Source: Pseudocolwellia sp. AS88 (GTDB taxonomy: Bacteria; Pseudomonadota; Gammaproteobacteria; Enterobacterales; Alteromonadaceae). Taken from it: 64,000 nucleotides of DNA. Below are positions 1 to 64,000 of this stretch, piece by piece. Location: contig NZ_JAUPEC010000022.1 in NCBI RefSeq assembly GCF_030551755.1, forward strand, positions 1 through 64,000, in the 5' to 3' direction. The translations under genes were made by a program, and so were the position numbers. Position 1 is the first letter of the stretch, and each line of letters opens with the position of its first letter. The notes under the pieces are model-generated. The model worked only from the letters and a program-made list of their open reading frames with translations. It was not told the DNA's origin and did no database searches.

Positions 1-16
1 CCAACAGAAGCATGTT

Positions 17-57
17 CCACTTAATATAATAATAAGTTACTTTAATAGATTAAGTGG
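17..57. repeat. 9-bp inverted repeat upstream of the IS element
   Basis: The arms ccacttaat (17-25) and attaagtgg (49-57) are exact reverse complements around a 23-base AT-rich loop. The hairpin lies outside the likely left end of the insertion sequence, in DNA with no recognisable gene between the window start and about 100. It could belong to an interrupted flanking element or be chance in AT-rich DNA. Confidence 0.4.
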
Positions 58-110
58 CTTGGTCGAACTATAAGAAAATCAACAAGGACTAAAAACAGAT
101 AATTGGACTC

Positions 111-132
111 CCTCACTCCCTAAGAAGTGAGG
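111..132 (+). other. Hairpin between IS left repeat and transposase gene
   Basis: The arms cctcact (111-117) and agtgagg (126-132) form a 7-bp stem with an 8-base loop. It overlaps the inner edge of the left subterminal repeat, 45 bases before the transposase start. It may limit read-through translation or be part of the end recognised by the transposase. Confidence 0.4.
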
Positions 133-176
133 TAATATAAAAGTTACCACACAAATATATTATAAAGAGTCCTGAA

Positions 177-1214
177 ATGTATCGTAGCAAAGTTGGTGTT
201 GATTTAGCAAAAGAAGTTATTCAAGTTTGTACTTACACAAACAAAAAGGTGCAGTTGAATATCGAGATGACACCGAACGAATTTCTTTGTTGGCTCATTA
301 ATAGTAAACCTGCAACAATAATATTTGAAGCATGTGGTACATCAAACTACTGGAAGCAAAAAGCGATTGAAGCAGGACATGATGCGCGTTTGATTTCTGC
401 TAAGCTGGTTGCTGTCGTTAGACAAAACCAAAAAACAGATAAAAACGATGCGCTTGCTATTATTCAAGCGGCCTTATTACCTGATGTAACCTTTATCGGT
501 GGAAAAACGGTTGAGCAACAGCAACTACAAACCATTAAACGCTTACGAGAATTAGCTGTTAAGCATCAAGGTGCCGCGCAGAAGCAATTGGTGTCGTTAT
601 TGTTAGAGATGAATATTCGTATTTCAAATAGAAAAGGCGGAATTATTTCAGCGATTGAAGACGTGTTAGAAGATGCGACGAACGATTTATCTGTTGAATG
701 TCGTCAGGCCATTTATACCGCAAAAGAGCATTTACGCAGTTTGATTAAAGCGGTTCATCAGTATGATGACTGCTTGGAAAAATCAGCTTCTGTACATCCT
801 GACTGTAAAAAGCTACTAAAATTAGAGGGTGTAGGAACAATGAATGCGATTAATTTATATCTCTCGCTGGGTTGTTTTGAGTTAGGGGTATTCAATAAGG
901 GAAAAGATGCTTCCGCCTGTATCGGTTTAACCCCGATACAACATTCATCAGGTGGTGTGGTTAAGTTAGGTTCAATAGGTAAACACTGTAAAAACAGTAT
1001 ATTGAGAAGCCAACTTATCTGTGGTGCAATGGCTGCGGTGAACCAAGCAATAAAACGTGAAGCAAAAACAAAGAAAGATGTCTGGCTAAAAGGTTTAGTT
1101 GAGCGTCGAGGTAAGAAGTGTGCAGCAGTTGCGCTTGCGAATAAGACCGTAAGAACGGCTTTTGCGATGTTAACACAAGGCACAGAGTATAAAGTGGAGT
1201 TATTGGCTGCTTAG
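177..1214 (+). CDS. IS110-family (IS1111 group) transposase
   Basis: A 345-residue DEDD transposase of normal length. The N-terminal RuvC-like domain carries the acidic set D9 (in GVDLAK), E51 (in FEACGTS), D88 and D91 (in KTDKND). The C-terminal transposase_20 domain contains LEGVGTMNA near 216-224 and the HSSGG motif at 256-260, whose serine is the likely nucleophile in this family. The reading frame is intact with no frameshift. IS110-family recombinases act with a structured non-coding RNA (bridge or seek RNA); in the IS1111 group it is encoded after the gene, where about 235 bp of non-coding DNA is present here. No cargo gene is seen. Confidence 0.93.
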   Translation: MYRSKVGVDLAKEVIQVCTYTNKKVQLNIEMTPNEFLCWLINSKPATIIFEACGTSNYWKQKAIEAGHDARLISAKLVAVVRQNQKTDKNDALAIIQAALLPDVTFIGGKTVEQQQLQTIKRLRELAVKHQGAAQKQLVSLLLEMNIRISNRKGGIISAIEDVLEDATNDLSVECRQAIYTAKEHLRSLIKAVHQYDDCLEKSASVHPDCKKLLKLEGVGTMNAINLYLSLGCFELGVFNKGKDASACIGLTPIQHSSGGVVKLGSIGKHCKNSILRSQLICGAMAAVNQAIKREAKTKKDVWLKGLVERRGKKCAAVALANKTVRTAFAMLTQGTEYKVELLAA

Positions 1215-1448
1215 CTTAAAAGATTGAATAGAAAAATGTAGTTTTAAAAGCGTTCAAACAACAAAAATGCAAAACGAAGATAAAAATCAACTAGTGAAGT
1301 CAGTAGCCCGCAAAGAGCCAGAGCTCGCTTAACAGATTTGACCATTAGTTCGCGTAAATATCAAAGAGCCAGAGATAGCTTCTCAATTTGAGCTCGTACA
1401 TAAGTATGCATTAATTTCTTTGTGTTATTATTTTTGTTGTTGACAAGG
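1215..1448 (+). ncRNA. Candidate guide-RNA (bridge/seek RNA) region of the IS element
   Basis: This non-coding stretch lies between the transposase stop and the right subterminal repeat, where IS1111-group elements are known to encode their guide RNA. It contains a 13-bp direct repeat, caaagagccagag, at 1311-1323 and 1362-1374, and gagctcg at 1321-1327 and 1390-1396. Repeated short segments in loops would be compatible with target- and donor-binding loops, but I have not folded the RNA and the boundaries are unknown. Confidence 0.45.
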
Positions 1449-1456
1449 GGGAGTCC

Positions 1457-1524
1457 ACATAAGCGGGCTGTTCGCTTCGCTCCATTTTAGCCAACTATAT
1501 TTTTCAGCTTATGTAAGCGTTAGG
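1457..1524 (+). other. Possible distal part of an integron attC site at the IS right end
   Basis: Immediately outside the right IS repeat, acataagc (1457-1464) pairs with gcttatgt (1507-1514), and the second arm is followed by aagcgttaggt ending at 1524. GTTAGGT fits the attC core consensus GTTRRRY. In an intact attC the partner core (about acctaac) would sit just before 1457, where the IS ends, so the IS appears to have replaced or split that end. IS1111-attC elements are known to target such sites. No integrase gene is in the window and the left half was not recognised upstream, so this is a suggestion. Confidence 0.45.
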
Positions 1525-1555
1525 TATATTTAGTTTTGGCAATCAAGGATAGATT

Positions 1556-1849
1556 TTGAAGATTGATATCGAAAGAAGTAAAAATCATAAGTTTGGGATT
1601 TTTAGAAAGATGGAGGTTTACGTTGATGGCGAAAAGGTTTCGACATTAAAAGTTGGTGAGAGAATTCAACTTGATTTGCAAAAGTCTAATTTAATCTGGG
1701 TTAAAATGGACTGGTGTAGAAGTATTAAATTGCAATTAAACGAAGAAGAACTTAATTCATTTGTTTGTGGTGAGGAAAGTTTTTTCTGGGTTTTATTCGC
1801 TACTTTTTTCTATCCTGTTAAGGCGCTTTCTTTAAAAAAATTAAAGTGA
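1556..1849 (+). CDS. Hypothetical protein, possible integron gene-cassette product
   Basis: A 97-residue protein read from a TTG start with aagga a few bases upstream. I do not recognise a named family. The N-terminal 60 residues look like a small beta-rich domain (KMEVYVDGEKVSTLKVGERIQ), a pattern seen in many small cassette-encoded proteins, and the segment FFWVLFATFFYPVKAL near 77-92 is hydrophobic and could be a short membrane helix. It begins 31 bp after the GTTAGGT core of a possible attC site, which is the position of a cassette gene. No operon partner is present. Confidence 0.55.
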   Translation: MKIDIERSKNHKFGIFRKMEVYVDGEKVSTLKVGERIQLDLQKSNLIWVKMDWCRSIKLQLNEEELNSFVCGEESFFWVLFATFFYPVKALSLKKLK

Positions 1850-2184
1850 GCTTGAGTCATACACATAACAAGTAACTATGACTTCAGGTTTTGATAATTA
1901 ATCCATTTTTGCAACGAAATAAAGACTATTTCCCATCGGGTGATTAAGCGTAAAAAATGTAATTGCGTGTTCAAATCCATGTGATTTTCTAAATGAAATT
2001 TAAGATTTTTTAGAAGTTGTATACCATTACTCTAATTACTCAAAATATAAAATCTGCAGGTTGATTACTTATAATAATTAAAACGGCTCCTTAAAAAATA
2101 GCCGAACTTTGCAGAAGAAGAAGCTCTATATGAAACTATAAGCCGGTAAATCTCACGCTTAAAAAAATCATCAGCAAATAAGTG
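1850..2184. other. Intergenic region with a possible degenerate second attC
   Basis: No gene is supported here. Shortly after the stop of the preceding small gene, acataacaag (from 1863) resembles the start of a cassette recombination site, and gattaagcgta (1942-1952) resembles a decayed distal core about 90 bp later, but neither matches the consensus fully. The rest is AT-rich without clear structure apart from a weak hairpin at 2084-2104. Confidence 0.3.
2084..2104 (-). terminator. Weak hairpin terminator after the VTT-domain gene
   Basis: On the minus strand a 5-bp stem (cggct/agccg) is followed by gttttaatt. The stem is short, so termination is uncertain, but it lies about 80 bp after the stop codon of the membrane protein gene. 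Confidence 0.3.
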
Positions 2185-2769
2185 CTAAGTAAGGCTACTT
2201 ATTCCCCATACAACGAGTATGACAAGGGTTATTACAATCATAGATTTAGTTTTATGTTTACGCATAAGATGTTCAGCTTTATCGCCAGCATAAAAAACTA
2301 AAACAGCTAAACCAAAATAACGAATAGCCCTAGCAATAGTTGCTGCAAGCAAAAATAAACTTAAAGAATATTTAGTCGCCCCAGCAGCTAACATAGCTAT
2401 TTGAAAAGGGATTGGGACAATACCCAAAGTGAGCACAAACCAAAAACCTTGGTCTTGCATCTTCTGTTTAATATTTTCAAATTGTTCAGGCGAAGAAAAC
2501 GTACTAATAATCCAGTCACCCACGGCATCAAACAAATAATAGCCTAAAGCATAACCAAATAAAGCCCCAATAATACAACCTAAGGTTGACATTAAAGCAA
2601 TAAGCCACAGCTTTTCCCGACGTGCTTGCATAAGAGGAACTAAAACAGCCTCTAACGGAATAGGTACTATGGTGGATTCTAAAAAGGATGCTGTCGTAAT
2701 TCCGCTAAGCATATGTTTAGAATCAACAAACTGTCGCGTTTTCTTTTTTATTTTCTTCTGAATACCCAT
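2185..2769 (-). CDS. VTT-domain (DedA/YqaA-like) inner-membrane protein
   Basis: A 194-residue integral membrane protein with four to five hydrophobic segments (roughly residues 20-45, 55-80, 108-132, 135-160, 172-192). The spacing and the proline/glycine-rich re-entrant segments (ESTIVPIPLEAVLVP and GIVPIPFQIAMLAAG) are typical of the VTT family; the short length and the layout fit the YqaA subgroup best. Family members are thought to move lipids across the inner membrane, but the substrate cannot be read here. An AAAGGGA ribosome-binding site precedes the ATG. It stands alone, about 110 bp downstream of the FMN oxidoreductase gene. Confidence 0.8.
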   Translation of the reverse strand: MGIQKKIKKKTRQFVDSKHMLSGITTASFLESTIVPIPLEAVLVPLMQARREKLWLIALMSTLGCIIGALFGYALGYYLFDAVGDWIISTFSSPEQFENIKQKMQDQGFWFVLTLGIVPIPFQIAMLAAGATKYSLSLFLLAATIARAIRYFGLAVLVFYAGDKAEHLMRKHKTKSMIVITLVILVVWGISSLT

Positions 2770-2880
2770 AAAAATCCCTTTAAATGTAAAGATTAAGGCG
2801 GAATTACCTATTAAAACATCGGCTTTAGCCTCAAAACTATAAGGCTAATTACCATTCTGGATCATGAGTAGCTTTAAATA

Positions 2881-4461
2881 CTACTGCCATTTATTTGCTG
2901 AAACAGAGTTCCAATCATATTGCCAAGATTCAGGAATAGTGCTTTCATCAAGCAGAACATTTTTGGCAATGTAATTGTAACGTTGGCCTAAGTGTTCAAT
3001 AGTATTTTCAGAAACACGCGTATTAATATGATGCGGCTGTATGTCGCTCACTTTTTCTAAACCTGCGGCACCCGCTAACTCGGTAATATTTTTAATCATT
3101 GCATCATGAAACTTAAAAGCTCTTTCACCTTTTTCTTCAAAGTTTAATGCGTTATATCGAGCAGCATCTTGTGTTGCTATACCTGTAGGACATTTATCGT
3201 TGTTACAATGTCTTGATTGAATACAACCGATAGATAACATCATAGCTCTTGCGCTGTTAACAGTATCAGCTCCCAATGCAAGTAATCTCAGTACATGAAA
3301 AGCTGATAAAGCTTTACCTGAGGCAATAATACGTAATTTATCTCTAAGTCCACATCCCGTTAATGCATTTTCTACAAACACCAAGGCATCTCTTAACGGC
3401 ATACCTACAGAGTTAGTAAATTCTATAGGTGCTGCACCAGTGCCACCTTCACCACCATCTATTGTGATAAAGTCAGGATGATAACCTGTTGCAACCATTG
3501 CCTTACATAAGGCTAAAAACTCACGTTTATTACCAATACTTAGCTTAATGCCTACAGGTTTTCCGCCTGATAATTCTCTTAATTTATTAATAAAATCTAG
3601 CATTTCTAAAGGTGTAGTAAAACTGCTATGAGCCGGAGGAGAAAGTACATCTTTACCTAAAGGAACTTTTCTTATTTCAGCTATTTCTGGTGTTAATTTT
3701 ACAGCCGGTAAAAGCCCTCCATGCCCAGGCTTAGCTCCTTGAGATAATTTAATTTCAATCATTTTTACATGATCTTGCTGAGCAGTTTCAGCAAACGAGG
3801 TAGCGCAAAAATCACCTTGTTCATTCCTGCAGCCAAAATAGCCTGTACCTATTTGCCAAACTAGATCTGCGCCAAATTGACGATGATAACGACTAATACC
3901 ACCCTCACCTGTATTATGATAAAAACCACCTTTAGCAGCACCTTTATTTAACGCTAATATTGCATTTTTACTTAATGCACCAAAGCTCATGGCTGATATA
4001 TTTAAAAGCGATGCTTGGTATGGTTTGTTACCACTTCCGAAAGTAACTCTAGGATCTTTTTCTTTTGCATGAAATGGTGTCATAGAATGACTTAACCACT
4101 GGTAACCTACTTTGTACACATCAAACTGTGTTCCAAAAGGACGTGTGTCGTTAACACCTTTTGAACGTTGGTAAACCAAGTCTCTAAACTCTCTGTTTAT
4201 TGGTCTGCCGTTGAGATTAGATTCTATAAAATATTGCTGTATTTCAGGTCGGAAAGATTCAAGTAAATAACGAATATGACCTACCACTGGATAAATTCTT
4301 AAAAGAGTATGTTTACTAAAAAACACATCCCAAATACCTAAAAGTATTAAAGGTAACGCTAGAACAAACAACCAAATAGCATTAGGCCAAAAACGCTGCG
4401 CAAATAAAATTAAGAACACTGAGACTGCTGAAATAATATAAAACCACTGACGAGCGAGCAT
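2881..4461 (-). CDS. FMN-binding glutamate synthase family protein
   Basis: A 526-residue protein with two membrane segments at the N-terminus (about 5-45) followed by a GltB-type FMN barrel. Conserved parts include SAMSFGALSKNA, GEGG, AKPGHGG, the FITIDGGEGGTGAAP segment of the FMN site, and a cysteine cluster near CIQSRHCNNDKCPTG that matches the 3Fe-4S ligand region. The amidotransferase domain of true glutamate synthase is absent, so it is unlikely to make glutamate from glutamine by itself. Such stand-alone proteins are common in marine gammaproteobacteria and their substrate is not established. It is separated from thyA by a terminator-like hairpin and is probably transcribed on its own. 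Confidence 0.85.
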   Translation of the reverse strand: MLARQWFYIISAVSVFLILFAQRFWPNAIWLFVLALPLILLGIWDVFFSKHTLLRIYPVVGHIRYLLESFRPEIQQYFIESNLNGRPINREFRDLVYQRSKGVNDTRPFGTQFDVYKVGYQWLSHSMTPFHAKEKDPRVTFGSGNKPYQASLLNISAMSFGALSKNAILALNKGAAKGGFYHNTGEGGISRYHRQFGADLVWQIGTGYFGCRNEQGDFCATSFAETAQQDHVKMIEIKLSQGAKPGHGGLLPAVKLTPEIAEIRKVPLGKDVLSPPAHSSFTTPLEMLDFINKLRELSGGKPVGIKLSIGNKREFLALCKAMVATGYHPDFITIDGGEGGTGAAPIEFTNSVGMPLRDALVFVENALTGCGLRDKLRIIASGKALSAFHVLRLLALGADTVNSARAMMLSIGCIQSRHCNNDKCPTGIATQDAARYNALNFEEKGERAFKFHDAMIKNITELAGAAGLEKVSDIQPHHINTRVSENTIEHLGQRYNYIAKNVLLDESTIPESWQYDWNSVSANKWQ

Positions 4462-4541
4462 ACCTTTAACCTTTATTATCTAGAAAATCCATCAGGATTG
4501 ATTGAGGAAGTTATGAAATAGAATACAAAAAATGAATTAAA

Positions 4542-4572
4542 CCATTGTTCTAGGATGTAATAGAAACAATGG
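4542..4572 (-). terminator. Intrinsic terminator after thyA
   Basis: On the minus strand ccattgtt and aacaatgg form an 8-bp stem, followed by a T-rich stretch (tttaattcattttttg). It lies just past the thyA stop codon. Confidence 0.6.
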
Positions 4573-4593
4573 CTTAACTATATAAAGCAGATA

Positions 4594-5427
4594 TTAAACT
4601 GAAATAGGCGCTTTAATATGAGGATGAGATTCGTAACCCACTAACTCGAAATCTTCAAAAGTAAAATCAAAGATACTGTCAACTTTAGGGTTAATTTTCA
4701 TTGTAGGTAAAGGTAATGGTTTTCTTGAAAGTTGCTCTTTCACTTGCTCCATATGATTAGAATATAAATGCGCATCACCAAAGGTATGCACAAAGTCACC
4801 TAATTCTAAGTCACACACTTGTGCAATCATCATGGTAAATAATGCATAACTGGCGATATTAAATGGTACACCTAAGAAAATATCAGCACTACGTTGATAA
4901 AGCTGACAAGAGAGTTTTCCGTTTAGCACATAAAACTGAAATAACGTGTGGCATGGAGGTAAAGCTTGTTTGCCTAATGCTGCATTTTCAGATGGTGAAA
5001 TAGAAGTGTCTGGCAATAATGCTGGATTCCATGCCGTAATAATATGTCTGCGCGAATCAGGGTTAGTTTTAAGATCATGAATAAGTTGAGCTAACTGGTC
5101 AATCGTTTCGCCATTAGCTGACGGCCAATTTCTCCATTGAACACCGTAAACTGGACCTAACTCACCTTCTTCAGTCGCCCAAGCATCCCAAATTTTAACG
5201 CCATTCTCTTTCAAGTAAGCAATATTTGATTCGCCTTTTATAAACCATAGCAATTCATGAATAATAGATTTTAAATGACACTTCTTAGTGGTAACTAATG
5301 GAAAGCCTTTAGATAGGTCAAAACGCATTTGATAGCCAAAAACACTACGTGTTCCTGTACCTGTTCGGTCTGATTTATCTACACCGTTGTCGTGTACATG
5401 TTGCATTAAATCTAAGTATGCTTGCAT
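4594..5427 (-). CDS. thyA: Thymidylate synthase
   Basis: Converts dUMP to dTMP using 5,10-methylene-tetrahydrofolate in the cytoplasm. The 277-residue protein has the dUMP-binding RTGTGT loop at 21-26, the catalytic Cys159 in [30 protein letters not shown] and the C-terminal [10 protein letters not shown]. It is about 13 residues longer than the 264-residue E. coli enzyme because of an insertion before the catalytic cysteine (around [12 protein letters not shown], 141-152). An AGGAAA site precedes the ATG. In many relatives lgt lies directly upstream; here a TauE/SafE permease and a short unrecognised ORF occupy that position. Confidence 0.97.
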
Positions 5428-5436
5428 GGAAATTTC

Positions 5437-5673
5437 CTATAAATAGCGTTTTAAAGTAGTTGATACTAATCCCGGTTTAATTGAGTACTTCAAATAACGA
5501 ATGATTAAATGCTTTAATTCAGCACTTTTCTTTTCAAATAAAATGGAGTAATTAATTAGTGAAACGTCTACAGCAAGATGAGTATTTTTATGAGGGATAT
5601 AATAATAGAATTTTAAACGCTTAGCTAACGAGAATAAGCCATTTGTTAAAAAATTATCTATATAAATATACAT
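5437..5673 (-). CDS. Small hypothetical ORF between the permease gene and thyA
   Basis: A 78-residue basic, tyrosine-rich reading frame that fits tightly between its neighbours: it starts 30 bp after the permease stop and ends 9 bp before the thyA start. I do not recognise it, it has no clear ribosome-binding site and it does not resemble Lgt. Its position in a minus-strand gene string is the only argument for its being real; it may be a chance frame in leader DNA for thyA. Confidence 0.3.
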   Translation of the reverse strand: MYIYIDNFLTNGLFSLAKRLKFYYYIPHKNTHLAVDVSLINYSILFEKKSAELKHLIIRYLKYSIKPGLVSTTLKRYL

Positions 5674-5703
5674 ATCAACAATGAAACGAAAGATTCAATC
5701 GTT

Positions 5704-6498
5704 TTAAGCAAATATCATTTTCAAGGCAACAACTAAAAGGAAAAACGCAAAGAAATACCCTAATGTTTTTACAGGAAGTTTAGAAGCATATCGAACGCCT
5801 ATTGGAGCGAAAATTGTTGAAGTAATAGCAACAGAAATTAAAGCAGGTAAATATACGTACCCCATGCTCCATTCGGGTAGTGCAGCAACACCAAAGCCTG
5901 AAATTATATAACCCAAGCTGCCAAATGCAGCGACTACGGTTCCACAAGTTGTAGCTAAACCAATAGCATGGCGCAACGGCACGCCAAAAAAGCTAAGAAT
6001 AGGTATTAAAATTACCGCTCCAGAGATCCCCATCAAACTAGCAATAACGCCACAAGCATAGGCAATAATGAAGATAAAAACGTTATTTGGTAATGGAAAC
6101 TTCTTGGTAATTCTGACCGAGAACAGCATGTAAAACGCTAAGATAGATACCGCGATAGCAAAAATATTTTTTAATAAATCAACAGAAAGTAAATCTGCAA
6201 TTAACGAACCTCCTAAAGCTCCCAAAGCAATCGGCAAAATAAACTTTTTAGTAAGGGACACAGGAATATTATTATTACGATAATGAGATATGGTCGAAGT
6301 AAACGAGGTAATTACAATTGAACATAAAGATGTACCCAACGCGATAGGCACTACAAGCTCTATAGGAATATTTAATGAGGGTAATAAATATATAAGTACT
6401 GGGACAATAACTAGCCCGCCACCAATGCCTAAAAGGCCTGATAGGAAGCCGACAAAAATGCCGAGAAAAACACATGATACGATAAATATACTAAGCAT
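5704..6498 (-). CDS. TauE/SafE (TSUP) family sulfite/anion permease
   Basis: A 264-residue membrane protein with eight or so hydrophobic segments and two related halves, each carrying a glycine-rich family motif (GFLSGLLGIGGGLVIVP near 17-33; GVIASLMGISGAVILIP near 150-166). TSUP proteins export sulfite, sulfonates or related organic anions; the substrate cannot be inferred here. An AGAGGGAT site precedes the ATG. It lies between ptsP and thyA on the same strand, a position in which lgt is found in many gammaproteobacteria. Confidence 0.88.
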   Translation of the reverse strand: MLSIFIVSCVFLGIFVGFLSGLLGIGGGLVIVPVLIYLLPSLNIPIELVVPIALGTSLCSIVITSFTSTISHYRNNNIPVSLTKKFILPIALGALGGSLIADLLSVDLLKNIFAIAVSILAFYMLFSVRITKKFPLPNNVFIFIIAYACGVIASLMGISGAVILIPILSFFGVPLRHAIGLATTCGTVVAAFGSLGYIISGFGVAALPEWSMGYVYLPALISVAITSTIFAPIGVRYASKLPVKTLGYFFAFFLLVVALKMIFA

Positions 6499-6653
6499 AT
6501 CCCTCTGCGATAAAGGTGGTTAGGTTTGTAAGCACAATATTCTTGTCATTCAATACTGTGAGACCTGAGAAAATTTCCAATACACTATTTTCAATACAAT
6601 ATGTAGTTAGTTAAACTTTGTTCGGGTTAATGGGTTGATTAATGAATTAAAAA

Positions 6654-8924
6654 TTACATACCTGCGCGAACAAAGCCCCCTAGCCCTAAAATTTCAAACT
6701 GCTCTCTTAAATAACTATGTACTTCTTTAGCTGAACTGAAAGATAAAACATGAGATAAAATAATTTTAGCTTTTTGCATTTCAACATGACGTATCACCCA
6801 CTTTATTTTAGCAATATGGTGAGGATTAAGACTTAACTTATCGTATCCCATAGCCAATAATAATAAAGCGCCTGTTGGTTCACCCGCAAGTTCTCCACAT
6901 AAGCTTAATGGCACTAAGTATTTATTTGATTCATCGGCAATTGTTTTTAATGCACGTAATACTGCTGGATGATAAGCATCGTATAAATCTGCAACTTGTG
7001 CGTTGTTACGATCAACTGCGAGTAAATACTGGGTTAAATCATTCGAACCTACTGAAAAGAAATCAACTCTGCTGGCAAATTCTTTTAGCTGAAAAATAAC
7101 ACTTGGTACTTCAATCATCATCCCTATTTTAGGTTTTAAGAAGGTAGATTTGTCTTTAATTCCAAGCTCAGCCGATAATTCATAATAGGCTTGATTAATT
7201 AAGCGCGTTGACTCATCAACTTCAGAGATATTAGATATCATTGGTAACATAATTTCTAAATTATTATGACCATAATTGGCTCGGATCATTGCTCTAACTT
7301 GCTGTAAGAAGATTTCAGGATGATCAAGTGTGATCCTGATCCCACGCCAACCTAAAAATGGATTATCTTCAACAATAGGGAAATAAGGTAAAGCTTTATC
7401 ACCACCAACATCTAGCGTTCTCATGGTAACGCTTTGCTTTGGAAAAGCTGCTAACACCTGTTTGTACAACACGGTTTGTTGTTGCTCAGAAGGGAAGTAA
7501 CTTTGGCTCATAAATGGAATTTCAGTTCGATATAAACCAATTCCCATGGCGCCCAAGGTTGTAGAATGTTCAAATCCTGAAGACAATCCAGCATTTAATT
7601 GCAGTTCAATACACTTACCATCTAAGGTGATAGCAGGTAATTTTTCAACTGTTTTGACTTTATCAGCTAAAGCGTATTCTTCTTCAATTAAATGCTGATA
7701 CTCTTTTAACAGTGAATCATTTGGTGCAATGAAAAGCTCGCCTGTATAACCATCTACAATAGCAACTTGCCTATCAAGCTGTCCTAATGGGATTTTATCA
7801 ACGCCCATAATAGCGGGTAAACCAAGAGATTTAGCCAGTATCGCTGCATGCGAGTTATTTGAACCTGCAAACGACACAATACCTTTTAAACCACGGTGTT
7901 GATATTCAGCTAACATTGCAGCCGTTACATCTTCAGCTACTAATATAAAGCTATCAAGTGACTCGTTAATTTTTTCATTTTTGTTTAATAAGTTAGCCAG
8001 TAACCGATTACCTAAATCTTTTATGTCACTGGTTCTTTCACGTAAATAGCTATCTTCTAAAGCTTCAAACTTAACAGTGTAACTATCAACAACTATCTTT
8101 AATGCACTTTGAGCGCTCCAGCCTTCATGAATTTTCTTTTCAATTTCTAAACCAAGATTTGCATTGTCTAGAAGCTGCTTATACATTTCAAAAATATCTA
8201 AACTGCTATCAGAAATGATGACACTTAACTGTTGAGCCATGATGTTTATTTCATGGCGGGTATCAGTAATAGCTTGATGAAAAAGTTTTAATTCTTTCGG
8301 GATATTATATTGTTTTTTTAATACAACCGATTGAAGATTAACCGTAGGCTCTATAACAACTAACTCACCAATAGCGACACCTGAAGAGCCACTTACACCT
8401 TGTAATTTTTTTGAGTGTTGGTTATTAATTTCAGCAAAGTTATTTCGCGCTTCAGCATTCACTAATGCCATAGCTAATTGAGCAGATAAAGTTACAAGAA
8501 AAGCTTCTTCGTTTTCATTAAAGCTACGCGCTTCACGTTGTTGAATTGAAAGAATACCCAGTACTTTACGTTGATGAATGATTGGCGTACCTAAAAAGGC
8601 ATTAAGATCATCTTCTTGTACTAGTGGGGTTTTAATGAATTGTGGGTGTTCGTGTGCATTTGAAATATTTAGGAGTTCTTCACGTTGGCCAACTAAACCA
8701 ACTAAACCTTCTGAGAATCCAATACGGGTATTACCTAACGCATCTTTCGCTAAACCATCAGATGCCATTAATACAAATTGTTCGGTAGTATAATCGGCTA
8801 AATATACTGAACAACAATCGGTATTTAATGCTTCCTTAACCTGAGTAACCATTTGACATAATGCGCTTTCTAGCTCTGCATTACGGCTAAACTCAAGTAC
8901 GATGCGACGTAAGGTGGTTAACAT
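6654..8924 (-). CDS. ptsP: Phosphoenolpyruvate-protein phosphotransferase PtsP (EI-Ntr)
   Basis: First enzyme of the nitrogen phosphotransferase system; it passes phosphate from PEP to NPr and on to EIIA-Ntr, and so regulates potassium and nitrogen or stress responses rather than sugar uptake. Of 756 residues, about 1-165 form a GAF sensor domain, 175-300 the EI N-terminal domain, and the phospho-histidine is H359 in GSNNSHAAILA. The PEP-binding TIM barrel follows, with LDVGGDKALPYF and the cysteine motif LCGELAGEP. Length and order match E. coli PtsP. A strong AAAGGGAG site precedes the ATG. It follows rppH on the same strand, separated by a terminator-like hairpin. Confidence 0.96.
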   Translation of the reverse strand: MLTTLRRIVLEFSRNAELESALCQMVTQVKEALNTDCCSVYLADYTTEQFVLMASDGLAKDALGNTRIGFSEGLVGLVGQREELLNISNAHEHPQFIKTPLVQEDDLNAFLGTPIIHQRKVLGILSIQQREARSFNENEEAFLVTLSAQLAMALVNAEARNNFAEINNQHSKKLQGVSGSSGVAIGELVVIEPTVNLQSVVLKKQYNIPKELKLFHQAITDTRHEINIMAQQLSVIISDSSLDIFEMYKQLLDNANLGLEIEKKIHEGWSAQSALKIVVDSYTVKFEALEDSYLRERTSDIKDLGNRLLANLLNKNEKINESLDSFILVAEDVTAAMLAEYQHRGLKGIVSFAGSNNSHAAILAKSLGLPAIMGVDKIPLGQLDRQVAIVDGYTGELFIAPNDSLLKEYQHLIEEEYALADKVKTVEKLPAITLDGKCIELQLNAGLSSGFEHSTTLGAMGIGLYRTEIPFMSQSYFPSEQQQTVLYKQVLAAFPKQSVTMRTLDVGGDKALPYFPIVEDNPFLGWRGIRITLDHPEIFLQQVRAMIRANYGHNNLEIMLPMISNISEVDESTRLINQAYYELSAELGIKDKSTFLKPKIGMMIEVPSVIFQLKEFASRVDFFSVGSNDLTQYLLAVDRNNAQVADLYDAYHPAVLRALKTIADESNKYLVPLSLCGELAGEPTGALLLLAMGYDKLSLNPHHIAKIKWVIRHVEMQKAKIILSHVLSFSSAKEVHSYLREQFEILGLGGFVRAGM

Positions 8925-9015
8925 GTATCTCCCTTTTATTTTATAGTTGTATTGAACTGCTCTTTAAGCTGTATTTTTATATTCCAAAATAAATTAAGTG
9001 AAAGTGAAAATAAAA

Positions 9016-9043
9016 AATAGCCTACAAGGATATGTAAGCTATT
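9016..9043 (-). terminator. Intrinsic terminator between rppH and ptsP
   Basis: Arms at 9016-9025 and 9034-9043 form a 10-bp stem with one imperfect pair, and on the minus strand the hairpin is followed by ttttttatttt (9005-9015). It would stop or attenuate rppH transcripts before ptsP. Confidence 0.7.
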
Positions 9044-9062
9044 AGATTAAACATAATAATAA

Positions 9063-9569
9063 TCAGTTACGGCGTTTACGACGCTCTGATCGATATGAGG
9101 GCATAGCTGGTAACAAAAACTCTTTCATTACTTTTCGATAAACCTCACGCTTAAATGAAACAACTTGCCTTACTGGATAAAAGTAGCTTACCCATCTCCA
9201 ATCATCAAATTCAGGATGCTCTGAATTTAGTAAATCTACAGATGATTCTTTAGACGTTAGCTTAAGTAAAAACCATTTCTGTTTTTGCCCAATACATAAC
9301 GGTTTGCTGTCGTGTCTTATTAAACGCTTCGGTAGTTTGTATCTAAGCCAGTGTTTGGTCGAAGCAACAACTTTTACATGTTCAGGTTTTAAACCAACTT
9401 CTTCCTGAAGTTCCCTGTACATTGCTTGTTCTGCTGATTCACCCTTGTCTATACCACCTTGTGGATATTGCCAAGAATGTTGTCCAAAACGCCTTGCCCA
9501 AAATACCTGTCCCCTATCATTGATTATTACTATGCCGACATTGGCTCGATAGCCATCAGCATCTATCAA
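9063..9569 (-). CDS. rppH: RNA pyrophosphohydrolase RppH (Nudix), TTG start
   Basis: Removes pyrophosphate from the 5' end of transcripts, which opens them to RNase E decay. The Nudix box [23 protein letters not shown]-like segment fits GX5EX7REUXEEXGU, and [30 protein letters not shown] and [11 protein letters not shown] match E. coli RppH closely. I place the start at a TTG (9569): it aligns with the family N-terminus (IDADGYR) and has GGGAG just upstream. The frame is open to an ATG at 9692, but those extra 41 residues have no counterpart in the family. The resulting 168 residues compare with 176 in E. coli. It diverges from mutH. Confidence 0.94.
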
Positions 9570-9704
9570 AGGAGCTCCCGACAAATTTTCAATAGTTAAC
9601 TGATTCTTCCACACAATAGGCTTTGGAGCAAATAAAAATTCACTTGATACCAGACATTTAGGGCAATAATAATCGCTAACAGGTGCATTCATTTATTCAA
9701 TTAG

Positions 9705-9710
9705 TATAAT
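9705..9710 (+). promoter_or_regulatory. Possible -10 element for mutH
   Basis: A perfect TATAAT lies 29 bp before the proposed mutH start codon; the matching -35 region (near 9682, ggtgca) is poor. If used, transcription would begin near 9717 and the leader would be only about 20 bases, which limits where translation can start. Confidence 0.35.
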
Positions 9711-9738
9711 AGACAAAACAACTTAACGACCGACTATT

Positions 9739-10413
9739 ATCAAAATAAATATCCCACAAGACGAAACAACGCTATTAACACGAGCAAATGCATTATCTGG
9801 ACTAACGTTAGGCGAAGTTGCGGGTAATGAAGGCATAGTTGTTCCACAAGATTTAAAGAAAGAAAAAGGTTGGGTAGGATTACTACTTGAAAAAGTCCTT
9901 GGCGCAAGCGCCGGTTCAAAGCCAGAGCCAGACTTCCCTCATTTAGGTATAGAATTAAAAACCCTTCCCATCACACGTGAAGGTAAACCGTTAGAAACCA
10001 CGTTTGTGTGTGTAACACCATTAAAAGATTTAGTGGGAGCTACATGGCAAAACAGTCACATTAAAAACAAACTTGCGCGTGTATTATGGGTTCCTATTAT
10101 TGCTGAGCGTTCAATAGCGATACCGGATCGCATAATTGGCACACCTTTTATCTGGTCACCTTCGCCTGAAGAAGAGCATTTAATGGCGATGGACTGGCAA
10201 GAACTAACAGACATGATTGTTTTAGGTGAAGTAGAAAACATTACAGGTAAACACGGACAAGTGCTTCAAATAAGACCTAAAGCCGCCAATAGCCAAGCAA
10301 AAACTCAAGCGGTAAATAAAAATGGGCAACCGTTTATGACGCTACCCAGAGGATTTTATTTAAAAACTACTTTTACTCATCATTTGTTAAAAAAACATTT
10401 GAGGATTAATTAA
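9739..10413 (+). CDS. mutH: DNA mismatch repair endonuclease MutH, non-canonical start
   Basis: Nicks the unmethylated strand at hemimethylated GATC sites when activated by MutS-MutL. The frame encodes a complete 224-residue Mut[25 protein letters not shown], then D65, E72 and K74 (the catalytic D-E-K set; D70, E77, K79 in E. coli), [24 protein letters not shown] and [12 protein letters not shown]. No ATG, GTG or TTG exists in frame between the upstream stop (9724-9726) and 10006, and a start at 10006 would lose all catalytic residues. Translation probably begins at ATC 9739 or ATT 9736, giving an (M)KINIP-like N-terminus. No clear ribosome-binding site is visible, so reduced expression or a decayed start is possible. 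Confidence 0.8.
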
Positions 10414-10580
10414 TCTGAGCCCCGAACACCAGAATATAAAAGCATCAGAATAAAGATTGGAAACCGGGTATTCACTAAAAGAAGCTTGGTATAAAGATGC
10501 GTAACAAATAAATAACCAATGACTTCTTTTACATACTAAAAAGGATTATCAATATTTAATTACCGATTAATAATCCCCTC

Positions 10581-11546
10581 TTACCCATGCTCTTTAATGC
10601 AAATGCTTTGTGCAAAACTTACTGTTGAATGAGCTGGAATTATTACAGGTGAAGTATTTGCTGCTTCTAAACAAACATATTCATTTTCACCTTGCGAGTG
10701 AATATCATCCATACTATCAGCGGTTTCTTTCCCTGGATTCCATAAAACCCATTGATGACAATCAGAAGAAGTCACTTCTAGAGTACGCTGCCAAGCATTA
10801 TCTACAATATTCATCACATTATTTGATTGATAAACACGATCAATAGGACCTTTACAGTTTTCTAATGTGCTGAAGTTATCAAAAGTGTTTGATAGTTTAT
10901 CGAAGTAATTTACCTGAGATAATTCATTAACGTGAGTTTTTTGAGGATCACCAACGGCAAAATAACTGTGTAAAGCGCCTGTGTATTCAACATCTTTAGC
11001 TGATTTGTTTTCTATAAATAGCTTCTGTGAAAATGATTCACCAAACACTATTTCTTGTTTTAATTGATAGGCGATATCCCAAGCTGGCGTTCTATTTTCA
11101 CCTTGTTGGCTTAGAACAACCTTAACTGTATTTTCAGTTATTTCGATATCTTCTACTTGCCATAATGATGTTCTCGCAAAGCCATGATTCGCTAATAACG
11201 CTTTATCAACATGAGTAAAATCAAGGTTTTTGTTGTGTTGAAATAAATCAGCTTCAAAACCACCAAACCAAGGTAAACAAATAGGTATTCCGCCTCTTAT
11301 GCCCTTATTATTACCAAACAAAGAGTCTTTACTCATCCAAAATACAGGCTGTTGTCCTTTAGGTTGCCAAGAAACAACATGTCCGCCATACAAACTGATA
11401 GATGCGCTGAAAAGTTTGTGCTCTATTTGCAAGCCATCAGTGGTTGTTAATATATTTTTATCTGAGAAGCGGGTTTGTTCTACAGCACCAAATTCATTAT
11501 GTTGATTTATGATTTGTGCTGCTTTTTCAATACTATCTGATGACAT
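10581..11546 (-). CDS. yeaD: D-hexose-6-phosphate mutarotase (YeaD-like aldose 1-epimerase)
   Basis: A 321-residue galactose-mutarotase-fold protein that interconverts the anomers of glucose-6-phosphate-type sugars. Visible family features are SLYGGHVVSWQPKGQQPVFWMS, the IRGGIPICLPWFG phosphate-sugar segment, NHGFARTSLW with the conserved histidine and arginine, LHSYFAVGD, and the terminal CLEAAN with the catalytic glutamate. Length is slightly above E. coli YeaD (294) because of an N-terminal extension. AGGATCCTC precedes the ATG. It stands alone between mutH (convergent) and the pnt operon. Confidence 0.9.
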   Translation of the reverse strand: MSSDSIEKAAQIINQHNEFGAVEQTRFSDKNILTTTDGLQIEHKLFSASISLYGGHVVSWQPKGQQPVFWMSKDSLFGNNKGIRGGIPICLPWFGGFEADLFQHNKNLDFTHVDKALLANHGFARTSLWQVEDIEITENTVKVVLSQQGENRTPAWDIAYQLKQEIVFGESFSQKLFIENKSAKDVEYTGALHSYFAVGDPQKTHVNELSQVNYFDKLSNTFDNFSTLENCKGPIDRVYQSNNVMNIVDNAWQRTLEVTSSDCHQWVLWNPGKETADSMDDIHSQGENEYVCLEAANTSPVIIPAHSTVSFAQSICIKEHG

Positions 11547-11731
11547 GAGGATCCTAAATATAAAACGCTTATAGAAAACGGAGTAAGACTAAGTTGATTA
11601 CCCCCTATTCGGGTTAATTAATTACATTTTAGAGTAAAGGGAAATAGTGCGAAAGGATAAAAAAGATTTTATAAGTGATTTAATTTGTTCTTATGGATTA
11701 TTTAAAGGCATTCAAAGTAATAAAAATAAAA

Positions 11732-11771
11732 AGCCATTTTTCCAACCGTGTTAGCGATCGTAAAAATGGCT
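11732..11771 (-). terminator. Intrinsic terminator of the pntAB operon
   Basis: A perfect 10-bp stem (agccattttt at 11732-11741, aaaaatggct at 11762-11771) is followed on the minus strand by a T-rich run (tttttattttt). It lies 50 bp after the pntB stop. Confidence 0.85.
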
Positions 11772-11821
11772 CAAATTTTCGTTTAAATAAACTCTAACTT
11801 TCTTCTAAAAAATACAAAAAA

Positions 11822-13225
11822 TTATAAAGAACGACAAATGGCTTCTACTGAATCTTTCGCATCGCCAAATAACATTTGTGTATTATCTTTAAAGAATAAT
11901 GGATTTTGAACACCTGCATAACCCGTGCTCATTGAACGTTTAAAAACCACAACATTCTTAGCATTCCAAACTTCCAATACAGGCATACCTGCAATAGGGC
12001 TTGTTGGATCTTCTGCAGCTGCCGGGTTTACGGTATCGTTAGCACCAATAACCAGCACCACATCCGTTTCAGGGAAGTCATCATTAATTTCCTCCATACC
12101 TAAAACAATATCGTAAGGTACTTTAGCTTCAGCTAATAACACATTCATGTGACCTGGTAATCTTCCTGCAACAGGGTGAATAGCAAATCTTACATTAATG
12201 CCTTTTTCTTTTAGGATGCGTGTCATTTCATAAACAGGATATTGCGCTTGAGCTACTGCCATGCCATAACCAGGCGTAATAACCACTGATTTAGCATCAC
12301 TTAATAAAGCAGCTACCGCTTCAGCTGTTGCTTCCACATGCTCGCCATAATATTTATCTGTATCAATAACCACATCTGTTCCAAAACCACCGGCAATAAC
12401 GCTGATAAACGAGCGATTCATCGCCTTACACATAATGTAAGATAATATCGCACCTGACGAGCCCACTAATGCACCTGTAACAATTAATAAGTCATTACTT
12501 AACATAAAGCCTGCTGCCGCTGCTGCCCAACCAGAATATGAGTTAAGCATTGAAACCACTACAGGCATGTCAGCACCACCAATAGATGCAACCAAATGCC
12601 AACCAAACAATAAAGCAACAATTGTCATAATATATAATGCAGCCGAGCTGCCATCATTTTCAACAAAGCTAAGCATTAACATAAAAGAGAATAATAACGC
12701 CGCTAAATTAAGGGTATGACGTTGAGGTAACATAAGCGCAGCTGAATTAATTAAACCTCGTAATTTAGCAAAAGCAACTACAGATCCGGTGAAAGTAACC
12801 GCACCAATAAACACCCCTAAGAAAATCTCAGTTAAATGAATATTAGTTTCCATTTGCTGAGCTGAAGTTAAATATCCAACAGGATGACTCGACATTTCAT
12901 AAAAGCTATTAAAGCCAACTAAAACAGCAGCTAAACCAACAAAGCTATGTAATATAGCGACTAGTTCAGGCATTCCTGTCATTTCAACTTTCTTCGCTAA
13001 ACGTAAACCAATAACGGTTCCTATAATCATAACAACAATGATCACACCTACGTTTGACACTCTTTCGTCAGCAATGGTCGCAATTAAAGCGATACTCATA
13101 CCAACAATACCAAACCAGTTGCCTCTTTCAGCCGTTTCTTGTTTACTTAAGCCTGACAAACTAAATATAAATAACAATGCTGAAACTAGGTATGCAGCAC
13201 TAATAAATCCACTTGAAAATTCCAT
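11822..13225 (-). CDS. pntB: NAD(P) transhydrogenase subunit beta
   Basis: Membrane subunit of the proton-translocating transhydrogenase, which uses the proton gradient to drive hydride transfer from NADH to NADP+. The 467-residue protein has about eight to nine membrane helices up to residue 265 and a C-terminal NADP(H)-binding domain with [49 protein letters not shown] and [10 protein letters not shown]. It is eight bases downstream of pntA, so the pair is one operon that ends at a strong hairpin. Confidence 0.97.
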
Positions 13226-13233
13226 AGTGCCTC

Positions 13234-14769
13234 CTATCTTCTAAACATTTTTAACATGCGTTTTGTTACCATAAAACCACCAACAATATTAATTGTGGCA
13301 ATAAGTACGGCTATCGCAGCTAAAACTTGAATAATGGTATTGTCTTGCCCTATTTGTAATAAAGCACCAACGATAATAATGCCTGAAATAGCATTAGTAA
13401 CACTCATTAGTGGTGTATGAAGCGAATGACTAACATTCCAAACAACGTTGTAACCTATTACACAAGATAAAACGAAAACCGTGAAGTGAGAGATAAAATC
13501 TGCAGGAGCAACACTCGCTACCCAACCAAACAATAAAGCAGCGCCCGCCATCAAACCATATTTTTTCAATGGACTTGTGGGTACTTCTGGCTCAGGCTCC
13601 ACTTTAGCAGCAGGTTCAGGTTTAGTTGCTGGAGCAGCACTAACTTGAATTGGCGGTGGTGGAAAAGTTATTTCATTGCCTTTAACCACTGTCATATTTC
13701 TTACAACAACATCGTCAAAATCTACTTGAATAGTACCGTCTTTTTCAGGACACACTAGTTTAAGTAAATTAACTAAGTTGTTCGCGTAAAGCTGCGAGGC
13801 TTGATTAGGTAAACGCGATACAAGATCGGTATAACCAATAATATGCACACCTTCTACATCAGCAATTTTTCCTGGAACGGTTAGTTCACAGTTACCACCA
13901 CTTGCCGCAGCTAAGTCAACAATAACAGAACCTGTTTTCATTGATTTTACCATAGCTTCAGTGATCAGCTTAGGTGCGGGTCTACCTGGGATCATGGCTG
14001 TGGTAATAATAATATCGACGTCTTTAGCTTGTTTAGCAAAAAGTGCCATTTCGGCTTCAATGAATGCTGCACTCATTTCTTTAGCGTAACCATCGCCAGA
14101 ACCTGTATCTTCAGGTTCTTCGTAATCAAGCTCTAAAAATTCAGCACCCATGCTTTCAATTTGTTCTTTAACTTCAGGGCGAGTATCAAAGGCTCTAACA
14201 ATAGCCCCTAAACTACTAGCAGTACCAATAGCAGCAAGGCCAGCAACACCTGCACCGATAATCATAACTTTAGCTGGAGGCATTTTACCTGCTGCTGTAA
14301 TTTGTCCTGTAAGAAAACGGCCAAAATTATGAGTCGCTTCAATGACAGCACGATAGCCTGCAATATTTGCCATTGAACTTAATGCGTCCATTGACTGAGA
14401 GCGTGTCATTCTTGGTACCATTTCCATGGCAAAGGTTGTAATAGATTTTTCTTTTAAAGCTTCGAGTAACTCAGGCGATTGAGCTGGAGCGATAAAACTG
14501 ATGAGATGACTCTCATCTTTCATTTGAGAAACTTCTTCAAGGGTTGGAGAGTTTACTTTAAGTATAATGTCTGACTGAAAGCAATTAGCTTTGGTAACAA
14601 GTTCAGCGCCAACATCTAAATATTCTTGATCTGTAAAACTAGCTTTTTTCCCTGCATTTTTTTGCACATTAACATCGAAACCTAGCTTTTTTAGCGCAGC
14701 TACCGATGTCGGTGAGGCAGAAACTCGATTCTCCCCCGACAGCACCTCTTTGGGTATACCAATATTCAT
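13234..14769 (-). CDS. pntA: NAD(P) transhydrogenase subunit alpha
   Basis: Carries the NAD(H) site of transhydrogenase. The 511-residue fused form (as in E. coli) has alanine-dehydrogenase-like domains at about 1-370 with [20 protein letters not shown], the [13 protein letters not shown] Rossmann loop, DTRPEVKEQ and [14 protein letters not shown] proline/alanine-rich linker (about 375-400) leads to three or four C-terminal membrane helices (405-505). pntB follows at once. No unusual features. Confidence 0.97.
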
Positions 14770-14973
14770 AGTTCACCTTTATTATTATGTTTTATTGTCG
14801 ATACATAAAATCCATCGTGCGAAATTAGGATCCCCTGATAGGGATGGATAAATACCAGGCAGCTCAATTAATGAGTCAACCTAGTATTATTATTAACCGT
14901 AGCAAAGATGTACAAATAATGAAAGTAAAGAATGAAAGGGGTAACTTACAAACTGAAAGGTAAATCTTTCGAG

Positions 14974-15510
14974 TTAATCGATATCTTCCAAAGGCCAAGA
15001 AACAATATAATCTTCAAAATGCACGATACTAATATCGTCATCTTTCACTATTTTCCCTCTAACTGACATACCCGCATTATGCATAGCTGTCTTTTTACCT
15101 TTGTGCAGTAATGGGTGCCAAGATGGTATCCCACGACCTTCTTGTAAGCGTCGGTAAGTACAACTTGGAGGCATAAAAAACACACCATCTAGGTTGTCTT
15201 GTGTTAAACGCACGCAATCAGGTACAAGGGTTGTACGCTCTGCATATTTAGTGCATTGACATGATTTTTCATTAAGTAAAAAACAGGCAATATTCGAGTA
15301 ATGAATTTGCTCGCCTTCTTGAATATGATCTGTTGGTAAAAGCTCAGTTGACTCATCTGTTGATTCATCATCAATAAACTTATTTAAACAACATTTAGCG
15401 CAACCATCACACAAGGATTCCCATTCAGTTCGAGACATTTCTGACAGGGTTTTACTTTCCCAAAAAGGTGTTACAACGGGCTTAACAACCTTTGCTGATT
15501 TCTTTGGCAT
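14974..15510 (-). CDS. ycgN: YcgN-family (UPF0260) cysteine-cluster protein
   Basis: A 178-residue protein with the family's cysteine cluster: CDGCAKCCLNKF at about 34-45, then NIACFLLNEKSCQCTKYAERTTLVPDCVRL, whose eight-cysteine pattern suggests a metal or Fe-S site. The C-terminal half (MPPSCTYRRLQEGRGIPSWHPLLHKG) is strongly conserved in the family. The biochemical role is not established. It belongs to the rnd-ycgL-mltB-ycgN gene order, although it is separated from mltB by about 310 bp and a terminator, so it has its own promoter. Confidence 0.9.
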   Translation of the reverse strand: MPKKSAKVVKPVVTPFWESKTLSEMSRTEWESLCDGCAKCCLNKFIDDESTDESTELLPTDHIQEGEQIHYSNIACFLLNEKSCQCTKYAERTTLVPDCVRLTQDNLDGVFFMPPSCTYRRLQEGRGIPSWHPLLHKGKKTAMHNAGMSVRGKIVKDDDISIVHFEDYIVSWPLEDID

Positions 15511-15822
15511 GCGCTTTTCTCTTCTCTCTTTTTGAATACAATATATGAAATTGTTCTAACTTGTTATTAGCTAGTTAACCTGTAATAAAACAGGTTGTAA
15601 CTACTCGTTTATTCTTTGTTTTAGTTTCTAAGTATAGACAGAGTGTTTATTTTATTAAAATGCTTAGCCTCACATTAAGTGTAGCTCACGCTCTATAAAC
15701 TGATCTATTAATGAAAATGGTTTATTTAGGATTATACACGTAACAGTAGGCTATTAGGTGTAAAACAAAGATAAACACTTGTGCTAACACTACTCAGCTC
15801 AAGTGTTTATCTTGAATAGACG
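15511..15822. other. Intergenic region between mltB and ycgN
   Basis: No gene is supported. It holds a small hairpin aacctgt/acaggtt (15577-15583 and 15590-15596, six-base loop), which lies in the probable ycgN leader, and the mltB terminator at 15769-15812. Confidence 0.5.
15769..15812 (-). terminator. Intrinsic terminator after mltB
   Basis: A perfect 13-bp stem (15769-15781 with 15800-15812) and an 18-base loop; on the minus strand it is followed by ctttgtttta. It starts 11 bp after the mltB stop. Confidence 0.75.
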
Positions 15823-16851
15823 TTAATCTATTGGTGGAAACTTAATGCGGTCTGATAAATGCCCTACTGAACTTACAAAGTAGTAACTTAAATTCCAGTG
15901 CATCAAACTTTTGTAATTATCGTAAGCTAAATAAGCTCTACCATTAGCGTCATCAGGGAAAACTAAAGCAGCCGTTAAATCAGCTTCAGGTAAATTAGTA
16001 CCATCGGTACGTCTAACACCTAATGCCTGCCATTGTGCGAGAGTTTTTTCAGTTCTACTCCAAGCTTTTAACCAGTTTGCGCGACTACCTGTATTTTTAG
16101 GAATAGCTAAACTCGTATCAAAACCTTCAGGTAATTTTACTTGTCGTCCCCAAGTTAGATCATCATTCCAGTTTTCATTTTTTAAATAGTTAGCCATTGA
16201 AGAAAATACATCGGCATGATTTCCCCAAATATCTTTTTTACCGTCGCCATCGCCATCTACCGCATAGCTAAGAAAAGATGTTGGCATAAATTGATTTTGT
16301 CCCATAGCGCCAGCCCAAGAGCCTTTCATATTTTCAATTGAAATATGACCTTCTTGTAAGATAGTTAATGCTGCCCATAATTGTTTTTTAAAGAAGGCTT
16401 CTCTACGGCCTTCGTAAGCCATAGTTGATAATGCTGAGATAACATTATAGTTACCCATAATTTTACCAAAATTGGTTTCAAGCCCCCATAGCGCTACAAT
16501 AAAACGTGGTTGTACACCATATTTAGCGCCAACTTCGGTGAGGAGTTGTTCATGCTTTTTGTATTCACTACGAGCACGTTCAATTTTCCAGTTAGGGACA
16601 CGTTTAGGTAAATAAGTATCGAGAGTTTCAACGTTTTCTGGCTGACTTTTATCTGCTTTTACTGCACGTTGATGAAAAGTTACGTTAGCGAAACTGCTGT
16701 CTATTATTTCAGGCGTGTAACCTTTCTGAAGTGCTTCTGCTTTTATTGCTTTAATATAAGCTTCAAAGCTTGGCTTCTCTGCCACAGCATCATTTGCTGC
16801 TGCATAAGATGCAAATAAAATAGTACTAGAGAGTATAATTTTTTTTAACAT
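15823..16851 (-). CDS. mltB: Lytic murein transglycosylase (MltB family)
   Basis: Periplasmic enzyme that cleaves peptidoglycan glycan strands to form 1,6-anhydro-muramyl ends. I use the ATG at 16851 (342 residues): it gives a signal peptide MLKKIILSSTILFASYAAA and has AGGAAC upstream, while the frame extends 16 codons further. The SLT_2 domain shows FIVALWGLETNFGKIMGNY with the catalytic glutamate, SWAGAMGQNQFMPTSFL and DGDGDGKKDIWG. There is no lipobox cysteine, so it is likely soluble in the periplasm, unlike lipoprotein MltB of E. coli. Confidence 0.92.
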   Translation of the reverse strand: MLKKIILSSTILFASYAAANDAVAEKPSFEAYIKAIKAEALQKGYTPEIIDSSFANVTFHQRAVKADKSQPENVETLDTYLPKRVPNWKIERARSEYKKHEQLLTEVGAKYGVQPRFIVALWGLETNFGKIMGNYNVISALSTMAYEGRREAFFKKQLWAALTILQEGHISIENMKGSWAGAMGQNQFMPTSFLSYAVDGDGDGKKDIWGNHADVFSSMANYLKNENWNDDLTWGRQVKLPEGFDTSLAIPKNTGSRANWLKAWSRTEKTLAQWQALGVRRTDGTNLPEADLTAALVFPDDANGRAYLAYDNYKSLMHWNLSYYFVSSVGHLSDRIKFPPID

Positions 16852-16923
16852 AGAAGTTCCTGTTAAAGCATTGTTCTTGAATAATGAAGTTATTTGCACA
16901 AATACAATTCCTTTTATTAAATA

Positions 16924-17211
16924 TCAACTAACCTGTTTTGCTTTTTTCATGTCTATTTTATGTTGATCTAGCATGTTTTCTTGAGGAGGCGGTAACTGTA
17001 AATAATAACCTTGATCCTTCAACTTTTCTTTAACAGCATCAATATCGGCCATTGCTAATTTTGATTTGTCTGCAAGGTTCATTACTGTCACTAAAGTTGG
17101 CGTACCAAATACCGACATTAATGCCTCTGGCACACTAGAAAAGTCATTCCTTTTAGTAACAAATAAATATGTTTGAGCTTTTTTAGAGCTTTTATAAATG
17201 GTGCACAACAT
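16924..17211 (-). CDS. ycgL: YcgL domain-containing protein
   Basis: A 95-residue protein of the YcgL family: CTIYKSSKKAQTYLFV at the N-terminus and the conserved DIDAVKEKLKDQGYYLQLPPP segment. The fold is a small alpha/beta domain; its role is unknown, and a link to RNA or RNase D is suggested only by gene neighbourhood. It lies about 120 bp downstream of rnd and about 70 bp upstream of mltB on the same strand. Confidence 0.92.
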   Translation of the reverse strand: MLCTIYKSSKKAQTYLFVTKRNDFSSVPEALMSVFGTPTLVTVMNLADKSKLAMADIDAVKEKLKDQGYYLQLPPPQENMLDQHKIDMKKAKQVS

Positions 17212-17329
17212 AAGTAAACCTACAATTTATGGATAATAAAATTTTTTACATTAAGAATATAACACGCCAAATAACTCGCTTTCATGTTATTTAGCGTAAA
17301 CAATGTGTGTATTTGTAACTAAAATAACC

Positions 17330-18484
17330 TTAAGACTTAAAGTTATTATTAGCAAAAGCTTTTAATTTTTCGCCAAACAATTCTAAACGCCAGCCATTTA
17401 AAATATCAACAGCGCTTATATCATTCTCTGCGTTATTAATTTTGAAATGCCAACTAAGAAATTGATTGATTTGTTTTTTAGACGCTAAGTTTTCAGGTAA
17501 CAAATTAGCGTCTTTAGCTGCTGCTGCAACAAAGGTTTTTACATGTTTGAAGATTTGCTTATAAGCAGGATATTCATCTAAACGAATAATAACTTGTGGA
17601 TATTCGCTTTCAGGTACTTTATTTGCCTGGTTTAGTACCTGCAACATGGCTTTACCCTTGTGCTTAATGTCTAAAACTTCGATACCTTCAATACCTAACA
17701 TAGCACCAACACTTATTGGGTTTCTTTGGGCTATGGCAATTAATGTATGATCTTTAGCAATAAAGCCTAGTGGCATATCTCTTTTTTGAGCTTGTTGATA
17801 ACGCCATGAAGCTAAATATTTTAAGGCATTAAGTTGTTCAGCATTTAACTTCCAATTCATTTTGATGTTTAGGTACATTAAGCTGTCATCAATAGGTGAA
17901 AACTTACGATCTATCATTAATTGGGTTTCTTGTTGGGCAGCCTCTAACCAGCCAGACTCTTTAACAAGCTCTAGAATTTTAGGAAATATTTGATGTAAGT
18001 ATTCAACATCAGCTTCGGCATAGGTTTTTTGGCGTTCAGTTAACGGGCGTTTGATCCAATCAGTTCTTGATTCTGACTTGTCTAACTCAACACCTGTAAA
18101 ATGTTGAACGGTTGCGGCATAACCCAATGATAATCCATGACCTAAAAACGCCATCATAATTTGGCTATCAATTAAGTTAACGGGTTTACAGTTGGCTGCA
18201 GTTAAAAATACTTCTAAATCTTCAGAACATGCATGAAGTACTTTACAAATATTTTCATTAGTCATTAACGACCAAAAAGGTGATAAATCATCTATGGTAA
18301 CAGGATCAATTAACGCAATAATTTCGCCATCGCTAACCTGTAAAAGACCTAACTTAGGATAAAGGGTTCGAGTACGAACAAATTCAGTATCTATTGCTAA
18401 ATATGTCGATTTTTCTAATATATTACACAATTCAACCAGAGTAGAATAATCTTGAACGTACTGTCTTTTTGTTATTTTTTCCAC
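17330..18484 (-). CDS. rnd: Ribonuclease D
   Basis: A 3'-5' exoribonuclease that trims tRNA precursors. The 384-residue protein has the DEDD exonuclease domain: LAIDTEFVRTRTLYPKLGLLQV (motif I), VLHACSEDLEVF (motif II) and YAEADVEYLHQIF (motif III), followed by an HRDC domain around 210-290 (LKYLASWRYQQAQKRDMPLGFIAKD). The start is GTG with aagg upstream. It heads the rnd-ycgL-mltB order. Confidence 0.96.
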   Translation of the reverse strand: MEKITKRQYVQDYSTLVELCNILEKSTYLAIDTEFVRTRTLYPKLGLLQVSDGEIIALIDPVTIDDLSPFWSLMTNENICKVLHACSEDLEVFLTAANCKPVNLIDSQIMMAFLGHGLSLGYAATVQHFTGVELDKSESRTDWIKRPLTERQKTYAEADVEYLHQIFPKILELVKESGWLEAAQQETQLMIDRKFSPIDDSLMYLNIKMNWKLNAEQLNALKYLASWRYQQAQKRDMPLGFIAKDHTLIAIAQRNPISVGAMLGIEGIEVLDIKHKGKAMLQVLNQANKVPESEYPQVIIRLDEYPAYKQIFKHVKTFVAAAAKDANLLPENLASKKQINQFLSWHFKINNAENDISAVDILNGWRLELFGEKLKAFANNNFKS

Positions 18485-18626
18485 GGAAAACCTTGATAGT
18501 AATTAACGTTTTGATGACTTAGCATGAATTAATCAATTGGGTGTTAGACGATAATAACACTGATTGATGACGTTTATTAATGATGACAGAAATTTATGAC
18601 AACTTAATAAACGCCTACAGAGTTTT

Positions 18627-18653
18627 ACTTAACCTGAACTCTGGATAATGAAT
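18627..18653 (+). repeat. Dispersed 27-bp intergenic repeat, copy 1
   Basis: This stretch, with core cttaacctgaactc, matches the reverse complement of 34532-34558 at 26 of 27 positions. A shorter, more diverged copy lies at 59405-59420. All are intergenic. The function is unknown. Confidence 0.65.
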
Positions 18654-18763
18654 TTTGTAATTTATTGATTCATATAACTTTAAAATAAGACTATATGATT
18701 TCACTAAAAAATATCATTTACTTTATTCCTAATGTTGGGATTTAGCCCGTATAACACGACGGT

Positions 18764-18796
18764 TTTATGTACTAATAGCTGGCTATTAGTAATAAA
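18764..18796 (-). terminator. AT-rich hairpin after rluB
   Basis: A perfect inner stem actaatag/ctattagt (18771-18778, 18783-18790) with a four-base loop is extended by ttttat/ataaaa with one unpaired base. It lies about 65 bp after the rluB stop. There is no long T-run outside the stem, so termination is uncertain. Confidence 0.4.
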
Positions 18797-18857
18797 ATCA
18801 ACGCAGATAGACGGTTAAATAACAATAGTAGGCATAATTGATTATCCTGTTTTCAGG

Positions 18858-19715
18858 TTACTTACGACGACGAATCGCTTGCTGTCTGGTTTGATGTTTT
18901 TTAACTGAGCGACGAATACGACGACTTTTTGCGTTATCCATTGCCTTTTCGTCAACTTTAACTTTACTTTGTGTTTCCACAGGTAAATTAACAAGCTTAC
19001 GGTAGTAGTTCACATCTTTTAATGGTAATTCAGTCCAACCACCTAAAGGTAACTGACGCTTCATTTCCATATCGCCATATCTTACACGGATCAAACGACT
19101 AACTTGGACTTCTTGGCTTTCCCATAAACGTCTTACTTCACGGTTTCTACCTTCAGAAAGTACTACATGGAACCAATGATTTCGCCCTTCACCACCACGA
19201 TAAGTGATTTTTTGGAATTTAGCTGGGCCATCTTCCAATTTAACACCTGCACGCAAGGTTTGTAGCATTGCTTCGTTTACTTCACCAAATACACGTACTG
19301 CGTATTCACGTTCTACTTTTTGTGATGGATGCATTAATCGGCTGGCTAACTCACCATCAGTGGTGAATAGCAACATACCAGAGGTGTTAATATCTAAACG
19401 ACCTACAGCAACCCAACGACCATCTTGTAGTGGTGGTAAACGATCAAATACGGTTGGACGACCTTCAGGATCTTTACGTGTACACATTTCCCCTTCAGGT
19501 TTGTTGTACATTAGAACACGACATAAATCGTCTTCTTTAGCTTTAATGCTAACAAGATGACCATCTATTTTAATTTGTTCGTTACCCTCAACACGGTCAC
19601 CTAAGTAGGCCACCTTGCCATTTACGGTAATACGACCAGCGCTAATAAAGGTTTCTAGTTCTCGACGTGAACCTTTACCCGCTCGGGCTAAGACTTTCTG
19701 TAGTTTTTCAGACAT
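18858..19715 (-). CDS. rluB: 23S rRNA pseudouridine(2605) synthase RluB
   Basis: Makes pseudouridine 2605 in 23S rRNA. I take the ATG at 19715 (285 residues), which gives the usual [14 protein letters not shown]-terminus with gagaa upstream; the frame is open 15 codons further. It has an S4 RNA-binding domain at 1-60 and the RsuA-type catalytic domain with [20 protein letters not shown] (catalytic aspartate) and [11 protein letters not shown]. The basic C-terminal tail ([21 protein letters not shown]) is typical. It ends the rnm-yciO-scpA-scpB-rluB run. Confidence 0.95.
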
Positions 19716-19822
19716 TTTTAATTCTCGTTCGTCAGTAACTTTACAAATAATGCATGGCATTTTTGCTACGCTGCTGTCTCAAATAGTTGAATCTATTATC
19801 TCAAATGTTCAGCTTAATAATA

Positions 19823-20392
19823 TTAAGCATCGTCAGATAATGTAAATTCAGTTAACGGTACTTTTTCAATAGAAAGCGGTTCAGGTAAATCACTTAATGT
19901 TTCAAGTGAGAAATAATCAAGAAATACTTGGGTAGTCGCATATAATGCTGGTCTACCAGGAACTTCTTTATACCCTACTATATCTATCCAATTTCTTTCT
20001 AATAAAGTTTTCATGATGGCGCTGCTCACAGCAACGCCTCTAATATCTTCAATTGCACCACGTGTTATGGGTTGTTTATAAGCAATTAACGATAGTGTTT
20101 CTAATAGTGCTCTTGAATATCTTGGTGCTCGCTCTTTAAATAAGTTGGCGAGTTCGTTGCTAAATTTGGCTACTGCTTGAAAACGATAACCTGATGCAAC
20201 CTTAACTAATTCAATGCCTCTATTTTGATAATGAGCACGTAGTTCATTAATTTGAGTAATTATACGCTTATTAGATACATTGTGCTGTTCTAATACTGTT
20301 TTTTTCAGTAATTGAACTGACAAAGGTTTGGCAGCAACAAAAAATGCAGCTTCAATCAAACATTTAAGTTGTTCATCATTTAATAAAGCCAT
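19823..20392 (-). CDS. scpB: Segregation and condensation protein B
   Basis: The winged-helix kleisin partner of the Smc-ScpAB chromosome condensation complex. The 189-residue protein has two winged-helix domains; family blocks include LKCLIEAAFFVAAKPLS, YSRALLETLSLIAYKQPITRGAIEDIRGV and GYKEVPGRPALYATTQVFLDYF. An AAGGTGG site precedes the ATG. It directly follows scpA. Presence of ScpAB instead of MukBEF fits Alteromonadales and Shewanella-type genomes; smc itself is not in the window. Confidence 0.95.
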   Translation of the reverse strand: MALLNDEQLKCLIEAAFFVAAKPLSVQLLKKTVLEQHNVSNKRIITQINELRAHYQNRGIELVKVASGYRFQAVAKFSNELANLFKERAPRYSRALLETLSLIAYKQPITRGAIEDIRGVAVSSAIMKTLLERNWIDIVGYKEVPGRPALYATTQVFLDYFSLETLSDLPEPLSIEKVPLTEFTLSDDA

Positions 20393-20463
20393 TAGCTAAA
20401 CCACCTTAAGTGATTAAGTTTGTTGCTGCGAATAGATGAAATCTGGTTATTTACCATCATAAT

Positions 20464-21270
20464 TTAAACAGCTTCTTGTGACTTTAGTGAAACTTGAATA
20501 GGCCCGAAGACTTGTGCCTGAATACATTCGATTAATGAGTCTTTGAGTAATTCTAAAATAGCGAGGAAAGTAACCACAACACCATGACGCCCTTCTTTAA
20601 TATCGAACAGTTTACTAAATTCAATATAAGGATTGTTTGCTTCAACATTACGTAATTGGTTGAGAATATAAGTCATACGTTCACGGGTTGATAAAGCTTC
20701 TTTTTGAATATAATGATGTTCCAGTGCTTTTGTTCTTTTCATAATATCTTGTAATGCGCCAACCAAGTCAGATAAATCAACATCCGCATCGATTGTTCTT
20801 GGTTGAAAGTTATCAGGCACATTAGCATTAGCTATAAAAACATCTCGGTCTAAACGTGGTAATTGATCTAGCTCGTTAGCGGCATGTTTTACTATTTCAT
20901 ATTCTTGTAAACGCCTAACCAGTTCTGCTCGAGGATCTTCTTCAGAATCCTCTACTGTTTGTTTAGGCAATAATAATCTTGATTTAATTTCAGCTAATAT
21001 CGCCGCCATTACCAGATATTCAGCAGCTAACTCTAATTTAATGTCTTTCATCAAGTCGACATAAACCATGTATTGCTTGGTAATGGGGGCTATTGGTAAA
21101 TCTAAAATATTAAATTTTTGTTTACGAATTAAGTACAAGAGTAAATCTAAAGGCCCTTCAAAAGACTCTAAAATAATTTCGAGGGCGTCTGGCGGAATAA
21201 ATAAATCAATAGGCTTATCGTTATAAGCTTCACCGTGGATCATGGCCAAAGGTAGAACCTGTTGGACCAT
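20464..21270 (-). CDS. scpA: Segregation and condensation protein A
   Basis: The kleisin subunit that bridges Smc heads. I choose the ATG at 21270 (268 residues; gacggga upstream, and MVQQVLPLAMIHGE fits relatives); a TTG at 21306 would add 12 residues. The N-terminal Smc-binding part has ESFEGPLDLLLYLIRKQKFNILDLPI and ILAEIKSRLLLP; the C-terminal winged helix ends with VVVTFLAILELLKDSLIECIQ. It is separated by only about 60 bp from yciO and 70 bp from scpB and is probably co-transcribed. Confidence 0.95.
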   Translation of the reverse strand: MVQQVLPLAMIHGEAYNDKPIDLFIPPDALEIILESFEGPLDLLLYLIRKQKFNILDLPIAPITKQYMVYVDLMKDIKLELAAEYLVMAAILAEIKSRLLLPKQTVEDSEEDPRAELVRRLQEYEIVKHAANELDQLPRLDRDVFIANANVPDNFQPRTIDADVDLSDLVGALQDIMKRTKALEHHYIQKEALSTRERMTYILNQLRNVEANNPYIEFSKLFDIKEGRHGVVVTFLAILELLKDSLIECIQAQVFGPIQVSLKSQEAV

Positions 21271-21329
21271 TTTCCCGTCGTTTATCTTTGTGCTAGTTTT
21301 CTGCAAAAGTTAATCCACTAATGTGAGCT

Positions 21330-21950
21330 TTATTCAAAAGGACTTGGATCGCCTTCACCTACTCGAATGATTGTAATATCTCCATCAGAGAAATCTACAA
21401 CCGTAGTAGGATGTTCCCCTAAATGACCGCCATTAATAATAAGGTCTACTTGATGCTCTAAAAGATCGCGAATGTGTTCAGGATCAAACTCCGCTCTACT
21501 CTCACCAGGCATAATCAAAGTGGTCGACATAATAGGTTCTTTTACTTCAGCCAATAAAGCTTGAGCAATATTATTGTCAGGTACACGAATACCAATAGTT
21601 TTACGTTTTGGATTTAATAAACGTTTAGGTACTTCTTTAGAGCCTTTAAAAACAAAAGTATAAGGCCCTGGCGTGTTACTTTTAAGTAGTCGGTATGCAC
21701 TATTATCTACACGAGTATATTCAGACAATTGCGACAAATCACGACATATAAGCGTAAAGTTATGGCTTTTCTCTAAATTTCTTATATTACAGATACGCTC
21801 TAAGGCTTTTTTATCACCCATGTGACAACCTATGGCGTAACCAGAATCTGTTGGATACACAACAACAGCTCCGTCATGGATCATAGCTGCTGCTTGCTTC
21901 ATTAAACGACCCTGTGGATTATCAGGATGAACATAAAAAAATTGACTCAT
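21330..21950 (-). CDS. yciO: YciO/TsaC/Sua5-family protein
   Basis: A 206-residue YrdC-fold protein. GAVVVYPTDSGYAIGCHMGDKKALERI, IRNLEKSHNFTLIC, GPYTFVFKG and the RKTIGIRVPD segment identify the YciO branch, which is related to the TsaC threonylcarbamoyl-AMP synthase used for the t6A tRNA modification. YciO is a poorly active paralogue in E. coli, so its own function is unsure. A GGAG site precedes the ATG. It sits between rnm and scpA in a conserved order. Confidence 0.92.
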   Translation of the reverse strand: MSQFFYVHPDNPQGRLMKQAAAMIHDGAVVVYPTDSGYAIGCHMGDKKALERICNIRNLEKSHNFTLICRDLSQLSEYTRVDNSAYRLLKSNTPGPYTFVFKGSKEVPKRLLNPKRKTIGIRVPDNNIAQALLAEVKEPIMSTTLIMPGESRAEFDPEHIRDLLEHQVDLIINGGHLGEHPTTVVDFSDGDITIIRVGEGDPSPFE

Positions 21951-21973
21951 AAATTACTCCATTCTTTTGTAGT

Positions 21974-22879
21974 TTAACGGCTTAGCATTTCAGATTGCAG
22001 TTTCTCTGGCCATAAAGACCAAATAGGAAGTGCTTTTTTGGGCATACGTAAGTTACGCCCTAAATCGCTCCATTTGTTATGCGGATGATGAAAGTCAGAT
22101 CCCATTGAAGCATGCAAATCATATTCTAAACAAAAGCTTAGCATTAATTGTCGTTGGTCGTTACTCATTTGTGGCAGAACAATCTCTAAACCGTCGCCGC
22201 CTTCTTGTTTAAATTGAATAACTAAACGTCTAAGCCATTTTGTTGATAAGTCATATCTTACAGGATGCGCCATAACAGCTGTGCCACCAGCTTGATGAAT
22301 CGCAGTTATAGCTTCTTCAATAGTACACCAGTTAGGTTTCACATAGGCACGCTTACCTTTACCTATATATTTATCAAAAGCCGCCTGCATTTTAGAAATG
22401 CTACCTTGTTGTAATAATACTTTGGCAAAATGAGCACGAGTTAAAGAGCCACCATTAGCTAAGGCTTTAGCTTTATCGTAAATACCTTCAAAACCACATT
22501 TAGCAAGTTTCTCGCCCATACTAATTGCTCTACTTTCCCGAGCAATTTGTTGATTTTCAATAAGCTTAAGTAACTCAGGATTTGTTCTGTCTATATTTAA
22601 ACCGACAATATGTATTTCAAAACCTTGCCATGCTGTAGATATTTCAATACCGTTGATTAAATTTAACGCGTATTTTTTTTCGCTTATATAACTATTTGCA
22701 ATATCTAAGGCCGATACCGTATCGTGGTCGGTAATGGCTAAAACATCGATTTGGAAGTTAGTCGCCCTTTCTATAAGCTCTTGAGGAGTTAATCCCCCAT
22801 CAGAAAATTTAGTATGGCTATGTAAATCAATGCGTAAATTTGAAAAGTCTTTAGATTCTATGGTTGACATAACATCCAT
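21974..22879 (-). CDS. rnm: PHP-domain 5'-3' exoribonuclease RNase AM (TrpH/YciV)
   Basis: In E. coli RNase AM matures the 5' ends of ribosomal RNAs and degrades short oligonucleotides. The protein (301 residues from ATG 22879; ATG 22870 and TTG 22921 are alternatives) has all PHP metal motifs: RIDLHSHTKFSDGGLTPQEL, AITDHDTVSAL, IEISTAW, AVMAHPVRYD and SMGSDFHHPHN. It is transcribed away from the trp operon, and the two share about 330 bp that hold the trp attenuator. Confidence 0.93.
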   Translation of the reverse strand: MDVMSTIESKDFSNLRIDLHSHTKFSDGGLTPQELIERATNFQIDVLAITDHDTVSALDIANSYISEKKYALNLINGIEISTAWQGFEIHIVGLNIDRTNPELLKLIENQQIARESRAISMGEKLAKCGFEGIYDKAKALANGGSLTRAHFAKVLLQQGSISKMQAAFDKYIGKGKRAYVKPNWCTIEEAITAIHQAGGTAVMAHPVRYDLSTKWLRRLVIQFKQEGGDGLEIVLPQMSNDQRQLMLSFCLEYDLHASMGSDFHHPHNKWSDLGRNLRMPKKALPIWSLWPEKLQSEMLSR

Positions 22880-22943
22880 AATGGGTTCTTCTATAGAGGA
22901 TTTTATTTTGCCTGAGTGCAAGTTTACTGAGATGACGAAGATA

Positions 22944-23000
22944 ATGATACAAACAAAACAAACTATTTTATTAATTTGGTGGTGGCATAATTCTACATAA
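22944..23000 (+). CDS. trpL: trp operon leader peptide
   Basis: An 18-residue reading frame, MIQTKQTILLIWWWHNST, with three consecutive Trp codons (22977-22985) just before its end; gaag lies four bases before the ATG. The stop codon overlaps the start of RNA segment 2 of the attenuator that follows. This is the usual design for ribosome-mediated attenuation: stalling on the Trp codons when charged tRNA-Trp is scarce blocks segment 1 and favours the anti-terminator. It is too short for routine gene callers. Confidence 0.9.
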   Translation: MIQTKQTILLIWWWHNST

Positions 23001-23080
23001 GTAGGTTATGGCGATTGTTTGTATGTAAATTATACAGAAAAATATATTCCAAAAAACCTGCTTACCTAAGCGGGTTTTTT
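22986..23080 (+). promoter_or_regulatory. trp attenuator (segments 1-4)
   Basis: Three alternative pairings can be read. 1:2 pairs 22986-22996 with 23001-23010 (cataa/ttatg plus ctac/gtag). 2:3, the anti-terminator, pairs taagtaggtt (22998-23007) with aacctgctta (23055-23064), with one G-U pair. 3:4, the terminator, pairs 23051-23064 with 23067-23080 and ends in a run of six T. The mutually exclusive pairings and the Trp-rich leader frame make attenuation by tryptophan supply very likely. No TrpR operator was recognised. Confidence 0.88.
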
Positions 23081-23112
23081 ACGTTTTACGCATTTAGAAA
23101 ATAGAGATTAAA

Positions 23113-23175
23113 ATGATAATAGTTAAAGTTAAAAGTTGGTTTATATGGTGGCTTTTGCCCATTTACGCTGGATGA
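23113..23175 (+). CDS. Second Trp-rich mini-ORF between attenuator and trpE
   Basis: A 20-residue frame, MIIVKVKSWFIWWLLPIYAG, with three Trp codons, preceded by agagat and followed 35 bp later by trpE. No further terminator hairpin separates it from trpE. It may be a chance frame, a translational leader for trpE, or a small hydrophobic peptide. Confidence 0.35.
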   Translation: MIIVKVKSWFIWWLLPIYAG

Positions 23176-23210
23176 CACCCCCCTTATAAATTAGAATACT
23201 AGGAACAAAA

Positions 23211-24878
23211 ATGAATACCCAAAAAATCATGACAACATCAACGATTGGTCAGGTACATACCTTAACGGATAGCGCAAATTATCAAGCTGATCCTTTAGCG
23301 GTTTACCATAAAATTTGTGGTGATAATAATCACAACATTCTTCTAGAATCAGCTGAAGTTGATAAAAAACATCAACTAAAAAGTCTACTGCTCACTCACG
23401 CCGCATTAAAAATGGTGTGTAATGGCAATACAGTAACCTTTACGGCTTTAACTGATAACGGTATATCAGCCTTAGCTTTTGCCAAACAGGCATTAAAGGA
23501 ACACGCTGAACTCACTACATCAGCAAACCAATTAATTGCTATTTTCCCTGAAGTTACCCAACAGCTTGATGAAAAGTCTCGCTTGTTAGCAATTAACCCT
23601 TTTCAATGTTTGCGTTTGTTCAATGACTTAACGCCAGCACTAGCTGATGAACTTCATGATTTTTCGGTATTTCTAGGTGGCGCATTTGCTTTTGACATGA
23701 TGTCGATGAGTGAAAAACTGCCTGACGTTGCTGAAGGTGAAAACACCTGTCCTGACTTTGTTTACTACCTAGCCGAAACATTGATTGTTATTGATCATGA
23801 AGAACAAACTTCAGAAATTATCGGCAATGTATTTTCTGGTACTGATGTTGAGCAAAGCAATAAAACGATCAGAGCTCGTATCTCCGAATTAAAAACCTTA
23901 TTAAAGCAAAACCATACTGCACACCAAACTGAAAAAACATCTAATCGTATTGAACTTGAAGTTCATACCGATATTTCAGACGAGCAGTTTTGTGCCAATG
24001 TAAATCAGTTGAAAGAAAACATTAAAGCCGGCGATATTTTCCAAGTTGTTCCTTCTCGCTCTTTTAATTTACCTTGTTCTGAAACTCTTAACGCTTATAA
24101 ATCGTTAAAACAAAGTAATCCAAGCCCATACATGTTTTATTTAAAAGACAGCGACTTTTGTATGTTTGGCGCTTCACCAGAATCAGCTTTAAAATATCAA
24201 CATAAAAATCGTCAAGTTGAGATATACCCTATTGCAGGTACAAGACCACGCGGATTTAACCCTGATGGTAGCTTTTCTCCTGATTTAGATAGTCGCTTAG
24301 AGCTTGATTTACATTTAGATAAAAAAGAATTAGCTGAACATATTATGTTGGTGGATTTAGCTCGTAACGATATCGCGCGCGTAAGCCAACCAGGTACTCG
24401 CCATGTAGCCGACTTATTAAAAGTTGATCGATATTCGCATGTGATGCATTTAGTTTCACGCGTATGTGGCACATTAGACTTAGATTTAGATGCTCTGCAT
24501 GCTTATCAATCATGTATGAATATGGGTACCCTTTCAGGCGCACCTAAAGTAAAAGCCACAGAATTAATTAGAAATATTGAAGGTAAACGCCGCGGAAGTT
24601 ATGGCGGTGCCGTTGGCTACTTAACTGGTAAAGGTGAAATGGATACTTGTATTGTTATCCGTTCAGCTTTTGTTAGTAACGGTGTTGCACAAGTTCAAGC
24701 AGGAGCTGGCGTTGTTTACGACTCAGATCCACAATCAGAAGCCAACGAAACCAAACAAAAAGCACAAGCTGTGATTAATGCGATAAAAGTAGCAGAAAAT
24801 ATGGAATTCTTATTAGAGAGTTCAGTTGTCACTTCAGAACAACTGCCTACAGCGGATCAAGTAAAGGAGGGTAAATAA
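23211..24878 (+). CDS. trpE: Anthranilate synthase component I
   Basis: Forms anthranilate from chorismate, with ammonia supplied by TrpG. The 555-residue protein is of the enteric type and longer than many TrpE. The feedback-site element LLESAEVDKKH near 43-53 matches the tryptophan-binding LLES motif, and the catalytic half shows GDIFQVVPSRSF, YPIAGTRPRG, DLARNDIARV, SGAPKVKA and the C-terminal IQAGAGVVYDSDPQSE-like block. AGGAAC precedes the ATG. Its stop overlaps the trpG start (taatg), which points to translational coupling. Confidence 0.97.
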   Translation: MNTQKIMTTSTIGQVHTLTDSANYQADPLAVYHKICGDNNHNILLESAEVDKKHQLKSLLLTHAALKMVCNGNTVTFTALTDNGISALAFAKQALKEHAELTTSANQLIAIFPEVTQQLDEKSRLLAINPFQCLRLFNDLTPALADELHDFSVFLGGAFAFDMMSMSEKLPDVAEGENTCPDFVYYLAETLIVIDHEEQTSEIIGNVFSGTDVEQSNKTIRARISELKTLLKQNHTAHQTEKTSNRIELEVHTDISDEQFCANVNQLKENIKAGDIFQVVPSRSFNLPCSETLNAYKSLKQSNPSPYMFYLKDSDFCMFGASPESALKYQHKNRQVEIYPIAGTRPRGFNPDGSFSPDLDSRLELDLHLDKKELAEHIMLVDLARNDIARVSQPGTRHVADLLKVDRYSHVMHLVSRVCGTLDLDLDALHAYQSCMNMGTLSGAPKVKATELIRNIEGKRRGSYGGAVGYLTGKGEMDTCIVIRSAFVSNGVAQVQAGAGVVYDSDPQSEANETKQKAQAVINAIKVAENMEFLLESSVVTSEQLPTADQVKEGK

Positions 24879-25516
24879 TGTCAACTTTACCTAAGATCAT
24901 CATGCTTGATAACCTAGATTCTTTTACTTATAACTTAGTCGATGAATTTAAATGTTTAGGTTACGAACCACTAATTTACCGTAATACACTGCCAGCTGAT
25001 TACATTATTGAACAACTGAATAATGAAGCTAAGAATAATGCCCAAGGTGTTATTTTAGTTTTATCTCCAGGCCCTGGCACACCAACCCAAGCAGGCTGTT
25101 TGATGGAGTTAATATCAAAAACTGTGGGTAAATTCCCTATTTTAGGAATTTGTTTAGGACACCAAGCACTTATTCAACATTATGGTGGTGTTATTGGTCG
25201 CGCACCTGAAATTGTACATGGCAAATCATCGAATGTTCAGCATACGGGTGAAGGCGCATTTTTAAATATTTCTAATCCATTACCTGTAGCTCGTTATCAC
25301 TCGCTAGTAGCGACTGAGATGCCAGATAATATAGAAATGATAGCTCAATTTACGACTGACAAAAATGTAGTTTTACCTATGGCTGTTCAGCATTCACGAG
25401 ATGCCGCGTTAGGATTTCAATTTCACCCAGAGTCTATATTAACAACTTACGGCAGCCATTTATTAGCACAAACATTGAAGCACTTAACCCATTTACATCA
25501 ACAAAAAACAGTATAG
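24878..25516 (+). CDS. trpG: Anthranilate synthase component II (glutamine amidotransferase)
   Basis: Releases ammonia from glutamine for TrpE. This 212-residue class I amidotransferase has MLDNLDSFTYNLVDEF, the oxyanion LSPGPGTP, the nucleophile in GICLGHQAL and the catalytic HPES. It is a separate gene, not fused to trpD as in E. coli. The start overlaps the trpE stop by one base and trpD follows after 17 bp. Confidence 0.97.
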   Translation: MSTLPKIIMLDNLDSFTYNLVDEFKCLGYEPLIYRNTLPADYIIEQLNNEAKNNAQGVILVLSPGPGTPTQAGCLMELISKTVGKFPILGICLGHQALIQHYGGVIGRAPEIVHGKSSNVQHTGEGAFLNISNPLPVARYHSLVATEMPDNIEMIAQFTTDKNVVLPMAVQHSRDAALGFQFHPESILTTYGSHLLAQTLKHLTHLHQQKTV

Positions 25517-25533
25517 GAATTCTGGAGTTTATT

Positions 25534-26565
25534 ATGTCGAAAAATAACCTATTACAGGCTTTGGTTGATGGAGAGTCATTAAGTCAGCAAAGCGCAGAAC
25601 AATTTTTTACTGATACATTCAATGGTAATGTTGATCCGTCTTTATTAGCTTCAGTTCTTACAGCGTTGAAAATTAAAGGTGAAAGCCCTGAAGAAATTGC
25701 AGGCGCTGCCATTGCGGTTCGAGCTTGTGCTACAGCATTTCCAAAACAAACCAGTGAAGTAGCAGATTGTGTAGGCACAGGTGGTGATGGTGCAAATACC
25801 ATCAACATTTCAACTACTGCTGCTATTCTTGCTGCAGCTTGTGGTTTAAAAATGGCAAAGCATGGAAACCGAAGTGTATCGAGCATGTCGGGATCTGCAG
25901 ATTTACTTGAGGCCTTAGGTGTTAATTTATCTATGTCGCCTGCAACTGCTAGCGAATGTCTTGAACAAGCTAACTTATGTTTTTTATATGCACCCGCCTA
26001 TCACCCAGGTTTTAAGTATGCTGGTCCCGTGCGTAAAGCTATGGGCATAAGAACCTTGTTTAATATTTTAGGTCCTTTGGTTAACCCCGCTTTTCCATCA
26101 ACCATGTTACTCGGTGTTTATACACCTGAATTATTACCTGTAATTGCACAAAGTTTACTATTAACAGGTGTTAAACGCGCTTGGGTTGTTCACGGTAGCG
26201 GTTTAGATGAAATAGCCTTACATGGTGAAACACAGCTTATTGAAATAGCCAATGGCACAATGGTAGAGAAGACCATTTCTCCTGAAGACTTTGGTTTATC
26301 GCGCTATACCCTTGATGACATAAAAGGTGGAACACCTGAAGAAAATGCGGGTTATATAAAAAGCATTTTAAAAGGCGATGGCTTACCAGCTCATAATGAT
26401 GCCGTTATTATTAACTGTGCCGCATTATTATATTTACACGACAAAGCAGATAACTTGAAAGATGCGGCAGTTATGGCTAGAAACGTTTTAGCGTCAGGCG
26501 AAGCATTTAACACACTAACCACCTTAGTTAGTGTTTCAAATAAAGAATTAAAGGCTGAGAAATAG
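25534..26565 (+). CDS. trpD: Anthranilate phosphoribosyltransferase
   Basis: Transfers phosphoribose from PRPP to anthranilate. The 343-residue protein has the glycine-rich CVGTGGDGANTINIST loop, KHGNRSVSSMSGSADLLEALG, and the anthranilate-site segment HPGFKYAGPVRKAMGIRTLFNILGPLVNP. It is monofunctional. A TGGAG site precedes the ATG, and trpCF begins one base after the stop. Confidence 0.97.
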   Translation: MSKNNLLQALVDGESLSQQSAEQFFTDTFNGNVDPSLLASVLTALKIKGESPEEIAGAAIAVRACATAFPKQTSEVADCVGTGGDGANTINISTTAAILAAACGLKMAKHGNRSVSSMSGSADLLEALGVNLSMSPATASECLEQANLCFLYAPAYHPGFKYAGPVRKAMGIRTLFNILGPLVNPAFPSTMLLGVYTPELLPVIAQSLLLTGVKRAWVVHGSGLDEIALHGETQLIEIANGTMVEKTISPEDFGLSRYTLDDIKGGTPEENAGYIKSILKGDGLPAHNDAVIINCAALLYLHDKADNLKDAAVMARNVLASGEAFNTLTTLVSVSNKELKAEK

Positions 26566-26566
26566 C

Positions 26567-27970
26567 ATGGCAAATATTTTAGAAAAAATTGTAATAGATA
26601 AACGAGTTACGGTTGAAGAATTAAAGAAAAGCTTACCACTAGCGTCATTTATTGACTCACTTGTTCCTACAACTAAAGACATGTACAAAGCACTAACGCG
26701 TTCAGCTGAAAATCCTGAAGCGGGCTTTATTTTAGAATGTAAAAAAGCATCTCCATCTAAAGGTCTTATTCGTGAAGATTTTGATGTAAAAGAGATTTGT
26801 ACAATATACGATAAATATGCAGCAGCTATCTCAGTATTAACAGACGAAAAATATTTCCAAGGTACACACGAATACCTGAAAATTGTTACCAATACAGTTA
26901 AGTGCCCTGTACTTAATAAAGATTTTTTTGTAGACACATACCAAGTCTACTTAGCTCGTTATTATGGTGCTGATGCTATCTTACTGATGTTAAGTGTTTT
27001 GTCTGATGATGAATACAAAGAACTAGCCGCCGTTGCAGAACAATACAACTTAGCTATTTTAACAGAAATATCTACCGATGAAGAACGTGACAGAGCGATT
27101 GCCTTAGGCGCCAAACTTATTGGTATAAATAATCGTAACCTACGTGATCTTTCTACGGATATATCTCGTACATTTGATTATGCTCCAACAATTCCTGATG
27201 ACAGAATAGTTATCTCAGAATCAGGTATTTATACCAATGCTCAAGTAAGAGAGCTTGCCCCTGCCGTAGACGGCTTTCTAGTGGGTAGTTCAGTTATGGC
27301 TGAAGAAGATATTGACCTTGCTTGCAGAAAACTTATTTTAGGTAATAACAAAGTATGTGGTTTAACAGCTCCTGAATTTGCAACAGCGGCAAGCGACGCC
27401 GGAGCAGTGTACGGTGGATTAATCTTTGCCGAGAAATCACCACGTTACATAACACCTAAACAAGCCAAAGCCATTGTTACCGAAGAAACATCACTTAATT
27501 ATGTTGGTGTTTTTGTTAATCATGATATTGAAGAAGTAGCAAATTTAGCTAAAGAGCTGGTTCTACACGCAGTTCAATTACACGGTAAAGAAGATCAAGG
27601 TTACATCAATAAGTTGCAAGCTTTATTAAATGATAATGGCGCTGTAGCTTGTGAAATATGGAAAGCACAAAGCGTAGATTCAACCGTACCTGAATTATCA
27701 TTAAAGAACGTTCAACATAATGTTTTAGACGGTAAAAATGCAGGCAGTGGTGAAACGTTTAACTGGCAAGGGTTAGCTGAAAGTGAGCAAGACTTATCAA
27801 ACTGCTTTTTAGCAGGCGGTTTAAACAATGAAAATATTACGCAAGCAGTCAATCTAATGACTGAGTACGACCTTTTTGGCTTAGACCTCAACTCTGGTGT
27901 TGAAGCAAGCCCCGGCATTAAATGTAGCGAAAAGTTAACACAAGTTTTCGCACAAATACGGAACTATTAA
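26567..27970 (+). CDS. trpCF: Bifunctional indole-3-glycerol-phosphate synthase / phosphoribosylanthranilate isomerase
   Basis: Two TIM barrels in one 467-residue chain, as in E. coli TrpC. The N-terminal TrpC part (1-255) has [43 protein letters not shown] and ISESGIY. The C-terminal TrpF part (from about 258) has [30 protein letters not shown] and the final [12 protein letters not shown]. The two catalyse consecutive steps from phosphoribosylanthranilate to indole-glycerol phosphate, in reverse order along the chain. trpB starts two bases after the stop. Confidence 0.97.
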
Positions 27971-27972
27971 AA

Positions 27973-29196
27973 ATGACGACTAATACAAGTACAGAAACTA
28001 AAGTAAAAAAATCATTACCAGCCTACTTCGGTGAATTTGGCGGTATGTTTGTTGGTGAATTATTAGTACCAGCACTTGAACAACTAGAACAAGAATTTAT
28101 TGCTTCACAAACTGATGAAGCTTTCTTAGCCGAATTTAATAAATTACTTACAAGCTACGCGGGACGACCTACGCCTTTAACACTTTGTAGAAATTTAGTT
28201 AAAAATCCTTTAGCTAAAATTTACTTAAAGCGTGAAGATTTATTACATGGCGGTGCACACAAAACTAATCAGGTTTTAGGGCAAGCTTTACTTGCTAAAC
28301 GCATGGGTAAAACAGAAATAATCGCTGAAACTGGTGCAGGTCAACACGGTGTAGCGACAGCAATAGCCTGTTCATTATTAGGTTTAAAATGTAGAGTTTA
28401 TATGGGTGCTGTTGATTGTGAACGTCAACAACCTAACGTATTTAGAATGGAACTAATGGGCGCAACTGTTATTCCTGTTACTGCTGGCAGCGGCACATTA
28501 AAAGATGCAGTAAACGAAGCACTTCGCGATTGGTCAGCTAACTATGAAGACGCTCATTACCTTTTAGGTACTGCAGCAGGTCCTCATCCATTCCCAACAA
28601 TTGTTCGTGAATTTCAGAAAATGATTGGCGAAGAAGCGAAAGCTCAACTTTTAGAAGAAGAAGGTAGATTACCTGATTACGTTGTGGCTTGTATTGGTGG
28701 CGGTTCTAACGCTATTGGTATGTTTAACGATTTCATTGAAGATAAAGACGTAAAACTGATTGGTGTTGAAGCAGGCGGTAAAGGTGTAAATACTCATCAT
28801 CACGGCGCAACATTAGTAGCAGGTACTAAAGGTATGTTACATGGTAACTACACTTACATTATGCAAGACGATAACGGACAAATAGAAGAAAGTTACTCTA
28901 TTTCAGCAGGTTTAGACTACCCCGCTGTTGGTCCTCAACATGCATTCCTTAAAGATAGTGGTCGTGCTCAATATGTACCAATTAACGATGATGAAGCATT
29001 AGAAGCTTTTCAAGCATTAGCTATGAACGAAGGTATCATTCCTGCTTTAGAATCTTCGCACGCTCTTGCCCATGCCCTTAAAATGGCAGATGCAGTAACA
29101 GAAGAAACTATTATCTTAGTAAACTTATCAGGTCGTGGTGATAAAGATTTAGCACACGTACATACAGTTTTAGAAGCTCAAAAGGGAGAAGCGTAA
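27973..29196 (+). CDS. trpB: Tryptophan synthase beta chain
   Basis: Joins indole and serine to tryptophan with pyridoxal phosphate. The 407-residue protein carries the Schiff-base lysine in [27 protein letters not shown], the phosphate-binding [10 protein letters not shown] and the [15 protein letters not shown] segment. Its taa stop overlaps the trpA atg (taatg), so the two subunits are made in step. Confidence 0.98.
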
Positions 29197-30026
29197 TGAC
29201 ACAATCAACTAACAATGCGGGTTATCGTTACGATCAATGCTTTGCCGATCTTAAAGCTAAAAATGAAGGCGCTTTTATTCCTTTTGTTACTATTGGCGAT
29301 CCAAATGCTGAGCAATCTTTTGAAGTTATTAAAACACTTATCGATGCTGGTGCCGATGCACTTGAATTAGGTGTTCCTTTTTCAGACCCTAGTGCTGATG
29401 GTATTACGATCCAAATGGCTGCTTTACGAGCCATTAAGTCAGGTACTACAACTGAAACCTGTATCGAGATCATCACAAAGATACGTGAATATGCCCCTAA
29501 TATTCCTATTGGGTTATTACTTTACGGTAACTTGATTTTTGCTCGTGGTTTAGACAAATTTTACAGTGATATGGCACAAGCAGGCGTTGATTCTGTGTTA
29601 ATTGCAGATTTACCAATCAGAGAGTGTGCACCATTTAAAGCTGCGGCTCTTAAACATGGTATTGCTCAAATATTTATTGCTCCACCTAATGCAAGTGAAG
29701 AAAGCCTGCAACATGTGGCTGAAAACGGTTCAGGTTACACTTATGTATTAAGTAGAGCTGGCGTTACTGGTTCTGAGACTAAAGCTGCTATGCCTGCTAA
29801 TGCTTTAATTGAAACATTAGCTAAATACAAAGCTGCTCCACCTATATTGGGCTTTGGTATTTCAGCACCAGAACAAGTAAAAGAAGCACTTCTAGCGGGT
29901 GCTGTTGGCGCAATAAGTGGCTCAGCTGTAGTGAAAATAATCGAAAATAATCTCGAGGATTATGCTGCAATGAACTCCGAGTTATCGAGTTTTATTAGCA
30001 GTATGAAAGCAGCTACAAAAGCTTAA
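29196..30026 (+). CDS. trpA: Tryptophan synthase alpha chain
   Basis: Cleaves indole-glycerol phosphate and channels indole to TrpB. The 276-residue barrel has the catalytic glutamate near [11 protein letters not shown], the second catalytic residue in [20 protein letters not shown], and the phosphate loop [10 protein letters not shown]. It is the last gene of the operon and is followed by a strong terminator. Confidence 0.98.
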
Positions 30027-30072
30027 TGTACTCTTCATAAATAGCTTACTGTAAATGGCTATAATCAAATAA

Positions 30073-30103
30073 AAAGGCACTTTATTAAACATAAAGTGCC
30101 TTT
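30073..30103. terminator. Bidirectional terminator between trpA and the GGDEF-EAL gene
   Basis: A perfect 12-bp stem (aaaggcacttta at 30073-30084, taaagtgccttt at 30092-30103) with a seven-base loop. It has a T-rich tail on the plus strand (ttcttttactttt) and an A-rich left flank that gives a T-rich tail on the minus strand, so it serves both convergent genes. Confidence 0.88.
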
Positions 30104-30130
30104 TCTTTTACTTTTTACTGAGTATTAATA

Positions 30131-32065
30131 TTAAATAATGTGAGAACTTGAAGGAGCCCAAGTACCTGTTCCCATGTGTGATAGATGATTCATACCCTGT
30201 TTTAAAACTTTGTTCCCTACATTTCTAGAGCTTTCAGGACGACTAATTAAATATCCTTGGATATAAACAACACCTAAAGATTTCAGCAACTCTAATTGGA
30301 TTATTTCTTCAATACCTTCAGCGACAACCTTCAACTCTAGACGTTGAGATAATTCAACGATAGATTTTAATATTTTACGATATTTTTCATCATGGCTAGC
30401 CTCTGAAACAAACATGCGATCTATTTTCAATACATCAACAGGTAATGTGGCTAAAACTGAAAGTGAACTAAAACCAGTGCCGAAATCATCAATCGCAATG
30501 TAAATCCCTTCTTTTCTTAATTTTTCTAATTCATAAATAATATTTTCAGAAATATCTATAAAACACGACTCTGTTATTTCTAGCATAAGAGATGTTGGAG
30601 GTAGACCTGATTTATTTAATGCGTCCATAATCCAATCATAAATTGGGCGATGTTTTAATTGTACACCTGACACATTGACAGATATTTTAGTTTTAGTCAT
30701 TCCCGCATGATTCCAAGCAGACATTTGACGACAAGCTTCATTAAGGATCCAGTCACCTAAAATTAAGATTTGATTTGAGTCTTCAGCAATTGGAATAAAC
30801 TCTGCAGGGGAAATTATACCTTCAATCGGATGTTGCCATCTAACCAAGGCTTCAAAATAACTAATAGCACAACCATCAACATGGATAATGGGTTGAAAAG
30901 ATAAGAAGAAACTATTTGAAACAATCCCTAACCTCATTTCTTCTAACAGATAATGATAACGCCTAAGTTTACTGCCCATTTCAGGAGAGTAAATACGATA
31001 AATTCCTCGCCCTTCTTTCTTTGCTCGGTACATAGCAACATCAGCCATCTGAACAAGTGCTTCAGGACTATTAGCGCTATCAGGGTAAACAGCAATACCA
31101 ATACTGGCACTTATCTTCACCAATTTGTTACCTAAAACAAAATCTCGTTCTAACTCTTTTAATACATGGTTAGCAATATTTACAGGCACTTCAGGATCGT
31201 CAATATTCTGTATAAATAACGTAAACTCATCTCCGCCTAAACGGGAAAGATTATATTCTTTGTCTTCTTCGTTATTACTATAGTTTAAGTTTTGACTGCG
31301 AACGACACTTTTTAAACGTTCTGCTACTTGAATGAGGACTTCATCTCCAAATGAATGGCCGAAGGAGTCATTCACTTGTTTAAAACCATCTAAATCTATA
31401 AATAATAAACCACACCGCGTTTTCGTTTCATCAGCGATAGCAATCTGTTCATTAATATGTTCTAAAAACTTATGTCGGTTGATTAAAGAAGTTAGTTTGT
31501 CGCAAAAAGCACTTTGCTCTGCGTTAATTTGATAAATCCTTGCGTATTTAGAAAGATCTTCAATATATATATTAAGTTGAGATAAAGCAGAATAGGATTT
31601 TTTTCCTCGACTTTTACTACCAAAAGTTACAATCAACTCTTCTGCCTGAGTGCACATTGGCATTAAAATTTTGTCTAATTTACTTCTTTGATAATTAATA
31701 GCTAAGGTATAAACCACACAAGAGATAATAATAAAGGCAGCAACAGGAAAGAGTAAGCCAAGTAATACAATGAAGGTTACATTTCTTAAAGGCACAACGA
31801 GGTTAGGTTCTTTGGTGTTATGTAAAGCAATAAGTAATTGATCACCTTGTTTTTTTAAAGGTAATAACAAAGCGGTACTGATAAGGTTATCAGTAGTATT
31901 TAAAGAAGTTTCTTGTGTTAAAATAAAAGCTTCATCAGGATAATTAAAAACAGGTGATTTAACAGCTTTTGTGAGTTCAGTTACAAATAATACATAAATA
32001 AATATAACGAAGATCATTGCTAGTAAGCCTAGCATTTTCCAAAACTTAGTTCTTACGTTTGTCAA
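30131..32065 (-). CDS. Membrane-bound GGDEF-EAL cyclic-di-GMP protein
   Basis: A 644-residue protein with two membrane helices (about 10-32 and 95-122) around a short periplasmic stretch, a linker, a GGDEF domain (RLGGDEFTLF near 280) and an EAL domain (FEALVRWQHP near 405, then EITESCF, AIDDFGTGFSSL and VLKIDRMFV). Both active-site motifs are intact, so it may make and degrade cyclic di-GMP; the EAL activity often dominates in such proteins. The start is TTG with aagga seven bases upstream. The small periplasmic part could sense a signal but has no recognised domain. It stands alone. Confidence 0.92.
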   Translation of the reverse strand: MTNVRTKFWKMLGLLAMIFVIFIYVLFVTELTKAVKSPVFNYPDEAFILTQETSLNTTDNLISTALLLPLKKQGDQLLIALHNTKEPNLVVPLRNVTFIVLLGLLFPVAAFIIISCVVYTLAINYQRSKLDKILMPMCTQAEELIVTFGSKSRGKKSYSALSQLNIYIEDLSKYARIYQINAEQSAFCDKLTSLINRHKFLEHINEQIAIADETKTRCGLLFIDLDGFKQVNDSFGHSFGDEVLIQVAERLKSVVRSQNLNYSNNEEDKEYNLSRLGGDEFTLFIQNIDDPEVPVNIANHVLKELERDFVLGNKLVKISASIGIAVYPDSANSPEALVQMADVAMYRAKKEGRGIYRIYSPEMGSKLRRYHYLLEEMRLGIVSNSFFLSFQPIIHVDGCAISYFEALVRWQHPIEGIISPAEFIPIAEDSNQILILGDWILNEACRQMSAWNHAGMTKTKISVNVSGVQLKHRPIYDWIMDALNKSGLPPTSLMLEITESCFIDISENIIYELEKLRKEGIYIAIDDFGTGFSSLSVLATLPVDVLKIDRMFVSEASHDEKYRKILKSIVELSQRLELKVVAEGIEEIIQLELLKSLGVVYIQGYLISRPESSRNVGNKVLKQGMNHLSHMGTGTWAPSSSHII

Positions 32066-32590
32066 AGCTACATCCTTTCTATTTTTAACACTTTGTTTGA
32101 ATATTTAATTATTCAGAACAAAAACAAAAAACATATACACCCAATCCATTGATAAACAATACCAATTTAAAACTGCTTTTTTAAATCAATAATAATGTTT
32201 CAAGTATTAAGTTTAAAACACTACACTTGCGATAATTATCAAGAGTACCATAATGAATACAATAATAATAAGATAATATTCCAATAAAACCATATACTAA
32301 GCGCAATAAGTAACATGTTAGTATTCAATCTACTGTTCATGTACTTAGTAGATTGGCATGAACAATGTTCAACAAATATAAATAAATTTATTATGTGAAT
32401 TCAAAGTCATAAAAAAGTCTCTCAATTAAAGCTTAGTTGATAACTGAGTAATAAGCTCAAAATATTAATCAATCTAATATATCTAAATCATATTTAAATA
32501 TTACAGTTTGCATGGTAACCCTTATCGCTTTCGGTATAATAATCGCCATATTTAGTATTAATTCATTTCACCTATTGTCGAGACATTTTC
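32066..32590. other. Intergenic region upstream of ycaO and the GGDEF-EAL gene
   Basis: This 525-bp divergent intergenic region is very AT-rich and has no supported gene. It contains interlocking inverted repeats at 32326-32370. Promoters for both divergent genes must lie here; none is clear enough to mark. Confidence 0.5.
32326..32370. repeat. Interlocked inverted repeats (possible pseudoknot or operator)
   Basis: Four exact arms occur in the order A-B-A'-B': caatctact (32326-32334), tgttcatg (32334-32341), agtagattg (32347-32355) and catgaaca (32357-32364). A pairs with A' and B with B', the topology of an H-type pseudoknot in RNA. B' also forms a small palindrome with the next bases (gaacaatgttc, 32360-32370). 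They lie about 220 bp before ycaO. Confidence 0.45.
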
Positions 32591-34345
32591 ATGATTGAAA
32601 ACACAAACGAAAAAACCTTCATTAAAGGTAAAGATCGCGACCTTGAATCATCTATTTCAACCATGCAAGAAAAGCTCGTTTCTTTTGGTTTTGATATTGT
32701 TGAAGCTTCATGGTTAAACCCTTTAGAGAATTGCTATTCTGTTCATATTAAAGACGCCACCTGTGGACTGATGTTCACTAATGGTAAAGGTTCTTCAGCT
32801 AAGTCATGTTTAGCGAGTGCATTAGGTGAATACTTTGAACGTTTAAGCTGTAACTACTTTTTTGCTGATTATTACTTAGGTGAAGAAATATCAAATAGTG
32901 AATTTGTTCATTACCCTAATGAAAAATGGTTTTTCAGTGAAGATGATTCTATTCCTGAAGGTATGCTTGATGAAGGTTTATGGAATTACTTCGATCCAAA
33001 TCAAGAAATTACCATTGATAAACTTTACGACATGAACTCAGGCAACGGTGAGCGTGGTGTTTGTGCCCTGCCTTATACACGAGCACGCGATAATAAAGAA
33101 ATTTATGTACCCGTAAACGTTATAGGTAATGTTTTTGTTAGTAATGGTATGTCTGCAGGCAACACGCAAAATGAAGCGCGTGTTCAAAGTTTATCTGAAG
33201 TGTTTGAGCGTTATGTTAAAAACAAAATCATAGCTGAAGGACTTTGTTTACCAGAAGTTCCTCTAGAAGTATTAGAGAGATTCCCTACTATCCTAGCGGA
33301 TTGTAAAGAACTAGAAAGCCACGGATATCATTTAAGAATAGCAGATGCTTCATTAGGTGGGTTATATCCGGTAATGAGTGTAACACTAATCAATCCAAAA
33401 GACGGTAGTGTTTTTGCTTCATTTGGTGCGCATCCAAGCTTTGAAGTTGCATTAGAGCGTACCGTAACAGAATTATTACAAGGTAGAAGCCTAGATCAAC
33501 TCGATGTATTTCAGCCACCTAGTTTTGATGAAGATGAGATTGCTTCTCCGCATAACATCGAATTACATTTCATTGACTCAAGTGGTTTTATTTCTTACGA
33601 CTTTTTCAAAGAAACTCCAGATTACGAATTTGTTGATTGGGATTTCGATGCTGATACTCAAAGTGAATATGACAACTTAGTTAATATTATTCATGATATG
33701 GGACACGATATATTAATCTCCGATTACAACCATTTGAACGTATACGCCTGTCGTATATTAGTACCGGGTATGTCAGATATTTACCCTGTAGATGAGATCG
33801 TTTGGAATAATAACAATGATGGCGCATTATTTAGAGAAGCCTTCTTAACATTAAAAGAAGGTGATACTGAAGAATGGCTAGAAATTTTAGACGCATTAGA
33901 GCAAGGCGGATACAACGACGCACTAGCTGCCGCAGAATTTATTGGTTTAGCGCCAGATGCAGGGACGACATGGGCTGATTTTCGTTTAGGCGAAATGAAA
34001 GCTGTACTCGCTTTAGCTGCACAAGATGAACAAGCGATAGATTGGGTAAACTGGGCATTACACCTAGATCAAAACAATGAAGAAAACACTCGTAAGTATC
34101 GCTGTTTACAAGCATTACTTGAAATAAAGTGGGATGATTCACGTGAGTACAGTGAATACATGACATCTTTAGGTCTAATGTACGGCAAAGAGCTATCACA
34201 ACGTTGTTTAGATATTGTTGAAGGTAAAGTTATATTTGATGGACTTCATTGCCCAGGGTTAAGCTTAGAAGGTTTCGAGACTCATCAAAAATTACTTGAA
34301 GGTTATAAAAAGCTACAAGCTGCAAAAGTAGCTAACTGGAAATAA
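32591..34345 (+). CDS. ycaO: YcaO, ribosomal protein S12 methylthiotransferase accessory factor
   Basis: A 584-residue YcaO protein that aligns end to end with E. coli YcaO (586), which aids RimO in beta-methylthiolation of Asp in ribosomal protein S12. The ATP-binding YcaO core is seen in NGKGSSAKSCLASALGEYFERLS, SNGMSAGNTQNEARVQSLSEVFERY and ALERTVTELLQGRSLDQLD. The C-terminal third (from about 400) is a helical repeat-like domain. No precursor-peptide or dehydrogenase genes are nearby, so a natural-product role is unlikely. It is monocistronic, with a strong terminator. Confidence 0.95.
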   Translation: MIENTNEKTFIKGKDRDLESSISTMQEKLVSFGFDIVEASWLNPLENCYSVHIKDATCGLMFTNGKGSSAKSCLASALGEYFERLSCNYFFADYYLGEEISNSEFVHYPNEKWFFSEDDSIPEGMLDEGLWNYFDPNQEITIDKLYDMNSGNGERGVCALPYTRARDNKEIYVPVNVIGNVFVSNGMSAGNTQNEARVQSLSEVFERYVKNKIIAEGLCLPEVPLEVLERFPTILADCKELESHGYHLRIADASLGGLYPVMSVTLINPKDGSVFASFGAHPSFEVALERTVTELLQGRSLDQLDVFQPPSFDEDEIASPHNIELHFIDSSGFISYDFFKETPDYEFVDWDFDADTQSEYDNLVNIIHDMGHDILISDYNHLNVYACRILVPGMSDIYPVDEIVWNNNNDGALFREAFLTLKEGDTEEWLEILDALEQGGYNDALAAAEFIGLAPDAGTTWADFRLGEMKAVLALAAQDEQAIDWVNWALHLDQNNEENTRKYRCLQALLEIKWDDSREYSEYMTSLGLMYGKELSQRCLDIVEGKVIFDGLHCPGLSLEGFETHQKLLEGYKKLQAAKVANWK

Positions 34346-34381
34346 TAACGTTTAGTCAAAAGAGTAATAAAGAATTACTAT

Positions 34382-34420
34382 AAAAAATGCCTTTGAGCTT
34401 ATCACTCAAAGGCATTTTTT
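34382..34420 (+). terminator. Intrinsic terminator after ycaO
   Basis: A 16-bp perfect stem (34382-34397 with 34405-34420) around a seven-base loop, including the terminal T-run (tttttttt). Confidence 0.9.
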
Positions 34421-34531
34421 TTGTCTCTAATGTAATCATCTTCACTAAATTGAGTCATCATATTACATGTGAAGTACTCTGATGATTCTTTAATCTATTG
34501 ATAAATAATTCTTTTTATTGAATGTTATGAC

Positions 34532-34558
34532 ATTCATTATCCCGAGTTCAGGTTAAGT
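34532..34558 (-). repeat. Dispersed 27-bp intergenic repeat, copy 2
   Basis: Reverse-complement match to 18627-18653 with a single mismatch; core gagttcaggttaag. It ends one base before the stop codon region of the glycosyltransferase gene, so it lies at the 3' end of that minus-strand gene. Confidence 0.65.
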
Positions 34559-34560
34559 AA

Positions 34561-35322
34561 TTATTTCTTAACATTATCTTTATGATAGTAAGCAAAAATA
34601 TACTTATTAAAGCTGTATTGGCTTTGAATGATTGAAATGATTAGCCCTGCTTTACCATCTAAAAAACCCAATCTGAGAAAATAGTGACGAATAAAAGCAA
34701 AAATAGCCGATGATAGAGCTTTAGTTAAAGAGGATTTTTTGTTTTTTCTAAGTATCTGATCTGCACCAAACATTGCATATTTATTTCTTTTATTGATATA
34801 AGGAAATAGATCTTCATATTGATGATGCAATAACTTACCTTGCATATTAAGACGCTCTAGGCCTTTTTTCTCAACCGCTTCATGTACTAAACTTGTGTTA
34901 TACCCCGTAATATTTTTATTATAAATACGTACAATACGGTCAGGATGCCAACCACTGTGATAGATATACTTACCACAAAACTTAGTTAAGCGATTTACTG
35001 AAATAACTTGTTTATCTTCTATAGAGCTTAATGTTTTTAGAATTTCTTGTTGCAGCTCAGGTGTTACTACTTCATCGCAATCAATAGCAAAAAGCCAATC
35101 ATTTGTAGCTAATTTCTCAGCGCGTCGACGTTGTTCGCCAAAACCTTCCCAATCATCACGAATAAAGATTTTATCTGTATATTTCTTTGCTATTTCTAAT
35201 GTTTTGTCAGTACTTCCAGAATCGACAATAACAATTTCATCGGCCCATTTAACTGACTCTAAGCAACTTTCAATCGTACTTTCTTCATTTTTACAAATAA
35301 TACAAACAGATAATTTTTTCAT
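34561..35322 (-). CDS. Family 2 glycosyltransferase (WaaE/KdtX-like)
   Basis: A 253-residue GT-A enzyme starting at ATG 35322 (GTG 35325 and TTG 35331 are also in frame; no strong ribosome-binding site). LSVCIICKNEESTIESCLESVKWADEIVIVDSGSTDKT is the nucleotide-sugar site, and FAIDCDEVVTPEL carries a DxD-like metal motif. FCGKYIYHSGWHPDRIVRIYNK and LVHEAVEKKG are typical of WaaE/KdtX transferases that add glucose to the LPS inner core. The acceptor is inferred by similarity only. No other LPS gene is adjacent. Confidence 0.87.
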   Translation of the reverse strand: MKKLSVCIICKNEESTIESCLESVKWADEIVIVDSGSTDKTLEIAKKYTDKIFIRDDWEGFGEQRRRAEKLATNDWLFAIDCDEVVTPELQQEILKTLSSIEDKQVISVNRLTKFCGKYIYHSGWHPDRIVRIYNKNITGYNTSLVHEAVEKKGLERLNMQGKLLHHQYEDLFPYINKRNKYAMFGADQILRKNKKSSLTKALSSAIFAFIRHYFLRLGFLDGKAGLIISIIQSQYSFNKYIFAYYHKDNVKK

Positions 35323-35440
35323 CACGATCAAATATTTAACAATAAAGGTTTATGATAACGAATATTCATTGATAGTGAAAATATTAATACGGCTAATATT
35401 AAAGTTAATCTTCTAAGTTAGAGCAAACTACATGATCAAA

Positions 35441-35462
35441 AAAGGCGCTAAAAAGCGCCTTT
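35441..35462 (-). terminator. Intrinsic terminator after the DEAD-box helicase gene
   Basis: A 9-bp stem (aaaggcgct at 35441-35449, agcgccttt at 35454-35462) with a four-base loop; on the minus strand a run of T follows. It lies just past the helicase stop. Confidence 0.88.
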
Positions 35463-35484
35463 AATTAACTAATCTAGTTTGAGA

Positions 35485-37284
35485 CTAGTTAGGTCTACGT
35501 TCTGGGCGACGTTTACGTTCACCAGAAGCATCTGAACTTGTTGCCGCTGGAGCATCAGTAGATACAGAGATATCAATTGCTTGACGACGAATGCGTACAT
35601 TCTTCAGTTGCTTAAACGACTTCTCAGGCATACCTTTAGGTAACTGAACAAAACTATGCTTGTCGTGTAAGTTAATTGCGCCAATATAGCTGCTATCAAG
35701 AGAGATTTCGTTAGCAATTGCGCCAACAATATCACCTGGCTTAGCACCATGCTCTTTACCAACTTCTAAACGATAAGTCTGCCAATCAACATCTGTACGG
35801 TTAACTTTAGCTTTACGAGGAGCTCTTTCACCGCCACGTTCATTTCTTCCACCACGACTGTCTCTAGCACCGCGATCATTTCTGTCATTGCGATTACTTC
35901 TATCGTTACGATCATTTCTGTCGTTACGTTCACGAGTTTCTCTACGAGGTTTTGGATCTTCTTTCGGCTGTAAAGGTTGCTTAAGCTGACTTTCAAACAA
36001 TAAAGCAGCAGCTAAATCAGTCATTGAAAGCTCTGATTGCTCAGCCATTTGCTCAACTATTTCACGCATTGCTTGAATATCTCTATTCGCAACAACTTCA
36101 GCTATTTTAGTGCGAGTACGTTCGATACGTGCTTTACCAATTTCTTCAATATTTGGTAATTCATAGGTATTGATAGTACCAGACGTTAAACGCTCATAAT
36201 GACGTAATGAGTACATTTCGCGTGGGCGACAGAAAGCAATTGACATACCTTCACGACCAGCACGACCTGTACGACCAATACGGTGAACATAAGCTTCGTT
36301 ATCACCTGGTAAATCGTAGTTAATAACTAAAGTAATACGAGGAATATCTAAACCACGAGCCACAACATCAGTTGCCACTAGGATTGAAGACTTACCTGAT
36401 TTCATTTGGTCGATAGTACGTTCACGTTGTTGTTGGTTCATATCACCATTCAACGGAAGTGCAGGATAACCAGCACGTTCTAATTTTTCAGCAACGTCTA
36501 CAGTGTCGTTACGAGTACGTACGAAAACAATCATCGCATCGTAATCTACAGATTCAGCAATACGTTCTAATGCTGTAATTTTGCTAATGCCACTTACTTT
36601 CCAAGCAAACTGTTGGATGTTTGCTTTAGATTTTTTAACAGCAGCAATTTTAATATGTTCAGGATCTTTTAAGAAACGGTTAGCTACTTTACGAATTTGC
36701 GCAGGCATAGTCGCAGAGAATAACGCCATTTGCGTTTGCTTTGGTAAATGCTCAAGGATCCATTCAATGTCTTCTAAAAAGCCCATGTTTAACATTTCAT
36801 CTGCTTCATCTAATACACAGAAAGAAAGGTTATCTAGTTTTAAGCTTTTACGACGTAAGTGATCCATTAAACGTCCTGGAGTACCTACTACAACTTGAGC
36901 ACCGCGTTCAAGTTGTTGAAATTGTGGTTGGTAAGATTGGCCACCATATAAAGTAGCTACTTTTAAACCTTTCATGTTTTTAGCAAAAGTTTCAATAGCT
37001 GCTGCTACTTGAATCGCTAATTCACGAGTTGGTGCTAACACCATTAATTGAGGTTTTCTAATTGACGGATCAATTTTAGCAAGTGCAGGTAAACCAAATG
37101 CAGCAGTTTTACCAGTACCTGTTTGCGCTTCACCCAATACATCTTTACCAGCTAAAAGCGGCGGTATAGTTTGTGCTTGGATAGCAGTTGATGATTCAAA
37201 ACCTAAAGTTTTTAATGCAGATAATAAAGTTTCAGGCAAGCCTAAAGAGTCAAAGCTCACAGGAGCGTCGTTAGTTGTTGTCAT
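35485..37284 (-). CDS. deaD: DEAD-box ATP-dependent RNA helicase (DeaD/CsdA)
   Basis: A 599-residue RNA helicase used in ribosome assembly and mRNA unwinding, chiefly in the cold. It has the Q motif, AQTGTGKTAAFG (motif I), PTRELA, VLDEADEMLNMGF (DEAD box), SATMP, ARGLDIP and HRIGRTGRAGR. After the RecA-like domains comes a low-complexity RND-repeat linker (about 449-473) and a DbpA/CsdA-type RNA-binding domain (VDWQTYRLEVGKEHGAKPGDIVGAIANEI). The leader is long, about 200 bases from the proposed promoter, as in cold-shock-controlled deaD genes. Confidence 0.94.
   Translation of the reverse strand: MTTTNDAPVSFDSLGLPETLLSALKTLGFESSTAIQAQTIPPLLAGKDVLGEAQTGTGKTAAFGLPALAKIDPSIRKPQLMVLAPTRELAIQVAAAIETFAKNMKGLKVATLYGGQSYQPQFQQLERGAQVVVGTPGRLMDHLRRKSLKLDNLSFCVLDEADEMLNMGFLEDIEWILEHLPKQTQMALFSATMPAQIRKVANRFLKDPEHIKIAAVKKSKANIQQFAWKVSGISKITALERIAESVDYDAMIVFVRTRNDTVDVAEKLERAGYPALPLNGDMNQQQRERTIDQMKSGKSSILVATDVVARGLDIPRITLVINYDLPGDNEAYVHRIGRTGRAGREGMSIAFCRPREMYSLRHYERLTSGTINTYELPNIEEIGKARIERTRTKIAEVVANRDIQAMREIVEQMAEQSELSMTDLAAALLFESQLKQPLQPKEDPKPRRETRERNDRNDRNDRSNRNDRNDRGARDSRGGRNERGGERAPRKAKVNRTDVDWQTYRLEVGKEHGAKPGDIVGAIANEISLDSSYIGAINLHDKHSFVQLPKGMPEKSFKQLKNVRIRRQAIDISVSTDAPAATSSDASGERKRRPERRPN
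35868..35940 (-). repeat. In-gene repeat coding for an RND tripeptide tract
   Basis: Imperfect 9-bp units coding for Arg-Asn-Asp occur about six times in the helicase linker (residues about 449-473). Such low-complexity tracts can change copy number between strains; here the reading frame is intact. Confidence 0.6.
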
Positions 37285-37630
37285 AATATTTGTCTTCTCT
37301 TGGCAAGATTTGATTCAGGGAAAAAATATTTTAATCAAAGATCTCGCATACATATATACGAGGAAACCACCAGGAAGACTTAAGGCACATTCGGTATGCT
37401 AATATGAACATTAGCTAGGCAAGTCTATTGGGCGGATATACCCCACTCATTTCACGTTAAGCATTGCTTATTGAAGTCAGCTTAAGTGAGGCGCGCATTA
37501 TACAGAAGAATAAGTTTTGTACAAGACATAACTAACTATTTGGCTTAAATAATGCATTTTAGCCTTTATTCGTGTCTTTTTAGCGTTAAAAAGACTTTTA
37601 ATTATCTATTTTAAAAAGAGAGAAATAAGC
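37285..37630. other. Leader and promoter region of deaD
   Basis: These 346 bp hold the deaD leader, a promoter (37497-37524), a small hairpin gctaat/attagc (37398-37415) within the leader, and an AT-rich 9-bp hairpin (37574-37595) close to the end of the Lon-like gene. No further gene is supported. Confidence 0.5.
37497..37524 (-). promoter_or_regulatory. Promoter of deaD
   Basis: On the minus strand TTGTAC (37519-37524) and TATAAT (37497-37502) are 16 bp apart, followed by a GC-rich discriminator (gcgcgcc). Transcription would start near 37490, giving a leader of about 205 bases. Confidence 0.65.
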
Positions 37631-40018
37631 CTATTCTCCGCCTTCTAACATATCTGTAAACAATGATAATTTTTGTAATGCCATCGCATGTACTGTTTTT
37701 CTAGGGTAACGGCCTAAACTATTAGGTACGCCTGCAGGTATGCCTAATAATAATTCTAATGATTGATCAATATCTTCCACAGCATGAATTGCAAACACAC
37801 CTTGTTCAACAGCAGTAATCACTTCATCAGATAACATTAAGTTAATAACATTGGTACGAGGAATAATAACCCCTTGTTTACCTGTTAAACCACGGTCTTT
37901 ACATAATCGATAAAAACCTTCGATTTTTTCATTCACACCACCAATTGACTGCACTTCACCATGTTGATTAATAGAACCTGTGATCGCGATGCCTTGATCG
38001 ATAGGCAATTGTGTAATCGATGAAATTAACGCACATAACTCAGCCATTGAAGCACTATCACCATCAATATGTCCGTAAGATTGTTCAATGGCGATATTGG
38101 CTGATATCGAAACCGGAAACTCTTGTCCGTATTTGTGCCCTAGATAACCTGTTAGTAATAAAAAACCTTTTGAGTGAATAGATTTACCTAAATCAACTTC
38201 TCGCTCAATATCAGTAACACCTTCGCTACCAGCATAAACCGTTGCTGTTATGCGTGCTGGCGTACCAAAAACACTTTCACCAATTTCAAGTACAGTTAAA
38301 CCATTAACTTTACCAACTTGTTTACCTTGCGTTGTTATTAATACTTGGCGTTCTTTAATTTCGCTCAACCAAGTTTCACTAATACGCCCTGTGCGTCTTT
38401 GTTTAGCTGCCAGCGCTAACTTGATATGTTTAGCTGTTAGATCACCTTTCTCATCCATTTTGTTCCGCAAGTAATTCGCTTCATCTAATAAATCATTTGA
38501 GTGAACAATATTGGCAGAAATTTTATGTTGGTGTTCTTCTCGTCTTAAAGCATGTTTAATTAATTCAACAATCGCATCGTCCGACACTGTTGGGTATTGA
38601 TGTTTTTGAGCACGCTGACGAATCAAATTAGCATAGGCAATAAGGTTGTTATCATTCTTATCCAGGTATCTATCAAAATCAGCAAGTACTCTAAAAAGCT
38701 CATTAAACTCTTGGTCGTAAGCATGCAAAGTGTAATAAATATCAGCATCACCCAATAAAATTATTTTTACTTTTAATGGTATATTTTCTGGCTGAAGGCT
38801 GTACGAACCTGGTTGTGAAAACTCCGAATATGGATTTTCAATAGTTACTTCTTGAGTTTTAATAGCTAATTTAAGACGAGCCCATACAACAGGTTGGTTT
38901 AATACTTTTTCAGCATCAAGAAGTAGATAACCACCGTTAGCTTTGTGTAAAGCACCAGGTCGAATTAAACGATAACTCGTATAAGGATTACCTTGAAAAC
39001 TTGCTGAATCAACATGTCCAAATAAGTTTTGATAGGTTGGGTTTTGTTCATATACAACCGGAGAACCTTCATGAGGTTCACGTGCAACAAGTAAGTTAGG
39101 CAAAAAATGTTCAACCATTAATTTACGGTTATCTTTGGCTTTTTGTTTTTCGTTATCTTCACCCACTAAAATGTCGAGTACGGTATCAACAACATGGACT
39201 TTAACTTTAGATAGATATTTTAAAACACCGATGTTACTTGAAAACTCATGTTCAAGTTCTTTTAATAAAGGTTGTATACTTTGAGCTGCAGTTTCATTTT
39301 TTAACTTTTTCAGTTTATCTATAGATAAACGTTTCCATTTAGGTAACTCTATTAGTTCTTCAGATAAAAGGCTTTCTAATTCAGTTACCGATTCATAAAA
39401 ACTATTACGCTTTTCTTCATCTAAACTAGCTAACTCATTTTCATTTAATGGTTTACCGTCAACAACCAATGAAAAACCGATCTCCCCTTCTTCTTCAAAT
39501 AACATGATGTTACTTTTTAACGCTGTTTCTTCAACTTTAGTGATTGCTTCATCATATTGTTGATTAAATGCTCGGTCTATCGCAGCTCTTTGACGCTGGT
39601 AACTAGGGTTATCAAACACTTCAGGAAATAATGCGATTAAATCATCGATAAAAGTATTTATACGGGCAACAAGTTGTTTACCGTCGCCAGGGCTTAAATA
39701 CAATTTATAAGGTGAGTGTGTGTCATCAAAGTTATTGATATAGCACCATTCTTCAGGCGTACTTTGATTCTTAGCTAATCCAGTAAGCATCTGCTTTATC
39801 AAAGTTTGTCTGCCAGTACCATGCTCCCCCATGGCAAAAACATTAAAACCTATAGCATTCATAGCTAAACCAAACTCTAATGCTTCTTTTGCTCTTTCGT
39901 GCCCAACAAAAGGTTGATCAATTGTTTCTTTATCATGAGACTGAGAAAATAGTGACTCAGGTAAGTGTGCCGTTAAATGCTGAGGAGTTATCAAAGTGGT
40001 AACGGGGTCTAATGTCAT
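37631..40018 (-). CDS. Lon-like AAA+ ATP-dependent protease (YcbZ/LonH type)
   Basis: I use ATG 40018 (795 residues) with gagat upstream, not the TTG 10 codons earlier. The protein has an AAA+ part with the P-loop-like GEHGTGRQTLIKQ near 65, a long helical insert, LIRPGALHKANGGYLLLDAEKVL, and the Lon C-terminal protease domain. The Ser-Lys dyad is in GDSASMAELCALIS and GGVNEKIEGFYRLC. It resembles E. coli YcbZ rather than classical Lon. Natural substrates are not established. It is transcribed alone, divergent from no immediate partner. Confidence 0.88.
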   Translation of the reverse strand: MTLDPVTTLITPQHLTAHLPESLFSQSHDKETIDQPFVGHERAKEALEFGLAMNAIGFNVFAMGEHGTGRQTLIKQMLTGLAKNQSTPEEWCYINNFDDTHSPYKLYLSPGDGKQLVARINTFIDDLIALFPEVFDNPSYQRQRAAIDRAFNQQYDEAITKVEETALKSNIMLFEEEGEIGFSLVVDGKPLNENELASLDEEKRNSFYESVTELESLLSEELIELPKWKRLSIDKLKKLKNETAAQSIQPLLKELEHEFSSNIGVLKYLSKVKVHVVDTVLDILVGEDNEKQKAKDNRKLMVEHFLPNLLVAREPHEGSPVVYEQNPTYQNLFGHVDSASFQGNPYTSYRLIRPGALHKANGGYLLLDAEKVLNQPVVWARLKLAIKTQEVTIENPYSEFSQPGSYSLQPENIPLKVKIILLGDADIYYTLHAYDQEFNELFRVLADFDRYLDKNDNNLIAYANLIRQRAQKHQYPTVSDDAIVELIKHALRREEHQHKISANIVHSNDLLDEANYLRNKMDEKGDLTAKHIKLALAAKQRRTGRISETWLSEIKERQVLITTQGKQVGKVNGLTVLEIGESVFGTPARITATVYAGSEGVTDIEREVDLGKSIHSKGFLLLTGYLGHKYGQEFPVSISANIAIEQSYGHIDGDSASMAELCALISSITQLPIDQGIAITGSINQHGEVQSIGGVNEKIEGFYRLCKDRGLTGKQGVIIPRTNVINLMLSDEVITAVEQGVFAIHAVEDIDQSLELLLGIPAGVPNSLGRYPRKTVHAMALQKLSLFTDMLEGGE

Positions 40019-40158
40019 GAAGATCTCACTATAAAGTTTAGAAAACAAATACTTTGCGGATAAAAGGATGAGGCTATAGTGTACTCTGAGATTAAGCTCT
40101 ATAGCAAAGTGCTAGTGAATATTATTTATAAGATGGTGTAGATCAAGTTTTAGCAGAA

Positions 40159-40644
40159 TTACGGGGTTAGGCTTTGTCTTTTAAAAGTTTTACCATCACA
40201 TTTGATACATGATGAAAGCAAAGTAACATGATGTACTTGCTGTGTATGATGACAAGTTAAACATTTAACTTCGCCAAAACCAACATAATCACCCGCTTTA
40301 TATAAGCCATCATGTACAAAATCCTCTTGTAGTTCAGCCCACTCAATTTGAGTTTGATCGGTAATTGATGAAAGCTTTGCCCAAAAGGTATCTTTGAGTA
40401 AGTCTAAATACAAAGAATGTTGAATGTCTGCTTGTGATTGTTGATAAAACTCGATTAAATCAAGCTTAAAATTAGAAATAAATTGTTGGTATTTTTCTTC
40501 AGGAATACTTTCAGCAGTTTTTAACCACGCTTTAGCTTCGTCTACTAACTCAATAACATGAGTTAATTCATGTGACTTAACATCATTAAACCATTGAATA
40601 AGTTGATTATATTTAGGATCTGAACTTTCTGGCTTTTTGGTCAT
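40159..40644 (-). CDS. ybeL: YbeL-family zinc-ribbon protein (DUF1451)
   Basis: A 161-residue protein from ATG 40644, which has gaggat upstream; the frame is open 20 codons further. The first 110 residues are helical, and the C-terminal part is a zinc ribbon (CLTCHHTQQVHHVTLLSSCIKC, two CxxC pairs). The function is unknown. It is divergent from leuS, as in E. coli. Confidence 0.88.
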   Translation of the reverse strand: MTKKPESSDPKYNQLIQWFNDVKSHELTHVIELVDEAKAWLKTAESIPEEKYQQFISNFKLDLIEFYQQSQADIQHSLYLDLLKDTFWAKLSSITDQTQIEWAELQEDFVHDGLYKAGDYVGFGEVKCLTCHHTQQVHHVTLLSSCIKCDGKTFKRQSLTP

Positions 40645-40856
40645 ATTATCCTCATTAATGAAATTCACAACAGAGAAAGGTATTGATATTACGAGTATAG
40701 TCAATATTCTTAAAAAACTTAAATTTGTTTATTTATAGGGTGCAGATAAGGTATTCTATGCACAATAATTTATCCTCTTATGCTATCAAGAGTGAGAACA
40801 ATAACTTCTTGATTAAAAATCATAAGCAATCTTTTTGAATACCTGAGAAATCGTTA

Positions 40857-43445
40857 ATGGAATCCATCTACAATCCCCAATCAATTGAAGCCGAAGTTCA
40901 GCAAAGTTGGACTGAAAATAAAACATTTGCTGCTGTTGATAATGCAGATCAAGAAAAATTTTATTGTTTAGCTATGTTCCCTTACCCAAGTGGTAAATTA
41001 CACATGGGTCATGTGCGTAATTACAGCTTAGGCGATGTTATTTCTCGATACCAACGTATGCAAGGCAAAAACGTAATGCAACCTATGGGTTGGGATGCGT
41101 TTGGTTTACCTGCTGAAAACGCAGCAATCAAAAATAAATCAGCGCCAGCAAAATGGACTTATCAAAATATTGATTACATGCGTGGTCAATTAAAGTCTTT
41201 AGGTTTTGGTTATGATTGGGATCGTGAATTCGCAACATGTGACAAAGATTACTATCGTTGGGAACAATGGTTTTTCACTCAGCTTTTTGAAAAAGGCTTA
41301 GTATATAAAAAGAATGCTACCGTTAACTGGGATCCAGTAGATCAAACTGTATTAGCTAACGAACAAGTTATTGATGGCCGAGGCTGGCGTTCGGGCGCTA
41401 TGGTTGAGCGCAAAGAAATTCCACAATGGTTTATTAAAATTACCGACTACGCTGAAGAATTATTACAAGATTTAGACCAATTAACTGATTGGCCTGAACA
41501 AGTTAAAACCATGCAGCGTAACTGGATTGGTCGCTCTGAAGGTGTAGAGTTAACTTTCAAAGTTGCTGATTCAGATGAAAGCTTTGATGTTTACACTACG
41601 CGCCCAGATACTTTAATGGGCGTAACTTATGTTGCATTAGCGGCTCAGCATCCTCTAACGTTAGAAGCTGCGAAAAATAATCCTGAAATCGCTGAATTTA
41701 TCGAAAGCTGTAAAACAAATAAAGCCACAGAAGCTGATATGGCTGCTATGGAAAAGAAAGGTGTTGATACAGGCTTAAAAGCTATTCATCCACTTACCGG
41801 TGAACTAGTACCAGTTTGGTCAGCAAACTTTGTATTAATGGATTACGGTTCGGGTGCTGTAATGTCAGTCCCAGGTCATGATCAACGTGATTGGGAATTT
41901 GCCACTAAATACGGCTTAGAGATCACTCAAGTTATTGCAGGTACTGAAGACGACGATATTACAAAAGCTGCTATTACTGAGAAAAACACATTAATTAACT
42001 CAGGTGAATTTGACGGCTTAAACTTTAAAGAAGCATTTAAAGCTATTTCAGACAAATTAATTGCTGAAAACAAAGGTAATGTAAAAGTTAACTACCGCTT
42101 AAGAGATTGGGGTGTTTCGCGTCAACGTTATTGGGGTACGCCTATTCCAATGATCAACTTAGCGAATGGTGAATCTGTTGCAGTTCCTGCTGACCAATTG
42201 CCTGTAGAGTTACCTGAAGATGTGATTATGGATGGTGTAACATCACCAATTAAAGATAATCCAGCTTGGGCTAAAACAACTTACAACGGTGAAGAAGCTC
42301 TTCGTGAAACCGATACCTTTGATACCTTCATGGAATCTTCATGGTACTATGCTCGTTTTTGTTCGTCTGACGACAAAACACAGATGTTAGATCCTGAAAA
42401 AGCTAATTACTGGCTACCTGTTGATCAGTATGTTGGTGGTATTGAACACGCTATTTTACATTTACTTTACGCTCGTTTTTTCCATAAATTATTACGTGAT
42501 GTAGGTTTAGTTAAATGTGACGAACCATTTAAGAGCTTACTTTGTCAGGGCATGGTACTAGCAGAAACTTACTACCGCGAAGCTGATAATGGCGCGCAAG
42601 AATGGATTGCCCCTACTGACGTTGAAGTTGAACGTAATGAGAAAGGCCAAATCATTAAGGCAACAAGCAAGTTAGATGGACAGCCTGTACTATCTGCTGG
42701 TATGAGCAAAATGTCGAAGTCTAAAAACAACGGTATTGACCCTCAACAAGTTATTCAACAATATGGTGCTGATACAGTTCGTTTATTTATCATGTTTACT
42801 TCACCGCCAGAGCAAACGTTAGAATGGTCTGATTCAGGTGTTGAAGGCGCACATAGATTCTTAAAACGTGTTTGGAAACTCGCTTATGACTTCACTCAAG
42901 AAGAAGCATTAACTGTAGAGCAAACATTAGCGAATGTTACATTAAATGCCGATCAAAAAGCATTACGTCGTGAACTACATAAAGCAATTGGTAAAGTAAG
43001 TGATGACATTGGTCGTCGTAATACATTTAACACAGCCATTGCTGCAATCATGGAGTTAATGAATCATTTAACTAAAGCTAAAATAGAAACAGTTGAAGAT
43101 CGCATTGTTATGCAAGAAGCAATAAGAGCTGTTATCTTAATGCTTACACCAATTGTTCCTCATTTAAGTCATCATGTTTGGAATATTATTGGTGACGGCA
43201 AGCCAGTTGAAAATACAGCATGGCCTGTTGTTGATGAAAGTGCATTAGTTGAAGATGAAAAACTTATTATTGTTCAAGTAAACGGTAAATTACGTGCAAA
43301 AATTACAGTTGCTGCTGATGCATCGAAAGATCAAGTTGAAGCGCTAGGTTTTGCTGACGAAAATGTGACTAAATTTACTGATGGAAAAACAGTACGTAAA
43401 GTTATTTATGTTCCAGGTAAATTATTGAACATAGTAGCTAACTAG
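40857..43445 (+). CDS. leuS: Leucyl-tRNA synthetase
   Basis: A class I synthetase of 862 residues. It has the HIGH motif as HMGH in [14 protein letters not shown], the CP1 editing domain ([21 protein letters not shown] and the conserved [16 protein letters not shown]), KMSKSKNN before the anticodon-binding domain, and the C-terminal leucyl-specific domain ending in [16 protein letters not shown]. Length equals the E. coli enzyme within a few residues. It leads the lptE-holA-nadD block and is followed by an internal hairpin. Confidence 0.98.
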
Positions 43446-43472
43446 AGAAACAATTTTAGCTCCAACGTACAC

Positions 43473-43499
43473 AAGGGTAGAAAATTTATTTCTACCCTT
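43473..43499 (+). terminator. Hairpin between leuS and lptE
   Basis: An 11-bp stem (aagggtagaaa at 43473-43483, tttctaccctt at 43489-43499) followed by tttattat. It would reduce or stop leuS read-through into lptE, 35 bp before that gene. Confidence 0.75.
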
Positions 43500-43534
43500 T
43501 TATTATCAGCGATTAACATAAGAGAAATATAACA

Positions 43535-44044
43535 TTGAAAATAAACGTTAAAGCAAAACGCTCTACTTTATGGTTAAGCTTTATTTTAACATTTGGCCTA
43601 ATTCAAGGTTGTGGATTTCATTTACGTGGTGATTACCTACTTTCACCGCAATTACAAAATATTCATGTAAGCTCTGTTGACAAACATGGCGAATTAACAC
43701 GTTTAGTTAAGCAGCATTTACTGCTAAATAAAATCAACATCACACCTAAATCAACGGTAAATACCCCTGAGTTACATATCTTAAAAGATAGTTTAGACAG
43801 ACGTACTCTTTCGGTATTCCCAAATGGTCAAGTAGCTGAATATGAGTTAATTTATTCAGTTAAGTATCAATTGATTTTTAGTAATGAAGACATCCGAACT
43901 TACGAAGTTGAACTCGATAAAGATTATCAAGATGATCCAAATTTAGCGTTAGCGAAAAGTCGTGAATTAACATTAATGTTAAGTGAAATGCGTAAAAAAG
44001 CTGCCGATAGAATATTGCGAAACTTAGCCAGTTTAAAAATATAA
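43535..44044 (+). CDS. lptE: LPS-assembly lipoprotein LptE
   Basis: Outer-membrane lipoprotein that plugs the LptD barrel and helps place LPS on the cell surface. The 169-residue protein starts at TTG (agagaa upstream), has a signal peptide with a lipobox LIQGC near 22-26, and the family segment GCGFHLRGDYLLSP. Divergent overall, as usual for LptE; the leuS-lptE-holA order supports the call. Confidence 0.92.
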   Translation: MKINVKAKRSTLWLSFILTFGLIQGCGFHLRGDYLLSPQLQNIHVSSVDKHGELTRLVKQHLLLNKINITPKSTVNTPELHILKDSLDRRTLSVFPNGQVAEYELIYSVKYQLIFSNEDIRTYEVELDKDYQDDPNLALAKSRELTLMLSEMRKKAADRILRNLASLKI

Positions 44045-44127
44045 TATTTTTATATATAAATAACATAACTCGCAACTAAGCCTAAATATAGACTCAAAAA
44101 TTCACTAAACACTAAGCTATTTATTAT

Positions 44128-45171
44128 ATGCGTATATATCATAACAACTTATCATCTACTCTTAACCAAGGTTTTAAACCTATATGGTTAGTTTTTGGTG
44201 ATGAGCCTTGGCAAAAGAATGATAGCTTAGCGACGATAAAAAGTAGCTATTTACAACAAGGGTTCGACGAAGTTATACGTTTCACAGCCGATGATAAGTT
44301 TGATTGGTCGAATGTTGTTAATGAATACCAATCAATGAGCCTTTTCTCTAGCCAACGTATTATTGAAGTTGAAATCCTCTCAGGTAAAGTTAACGAAGCT
44401 GCAGGTAAAACATTACTCGCCTTAAGTGAGCAATTTCATAACGATGTAGTGCTTGTTATCCACGGTCCAAAACTTGATGCGGCTCAACAAAAAAAGAAGT
44501 GGTTTAAAACCTTAGAAGACTTAGGCTGCTTTTTACCTATATACGACATCGAAGGTAAACAACTCAATCAATGGCTCAACCGCCAAATAAATCAACTTAA
44601 ACTTAATATCCACCCTGATGTTATTCCTTTAATGATTGAGTTATTTGAAGGTAATTTATTAGCTTTAGATCAAGAGTTGCAAAAGCTATCTATTTTATTT
44701 GGTCAAAACCAGGTCACTATTCAAGATGCTGAAAAGATCATTATTAACCAAGCTAAATTTAATCCTTTTCAAGTGGTTGATACTTTATTAAAAGGTGACT
44801 TGAAAAAATGCGTCGCGATTCTTGATCAATTTCAGCATGAAGGTGCTCCCATAGGACAATTAGTTTGGTTTTTACATAAAGAAATATCTCAATTAATTGA
44901 AATGCAAGAAAAGCTCAAGCAAGGCGAATCAATTAATAATTTATATAAGACTTATCGCATCTGGGAAAAGAAAAAGCCACTCTACCAACATGCTTTAAAT
45001 AATATGACTTATGGGAATTTATCTCATGGTTTAAGTCGATTAGCCGAAGTTGATTTGATCAGTAAAACATCCAGTGATTTTAATCCTTATATTCTACTTT
45101 CTGATATTTGTATCACCCTATATCACGGGCAAACCACCTCTACCCTGCCGTTAGATTACGAATATAGCTAA
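44128..45171 (+). CDS. holA: DNA polymerase III subunit delta
   Basis: Clamp-loader subunit that opens the beta clamp. The 347-residue protein begins MRIYHNNLSSTLNQGFKPIWLVFGDEPWQ, followed by the beta-binding hydrophobic wedge region (EYQSMSLFSSQRIIEVE) and the three-domain HolA layout. It overlaps nadD by one base (taatg), so the two are coupled. Confidence 0.95.
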   Translation: MRIYHNNLSSTLNQGFKPIWLVFGDEPWQKNDSLATIKSSYLQQGFDEVIRFTADDKFDWSNVVNEYQSMSLFSSQRIIEVEILSGKVNEAAGKTLLALSEQFHNDVVLVIHGPKLDAAQQKKKWFKTLEDLGCFLPIYDIEGKQLNQWLNRQINQLKLNIHPDVIPLMIELFEGNLLALDQELQKLSILFGQNQVTIQDAEKIIINQAKFNPFQVVDTLLKGDLKKCVAILDQFQHEGAPIGQLVWFLHKEISQLIEMQEKLKQGESINNLYKTYRIWEKKKPLYQHALNNMTYGNLSHGLSRLAEVDLISKTSSDFNPYILLSDICITLYHGQTTSTLPLDYEYS

Positions 45172-45890
45172 TGACTAACCTTCAACCTAGCTCAGATAAA
45201 AGCCACCGCATTGGTATTTTAGGTGGAACTTTCGATCCTATTCATAAAGGTCACATAGAGCCGGCCAAACAAGCTTTAGCTAAATTTAACCTAGATAAAG
45301 TACTCGTTATACCTGCTCACAAACCTCCTCATAAATCAGGCACAAATGCTTCGACCATGCACAGAGTTAATATGGTTGAACTTGCCTGTGCTGATGAAAA
45401 AGGTTTTGAGCTCGATACTAGAGAAACCAAACGAACTAACCTTTCCTATACTTTAGATACCATCAATGAAATTAAAGCCGAATACCCTAACAGTGAACTG
45501 TTTTTTATTATGGGGATGGATTCTCTACTCAACTTTACCCGTTGGCATTTATGGGAAAGTATTCTTGAAAAGTGCAATTTAATTGTAAATACACGACCTG
45601 GCTATGACTTATCATCCATTAATTCTGAAACCAAAGATTTACTTAATAAGTACCAAGGTTCAGTGAATGATCTAGAGCCAAATAACATTTCTCCGAATAA
45701 AAACTTACTAACTAAAAATGCCTCTCTTGAAAAAAGATCAGGGCTTATTTTTTTGCATGACACAGACAAGCTTGATATCTCTTCGACTGAAATACGCCAT
45801 AAAATATCTAATAAAGTTGAATGCTCGCAATGGTTAGCTTCTGACATAATTAAATACATTAAAAAACATACCTTATATTCAAACATCTGA
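45171..45890 (+). CDS. nadD: Nicotinate-nucleotide adenylyltransferase
   Basis: Adds AMP to nicotinate mononucleotide on the way to NAD. The 239-residue protein has the nucleotidyltransferase motif GILGGTFDPIHKGHIEPA, PAHKPPHK, FIMGMDSLLNFTRWHLWESI and the ISSTEIR motif. A 25-residue insert near 150-180 (NSETKDLLNKYQGS onwards) makes it longer than the 213-residue E. coli enzyme. Confidence 0.95.
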   Translation: MTNLQPSSDKSHRIGILGGTFDPIHKGHIEPAKQALAKFNLDKVLVIPAHKPPHKSGTNASTMHRVNMVELACADEKGFELDTRETKRTNLSYTLDTINEIKAEYPNSELFFIMGMDSLLNFTRWHLWESILEKCNLIVNTRPGYDLSSINSETKDLLNKYQGSVNDLEPNNISPNKNLLTKNASLEKRSGLIFLHDTDKLDISSTEIRHKISNKVECSQWLASDIIKYIKKHTLYSNI

Positions 45891-45976
45891 TATATTTTAT
45901 TCTCAAATTAACTCTAAAAATAACCGAGACACTAACGAAATATTACCTAAGGTGGTGATTGAAGTTAAATGCAAGG

Positions 45977-46004
45977 TTACCTAAGAATTAAAAAGTGATA
46001 TTAT
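45977..46004 (+). promoter_or_regulatory. Possible promoter upstream of rsfS
   Basis: TTACCT (45977-45982) and TATTAT (45999-46004) are 16 bp apart, 33 bp before the rsfS start. The 9-mer ttacctaag occurs twice (45943 and 45977), 34 bp apart, which may be a regulator site or chance. Confidence 0.4.
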
Positions 46005-46037
46005 ATAGCCCATTAATTAAATCATAGAGAACCCACG

Positions 46038-46355
46038 TTGGAAAATACTGCACTTAAAGCCTTTGTTATTGAAAAATTAGAAGACATGAAAGGCCGAGAT
46101 ATTACTGTTTTAGATATCTCAAAAAAATCAAGCTTTGCTGATTACATGATCGTATGTTCAGGCAACTCAAACAGACATGTTAAATCAATTGCTCAATCAG
46201 TTGCTATGGAATGTAGGGCCGAAGGTTTAGAACCTTTAGGTATCGAAGGTAATGATGTTGGCGAATGGGCACTTGTTGATTTAGGCGAAATTATTGTTCA
46301 TGTAATGACTGAGTCGACTCGCGACTTATATCAACTAGAACAATTATGGGAATAA
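46038..46355 (+). CDS. rsfS: Ribosomal silencing factor RsfS
   Basis: Binds ribosomal protein uL14 and blocks subunit joining when nutrients are short. The 105-residue protein has FVIEKLEDMKGRDITVLDI, ADYMIVCSGNSNRHVKSIAQ and GEWALVDLGEIIVHVM, typical of the family. The start is TTG with agaga upstream. rlmH follows after 11 bp. Confidence 0.96.
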   Translation: MENTALKAFVIEKLEDMKGRDITVLDISKKSSFADYMIVCSGNSNRHVKSIAQSVAMECRAEGLEPLGIEGNDVGEWALVDLGEIIVHVMTESTRDLYQLEQLWE

Positions 46356-46366
46356 TATAGTTTATT

Positions 46367-46837
46367 ATGCGTATTACCCTTTATGCGGTAGGCAACAAAA
46401 TGCCATCGTGGGTCACTGAAGGATTCAACGAATATTGTCGAAGATTCCCTCGTGATATGTCATTTCATTTAGTTGAAATTTCTCCCGGAAAAAGAGGGAA
46501 AAATGCAGACATTTCTCGAATTTTAGAAAAAGAAGGTGAGCTTACTTTAGCTGCTATCCCCAAAGGCAACAGAATTGTTACCCTTGAAGTAGAGGGCAAG
46601 CCTTGGACAACTCCTCAGTTAGCTCAACAACTTGAGCGTTGGCATCATGACAGCCGTGATGTTGCTTTACTTGTGGGTGGACCTGAAGGGTTAGCACCTG
46701 CTTGTATTCAAGCATCTGAACAAAAATGGTCTTTATCTCCTCTTACTTTACCTCATCCTATGGTAAGAATAGTTGTTGCTGAAAGTTTATATCGTGCGTG
46801 GAGCATTAATAACAATCATCCATACCACAGAGAATAA
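46367..46837 (+). CDS. rlmH: 23S rRNA (pseudouridine1915-N3)-methyltransferase
   Basis: A SPOUT methyltransferase that modifies pseudouridine 1915 in helix 69. The 156-residue protein matches the family throughout: [43 protein letters not shown] and the knot region [22 protein letters not shown]. mrdA starts five bases after the stop. Confidence 0.97.
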
Positions 46838-46842
46838 CAACG

Positions 46843-48816
46843 GTGTCAGCACGTAAACGCATATCGATAAAAAATCACACTGCAGAAGCTAACTTATTTG
46901 CCCGAAGAGTATTAATTGCTTTTATTGGGGTGGTAATTATGTTGCTGATTTTATTTAATAATATCTATAACTTAGAAGTAGAGTCTTACGATAAGTATAA
47001 AACCAAATCAAATTCAAACCGCATAAAGGTGCTTCCTGTAGCCCCCAACCGTGGTCTAATATACGATAGAAACGGTGTACTTTTAGCTGAAAACAAACCT
47101 ATTTACAGCTTAGAAGTGATCCCTGAAGATGTTAAAGATATTAAAGAGCAACTTTCAGCAGTTAGTGATTTATTAGATATAAGTGAAGAGAAACAAGAAA
47201 AAGTACTTAAATCTTTACGCAGTAAACGTCGATTCAAACCTATTGAAATACATTCAAGATTAAGCGACCAACAAGTTGCTATTTTCTCTGTGCATCAACA
47301 TAAATTCCCTGGTTTTTTTATTGATGCTCGTTTAAAACGTTATTACCCTTTTGCTGACTTAACCACCCACTCAGTTGGTTACGTTGCCCGGATCAATCAA
47401 AGAGATAACATAAAACTTGAAGACAAAGGCATAGCAGACAACTACAAAGCTACACGTAATATAGGTAAGTTAGGATTAGAAAAGTATTATGAAGAAATGC
47501 TCCATGGCAGCATTGGGCATCAAGAAGTAGAAATAAACAACCAAGGTCGGATCATCAGAACCTTAAACTTTACTCCTCCAATACCAGGTAAAGATCTGAC
47601 ATTAAGTTTAGATATTGAATTACAAATGATCGCCAAGCGAGCCTTGTCAGGTAACAGAGGCTCAGTTGTTGTAATGGACCCACGTACCGGTGAAATACTA
47701 GCGATGTACTCAAATCCAAGTTATGACGGTAACTTGTTTGTTCATGGTATTAGCACTAAAAACTATAATAAATTAAGAAACTCTAAAGACTTGCCTTTTA
47801 TTAATCGAAGTACTCAAGGTCTATTTCCTCCAGCTTCAACCATTAAACCTCTTATTGCTCTAACGGGTTTAGAAGAAAAAATGATCACTCCTGAATTTGA
47901 GATTTATGATCCAGGGTTTTATCAGTTAAAAGGTGTTGATACCAAAAGACGTGACTGGAAAAAATGGGGTCATGGCATGGTTAACTTAACTAAATCTTTA
48001 GAGCAATCTTGTAACATCTATTATTATGATCTGGCATTTAAGCTTGGCATAACACGCATCAGTACTATGATGGAAAAATTTGGTTTTGGTGAATACAGTG
48101 GTATCGACATTCATGAAGAGCGTAGCGGAACTATGCCCAGCGTTGAATGGAAAAGAGCACGATATAATCAACAATGGTATACCGGCGAAACCTTATCTGT
48201 AGGCATAGGACAAAGTTACTGGACAGTTACTCCTATTCAGCTAGTTAACTCGATCAGTATACTTGTTAATAAAGGTGAGATAAGAATTCCTCATTTATTA
48301 AAATCAACCACTGAGACAATTAATACAATAGTTAACAACAAGGTAGAAACTGAAACCATGACTACCGATATTGTTTATGAAGACAAACCACCAATCGTAA
48401 TAAGTGAACCTAAAAACTGGGATTATGTGCTTGATGGCTTGCATAACACAGTACAAAAACGTGGTGCCACAGGTTATAACGCCTTTAAAGGAAGTACTTA
48501 TGATGCAGCAGGTAAAACAGGCTCAGCGCAAGTAGCTAACATCAAACAAGATGAAAAATATGATGCAGCAACCACCAGTGAAAACCAACGAGATAATGCC
48601 ATGTTTATTGCATTTGCTCCTTATGAAGCGCCAGAAATAGTGGTTGCCGTTGCAATAGAAAACGTGGCTAAAGGTGGCGGCGCAAGTAATGCTGCACCGG
48701 TAGCACGACAAATAATGGATCAATACTTTGGTGATAGAGTTATTGTCAGCAAAGACTCTAGCCGTCATCCACACCATAAAAATGTTTATGGTGAAAAACA
48801 TCTGAGTGTACATTAG
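46843..48816 (+). CDS. mrdA: Penicillin-binding protein 2 (peptidoglycan transpeptidase)
   Basis: Elongation-specific transpeptidase of the cell-wall rod complex. The 657-residue protein has one N-terminal membrane anchor (about 22-45), a dimerisation domain with VAPNRGLIYDRNG, and the transpeptidase domain with the active serine in PPASTIKP, SCN-type QSCNIYYYDL, and KTGSAQ. The start is GTG. Its stop overlaps the rodA start. Confidence 0.97.
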   Translation: MSARKRISIKNHTAEANLFARRVLIAFIGVVIMLLILFNNIYNLEVESYDKYKTKSNSNRIKVLPVAPNRGLIYDRNGVLLAENKPIYSLEVIPEDVKDIKEQLSAVSDLLDISEEKQEKVLKSLRSKRRFKPIEIHSRLSDQQVAIFSVHQHKFPGFFIDARLKRYYPFADLTTHSVGYVARINQRDNIKLEDKGIADNYKATRNIGKLGLEKYYEEMLHGSIGHQEVEINNQGRIIRTLNFTPPIPGKDLTLSLDIELQMIAKRALSGNRGSVVVMDPRTGEILAMYSNPSYDGNLFVHGISTKNYNKLRNSKDLPFINRSTQGLFPPASTIKPLIALTGLEEKMITPEFEIYDPGFYQLKGVDTKRRDWKKWGHGMVNLTKSLEQSCNIYYYDLAFKLGITRISTMMEKFGFGEYSGIDIHEERSGTMPSVEWKRARYNQQWYTGETLSVGIGQSYWTVTPIQLVNSISILVNKGEIRIPHLLKSTTETINTIVNNKVETETMTTDIVYEDKPPIVISEPKNWDYVLDGLHNTVQKRGATGYNAFKGSTYDAAGKTGSAQVANIKQDEKYDAATTSENQRDNAMFIAFAPYEAPEIVVAVAIENVAKGGGASNAAPVARQIMDQYFGDRVIVSKDSSRHPHHKNVYGEKHLSVH

Positions 48817-49931
48817 TGAGAACTTCAGGCCAAGATCATCAAAAACAACGAACAATTCTGCAACGAATACATATAGATATTCCATTACTTATTGGTATTT
48901 TAAGCCTAATGATTTTAGGGCTTTTTGTTGTTTACAGTGCTGGTGGACAAGAATTCGGCATCGTTATTAGGCAATCTATTCGCTTAGGTATTGCTTTAGT
49001 TGTTATGTTTGCCGTAGCACAAATCCCCCCCATGGCTTATCAAAAATGGGCTGTAGCTATGTTTATAGTCGGCTTGTTGATGCTTATCTGTGTTCTTCTC
49101 TTTGGTCATGTAGGTAAAGGAGCGCAGCGTTGGTTAGATTTAGGTTTTATGAAGTTTCAACCCTCTGAGGTTATGAAGCTTGTAGTACCTATTACTATTG
49201 CATGGTTTTTAAGCCAGTACGACTTACCTGCAAAAATATCTCATATTGTTATCGCATTCATCTTAGTATTATTACCAACATTACTTATTGCGAAACAACC
49301 TGACTTAGGTACATCTTTACTTATCGCAAGCTCTGGAATTTTTGTTATATTTTTAGCAGGAGCAAGCTTAAGACTAATAGGTGTTTGTGTAGGTTTAGCC
49401 TCCGCTTTTGCCCCTATATTATGGTTTTTCTTGATGCAAGATTACCAAAAACAACGTGTACTCACTTTTTTAAATCCAGAGCAAGATCCATTAGGTTCGG
49501 GTTACCATATAATTCAATCTAAAATAGCTATCGGTTCTGGTGGTATTCATGGCAAAGGATGGTTGCAAGGCACACAATCTCAGCTTGAATTTTTACCAGA
49601 AAGACACACCGACTTTATTTTTGCTGTTTTCAGCGAAGAGTTTGGTTTAATTGGCGTATCTATTTTATTTGCCGTGTATTTAGCTATAGTAATACGTGGC
49701 CTTTATATTGCGATTAACGCGCAACAAGCATTTACAAAATTATTAGCGGGAAGTTTAACCCTCACCTTTTTTGTTTATGTATTTGTTAACATAGGAATGG
49801 TATCTGGTTTATTACCTGTTGTAGGTGTACCTCTCCCGTTAGTCAGTTATGGCGGTACATCTATGGTAACCTTGATGGCCGGTTTTGGAATGATAATGGC
49901 AATAAGTACAAATAAGCGAGTTCATGCCTAA
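48816..49931 (+). CDS. rodA: Rod-shape glycosyltransferase RodA
   Basis: A SEDS-family peptidoglycan polymerase that works with PBP2. The 371-residue protein has about ten membrane helices, with AKQPDLGTSLLI (catalytic aspartate region), GKGWLQGTQSQLEFLPERHTDFIFAVFSEEFG and PLVSYGGTSMVTLMAGFG. The start is GTG, overlapping the mrdA stop by one base. Confidence 0.97.
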   Translation: MRTSGQDHQKQRTILQRIHIDIPLLIGILSLMILGLFVVYSAGGQEFGIVIRQSIRLGIALVVMFAVAQIPPMAYQKWAVAMFIVGLLMLICVLLFGHVGKGAQRWLDLGFMKFQPSEVMKLVVPITIAWFLSQYDLPAKISHIVIAFILVLLPTLLIAKQPDLGTSLLIASSGIFVIFLAGASLRLIGVCVGLASAFAPILWFFLMQDYQKQRVLTFLNPEQDPLGSGYHIIQSKIAIGSGGIHGKGWLQGTQSQLEFLPERHTDFIFAVFSEEFGLIGVSILFAVYLAIVIRGLYIAINAQQAFTKLLAGSLTLTFFVYVFVNIGMVSGLLPVVGVPLPLVSYGGTSMVTLMAGFGMIMAISTNKRVHA

Positions 49932-49944
49932 AAGGAAGTAAATT

Positions 49945-50712
49945 GTGATAAAGAAAAGTAACTTTTTAGTATTACTCATTATATTGATTAGTGCATGTAG
50001 TTCTAATACAAGCAGGTACAAACAAAAACACGACAGCATACCTACTCGCATCCCAACATCTGCGGAACTTGTTGATGCAGTTCCAAAAGATGAACCTTAC
50101 AGTCGAGGCGGAAATAAAGACTATAACGTGCGTGGCAAAGACTACAGTGTTCTAAAGTCAGAAAGTAACTTTAAGCAAACCGGTATAGCCTCTTGGTATG
50201 GTAAAAAATTTCACGGCCATTTAACATCTAATGGTGAAATTTATGACATGTATAGCATGACAGCAGCTCACAAAAACTTACCCTTACCTACTTATGTAAA
50301 AGTCACTAATCACCTAAATAAAAAGTCAGTTATTGTGCGTGTAAATGATCGAGGTCCTTTCCATGAGAACCGAATTATCGATTTATCCTACAGCGCAGCA
50401 TTCAAGTTAGATATGCTAAAAAAAGGCACAGCAATAGTTACCATTGAAGCCATAAATACAGATAAAGAAATTGAACGAGAATTATCTCCTATTGGTTACA
50501 TACAAGTTTTTGCTACACAGCACCAACATATTGCAAATCAAACAGCAAACACCTTAAAAACTAAATACCCTTATGAAGTAAGCACGCCTTATGAAAATAA
50601 CATATATCGCGTAAAGCTCGGACCATTCATCAATCAAATGAAACTTGAAGAAGCTTTACTTAAAGTTAAACAAGATGGTTACCCAAAAGCCTTCAAAAGT
50701 TATATAAAATAA
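49945..50712 (+). CDS. rlpA: Septal-ring lytic transglycosylase-type lipoprotein RlpA
   Basis: The 255-residue protein starts at GTG with AAAGGAAG upstream, has a lipobox (LISAC near 13-17), the double-psi barrel domain with GIASWYGKKFHGHLTSNGE, YVKVTNHLNKKSVIVRVNDRGPFHENRIIDLSYSAA, and a C-terminal SPOR domain (IGYIQVFATQHQHIANQTA to LKVKQDGYPKAF) that binds septal denuded glycans. In Pseudomonas RlpA cuts such glycans. It follows rodA in the usual order. Confidence 0.95.
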   Translation: MIKKSNFLVLLIILISACSSNTSRYKQKHDSIPTRIPTSAELVDAVPKDEPYSRGGNKDYNVRGKDYSVLKSESNFKQTGIASWYGKKFHGHLTSNGEIYDMYSMTAAHKNLPLPTYVKVTNHLNKKSVIVRVNDRGPFHENRIIDLSYSAAFKLDMLKKGTAIVTIEAINTDKEIERELSPIGYIQVFATQHQHIANQTANTLKTKYPYEVSTPYENNIYRVKLGPFINQMKLEEALLKVKQDGYPKAFKSYIK

Positions 50713-51099
50713 ACACTTTTAGTATTTAATTAGAGGTCATGTTAACCATTTCCTCTTTACCACTAATTTATATAATATCGCTACCTTGTAGGATAATTAT
50801 CATTCTCATTTAAATTATTTGATTAAAATACACGAAAAGTAACAACTTCCGATTGGTTATGGCATAGCAATCAAAAATAAAAATGCTATACTGCAGAAAA
50901 ATATTGGCTTTTAAAATACCAATCACAATAACCAATTGAACATTTATACTTGTTTAAATGACCAACTACATCGTTATTTATTTAATAATTAGAATAACTA
51001 GTTATAACAATAAATGCCTTGTATTTGAGCATTTATACTTCGTATAAAATAGGTCAATTCATTAATGCGTTTGGTATAACAATAAAATATAGGAACATT
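50713..51099. other. Intergenic region between rlpA and dacA
   Basis: These 387 bp hold no supported gene. A Fur-box-like sequence lies at 50792-50810. The rest is AT-rich, and the dacA promoter should lie in its distal half. Confidence 0.5.
50792..50810. promoter_or_regulatory. Fur-box-like sequence upstream of dacA
   Basis: GATAATTATCATTCTCATT matches the 19-bp Fur consensus at about 13 positions and contains the gataattatc palindrome plus the attctcatt half typical of Fur sites. It is about 290 bp before dacA, and no iron gene is adjacent, so it may serve an unseen small RNA or be fortuitous. Confidence 0.35.
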
Positions 51100-52287
51100 A
51101 TGCTTATCTCTATGACGAAGAATTTGCTTTCGTCACGCGCAAAAATCTTCACTCTGCTTGGAACATTATCTCTCAGCGCAATTCCCGTAGTTCATGCAAA
51201 TAATATTATCCCTGCACCACCTTCAGTGAATGCAAAAGCACACATCCTTATTGATTACACAACAGGTAAAGTTATTGCGGAAGAAAATGCCGACAGCTTA
51301 CTAGCTCCAGCAAGTTTAACTAAAATGATGACAAGTTATATCATCGGTAAAGAATTAGCTTCAGGTAATATAAAAAATGAAGATAAAGTTACTATTAGTG
51401 AATTAGCTTGGGCAAAAAACTTTCCAGATTCATCTAAAATGTTTATTGAAGTAGGCACAGAAGTATCTGTTAGCTTATTAAACCAAGGTATTATTGTTGC
51501 TTCAGGTAATGATGCTTGTGTGGCTATGGCAGAACATGTTGCTGGTAGCGAAAGTGCATTTGCAGACTTAATGAATGCTCATGCTGAACAACTAGGTATG
51601 AACAGCAGTTATTTTGAAAACAGCCATGGTTTAGACAGCCACGAACATAAAACAACCGCTCGTGATATGGCAACTTTAGCTAAAGCACTTATTCGTGATG
51701 TACCTGAAGAATATAAACTATACAAACAAAAATCCTTTACCTACAACAACATCAAACAATATAACCGTAACAGTTTATTGTGGGATAAAAGTATGAATGT
51801 TGACGGTTTGAAAACCGGTCATACTTCGCAAGCAGGTTATAGCTTAGTCACTTCAGCTACCAAAGGCGACATGCGTTTAATTAGTGTAGTAATGGGAACT
51901 GATAGCGAAAGAGCGCGTAAAGTAGAAAGTAAAAAATTACTTAACTACGGATTTAGATTTTTTGAAACTTATACTCCTTACGCAGCCGGTGAGAAGTTTG
52001 TTACTAACCGCGTATGGATGGGCGATGTTCCAGAAGTAGATTTAGGTATTTTAGAAAGTACACCTATTACTATTCCACGTGGACAACGTAAAAACCTAGA
52101 AGCAAATTTTGAATTAAGCAAACAACTTACAGCGCCATTAAGCAAGGGCGAAATAGTAGGTAAAGTATTTCTTCAGCTTAATGGTGAAGACATAGCTGAA
52201 TACCCATTGGTAACACTACAAGAGATCAATGAAGGCGGTATGTTCAGTCGTTTGATGGATTACATTAAATTACAATTTGCTAATTAA
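51100..52287 (+). CDS. dacA: D-alanyl-D-alanine carboxypeptidase (PBP5/6 type)
   Basis: Trims the terminal D-Ala of peptidoglycan pentapeptides in the periplasm. I use ATG 51100, which has aggaac upstream and gives a signal peptide ending near PVVHA; the frame is open 27 codons further. The 395-residue protein has SLTK (active serine, in PASLTKMMTSYII), SGN in ASGNDACVAMAEH and KTG in GLKTGHTSQAGY, plus the PBP5 C-terminal domain and an amphipathic tail (GGMFSRLMDYIKLQFAN). Confidence 0.96.
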   Translation: MLISMTKNLLSSRAKIFTLLGTLSLSAIPVVHANNIIPAPPSVNAKAHILIDYTTGKVIAEENADSLLAPASLTKMMTSYIIGKELASGNIKNEDKVTISELAWAKNFPDSSKMFIEVGTEVSVSLLNQGIIVASGNDACVAMAEHVAGSESAFADLMNAHAEQLGMNSSYFENSHGLDSHEHKTTARDMATLAKALIRDVPEEYKLYKQKSFTYNNIKQYNRNSLLWDKSMNVDGLKTGHTSQAGYSLVTSATKGDMRLISVVMGTDSERARKVESKKLLNYGFRFFETYTPYAAGEKFVTNRVWMGDVPEVDLGILESTPITIPRGQRKNLEANFELSKQLTAPLSKGEIVGKVFLQLNGEDIAEYPLVTLQEINEGGMFSRLMDYIKLQFAN

Positions 52288-52322
52288 TCATTGAGCCTAT
52301 TAAATTAAAATAGCTTAAAATC

Positions 52323-52343
52323 AGGGATACTTAATGTATCCCT
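52323..52343 (+). terminator. Intrinsic terminator after dacA
   Basis: An 8-bp stem (agggatac/gtatccct) with a five-base loop, followed by ttttatt. Confidence 0.85.
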
Positions 52344-52529
52344 TTTTATTACCTGTACTGCCTACAGCTTTAAACCATTCAAACAATTCTTTAATATGCA
52401 CCTCAATAAAAAGTAAATGAAAAAACTTATAAGATGGTATTAGCCCTACAGCCTAAATTAATGATAAAATATATTTATAACGTTAAAACATAAATCAATA
52501 TCCTTAACCCGATAGATCTAGGTAAAAAA

Positions 52530-52793
52530 ATGCAAACTAAGTTTGATGAATTATTAGAATTCCCTACCGTTTTAAACTTCAAAGTAATGGGTGTAGCTTG
52601 TGACGAGTTACCTGACCTTATTATTGGTGAGTTACAAAAACATACACCGGGTGATTATTCTCCAAAGATAAAGCCAAGTTCAAAAGGTAATTATCATTCA
52701 GTTTCTATTGCGGTAACCGTTACAAGCAAAGATCATATTGAAACCATTTATAAAACCTTAACAGCTATTGAAGAAGTACGCTACGTACTTTAA
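52530..52793 (+). CDS. ybeD: YbeD-family protein (DUF493)
   Basis: An 87-residue alpha/beta protein with MQTKFDELLEFPTVLNFKVMGVA and YHSVSIAVTVTSKDHIETIYKTL, matching E. coli YbeD in full. The fold is ACT-like; a role in lipoate metabolism is suggested only by its fixed place before lipB. About 75 bp separate it from lipB. Confidence 0.95.
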   Translation: MQTKFDELLEFPTVLNFKVMGVACDELPDLIIGELQKHTPGDYSPKIKPSSKGNYHSVSIAVTVTSKDHIETIYKTLTAIEEVRYVL

Positions 52794-52870
52794 TTACTCC
52801 CTTAAAAGCTGTGCGGTGTAATGTCACTTTTATTCTTTTATAATATTCCATATACATTAAAGGCCAATGT

Positions 52871-53530
52871 ATGAATGATACTTTGGTAGTTAGGCAACTA
52901 AACCAAGTCGATTACACAACTGTTTGGGAAGCAATGAAAAGCTTTACCGATAGCCGTAATGATGAAACTTTGGATGAAGTTTGGTTGGTTGAACACCCCG
53001 CTGTTTTTACACAAGGACAAGCAGGTAAAGAAGAACATCTACTCTGCCCTGGTAATATTCCAGTAGTGAAAGTAGATCGTGGTGGACAAGTAACTTACCA
53101 CGGACCAGGACAACAAGTACTCTATGTATTAGTTAATCTACGTAGGCGAAAAATGGGCGTTAGACAGCTTGTTACGCTTATTGAAACAGCCATCATTGAT
53201 TCACTCAATGATTATGGTATTACCGCATTAGCAAAAGCGGATGCCCCTGGTGTTTACATAGATAACAAAAAAGTTGCCTCTTTAGGTTTAAGAGTTCGAA
53301 AAGGATGTTCTTTTCATGGCTTAGCGCTAAACGTTAACATGGATTTATCACCTTTCTTATTAATTAATCCTTGTGGTTACGCAGGTTTAGAAATGGTTCA
53401 AACATCGACATTGAATGGACCAGAAAATATTTTAGAAGCAGGAGAGTCTTTAGTTAAACATATAAGCACTCTTTTAAATTCAAACACTATTGTTTATAAA
53501 ACAGGGTTGGAAACATTAAATGACAACTAA
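52871..53530 (+). CDS. lipB: Octanoyl-[acyl-carrier-protein]:protein octanoyltransferase
   Basis: Moves octanoate from ACP to the lipoyl domains of 2-oxoacid dehydrogenases. The 219-residue protein has [37 protein letters not shown], the lysine in [10 protein letters not shown], and [14 protein letters not shown] with the catalytic cysteine. The last 11 bases overlap lipA. Confidence 0.97.
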
Positions 53531-54488
53531 ATCATCACGTATAGAAGCGGGTACTAAATTACGTGACGCCGAAAAAATGGCGCATATTCCAATTAAAGTC
53601 GTTACATCAGAAAGAGAAACCATGCTGCGTAAGCCTGAATGGTTACGTATTAAATTACCAAGAACGACAGACCGTATTGACGCGATAAAATCAGCTTTAC
53701 GTAAGCACGACTTACATTCTGTATGTGAAGAAGCATCATGTCCTAACCTGTCTGAATGCTTTAACCACGGTACAGCAACCTTTATGATTTTAGGTGATAT
53801 TTGTACACGTCGTTGTCCGTTCTGTGATGTAGGTCATGGTCGTCCTTTAGCTGTAAATCAAGACGAACCTAAAAAACTTGCACTTACATTAAAAGACATG
53901 GCATTAAAGTACGTTGTAATTACCTCTGTTGATAGAGATGATTTACGTGATGGCGGTGCTCAACAATTTGCTGAATGTATTAAAGAAATTAGCGTACATT
54001 CTCCGAATACTAAAGTTGAAATCTTAGTTCCAGATTTTCGTGGTCGTATGGACAAAGCATTAGAAATACTAAATGCTCACCCTCCTCATACATTTAACCA
54101 CAACATGGAAACAGCGCCACGTTTATATACAAAAGCTCGTCCAGGTGCTAATTACCAATGGTCATTAGATTTATTGAAGAAATTTGGCGAAGCTAATCCT
54201 ACTGTTCCTACTAAATCAGGCCTTATGGTTGGTTTAGGCGAAACTAACGAAGAAATATTAGAAGTAATGCGTGATTTACGTGCTCATGGTGTGACTATGC
54301 TTACCATTGGTCAATATCTACAACCAAGTAAGCATCACTTACCCGTTGAGCGTTACGTTCATCCTGACGACTTTGATATGTTCCAAAAAGAAGCAATGAA
54401 AATGGGTTTTGACCATGCAGCCTGTGGTCCACTGGTTCGCTCTTCGTACCATGCCGACAAACAAGCAGCTGGTGAAGAAGTTAAGTAA
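53520..54488 (+). CDS. lipA: Lipoyl synthase
   Basis: A radical-SAM enzyme that inserts two sulfur atoms into the protein-bound octanoyl group. The 322-residue protein shows both clusters: the auxiliary [12 protein letters not shown] and the radical-SAM CTRRCPFC, plus [18 protein letters not shown] and the C-terminal RSSYHAD. Its start lies inside the lipB 3' end. Confidence 0.98.
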
Positions 54489-54512
54489 CATTTACTTCTC
54501 TGAAAGCTTGAT

Positions 54513-54540
54513 AAAGGTGAACTAAATTTAGTTCACCTTT
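54513..54540. terminator. Terminator between lipA and norR (convergent)
   Basis: A 28-bp perfect palindrome (arms 54513-54526 and 54527-54540) followed on the plus strand by ttttatg. It would end lipA transcripts and may also stop norR transcripts from the other side. Confidence 0.85.
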
Positions 54541-54584
54541 TTTATGTCTGATATATGGCTAAAAGGTTTCGCTGGTTCTTATCT

Positions 54585-56171
54585 TTAACCTACTGTTTTT
54601 ATAATACTAATCCCTAAACGTTTAGCTAATCGGCTTAAATTGGCTCTATCTGTTCCTAATCGCTTAGCTGATAAACTCCAATTTCCTCCCTCTTCTGTTA
54701 GCACTTCTGTGATTAACTGTTTCTGAAACTCATCCACTTCATGTCTTAAATTTATGGCTGAATGAGCAATACGACTTGTGGGTACTGCAGCTCTTTGATG
54801 AGTTGTTATCTTATTATGAGAAAGTGCGTCATTTGATAACTCGTCACAATCATTCAGTGTTATTTTAACAATAGCTTTCTCTTTTTGTCTTGCAAAAGCT
54901 TTTAATGCGGCTCTACTCAACAAATGCTCTAATTCTCGAATGTTCCCAGGCCATTGATAACTTGATAAGTAGTCGAGTACTTCAGGCGATATTTTCAGTT
55001 GTTTAATACCTAATTTACGTTTTGTTTTCTCAATAAAAAAACCAGCTAGTAAAGCGATATCACCATCACGAACTCTTAAAGGCGGTACTTCAATAGGATA
55101 TACATTTAAACGATGAAACAGATCCGCTCTAAAAGTACCTTTTTCAACTTCATTTTGAAGATTACGATTAGTTGCCGCAATAATTCGAACATCAACGGTT
55201 ATTACTTTGTCTTGCCCTACTGCTTGTATCTCATTACTTTGAATAGCCCTGAGCAATTTACTTTGTGCAGCTAAAGGTAACTCACCCACTTCATCTAAAA
55301 ATAAGGTACCACCATCCGCAATCACAAATTTACCTGCCCGGTTCTTGTCGGCTCCCGTAAATGCGCCTTTAACATGTCCAAACAATTCACTTTCAATAAG
55401 ATTATCCGGCAAAGCTGCACAATTAACATAAACAATAGGCGAAGCTTTTCGCGAAGATTGTTGATGAATATCATGAGCAACAAGTTCTTTGCCTGAACCA
55501 CTTTCGCCTTGAATGAGCACATTGAATTGTGATGATGCTACTAAAGTGATTTCTTTTTTTAAAGCCAACATTTTTGCGCTTTGACCAATTAACTCGTTCT
55601 GCTCTGCAACCACGTTAGGTTGACTTAGAGCCGCAACAACTTGATTAGAATGATCAATATTTCGCTCTAGTTGCTCAAGAGTAAGGGCTGTATTTAAACT
55701 TACTGAAGCCATAGCAGTGATAACTTCTAGCGTTCTTTCGGGAATATCATCAAAAATATTAGGAATTAAACTGTCGAGTGTTAACACACCAATAAGCTGA
55801 TCTTCAAAGTGCAAAGGAATGCCCATACATGAATGAATAGGTAAATCACCATCTCGACCAATCAATAAACCATCATAAGGATCAGGTAATGAACAATCAC
55901 TTGGGAATCGAACAAACCTTTCTGATTGACAAATTTGGGCTAGGCGAGGATGTTCATCAATAACAAAACGACGTCCTAAAGTGTCTTTAGTTAGCCCCTG
56001 TAATGCTAACGGAACAAGGTTATCCCCCTTTACAGCTAACACAGCAACAGCTTCACATGTGATTGCTTTTCTTATGGTTGAAAGCAAGTTATCGAAACGA
56101 TCATTACTGGTTAAGCTTTTAGTTAAGTTTAGCGACAATTCAATTAATGCAGCGGAAGAAATTTCGTTCAT
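54585..56171 (-). CDS. norR: Nitric-oxide-responsive transcriptional regulator NorR
   Basis: A sigma-54 activator with a GAF domain that binds NO through a non-haem iron. From ATG 56171 (528 residues, aligned with the family start [20 protein letters not shown]) it has the GAF domain at 1-170, an AAA+ domain with Walker [23 protein letters not shown] and [13 protein letters not shown], and a C-terminal Fis-type helix-turn-helix ([19 protein letters not shown]). The frame is open 24 codons further upstream, but that part overlaps likely promoter DNA. Two NorR-type sites and a sigma-54-like promoter lie between it and the nnrS-hmp genes. Confidence 0.94.
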
Positions 56172-56220
56172 GTTATATCGTTTTTTCAATATTTTACTCA
56201 CCATGTCATATAAAAAAAAA

Positions 56221-56263
56221 GAAGTCAAAATGACTACGAACAATCATGAGTCATTTTGACTTC
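56221..56263. promoter_or_regulatory. Pair of NorR-type binding sites
   Basis: GTCAAAATGAC (56224-56234) and GTCATTTTGAC (56250-56260) both fit GTCA-N3-TGAC, within the known NorR pattern GT-N7-AC. They form a 15-bp inverted repeat (56221-56235 with 56249-56263) and are centred 26 bp apart, about 70-95 bp before the sigma-54-like promoter, as expected for an enhancer. Confidence 0.8.
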
Positions 56264-56314
56264 AACAGGAAATAAAAAACACTAAACAACTGATATAAAA
56301 ACAGTTAACAAACA

Positions 56315-56329
56315 TGGCCTGAGTCTTGA
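56315..56329 (+). promoter_or_regulatory. Sigma-54 (-24/-12) promoter of the NO-response genes
   Basis: TGGC (56315-56318) and TTGA (56326-56329) are 7 bp apart, one base off the TGGC-N7-TTGC consensus. Transcription would start near 56341, about 50 bp before the first gene. NorR is a sigma-54 activator, so the arrangement is coherent. Confidence 0.65.
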
Positions 56330-56390
56330 TATAACTAAATATATAAATAATTTATTACTGCATTCTAAGTATAAAATAACGAGGTGTTAA

Positions 56391-56717
56391 ATGTTGAAAT
56401 ACAGTATTTTGCATAGTGTTTTCCCAAGTTTCTTACCAAACACTTTACCAAGTCTCTCATCAAATGACTTATCACATCATCATTCAACAACCCGAGTGGA
56501 TTATGCGTTATTTATAACATTTGGAAATTATCTCACTATGGTCTCGTTACTCGTTATGACAATAAGCATACTTGTAAGTTACGTGTTTACTGAGCACTTC
56601 AGTTTAGGTGTACAAATAATGGCTCATATCAGCACCATTATCAGCGCAGCAATAGCGAAAATAGCTTATGTTATTCGATGCATAGGCGCTCATGGTTTAG
56701 GGCATAAGGCATTTTAA
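56391..56717 (+). CDS. Small membrane protein of the NO-response cluster
   Basis: I do not recognise a named family. The 108-residue protein has a polar, His/Ser-rich start (about 1-38) and two membrane helices (about 40-66 and 75-97), ending in RCIGAHGLGHKAF. A gaggtg site precedes the ATG. It is the first gene after the NorR-type sites and sigma-54-like promoter, and nnrS starts one base after its stop, so it is almost certainly part of the NO response. Histidines near the membrane (H30, H31 and others) could bind a metal or haem, but that is conjecture. Confidence 0.8.
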   Translation: MLKYSILHSVFPSFLPNTLPSLSSNDLSHHHSTTRVDYALFITFGNYLTMVSLLVMTISILVSYVFTEHFSLGVQIMAHISTIISAAIAKIAYVIRCIGAHGLGHKAF

Positions 56718-56718
56718 T

Positions 56719-57990
56719 ATGACAAACAATTTATTAAAGATAGAAGAACCTGTTAACTCAAAGTCTAAAACCCACTCATTACTCACAACAAAATCTATTT
56801 TTGCTCATGTGATTTTTGATCTGCCTTTTAGGAGTCATTTTCTTCTGGCACCAGCGTTTGCCGTTACTTGCTTAACCTTATGGTTAGCTTTTTTAAATGG
56901 AGTGTTTAGCTTCAATACAACAGGATTAACACCTGTAGTTTGGCATCTTCATGAAATGATTTTTGGGTTTTCAGCTACCATCGCCGTTGCTTTTATTTTA
57001 ACTGCATCACAAACCTGGACTGGAGTACGCAGTTTACATGGCAAAGCTTTAGCTCTATTAATTTTAGTATGGTTAATTGTTCGTATCGCTCTACTCATCA
57101 ACACTGAATACTCTGTATATACAGCTTTAGTTTTACAAGCTATTTGGTGGATAGCGGTTATCTATATTTACACTAAACAAGTCATATCAGCACAAAATAA
57201 AAGAAATTATTTATTTATCGCCATGCTATTTTTGATGGCATTAATGAATACGTTAGTCTTAGTGACGGATATTTCAGGAAGCACAGACATAGCGCTGCAT
57301 TTATCACGTTCTATGATTTTAGTGTTTGTTTTACTTATGTCTTTAATTGGTGGTCGTGTTATCCCATTTTTTACTGTACGTGGCGCAAATACAGAAGCGA
57401 TTACAACACCTAACTGGCTTAATTTTTCATTAATCATAGTGTCTTTATTCAGCATAGTTGTGTTCATCTTAAGTGGCTTTTTTGATTTATCTGTAATGCC
57501 TGCCATTTTTATAATTACGGCAAGTATTTTACATTTCATTCGTTTACTACATTGGCGCCCGCTTAAAACCTTATCTGTCCCTCTATTATGGTAATTACAT
57601 ATTTCCTATTTGTTTATTGCATTAGGACTATTAATGCTGGGATTAAGTTATTACAACATCGGCATTAGTTTCAGCGACGCTCTACATTTACTTACTATTG
57701 GCGCTATGAGTTTGATGATACTGGCTATGATGAGTCGAGTGTCTCTTGGTCATACAAACCGAGCATTAAAAGTGAAGAACATTATCGCTTTCAGTTTTTT
57801 AATTATGCTTGTTGCCGCCTTAACACGAGGCTTTATGCCTTATTTCCCTACAGAGCTATTTCAAGCTGTGCACGTAAACCCCACTCTTTTTGCATGGAGT
57901 TTAAGTGCTGCGCTTTGGGTAATCGCCATGCTTATATTTTTGAAAGTTTACTGGCCAATTTTAACAACAGAAAAACAACAACAATCTTGA
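56719..57990 (+). pseudogene. nnrS: nnrS, haem-copper membrane protein of NO response, interrupted by an in-frame stop
   Basis: NnrS is a 12-helix membrane protein that lowers damage by NO-derived species. Residues 1-291 (to 57594) and a second frame from 57610 (126 residues) together give a normal length of about 420. They lie in the same frame: after PLKTLSVPLLW comes TAA (57592-57594), then LHISYLFIALGLLMLG, which continues the family sequence without loss. So one substitution-type nonsense codon, not a frameshift, splits the gene. HEMIFGFSATIAVAF, GGRVIPFFTVRG and MSRVSLGHTNR are conserved blocks. It may be a recent null allele, a sequencing error, or a read-through case; a TTG at 57610 could also restart translation. 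Confidence 0.85.
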
Positions 57991-58033
57991 TTAAATCTTT
58001 TACCTTTATTAGTTAACGACTTAGGAGCTATCC

Positions 58034-59215
58034 ATGTTAACCACAGAACATATCAACATAGTAAAAAGTACAATCCCATTATTAGAAAGTGGCGGCACAG
58101 CAATCACAGAACATTTTTATAAGCGCTTATTTACTTATAACCCTGAGTTAAAAGATATTTTCAATATGAGTAATCAGGAGACTGGTCGTCAAAAAACAGC
58201 ATTATTTGAAGTAATTTTAGCTTACGCTAAAAATATAGATAATCTTGCTGTACTAAAACACGCAGTTGAACGTATAACACAAAAACATACTAGCTTTTAT
58301 ATTCAACCTGAACATTATCAGGTCGTAGGTTTACATCTGATTGAAACCTTAAGAGAGTTATTACCTGTGCAATTCACACAACAAGTAGAAGATGCGTGGA
58401 CTTCTGCCTATGGTGTTTTAGCTACAATCTTTATTAATAGAGAAGAGGAGTTATACAGTGAACGTGCTGCAAGTTTAGGTGGTTGGCGAGGTAAACGTGC
58501 ATTCTGTTTAGTTGATAAAATTGTTGAATCTGAATTTGTTACCAGCTTTATATTCGAACCTATGGATCAACAACCAACAATGACTCATCAAGCAGGTCAA
58601 TTTATTGGTATAGAATTAACGCCAAAAGATAGTAAGCATGTTGAAATAAGACAGTATTCTCTTTCTACTACGTCGAATGAGAAAAGTTATCGAATATCGG
58701 TAAAGCGTGAACTCGGTGAAAAGAATGGCTTAATGTCTAATCATTTACACGATAATTTAAAAATAGGCGACTTAGTAGATTTACATGCGCCCGCTGGAGA
58801 TTTTATTTTAATTGCTGATGCTGCACCTGTTGTTCTAATTTCTGCGGGTGTTGGAATAACACCTATGCAAGCCATGTTAGAAGAATTAGCTGAAGCAAAT
58901 GCTGCTCAACCTGTGCATTACCTTCACGCCTGCGAAAATTCAGCACAACATTCATTTGAGCAACGTACACATGATTTATGTAATGAAAACAATTGGCAAT
59001 ACCATACTTGGTACAATAATGGAGAAGCTAATAAGCCAAACACATCTCAAGGTTTAATTAACTTCAAGCAAGTTAATTTACCGAAAGACGATGGCAATTT
59101 TTACCTATGTGGACCTGTTGGATTTATGAAGTTTGCAAAAGAGGAATTAATAAAACTTGGCGTTAGCGAGAGCCGCATTCATTATGAGGTATTTGGTCCT
59201 CATTCAACGTTGTAA
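58034..59215 (+). CDS. hmp: Flavohaemoglobin, nitric oxide dioxygenase
   Basis: Oxidises NO to nitrate with NAD(P)H and O2 in the cytoplasm. The 393-residue protein has the globin domain at 1-137 (MLTTEHINIVKSTIPLLESGG, the distal tyrosine near HFYKRLFTYNPELKDIF, the proximal histidine in TQKHTSFYI), a FAD-binding domain with IRQYSLSTTSNEKSYRISVKRE and the NAD domain with LISAGVGITPMQAML and FYLCGPVGFM. It is the last gene of the NorR-controlled group, 43 bp after nnrS, with ggagc before the ATG. Confidence 0.97.
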   Translation: MLTTEHINIVKSTIPLLESGGTAITEHFYKRLFTYNPELKDIFNMSNQETGRQKTALFEVILAYAKNIDNLAVLKHAVERITQKHTSFYIQPEHYQVVGLHLIETLRELLPVQFTQQVEDAWTSAYGVLATIFINREEELYSERAASLGGWRGKRAFCLVDKIVESEFVTSFIFEPMDQQPTMTHQAGQFIGIELTPKDSKHVEIRQYSLSTTSNEKSYRISVKRELGEKNGLMSNHLHDNLKIGDLVDLHAPAGDFILIADAAPVVLISAGVGITPMQAMLEELAEANAAQPVHYLHACENSAQHSFEQRTHDLCNENNWQYHTWYNNGEANKPNTSQGLINFKQVNLPKDDGNFYLCGPVGFMKFAKEELIKLGVSESRIHYEVFGPHSTL

Positions 59216-59293
59216 GATTAAATAACCTGAGATCGGCTTAATATATTCTTCTCTAACACCTACTTTTCCTTGCTTCATCGTTAAATTTACTTG

Positions 59294-59310
59294 CAATAGG
59301 CTAGCTATTG
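59294..59310. repeat. Palindrome in an imperfect larger inverted repeat
   Basis: caatag (59294-59299) and ctattg (59305-59310) flank gctag. Outside, aaattt occurs in matching positions on both sides, so a larger interrupted hairpin of about 45 bases (59283-59321) can form. It lies between hmp and its terminator. Its role is unknown. Confidence 0.4.
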
Positions 59311-59404
59311 ACGCGAAATTTGCCTTGAAGAAAGAAAAACTATCAAGCTAGAGTATAAGTTAAATTTTATTAGTAATTATTTCAATGAATTAAAAACATC
59401 TTAA

Positions 59405-59420
59405 ACCGAGTTTAGGTTAA
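59405..59420 (-). repeat. Diverged third copy of the dispersed repeat
   Basis: accgagtttaggttaa matches the core of the repeat at 34532-34558 with one substitution across about 14 bases (tttagg for ttcagg). Outer positions no longer match. Confidence 0.4.
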
Positions 59421-59430
59421 ATATAAAGAT

Positions 59431-59464
59431 TGAAGGTAAAACCAAGTGATTGGAGTTACCTTCA
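59431..59464. terminator. Terminator between hmp and the MFS gene (convergent)
   Basis: tgaaggtaa (59431-59439) and ttaccttca (59456-59464) form a 9-bp stem, with gttttactttt on the plus side and a T-rich stretch on the minus side, so it can serve both genes. Confidence 0.65.
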
Positions 59465-59489
59465 GTTTTACTTTTGTTAGTTTAATTCG

Positions 59490-60644
59490 TTAAATATTTT
59501 TATGGTTGGTTTTAATAAAGAGAGTAAATATCGCACCAACAAATGCAGCCAACACCGCCATATCAAAGGCATTAGTTGCCCCACTTCCTTCTAACCAAAG
59601 TGTTCCAGCATAATAAGCACCAATACCTCCACCTACACCATAAACGCCACCAATATAAATAGCTTGCCCTCTATTTTGCTGGCTAGGATCAAAATGTTGT
59701 TGTAAGAATTGAATCGATGCACTGTGATATAAACCAAAACTTGCCGCATGAATTAGTTGTGAAAGAACCATAATAATCATAACGTCGCCAAAGTGTCCCA
59801 TCAGGAACCAACGTAAAGCCGTAATCATCAAACTAAATATTAAAATGCTTTTAATACTAAAATATTTAAATATTTTACCCGCATAAATAAAGATAGTTAT
59901 TTCAGCTACAACCCCTAACGATATAAGTAAGCCGACAGCTATAGTTGGATACTCTAAATCTCTTAAATATAAACCAAAGAAGCTGTAGTAAGTACCTAAA
60001 CTGAGTTGTAATAAAAGCCCAGCAATAAAAAACACAGCAAAATTCACATTAAACAACTTATCAGTAATTGATGATGTTTTTGTGATTTGAGACTTTTTAA
60101 TTCTAGATTGTTTTACTAAAAGCGTAGATATAAACAACCCAAATAAAATAACAAACCCTACATAAGTGAAAACCTCAGAACTAAACTTTTCTATCAGCTC
60201 GCCAGTTATTACAGCAAAGAAAATAAAACCTATACTGCCCCACAAGCGAATACGTGCATAAATTTTAGGGCTTTTTCTAATAGAATTTAACGTCATCACT
60301 TCGATTTGCGGTAAAATCGCATTCCAAAATAAACTAAAGGCCGCTAAACAAAACACAATTGGCCAATAATCATTAAGCCAAAAAAGAAAGGTAAAAAGTG
60401 CACACGCTAAAAAGGCACCTAACCTGATAATGCCAAGCTGCTGTCCTGTTTTATCTGCCAAAGCAGCCCATAAAGTCGGACCAATTATTTTTGTCGCAGC
60501 AATAATAGCGAGCATTTCACCTATTTCTTCAGATGAAAAATTCTTTCCATCTAAATAAAGTGGTAAAAAAGGAATGATCAAACCCAATAAGCCAAAATAC
60601 CAAAAATAGCTAAACGAGGAACGGACAAACAATAAAGACTTCAT
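59490..60644 (-). CDS. MFS transporter (HcaT/MFS_1-like)
   Basis: A 384-residue protein with 12 predicted membrane helices. The N-terminal SSFSYFWYFGLLGLIIPFLPLYLDGKNFSSEEIG and RIRLWGSIGFI segments match the MFS_1-like family that includes E. coli HcaT (3-phenylpropionate transporter). The substrate cannot be inferred; no aromatic catabolism genes are nearby. It lies downstream of aroC on the same strand but behind a terminator. Confidence 0.85.
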   Translation of the reverse strand: MKSLLFVRSSFSYFWYFGLLGLIIPFLPLYLDGKNFSSEEIGEMLAIIAATKIIGPTLWAALADKTGQQLGIIRLGAFLACALFTFLFWLNDYWPIVFCLAAFSLFWNAILPQIEVMTLNSIRKSPKIYARIRLWGSIGFIFFAVITGELIEKFSSEVFTYVGFVILFGLFISTLLVKQSRIKKSQITKTSSITDKLFNVNFAVFFIAGLLLQLSLGTYYSFFGLYLRDLEYPTIAVGLLISLGVVAEITIFIYAGKIFKYFSIKSILIFSLMITALRWFLMGHFGDVMIIMVLSQLIHAASFGLYHSASIQFLQQHFDPSQQNRGQAIYIGGVYGVGGGIGAYYAGTLWLEGSGATNAFDMAVLAAFVGAIFTLFIKTNHKNI

Positions 60645-60717
60645 TCATTTACCTTAATAAATAAAATGCTTAAACAATGATTGGGTTAATAATGACGATG
60701 AGTTGTAGTTAAAGTAA

Positions 60718-60747
60718 AGCTGGTATCAAATAGACATGATATCAGCT
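60718..60747. terminator. Intrinsic terminator after aroC
   Basis: agctggtatca (60718-60728) and tgatatcagct (60737-60747) form an 11-bp stem with one G-U pair. A T6 run follows on the plus side; on the minus side, the direction of aroC, the tail is tttacttta. Confidence 0.65.
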
Positions 60748-60765
60748 TTTTTGTAGATCAGATTA

Positions 60766-61857
60766 TTACTTAGAAATGTCTGGCGTTTCACACATAACAT
60801 CAGCATTTTGAGCTCGGTTACGCATAAAGTGATCCATTAGAGTTAAAGCTAGCATAGCTTCAGCAATAGGTACTGCACGAATACCTACACATGGATCATG
60901 TCTACCTTTGGTGATTAAATCAGTAGATTCACCCTGCTTGTTAATGGTTTTTCCACTTACACCAATACTTGATGTTGGTTTTAAAGCAATGTGAGCAACA
61001 ATACTTTGTCCTGAAGAAATACCACCTAACACGCCACCTGCACTATTCTTAGCAAAGCCATTTGGTGTTAATTCATCACGATGTACAGAACCTTTTTGAT
61101 TAACTACTTCAAAACCATCGCCAATCTCAACACCTTTAACGGCATTAATTCCCATTAAAGCATGAGCAATATCAGCATCTAGTCGATCAAAAATAGGCTC
61201 ACCCAAACCAACAGGAACATTTTCAGCAACAACGGTTAATTTAGCACCGATAGAATCTTTCTCGCGCATAATGCCACGTAGGTATTCATCAAGTTGCTCA
61301 AGCTTATCTTCATCAGGGAAGAAGAATGGATTCGTTTCTACTAAATCCCAATCATATTTCTCAGCTTTAATATCAGCTATTTGTGTTACACAAGCTCGAA
61401 TAACAATACCTAATTTTTCTTTTAGGAACTTCTTAGCAACAGAGCCAGCAGCAACACGCATCGCAGTTTCACGAGCAGAAGAACGCCCACCACCACGATA
61501 ATCACGAATACCGTACTTTTGCCAATAAGTATAATCAGCATGGCCAGGTCGGAAGCTTTCAGATATGTTGCCATAATCTTGTGAACGTTGATCTTTATTT
61601 TTGATCATCAACCCAATTGGCGTACCAGTCGTTTTACCTTCAAATACACCCGACATAATCGTTACTTCGTCATCTTCACGGCGAGCAGTAGTAAAGCGGG
61701 ATTGACCTGGTTTACGACGGTCGAGATCTATTTGTAGATCCGCTTCCGTTAATGCTAAACCTGGAGGGCAACCATCTATAATTGCGCCTAAACCTAAACC
61801 ATGGCTTTCACCATAAGTGGTTACTGTGAATAATTTTCCGAATGTATTGCCTGACAT
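60766..61857 (-). CDS. aroC: Chorismate synthase
   Basis: Last step of the shikimate pathway, which gives chorismate, the substrate of TrpE in this window. The 363-residue protein has [19 protein letters not shown], the FMN-site [29 protein letters not shown], and GGISSGQ. aaaggtag lies upstream of the ATG. The prmB-aroC order is common in gammaproteobacteria. Confidence 0.98.
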
Positions 61858-62000
61858 ACTGAATTAACTACCTTTGTTAATATAAATTAATACCAATAAA
61901 AAATAAGTTGTTGGGTAATTTTAGATTAATCGTTTTTATTCTAAATTTTATCTAACTCAACATTTATATACTTATTTTGCTATTGCTATATAAACTGAAA

Positions 62001-62936
62001 TTAAACATTTTGTTTAAAAATGTCTGAAAATTCTTGTAATTCTGCTTTAGTTAGCATGAAAACACCATGACCGCCGCGTTCAAATGTTAACCATTTAAAC
62101 GGTACTTCAGGATAAACAGAGCTAACATGTATTTGTGAATTGCCTACTTCACAAATTAATATACCATTTTCTGATAAGTGTTCGGCACTTTCTGCTAAAA
62201 TTTTTCTAACAATATCAAGACCGTCTTCACCACATCCCAAGCCCATTTCTGGTTCGTGTAAATACTCCTGTGGAAGTGAATCTACATCTTCTTGGTCTAC
62301 ATACGGAGGATTGGTCACAATTAAATCATAAACTTGCCCTTCAACCCCAGAAAAAACGTCAGACTGAATTGGAATAACTTGTTCAGATAAACCGTGGTTC
62401 TCTATATTGATATTAGCAACATTTAATGCATCTATAGATAAATCTACGGCATCAATATCAGCATCAGGAAAAGCATAGGCGCAAGCAATAGCAATACAGC
62501 CGCTGCCTGTACATAAATCTAAAATTCTTACCGGTGAATTTTGTTCACTAATAAAGGGCGAAAATTTCTTTTCAATAAGTTCACCAATCGGAGATCTTGG
62601 TACAAGTACACGTTGATCCACATAAAAAGGTAAATTTGCGAAGACGGCCTGATTAGTTAAATAAGCCGCAGGAATTTCTTCTACTATGCGCTTTTCAATA
62701 ATAGTAAGTACCTCTTGCTTCTCATCTGCGGTTAACTGACAAGTAAATACTTGCTCAAATAAGTCTTCTGGTAGATTTAAAGTAAACATGATTAATGAAA
62801 TAGCTTCATCCCATGCGTTGGCCATACCATGACCGAAATAAAGGTCAGCTTGGTTAAATTGACTGGCTGCAAATCTAACGAAATCGCCTGTTGTATTTAA
62901 TTGCTCATTAATTGATGAAAAATTTAACGCTTTCAC
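62001..62936 (-). CDS. prmB: Ribosomal protein uL3 glutamine N5-methyltransferase PrmB
   Basis: Methylates a glutamine of ribosomal protein L3. The 311-residue protein starts at GTG with agga upstream. It has the SAM-binding ILDLCTGSGCIAIACAYAFP, DIDAVDLS, and the catalytic NPPY in DLIVTNPPYVDQEDVDSLPQEYLHEP. It is divergent from smrB and upstream of aroC, the usual arrangement. Confidence 0.96.
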   Translation of the reverse strand: MKALNFSSINEQLNTTGDFVRFAASQFNQADLYFGHGMANAWDEAISLIMFTLNLPEDLFEQVFTCQLTADEKQEVLTIIEKRIVEEIPAAYLTNQAVFANLPFYVDQRVLVPRSPIGELIEKKFSPFISEQNSPVRILDLCTGSGCIAIACAYAFPDADIDAVDLSIDALNVANINIENHGLSEQVIPIQSDVFSGVEGQVYDLIVTNPPYVDQEDVDSLPQEYLHEPEMGLGCGEDGLDIVRKILAESAEHLSENGILICEVGNSQIHVSSVYPEVPFKWLTFERGGHGVFMLTKAELQEFSDIFKQNV

Positions 62937-63020
62937 ATGGTGTCCTATAGGATTATGTATTATTCAACTGAACTGACTAATTTACTTGTGATTAGTGATA
63001 GATGTTTTTAAACTTACCTG

Positions 63021-63557
63021 ATGAAACTAAAAGACAGCTTAACGCTACAAGAAAAACAACTCTTTAAAGATGCTATAGGTAAAGTAAAACCTATTGTACA
63101 GGATAAAATCCTCCCCTCAAAGAGAAGTACAGCAACGAAAAAGCTTATTAAAGAAAAAGAATCTAATCAGCAAAACGCACAGTTTTACTTCTCTGACGAT
63201 TTTGAACCGAATCTTAATCAGCAAGGGCCGTTAAAATATACTAGAGATGATGTAGATACTTTTGAAACTAAAAAACTTAGAAGGGGCGACTATGCACCTG
63301 ATCTTATTTTAGATTTACATGGATTAGATCAACAGCAAGCTAAATTAGAAATAGCCGCATTGTTATTTGCCTGTCAAAAAGAACATGCTCACTGTATTTG
63401 TATTGTTCATGGCTTAGGCTCAAGAGTTCTCAAAAATAAAGTACCTCATTGGTTAGTTCAGCATCCTGATGTCATGGCTTTTCATCAAGCACCTTTAGAA
63501 TGGGGTGGAAACGGAGCTATTTTAGCTTTAGTAGAAATAGAAGATAAGTTTGGTTAA
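63021..63557 (+). CDS. smrB: Endonuclease SmrB
   Basis: Smr-domain endonuclease; in E. coli SmrB cuts mRNA between collided ribosomes, which triggers rescue. The 178-residue protein has a basic helical N-terminus that would contact the ribosome, then the Smr domain with DLILDLHGLDQQQAKLEIA, CICIVHGLGSRVLKNKVPHWL and the terminal GGNGAILALVE. The ribosome-binding site is weak. Confidence 0.95.
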   Translation: MKLKDSLTLQEKQLFKDAIGKVKPIVQDKILPSKRSTATKKLIKEKESNQQNAQFYFSDDFEPNLNQQGPLKYTRDDVDTFETKKLRRGDYAPDLILDLHGLDQQQAKLEIAALLFACQKEHAHCICIVHGLGSRVLKNKVPHWLVQHPDVMAFHQAPLEWGGNGAILALVEIEDKFG

Positions 63558-63569
63558 TCATACGAGATG

Positions 63570-63602
63570 AGCTAAATATTAATCCTCTGATCATTTAGCT
63601 CT
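63570..63602. terminator. Hairpin between smrB and sixA (convergent)
   Basis: gagctaaat (63570-63578) and atttagctc (63594-63602) form a 9-bp stem without a clear T-run; it may be a weak bidirectional terminator. Confidence 0.35.
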
Positions 63603-63603
63603 A

Positions 63604-64000
63604 TTAATCTAAATCGCTTGGGGCAGTTAAACTTACCAATTCTCCTTTCATACGCTCAATATCATAATCAATATGAGCAATAGAAGCCGTTTGAAAGATT
63701 GGACAGTCGCCATCAGATGTTAATTCAGCAACTAAATAACAAACAAGAGGCATATGAGACACGATTAATAAGTGGCCAACATTCTCTGAAACACAAATCC
63801 CATCAATATAATCATGCATACGTTGAGCAGAGCCAGAAGGCGTAATAAAGTCTAATGTGGTTATCGCAACATCTTTACCTATCGAACTACTTATTTCTTT
63901 GACTGTTTGTTGAGCTCGAACAAAAGGACTAACAATCACCTTATCAATAGCGATATTTTGCTTGGCAATCCATTTTGCCATTTCATTAGCTTCCAGCTTG
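63604..64000 (-). CDS. sixA: Phosphohistidine phosphatase SixA (5' part beyond the window)
   Basis: A histidine-phosphatase-fold enzyme that dephosphorylates phospho-histidine proteins; in E. coli it acts on NPr of the nitrogen PTS, the pathway that ptsP starts. The frame stays open to the window end (KLEANEMAKW continues upstream), and the family's RHG motif would lie outside. VIVSPFVRAQQTVKEI and LIVSHMPLVCYLVAEL (second histidine) are visible. An internal ATG at 63981 is not the true start. Confidence 0.9.
   Translation of the reverse strand, partial: KLEANEMAKWIAKQNIAIDKVIVSPFVRAQQTVKEISSSIGKDVAITTLDFITPSGSAQRMHDYIDGICVSENVGHLLIVSHMPLVCYLVAELTSDGDCPIFQTASIAHIDYDIERMKGELVSLTAPSDLD

Follow-up and report, generated by a model that had tools for sequence, protein, structure and literature searches.

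The mutH gene of Pseudocolwellia sp. AS88 very probably initiates at an AUU codon at position 9736 or, less likely, at the adjacent AUC (9739), on a message from a promoter that would include the TATAAT at 9705, with a low level of MutH as the predicted outcome. The gene lies on the forward strand of the 64,000-nucleotide stretch of DNA that was analysed, hereafter called the window. In itself mutH is an ordinary gene; its start is real and rare. Judging from the sequences of relatives, mutH appears to have lost its standard start repeatedly in this group of marine bacteria, with reading now presumably from AUU, AUC or AUA. The features on which the argument turns are the following (positions -9 and -8 are counted from a conserved Glu codon).

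9063..9569, minus strand: rppH, divergent neighbour; probable start TTG 9567-9569, with GGGAG at 9575-9579
9705..9710, plus strand: TATAAT, probable -10 element of the mutH promoter, so regarded from the recurrence of [GT]ATAAT upstream of mutH
9724..9726, plus strand: TAA, upstream in-frame stop of the mutH frame
9736..9738, plus strand: ATT, most likely start codon, position -9
9739..9741, plus strand: ATC, alternative start codon, position -8
9736..10413, plus strand: proposed mutH gene, 225 codons beginning with ATT 9736 and then the stop at 10411-10413
10006..10008, plus strand: GTG, earliest in-frame standard start, within the conserved core and past the catalytic residues

The frame at 9727-10413 is that of a complete MutH. 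The protein scores 339.4 bits against NCBIfam model NF003458 (cut-off 243), covering model positions 4-221 of 223, and 311.5 bits against TIGR02248 (cut-off 229.9); it also matches the Pfam MutH family and the MutH of PDB entry 2azo (E 2e-83). The original prediction had described the frame as complete and as containing the catalytic D, E and K, and the alignment to 2azo agrees, placing these residues at 9931, 9952 and 9958, all before GTG 10006. We take the catalytic residues of the E. coli enzyme to be, in numbering and in role, Asp70, Glu77 and Lys79. A single mutH match was found in the genome of strain AS88, which also carries Dam (TIGR00571, 308.2 bits; cut-off 114.85). This genome is close to that of Pseudocolwellia agarivorans, whose strain QM50 has a MutH 91% identical to that of the window.

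Upstream, the mutH frame is bounded by the TAA at 9724-9726. The codons that follow read CGA CCG ACT ATT(9736) ATC(9739) AAA ATA AAT ATC CCA, and the frame ends with the stop at 10411-10413. The near-cognate codons around the expected N-terminus of the protein are ATT 9736, ATC 9739, ATA 9745 and ATC 9751. The claim that no ATG, GTG or TTG occurs in the frame before about codon 90 held: the first is GTG 10006, which is codon 94 after the stop and codon 91 from the ATT. The mutH codons ahead of this GTG are, by comparison with P. agarivorans, under purifying selection; in the 81 codons starting at the conserved Glu, the two genes show 39 synonymous codon changes and 9 that are nonsynonymous. 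The same kind of comparison was applied to the immediate surroundings of the start in other relatives (L, G and g numbers denote loci, genomes and genera). Among four Thalassomonas-type rows (g14), codons -8 to +8 gave synonymous/nonsynonymous counts of 4/1, 5/2, 6/1, 3/1 and 4/0, and in the g14 pairs that include L059 the stretch of ten codons ahead of the start gave 5 nonsynonymous changes versus 0 or 1 synonymous. For the eight codons after the start, the corresponding counts were 1/4 (L040-L046), 1/3 (L005-L046), 3/2 (L005-L040), 1/2 (L017-L019) and 4/3 (window-L002); in these rows, which are not of the Thalassomonas type, the eight codons are not clearly constrained and the test is weak.

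Homologues of mutH were found in 144 of 147 relatives and, within the family, in 393 of 395 genomes, two sets that overlap. The upstream sequence was read at 136 mutH loci, made up of the best matches plus 20 outgroups and thus not a random sample, and at 21 of these no ATG, GTG or TTG was present from the upstream stop to the conserved Glu. Removal of seven duplicates or near-copies (L031-L037) left 129 different mutH rows, 18 of which lack a standard start in this interval. In 12 of the 18, referred to below as strict, the next standard start lies 25 to 81 codons further in; these rows (L001, L002, L003, L005, L013, L017, L019, L040, L041, L046, L068 and L084) belong to five genera (g1, g26, g9, g41 and g39). 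In the six weaker rows (L008, L014, L056, L059, L061 and L095), translation could begin at an ATG or TTG located 4-13 codons past the Glu and yield a shortened MutH; in L095 this codon is an ATG at a distance of 4 codons. Loci L006 and L038 were left uncounted; each has a lone TTG, 17 or 14 codons ahead of the Glu, together with an AUH codon (AUU, AUC or AUA) at the usual place. Among 20 further genomes, representing other genera within the family, 16 had ATG, four had GTG or TTG only and none was without a standard start. A minimum of nine changes on the MutH tree accounts for the 18 rows, and at least six of these are forced by the starred branches. The 12 strict rows need six changes (at least four forced), or five if the six weaker rows are left uncounted.

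The start codons of relatives bear directly on the proposal that MutH starts at ATT or ATC, and they were in line with it: several relatives share ATT, ATC or ATA at or beside the same place. Many others have ATG, GTG or TTG there, which supports the position of the start. ATG occupies -9 in L012, L016, L020, L024, L053 and L063, and TTG does so in most g8 rows; L009 has GTG at -9 where its sisters L008, L056 and L059 have ATT in the same column. Even between close relatives the start codon can differ (ATT/GTG in g14, TTG/ATC in g8). Among the 18 rows without a standard start, seven have ATT at -9 and 15 have AUH at -8. In eight rows (L002, L005, L013, L014, L040, L041, L046 and L061), AUH is found at -8 but is missing from -9, so ATC 9739 is also a possible start. 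In three species of g39 (L068, L084 and L095), the codons ATT, ATC and ATC, respectively, are found at -12; downstream of it, L084 and L095 read TTT CCA ACT/ACG CAG/CAA, and the differences are synonymous. By elimination and by homology, AUU 9736 (or AUC 9739) is most likely where MutH of the window starts; we are unsure which codon, ATT at -9 or AUH at -8, is the exact one.

The perfect TATAAT described upstream of the gene is present on the forward strand. Its distance needed correction: it occupies 9705-9710 and lies 25 bases, not 29, before ATT 9736. The motif [GT]ATAAT was found upstream of mutH in 65 of 107 loci, versus 20.4 expected from shuffles, and in combination with a -35 element in 42 of the 107, versus 0.7 expected; the window matches the -10 only. 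In a consensus promoter scan of positions 9500-10700, the TATAAT at 9705 was absent from the output, and neither promoter-like matches (3 versus 4.3) nor terminator-like matches (0 versus 1.1) were in excess over shuffles. From the position of the -10 motif, the mutH leader would be expected to measure about 18-20 nt. The start region of the window gave a folding energy of 0.0 kcal/mol (no predicted structure) and a Shine-Dalgarno (SD) energy of 0.4, and so has nothing like the strong SD found before the AUU of infC. Twenty AUH rows had no SD below -3.1, their median being -1.95 versus -2.0 for random sites. An SD that compensates for the AUH starts was considered and rejected, none having been found in these rows; hence the weak start seen here is not compensated by an SD. 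Most of the ATG rows are likewise without SD (median -1.25, none below -4.2). Of 31 TTG/GTG mutH rows among loci L001-L136, 8 reached a duplex energy of -4.6 or lower.

The divergent neighbour, rppH, served as a control for the reading of starts. Position 1 of the RppH model NF001934 corresponds to residue 42 of the longer rppH frame, that is, to TTG 9567-9569. Initiation at ATG 9692 was rejected as a chance extension; the extra frame is not common to relatives and the model begins at the TTG. The real start of rppH is thus probably TTG 9567-9569, not ATG 9692, and with this start the region between rppH and mutH spans 9570-9735 (166 bp). Found at 120 of the 136 loci, rppH has GTG or TTG at its start in 119 of the 120 as printed; at the remaining locus (L050), the codon shown is shifted by one base relative to a GTG.

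The genome of strain AS88 was also scanned for coding signal ahead of the first standard start in frames of at least 100 codons. The scan covered 664,000 bases (the window and 30 further stretches of 20 kb each, 15% of the genome). Among 517 coding frames, mutH gave the sole strong signal, 83 codons and 31.4 bits; the next frame had 11 codons and 7.3 bits. General laxity of start choice in this genome was rejected on this ground, with one strong case of 517. In a separate observation on contig C4 of the same genome, a putative lipoprotein gene (L181:8142-9521) was seen to have no ATG, GTG or TTG before its signal peptide and to read GTT ATT where P. agarivorans reads GTG ATT. It may represent a second, recent near-cognate start. 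In a comparison of 36 genome triplets, 1 of 61,358 AUG starts and 1 of 5,080 GUG starts had switched to AUU, according to the figures drawn here from PMC5622118.

The start of infC, the gene for initiation factor IF3, was also read in a sample of genomes. In 27 of them, representing ten genera (g1, g4, g8, g9, g14, g26, g35, g39, g40 and g41), infC reads GGAGGAAC ATG GCT ATT. An extra in-frame ATG is thus found six bases ahead of the AUU start (GGAGGAACATGGCTATTAAAGG) and only 3 nt past the SD core. The loci with this ATG are L137 (from strain AS88 itself), L161, L164, L168-L170, L175, L176, L208, L210-L214, L216, L218, L219, L221-L226, L228-L230 and L263. Within the 27, two g39 genomes have ATC, and one g9 genome has ATA, in place of the infC ATT. 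Ten genomes from eight genera (g2, g13, g22, g28, g31, g33, g42 and g52) have ATT or ATC and lack the extra ATG; infC had no readable start in G058 and no match in G049. Three g3 genomes (L151, L259 and L262) have a separate in-frame ATG, ATG CAA ATT (GGAGGAAATGCAAATTAAAGG), which is missing from G054 (L258), a g3 sister.

All 18 genomes whose mutH has no standard start carry the extra infC ATG. Counted by genus, mutH is without a standard start in 18 of 73 rows where the sampled infC has the extra ATG and in 0 of 33 rows where it shows just AUU or AUC; the standard mutH start is kept in the other 55 of the 73. This distribution could be read as a rewiring of mismatch repair to IF3 in one clade of Colwelliaceae-type genera. 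In such a case, infC would have gained an AUG before its ancestral AUU, loosening its autoregulation, mutH of the same clade would have turned repeatedly to AUU, AUC or AUA, and MutH dose and mutation rate would follow IF3 activity (growth state or cold). We regard this as improbable. The infC change may be a single event, the 55 rows of that clade retain standard mutH starts, and in G004, the only g3 genome with both genes read, infC has ATG CAA ATT and yet mutH starts with an ordinary ATG. An altered IF3 protein as the cause of lax start choice was rejected: when 20 proteins from the infC-ATG set were compared with six from the AUU/AUC-only set, with eight outgroups, no gap-free column separated the two sets.

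Under the reading that we prefer, transcription from a promoter containing the TATAAT at 9705 would give a short, unstructured leader without an SD. The ribosome and initiator Met-tRNA would start MutH at AUU 9736 or, less likely, at the adjacent AUC 9739. The AUU would be read far less often than an AUG and would be held down by IF3, as the examples of infC, pcnB and others suggest. The resulting level of MutH would be low and possibly IF3-dependent, and presumably enough for a catalytic strand-nicking enzyme. Control of the mutH start by IF3 is proposed by analogy only. The simplest reading, we infer, is a low set-point for MutH, and the weak start may plausibly reduce mismatch repair. Speaking against initiation at AUU 9736 is the expectation that, without an SD, this codon should be very inefficient.

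If the start is real, it could still be devoid of regulatory meaning. Little translation of mutH may be needed and its start codon may simply wander among TTG, GTG and AUH, an account of what the start means, rather than of where it lies, to which we give a little less than an even chance. Selection for a low MutH level fits the data no better: SDs are missing from the AUH rows and from most ATG rows alike, and the codon changes among close relatives, as described above for g14 and g8. Drift does not readily explain, however, why the change recurs in one gene when rppH and the sampled part of the genome keep standard starts, nor does it sit easily with the extreme rarity of switches to AUU otherwise (PMC5622118).

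The other rivals concern the place of the start. Initiation at an internal codon, giving a MutH shortened at its N-terminus, finds some support in the ATG or TTG located 4-13 codons past the Glu in 6 of the 18 rows; in the window, however, the first such codon is GTG 10006, past the catalytic residues, and the codons ahead of it are under purifying selection, which makes an internal start highly unlikely. We attach even less credit to a programmed frameshift from an upstream start in another frame, which the original prediction had named as an alternative. Overlapping upstream starts in another frame do occur in 11 of 21 rows tested (L003, L005, L006, L008, L009, L017, L019, L038, L046, L056 and L095), and L008, L056 and L009 have one such frame in common; none was found within 150 nt upstream in the window or in L002, L013, L014, L040, L041, L059, L061, L068 and L084. 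In the window, the 30 nt preceding the mutH start contain no start codon in any frame. Finally, ATT is one base away from ATG, and the sequence could be in error or the gene dead. The chance of this seems close to negligible: P. agarivorans QM50 (L031), a genome in a single contig (L041 from G187) and further species and assemblies show the same state, and the frame is complete and under purifying selection.

AUU, AUC and AUA starts are known in very few bacterial genes, and genome comparisons almost never show a switch to AUU (PMC5622118). A search of the literature by titles and abstract openings returned nothing recognisable on a non-standard mutH start or on Colwellia infC starts. A core DNA-repair gene that apparently switched several times within one family would provide a natural experiment on near-cognate starts, and the mutH case would connect the fidelity of translation initiation with the control of mutation. 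The survey also suggests that gene finders restricted to ATG, GTG and TTG would truncate or miss MutH in these genomes; a mutH missed in this manner might then be taken to mean that mismatch repair has been lost.

Among known systems, the closest is infC itself. Its AUU start is conserved and is replaced by AUC in Streptomyces and by AUA in S. aureus, as quoted from PMC5472188 and PMC13009471. Like mutH here, the autoregulated infC of E. coli has AUU instead of AUG; it differs in that infC regulates itself and has a strong SD (GGAGG in genomes of this family), whereas mutH has neither an SD nor a known tie to IF3. Expression of E. coli pcnB is limited by an AUU start (Binns and Masters 2002, as cited in PMC1780047 and PMC9410913). 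It is kept low by this codon, as we propose for mutH, but is not a repair gene. We know of no family-wide recurrence of the pcnB AUU. In S. aureus, near-cognate starts are described for cvfC1 (AUU), ccpN (AUA) and citZ (AUA), and the reporter values given are about 10% of AUG in poor medium and, for ccpN, up to 30% in rich medium (PMC13009471). The S. aureus infC, cvfC1 and ccpN starts have predicted extended SD motifs and the support of ribosome profiling, whereas the mutH start has no such motif and is proposed from sequence comparison. In Streptomyces, the GTC start of sigR is repressed by IF3, according to the account in PMC5472188. The sigR gene is thus held down through a non-standard start in the way proposed for mutH, with another codon and in another organism; control by IF3 was demonstrated there and is extended to mutH by analogy. 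Read from AUU or AUC, mutH joins the few genes known to use near-cognate starts, and among them it is unusually recurrent.
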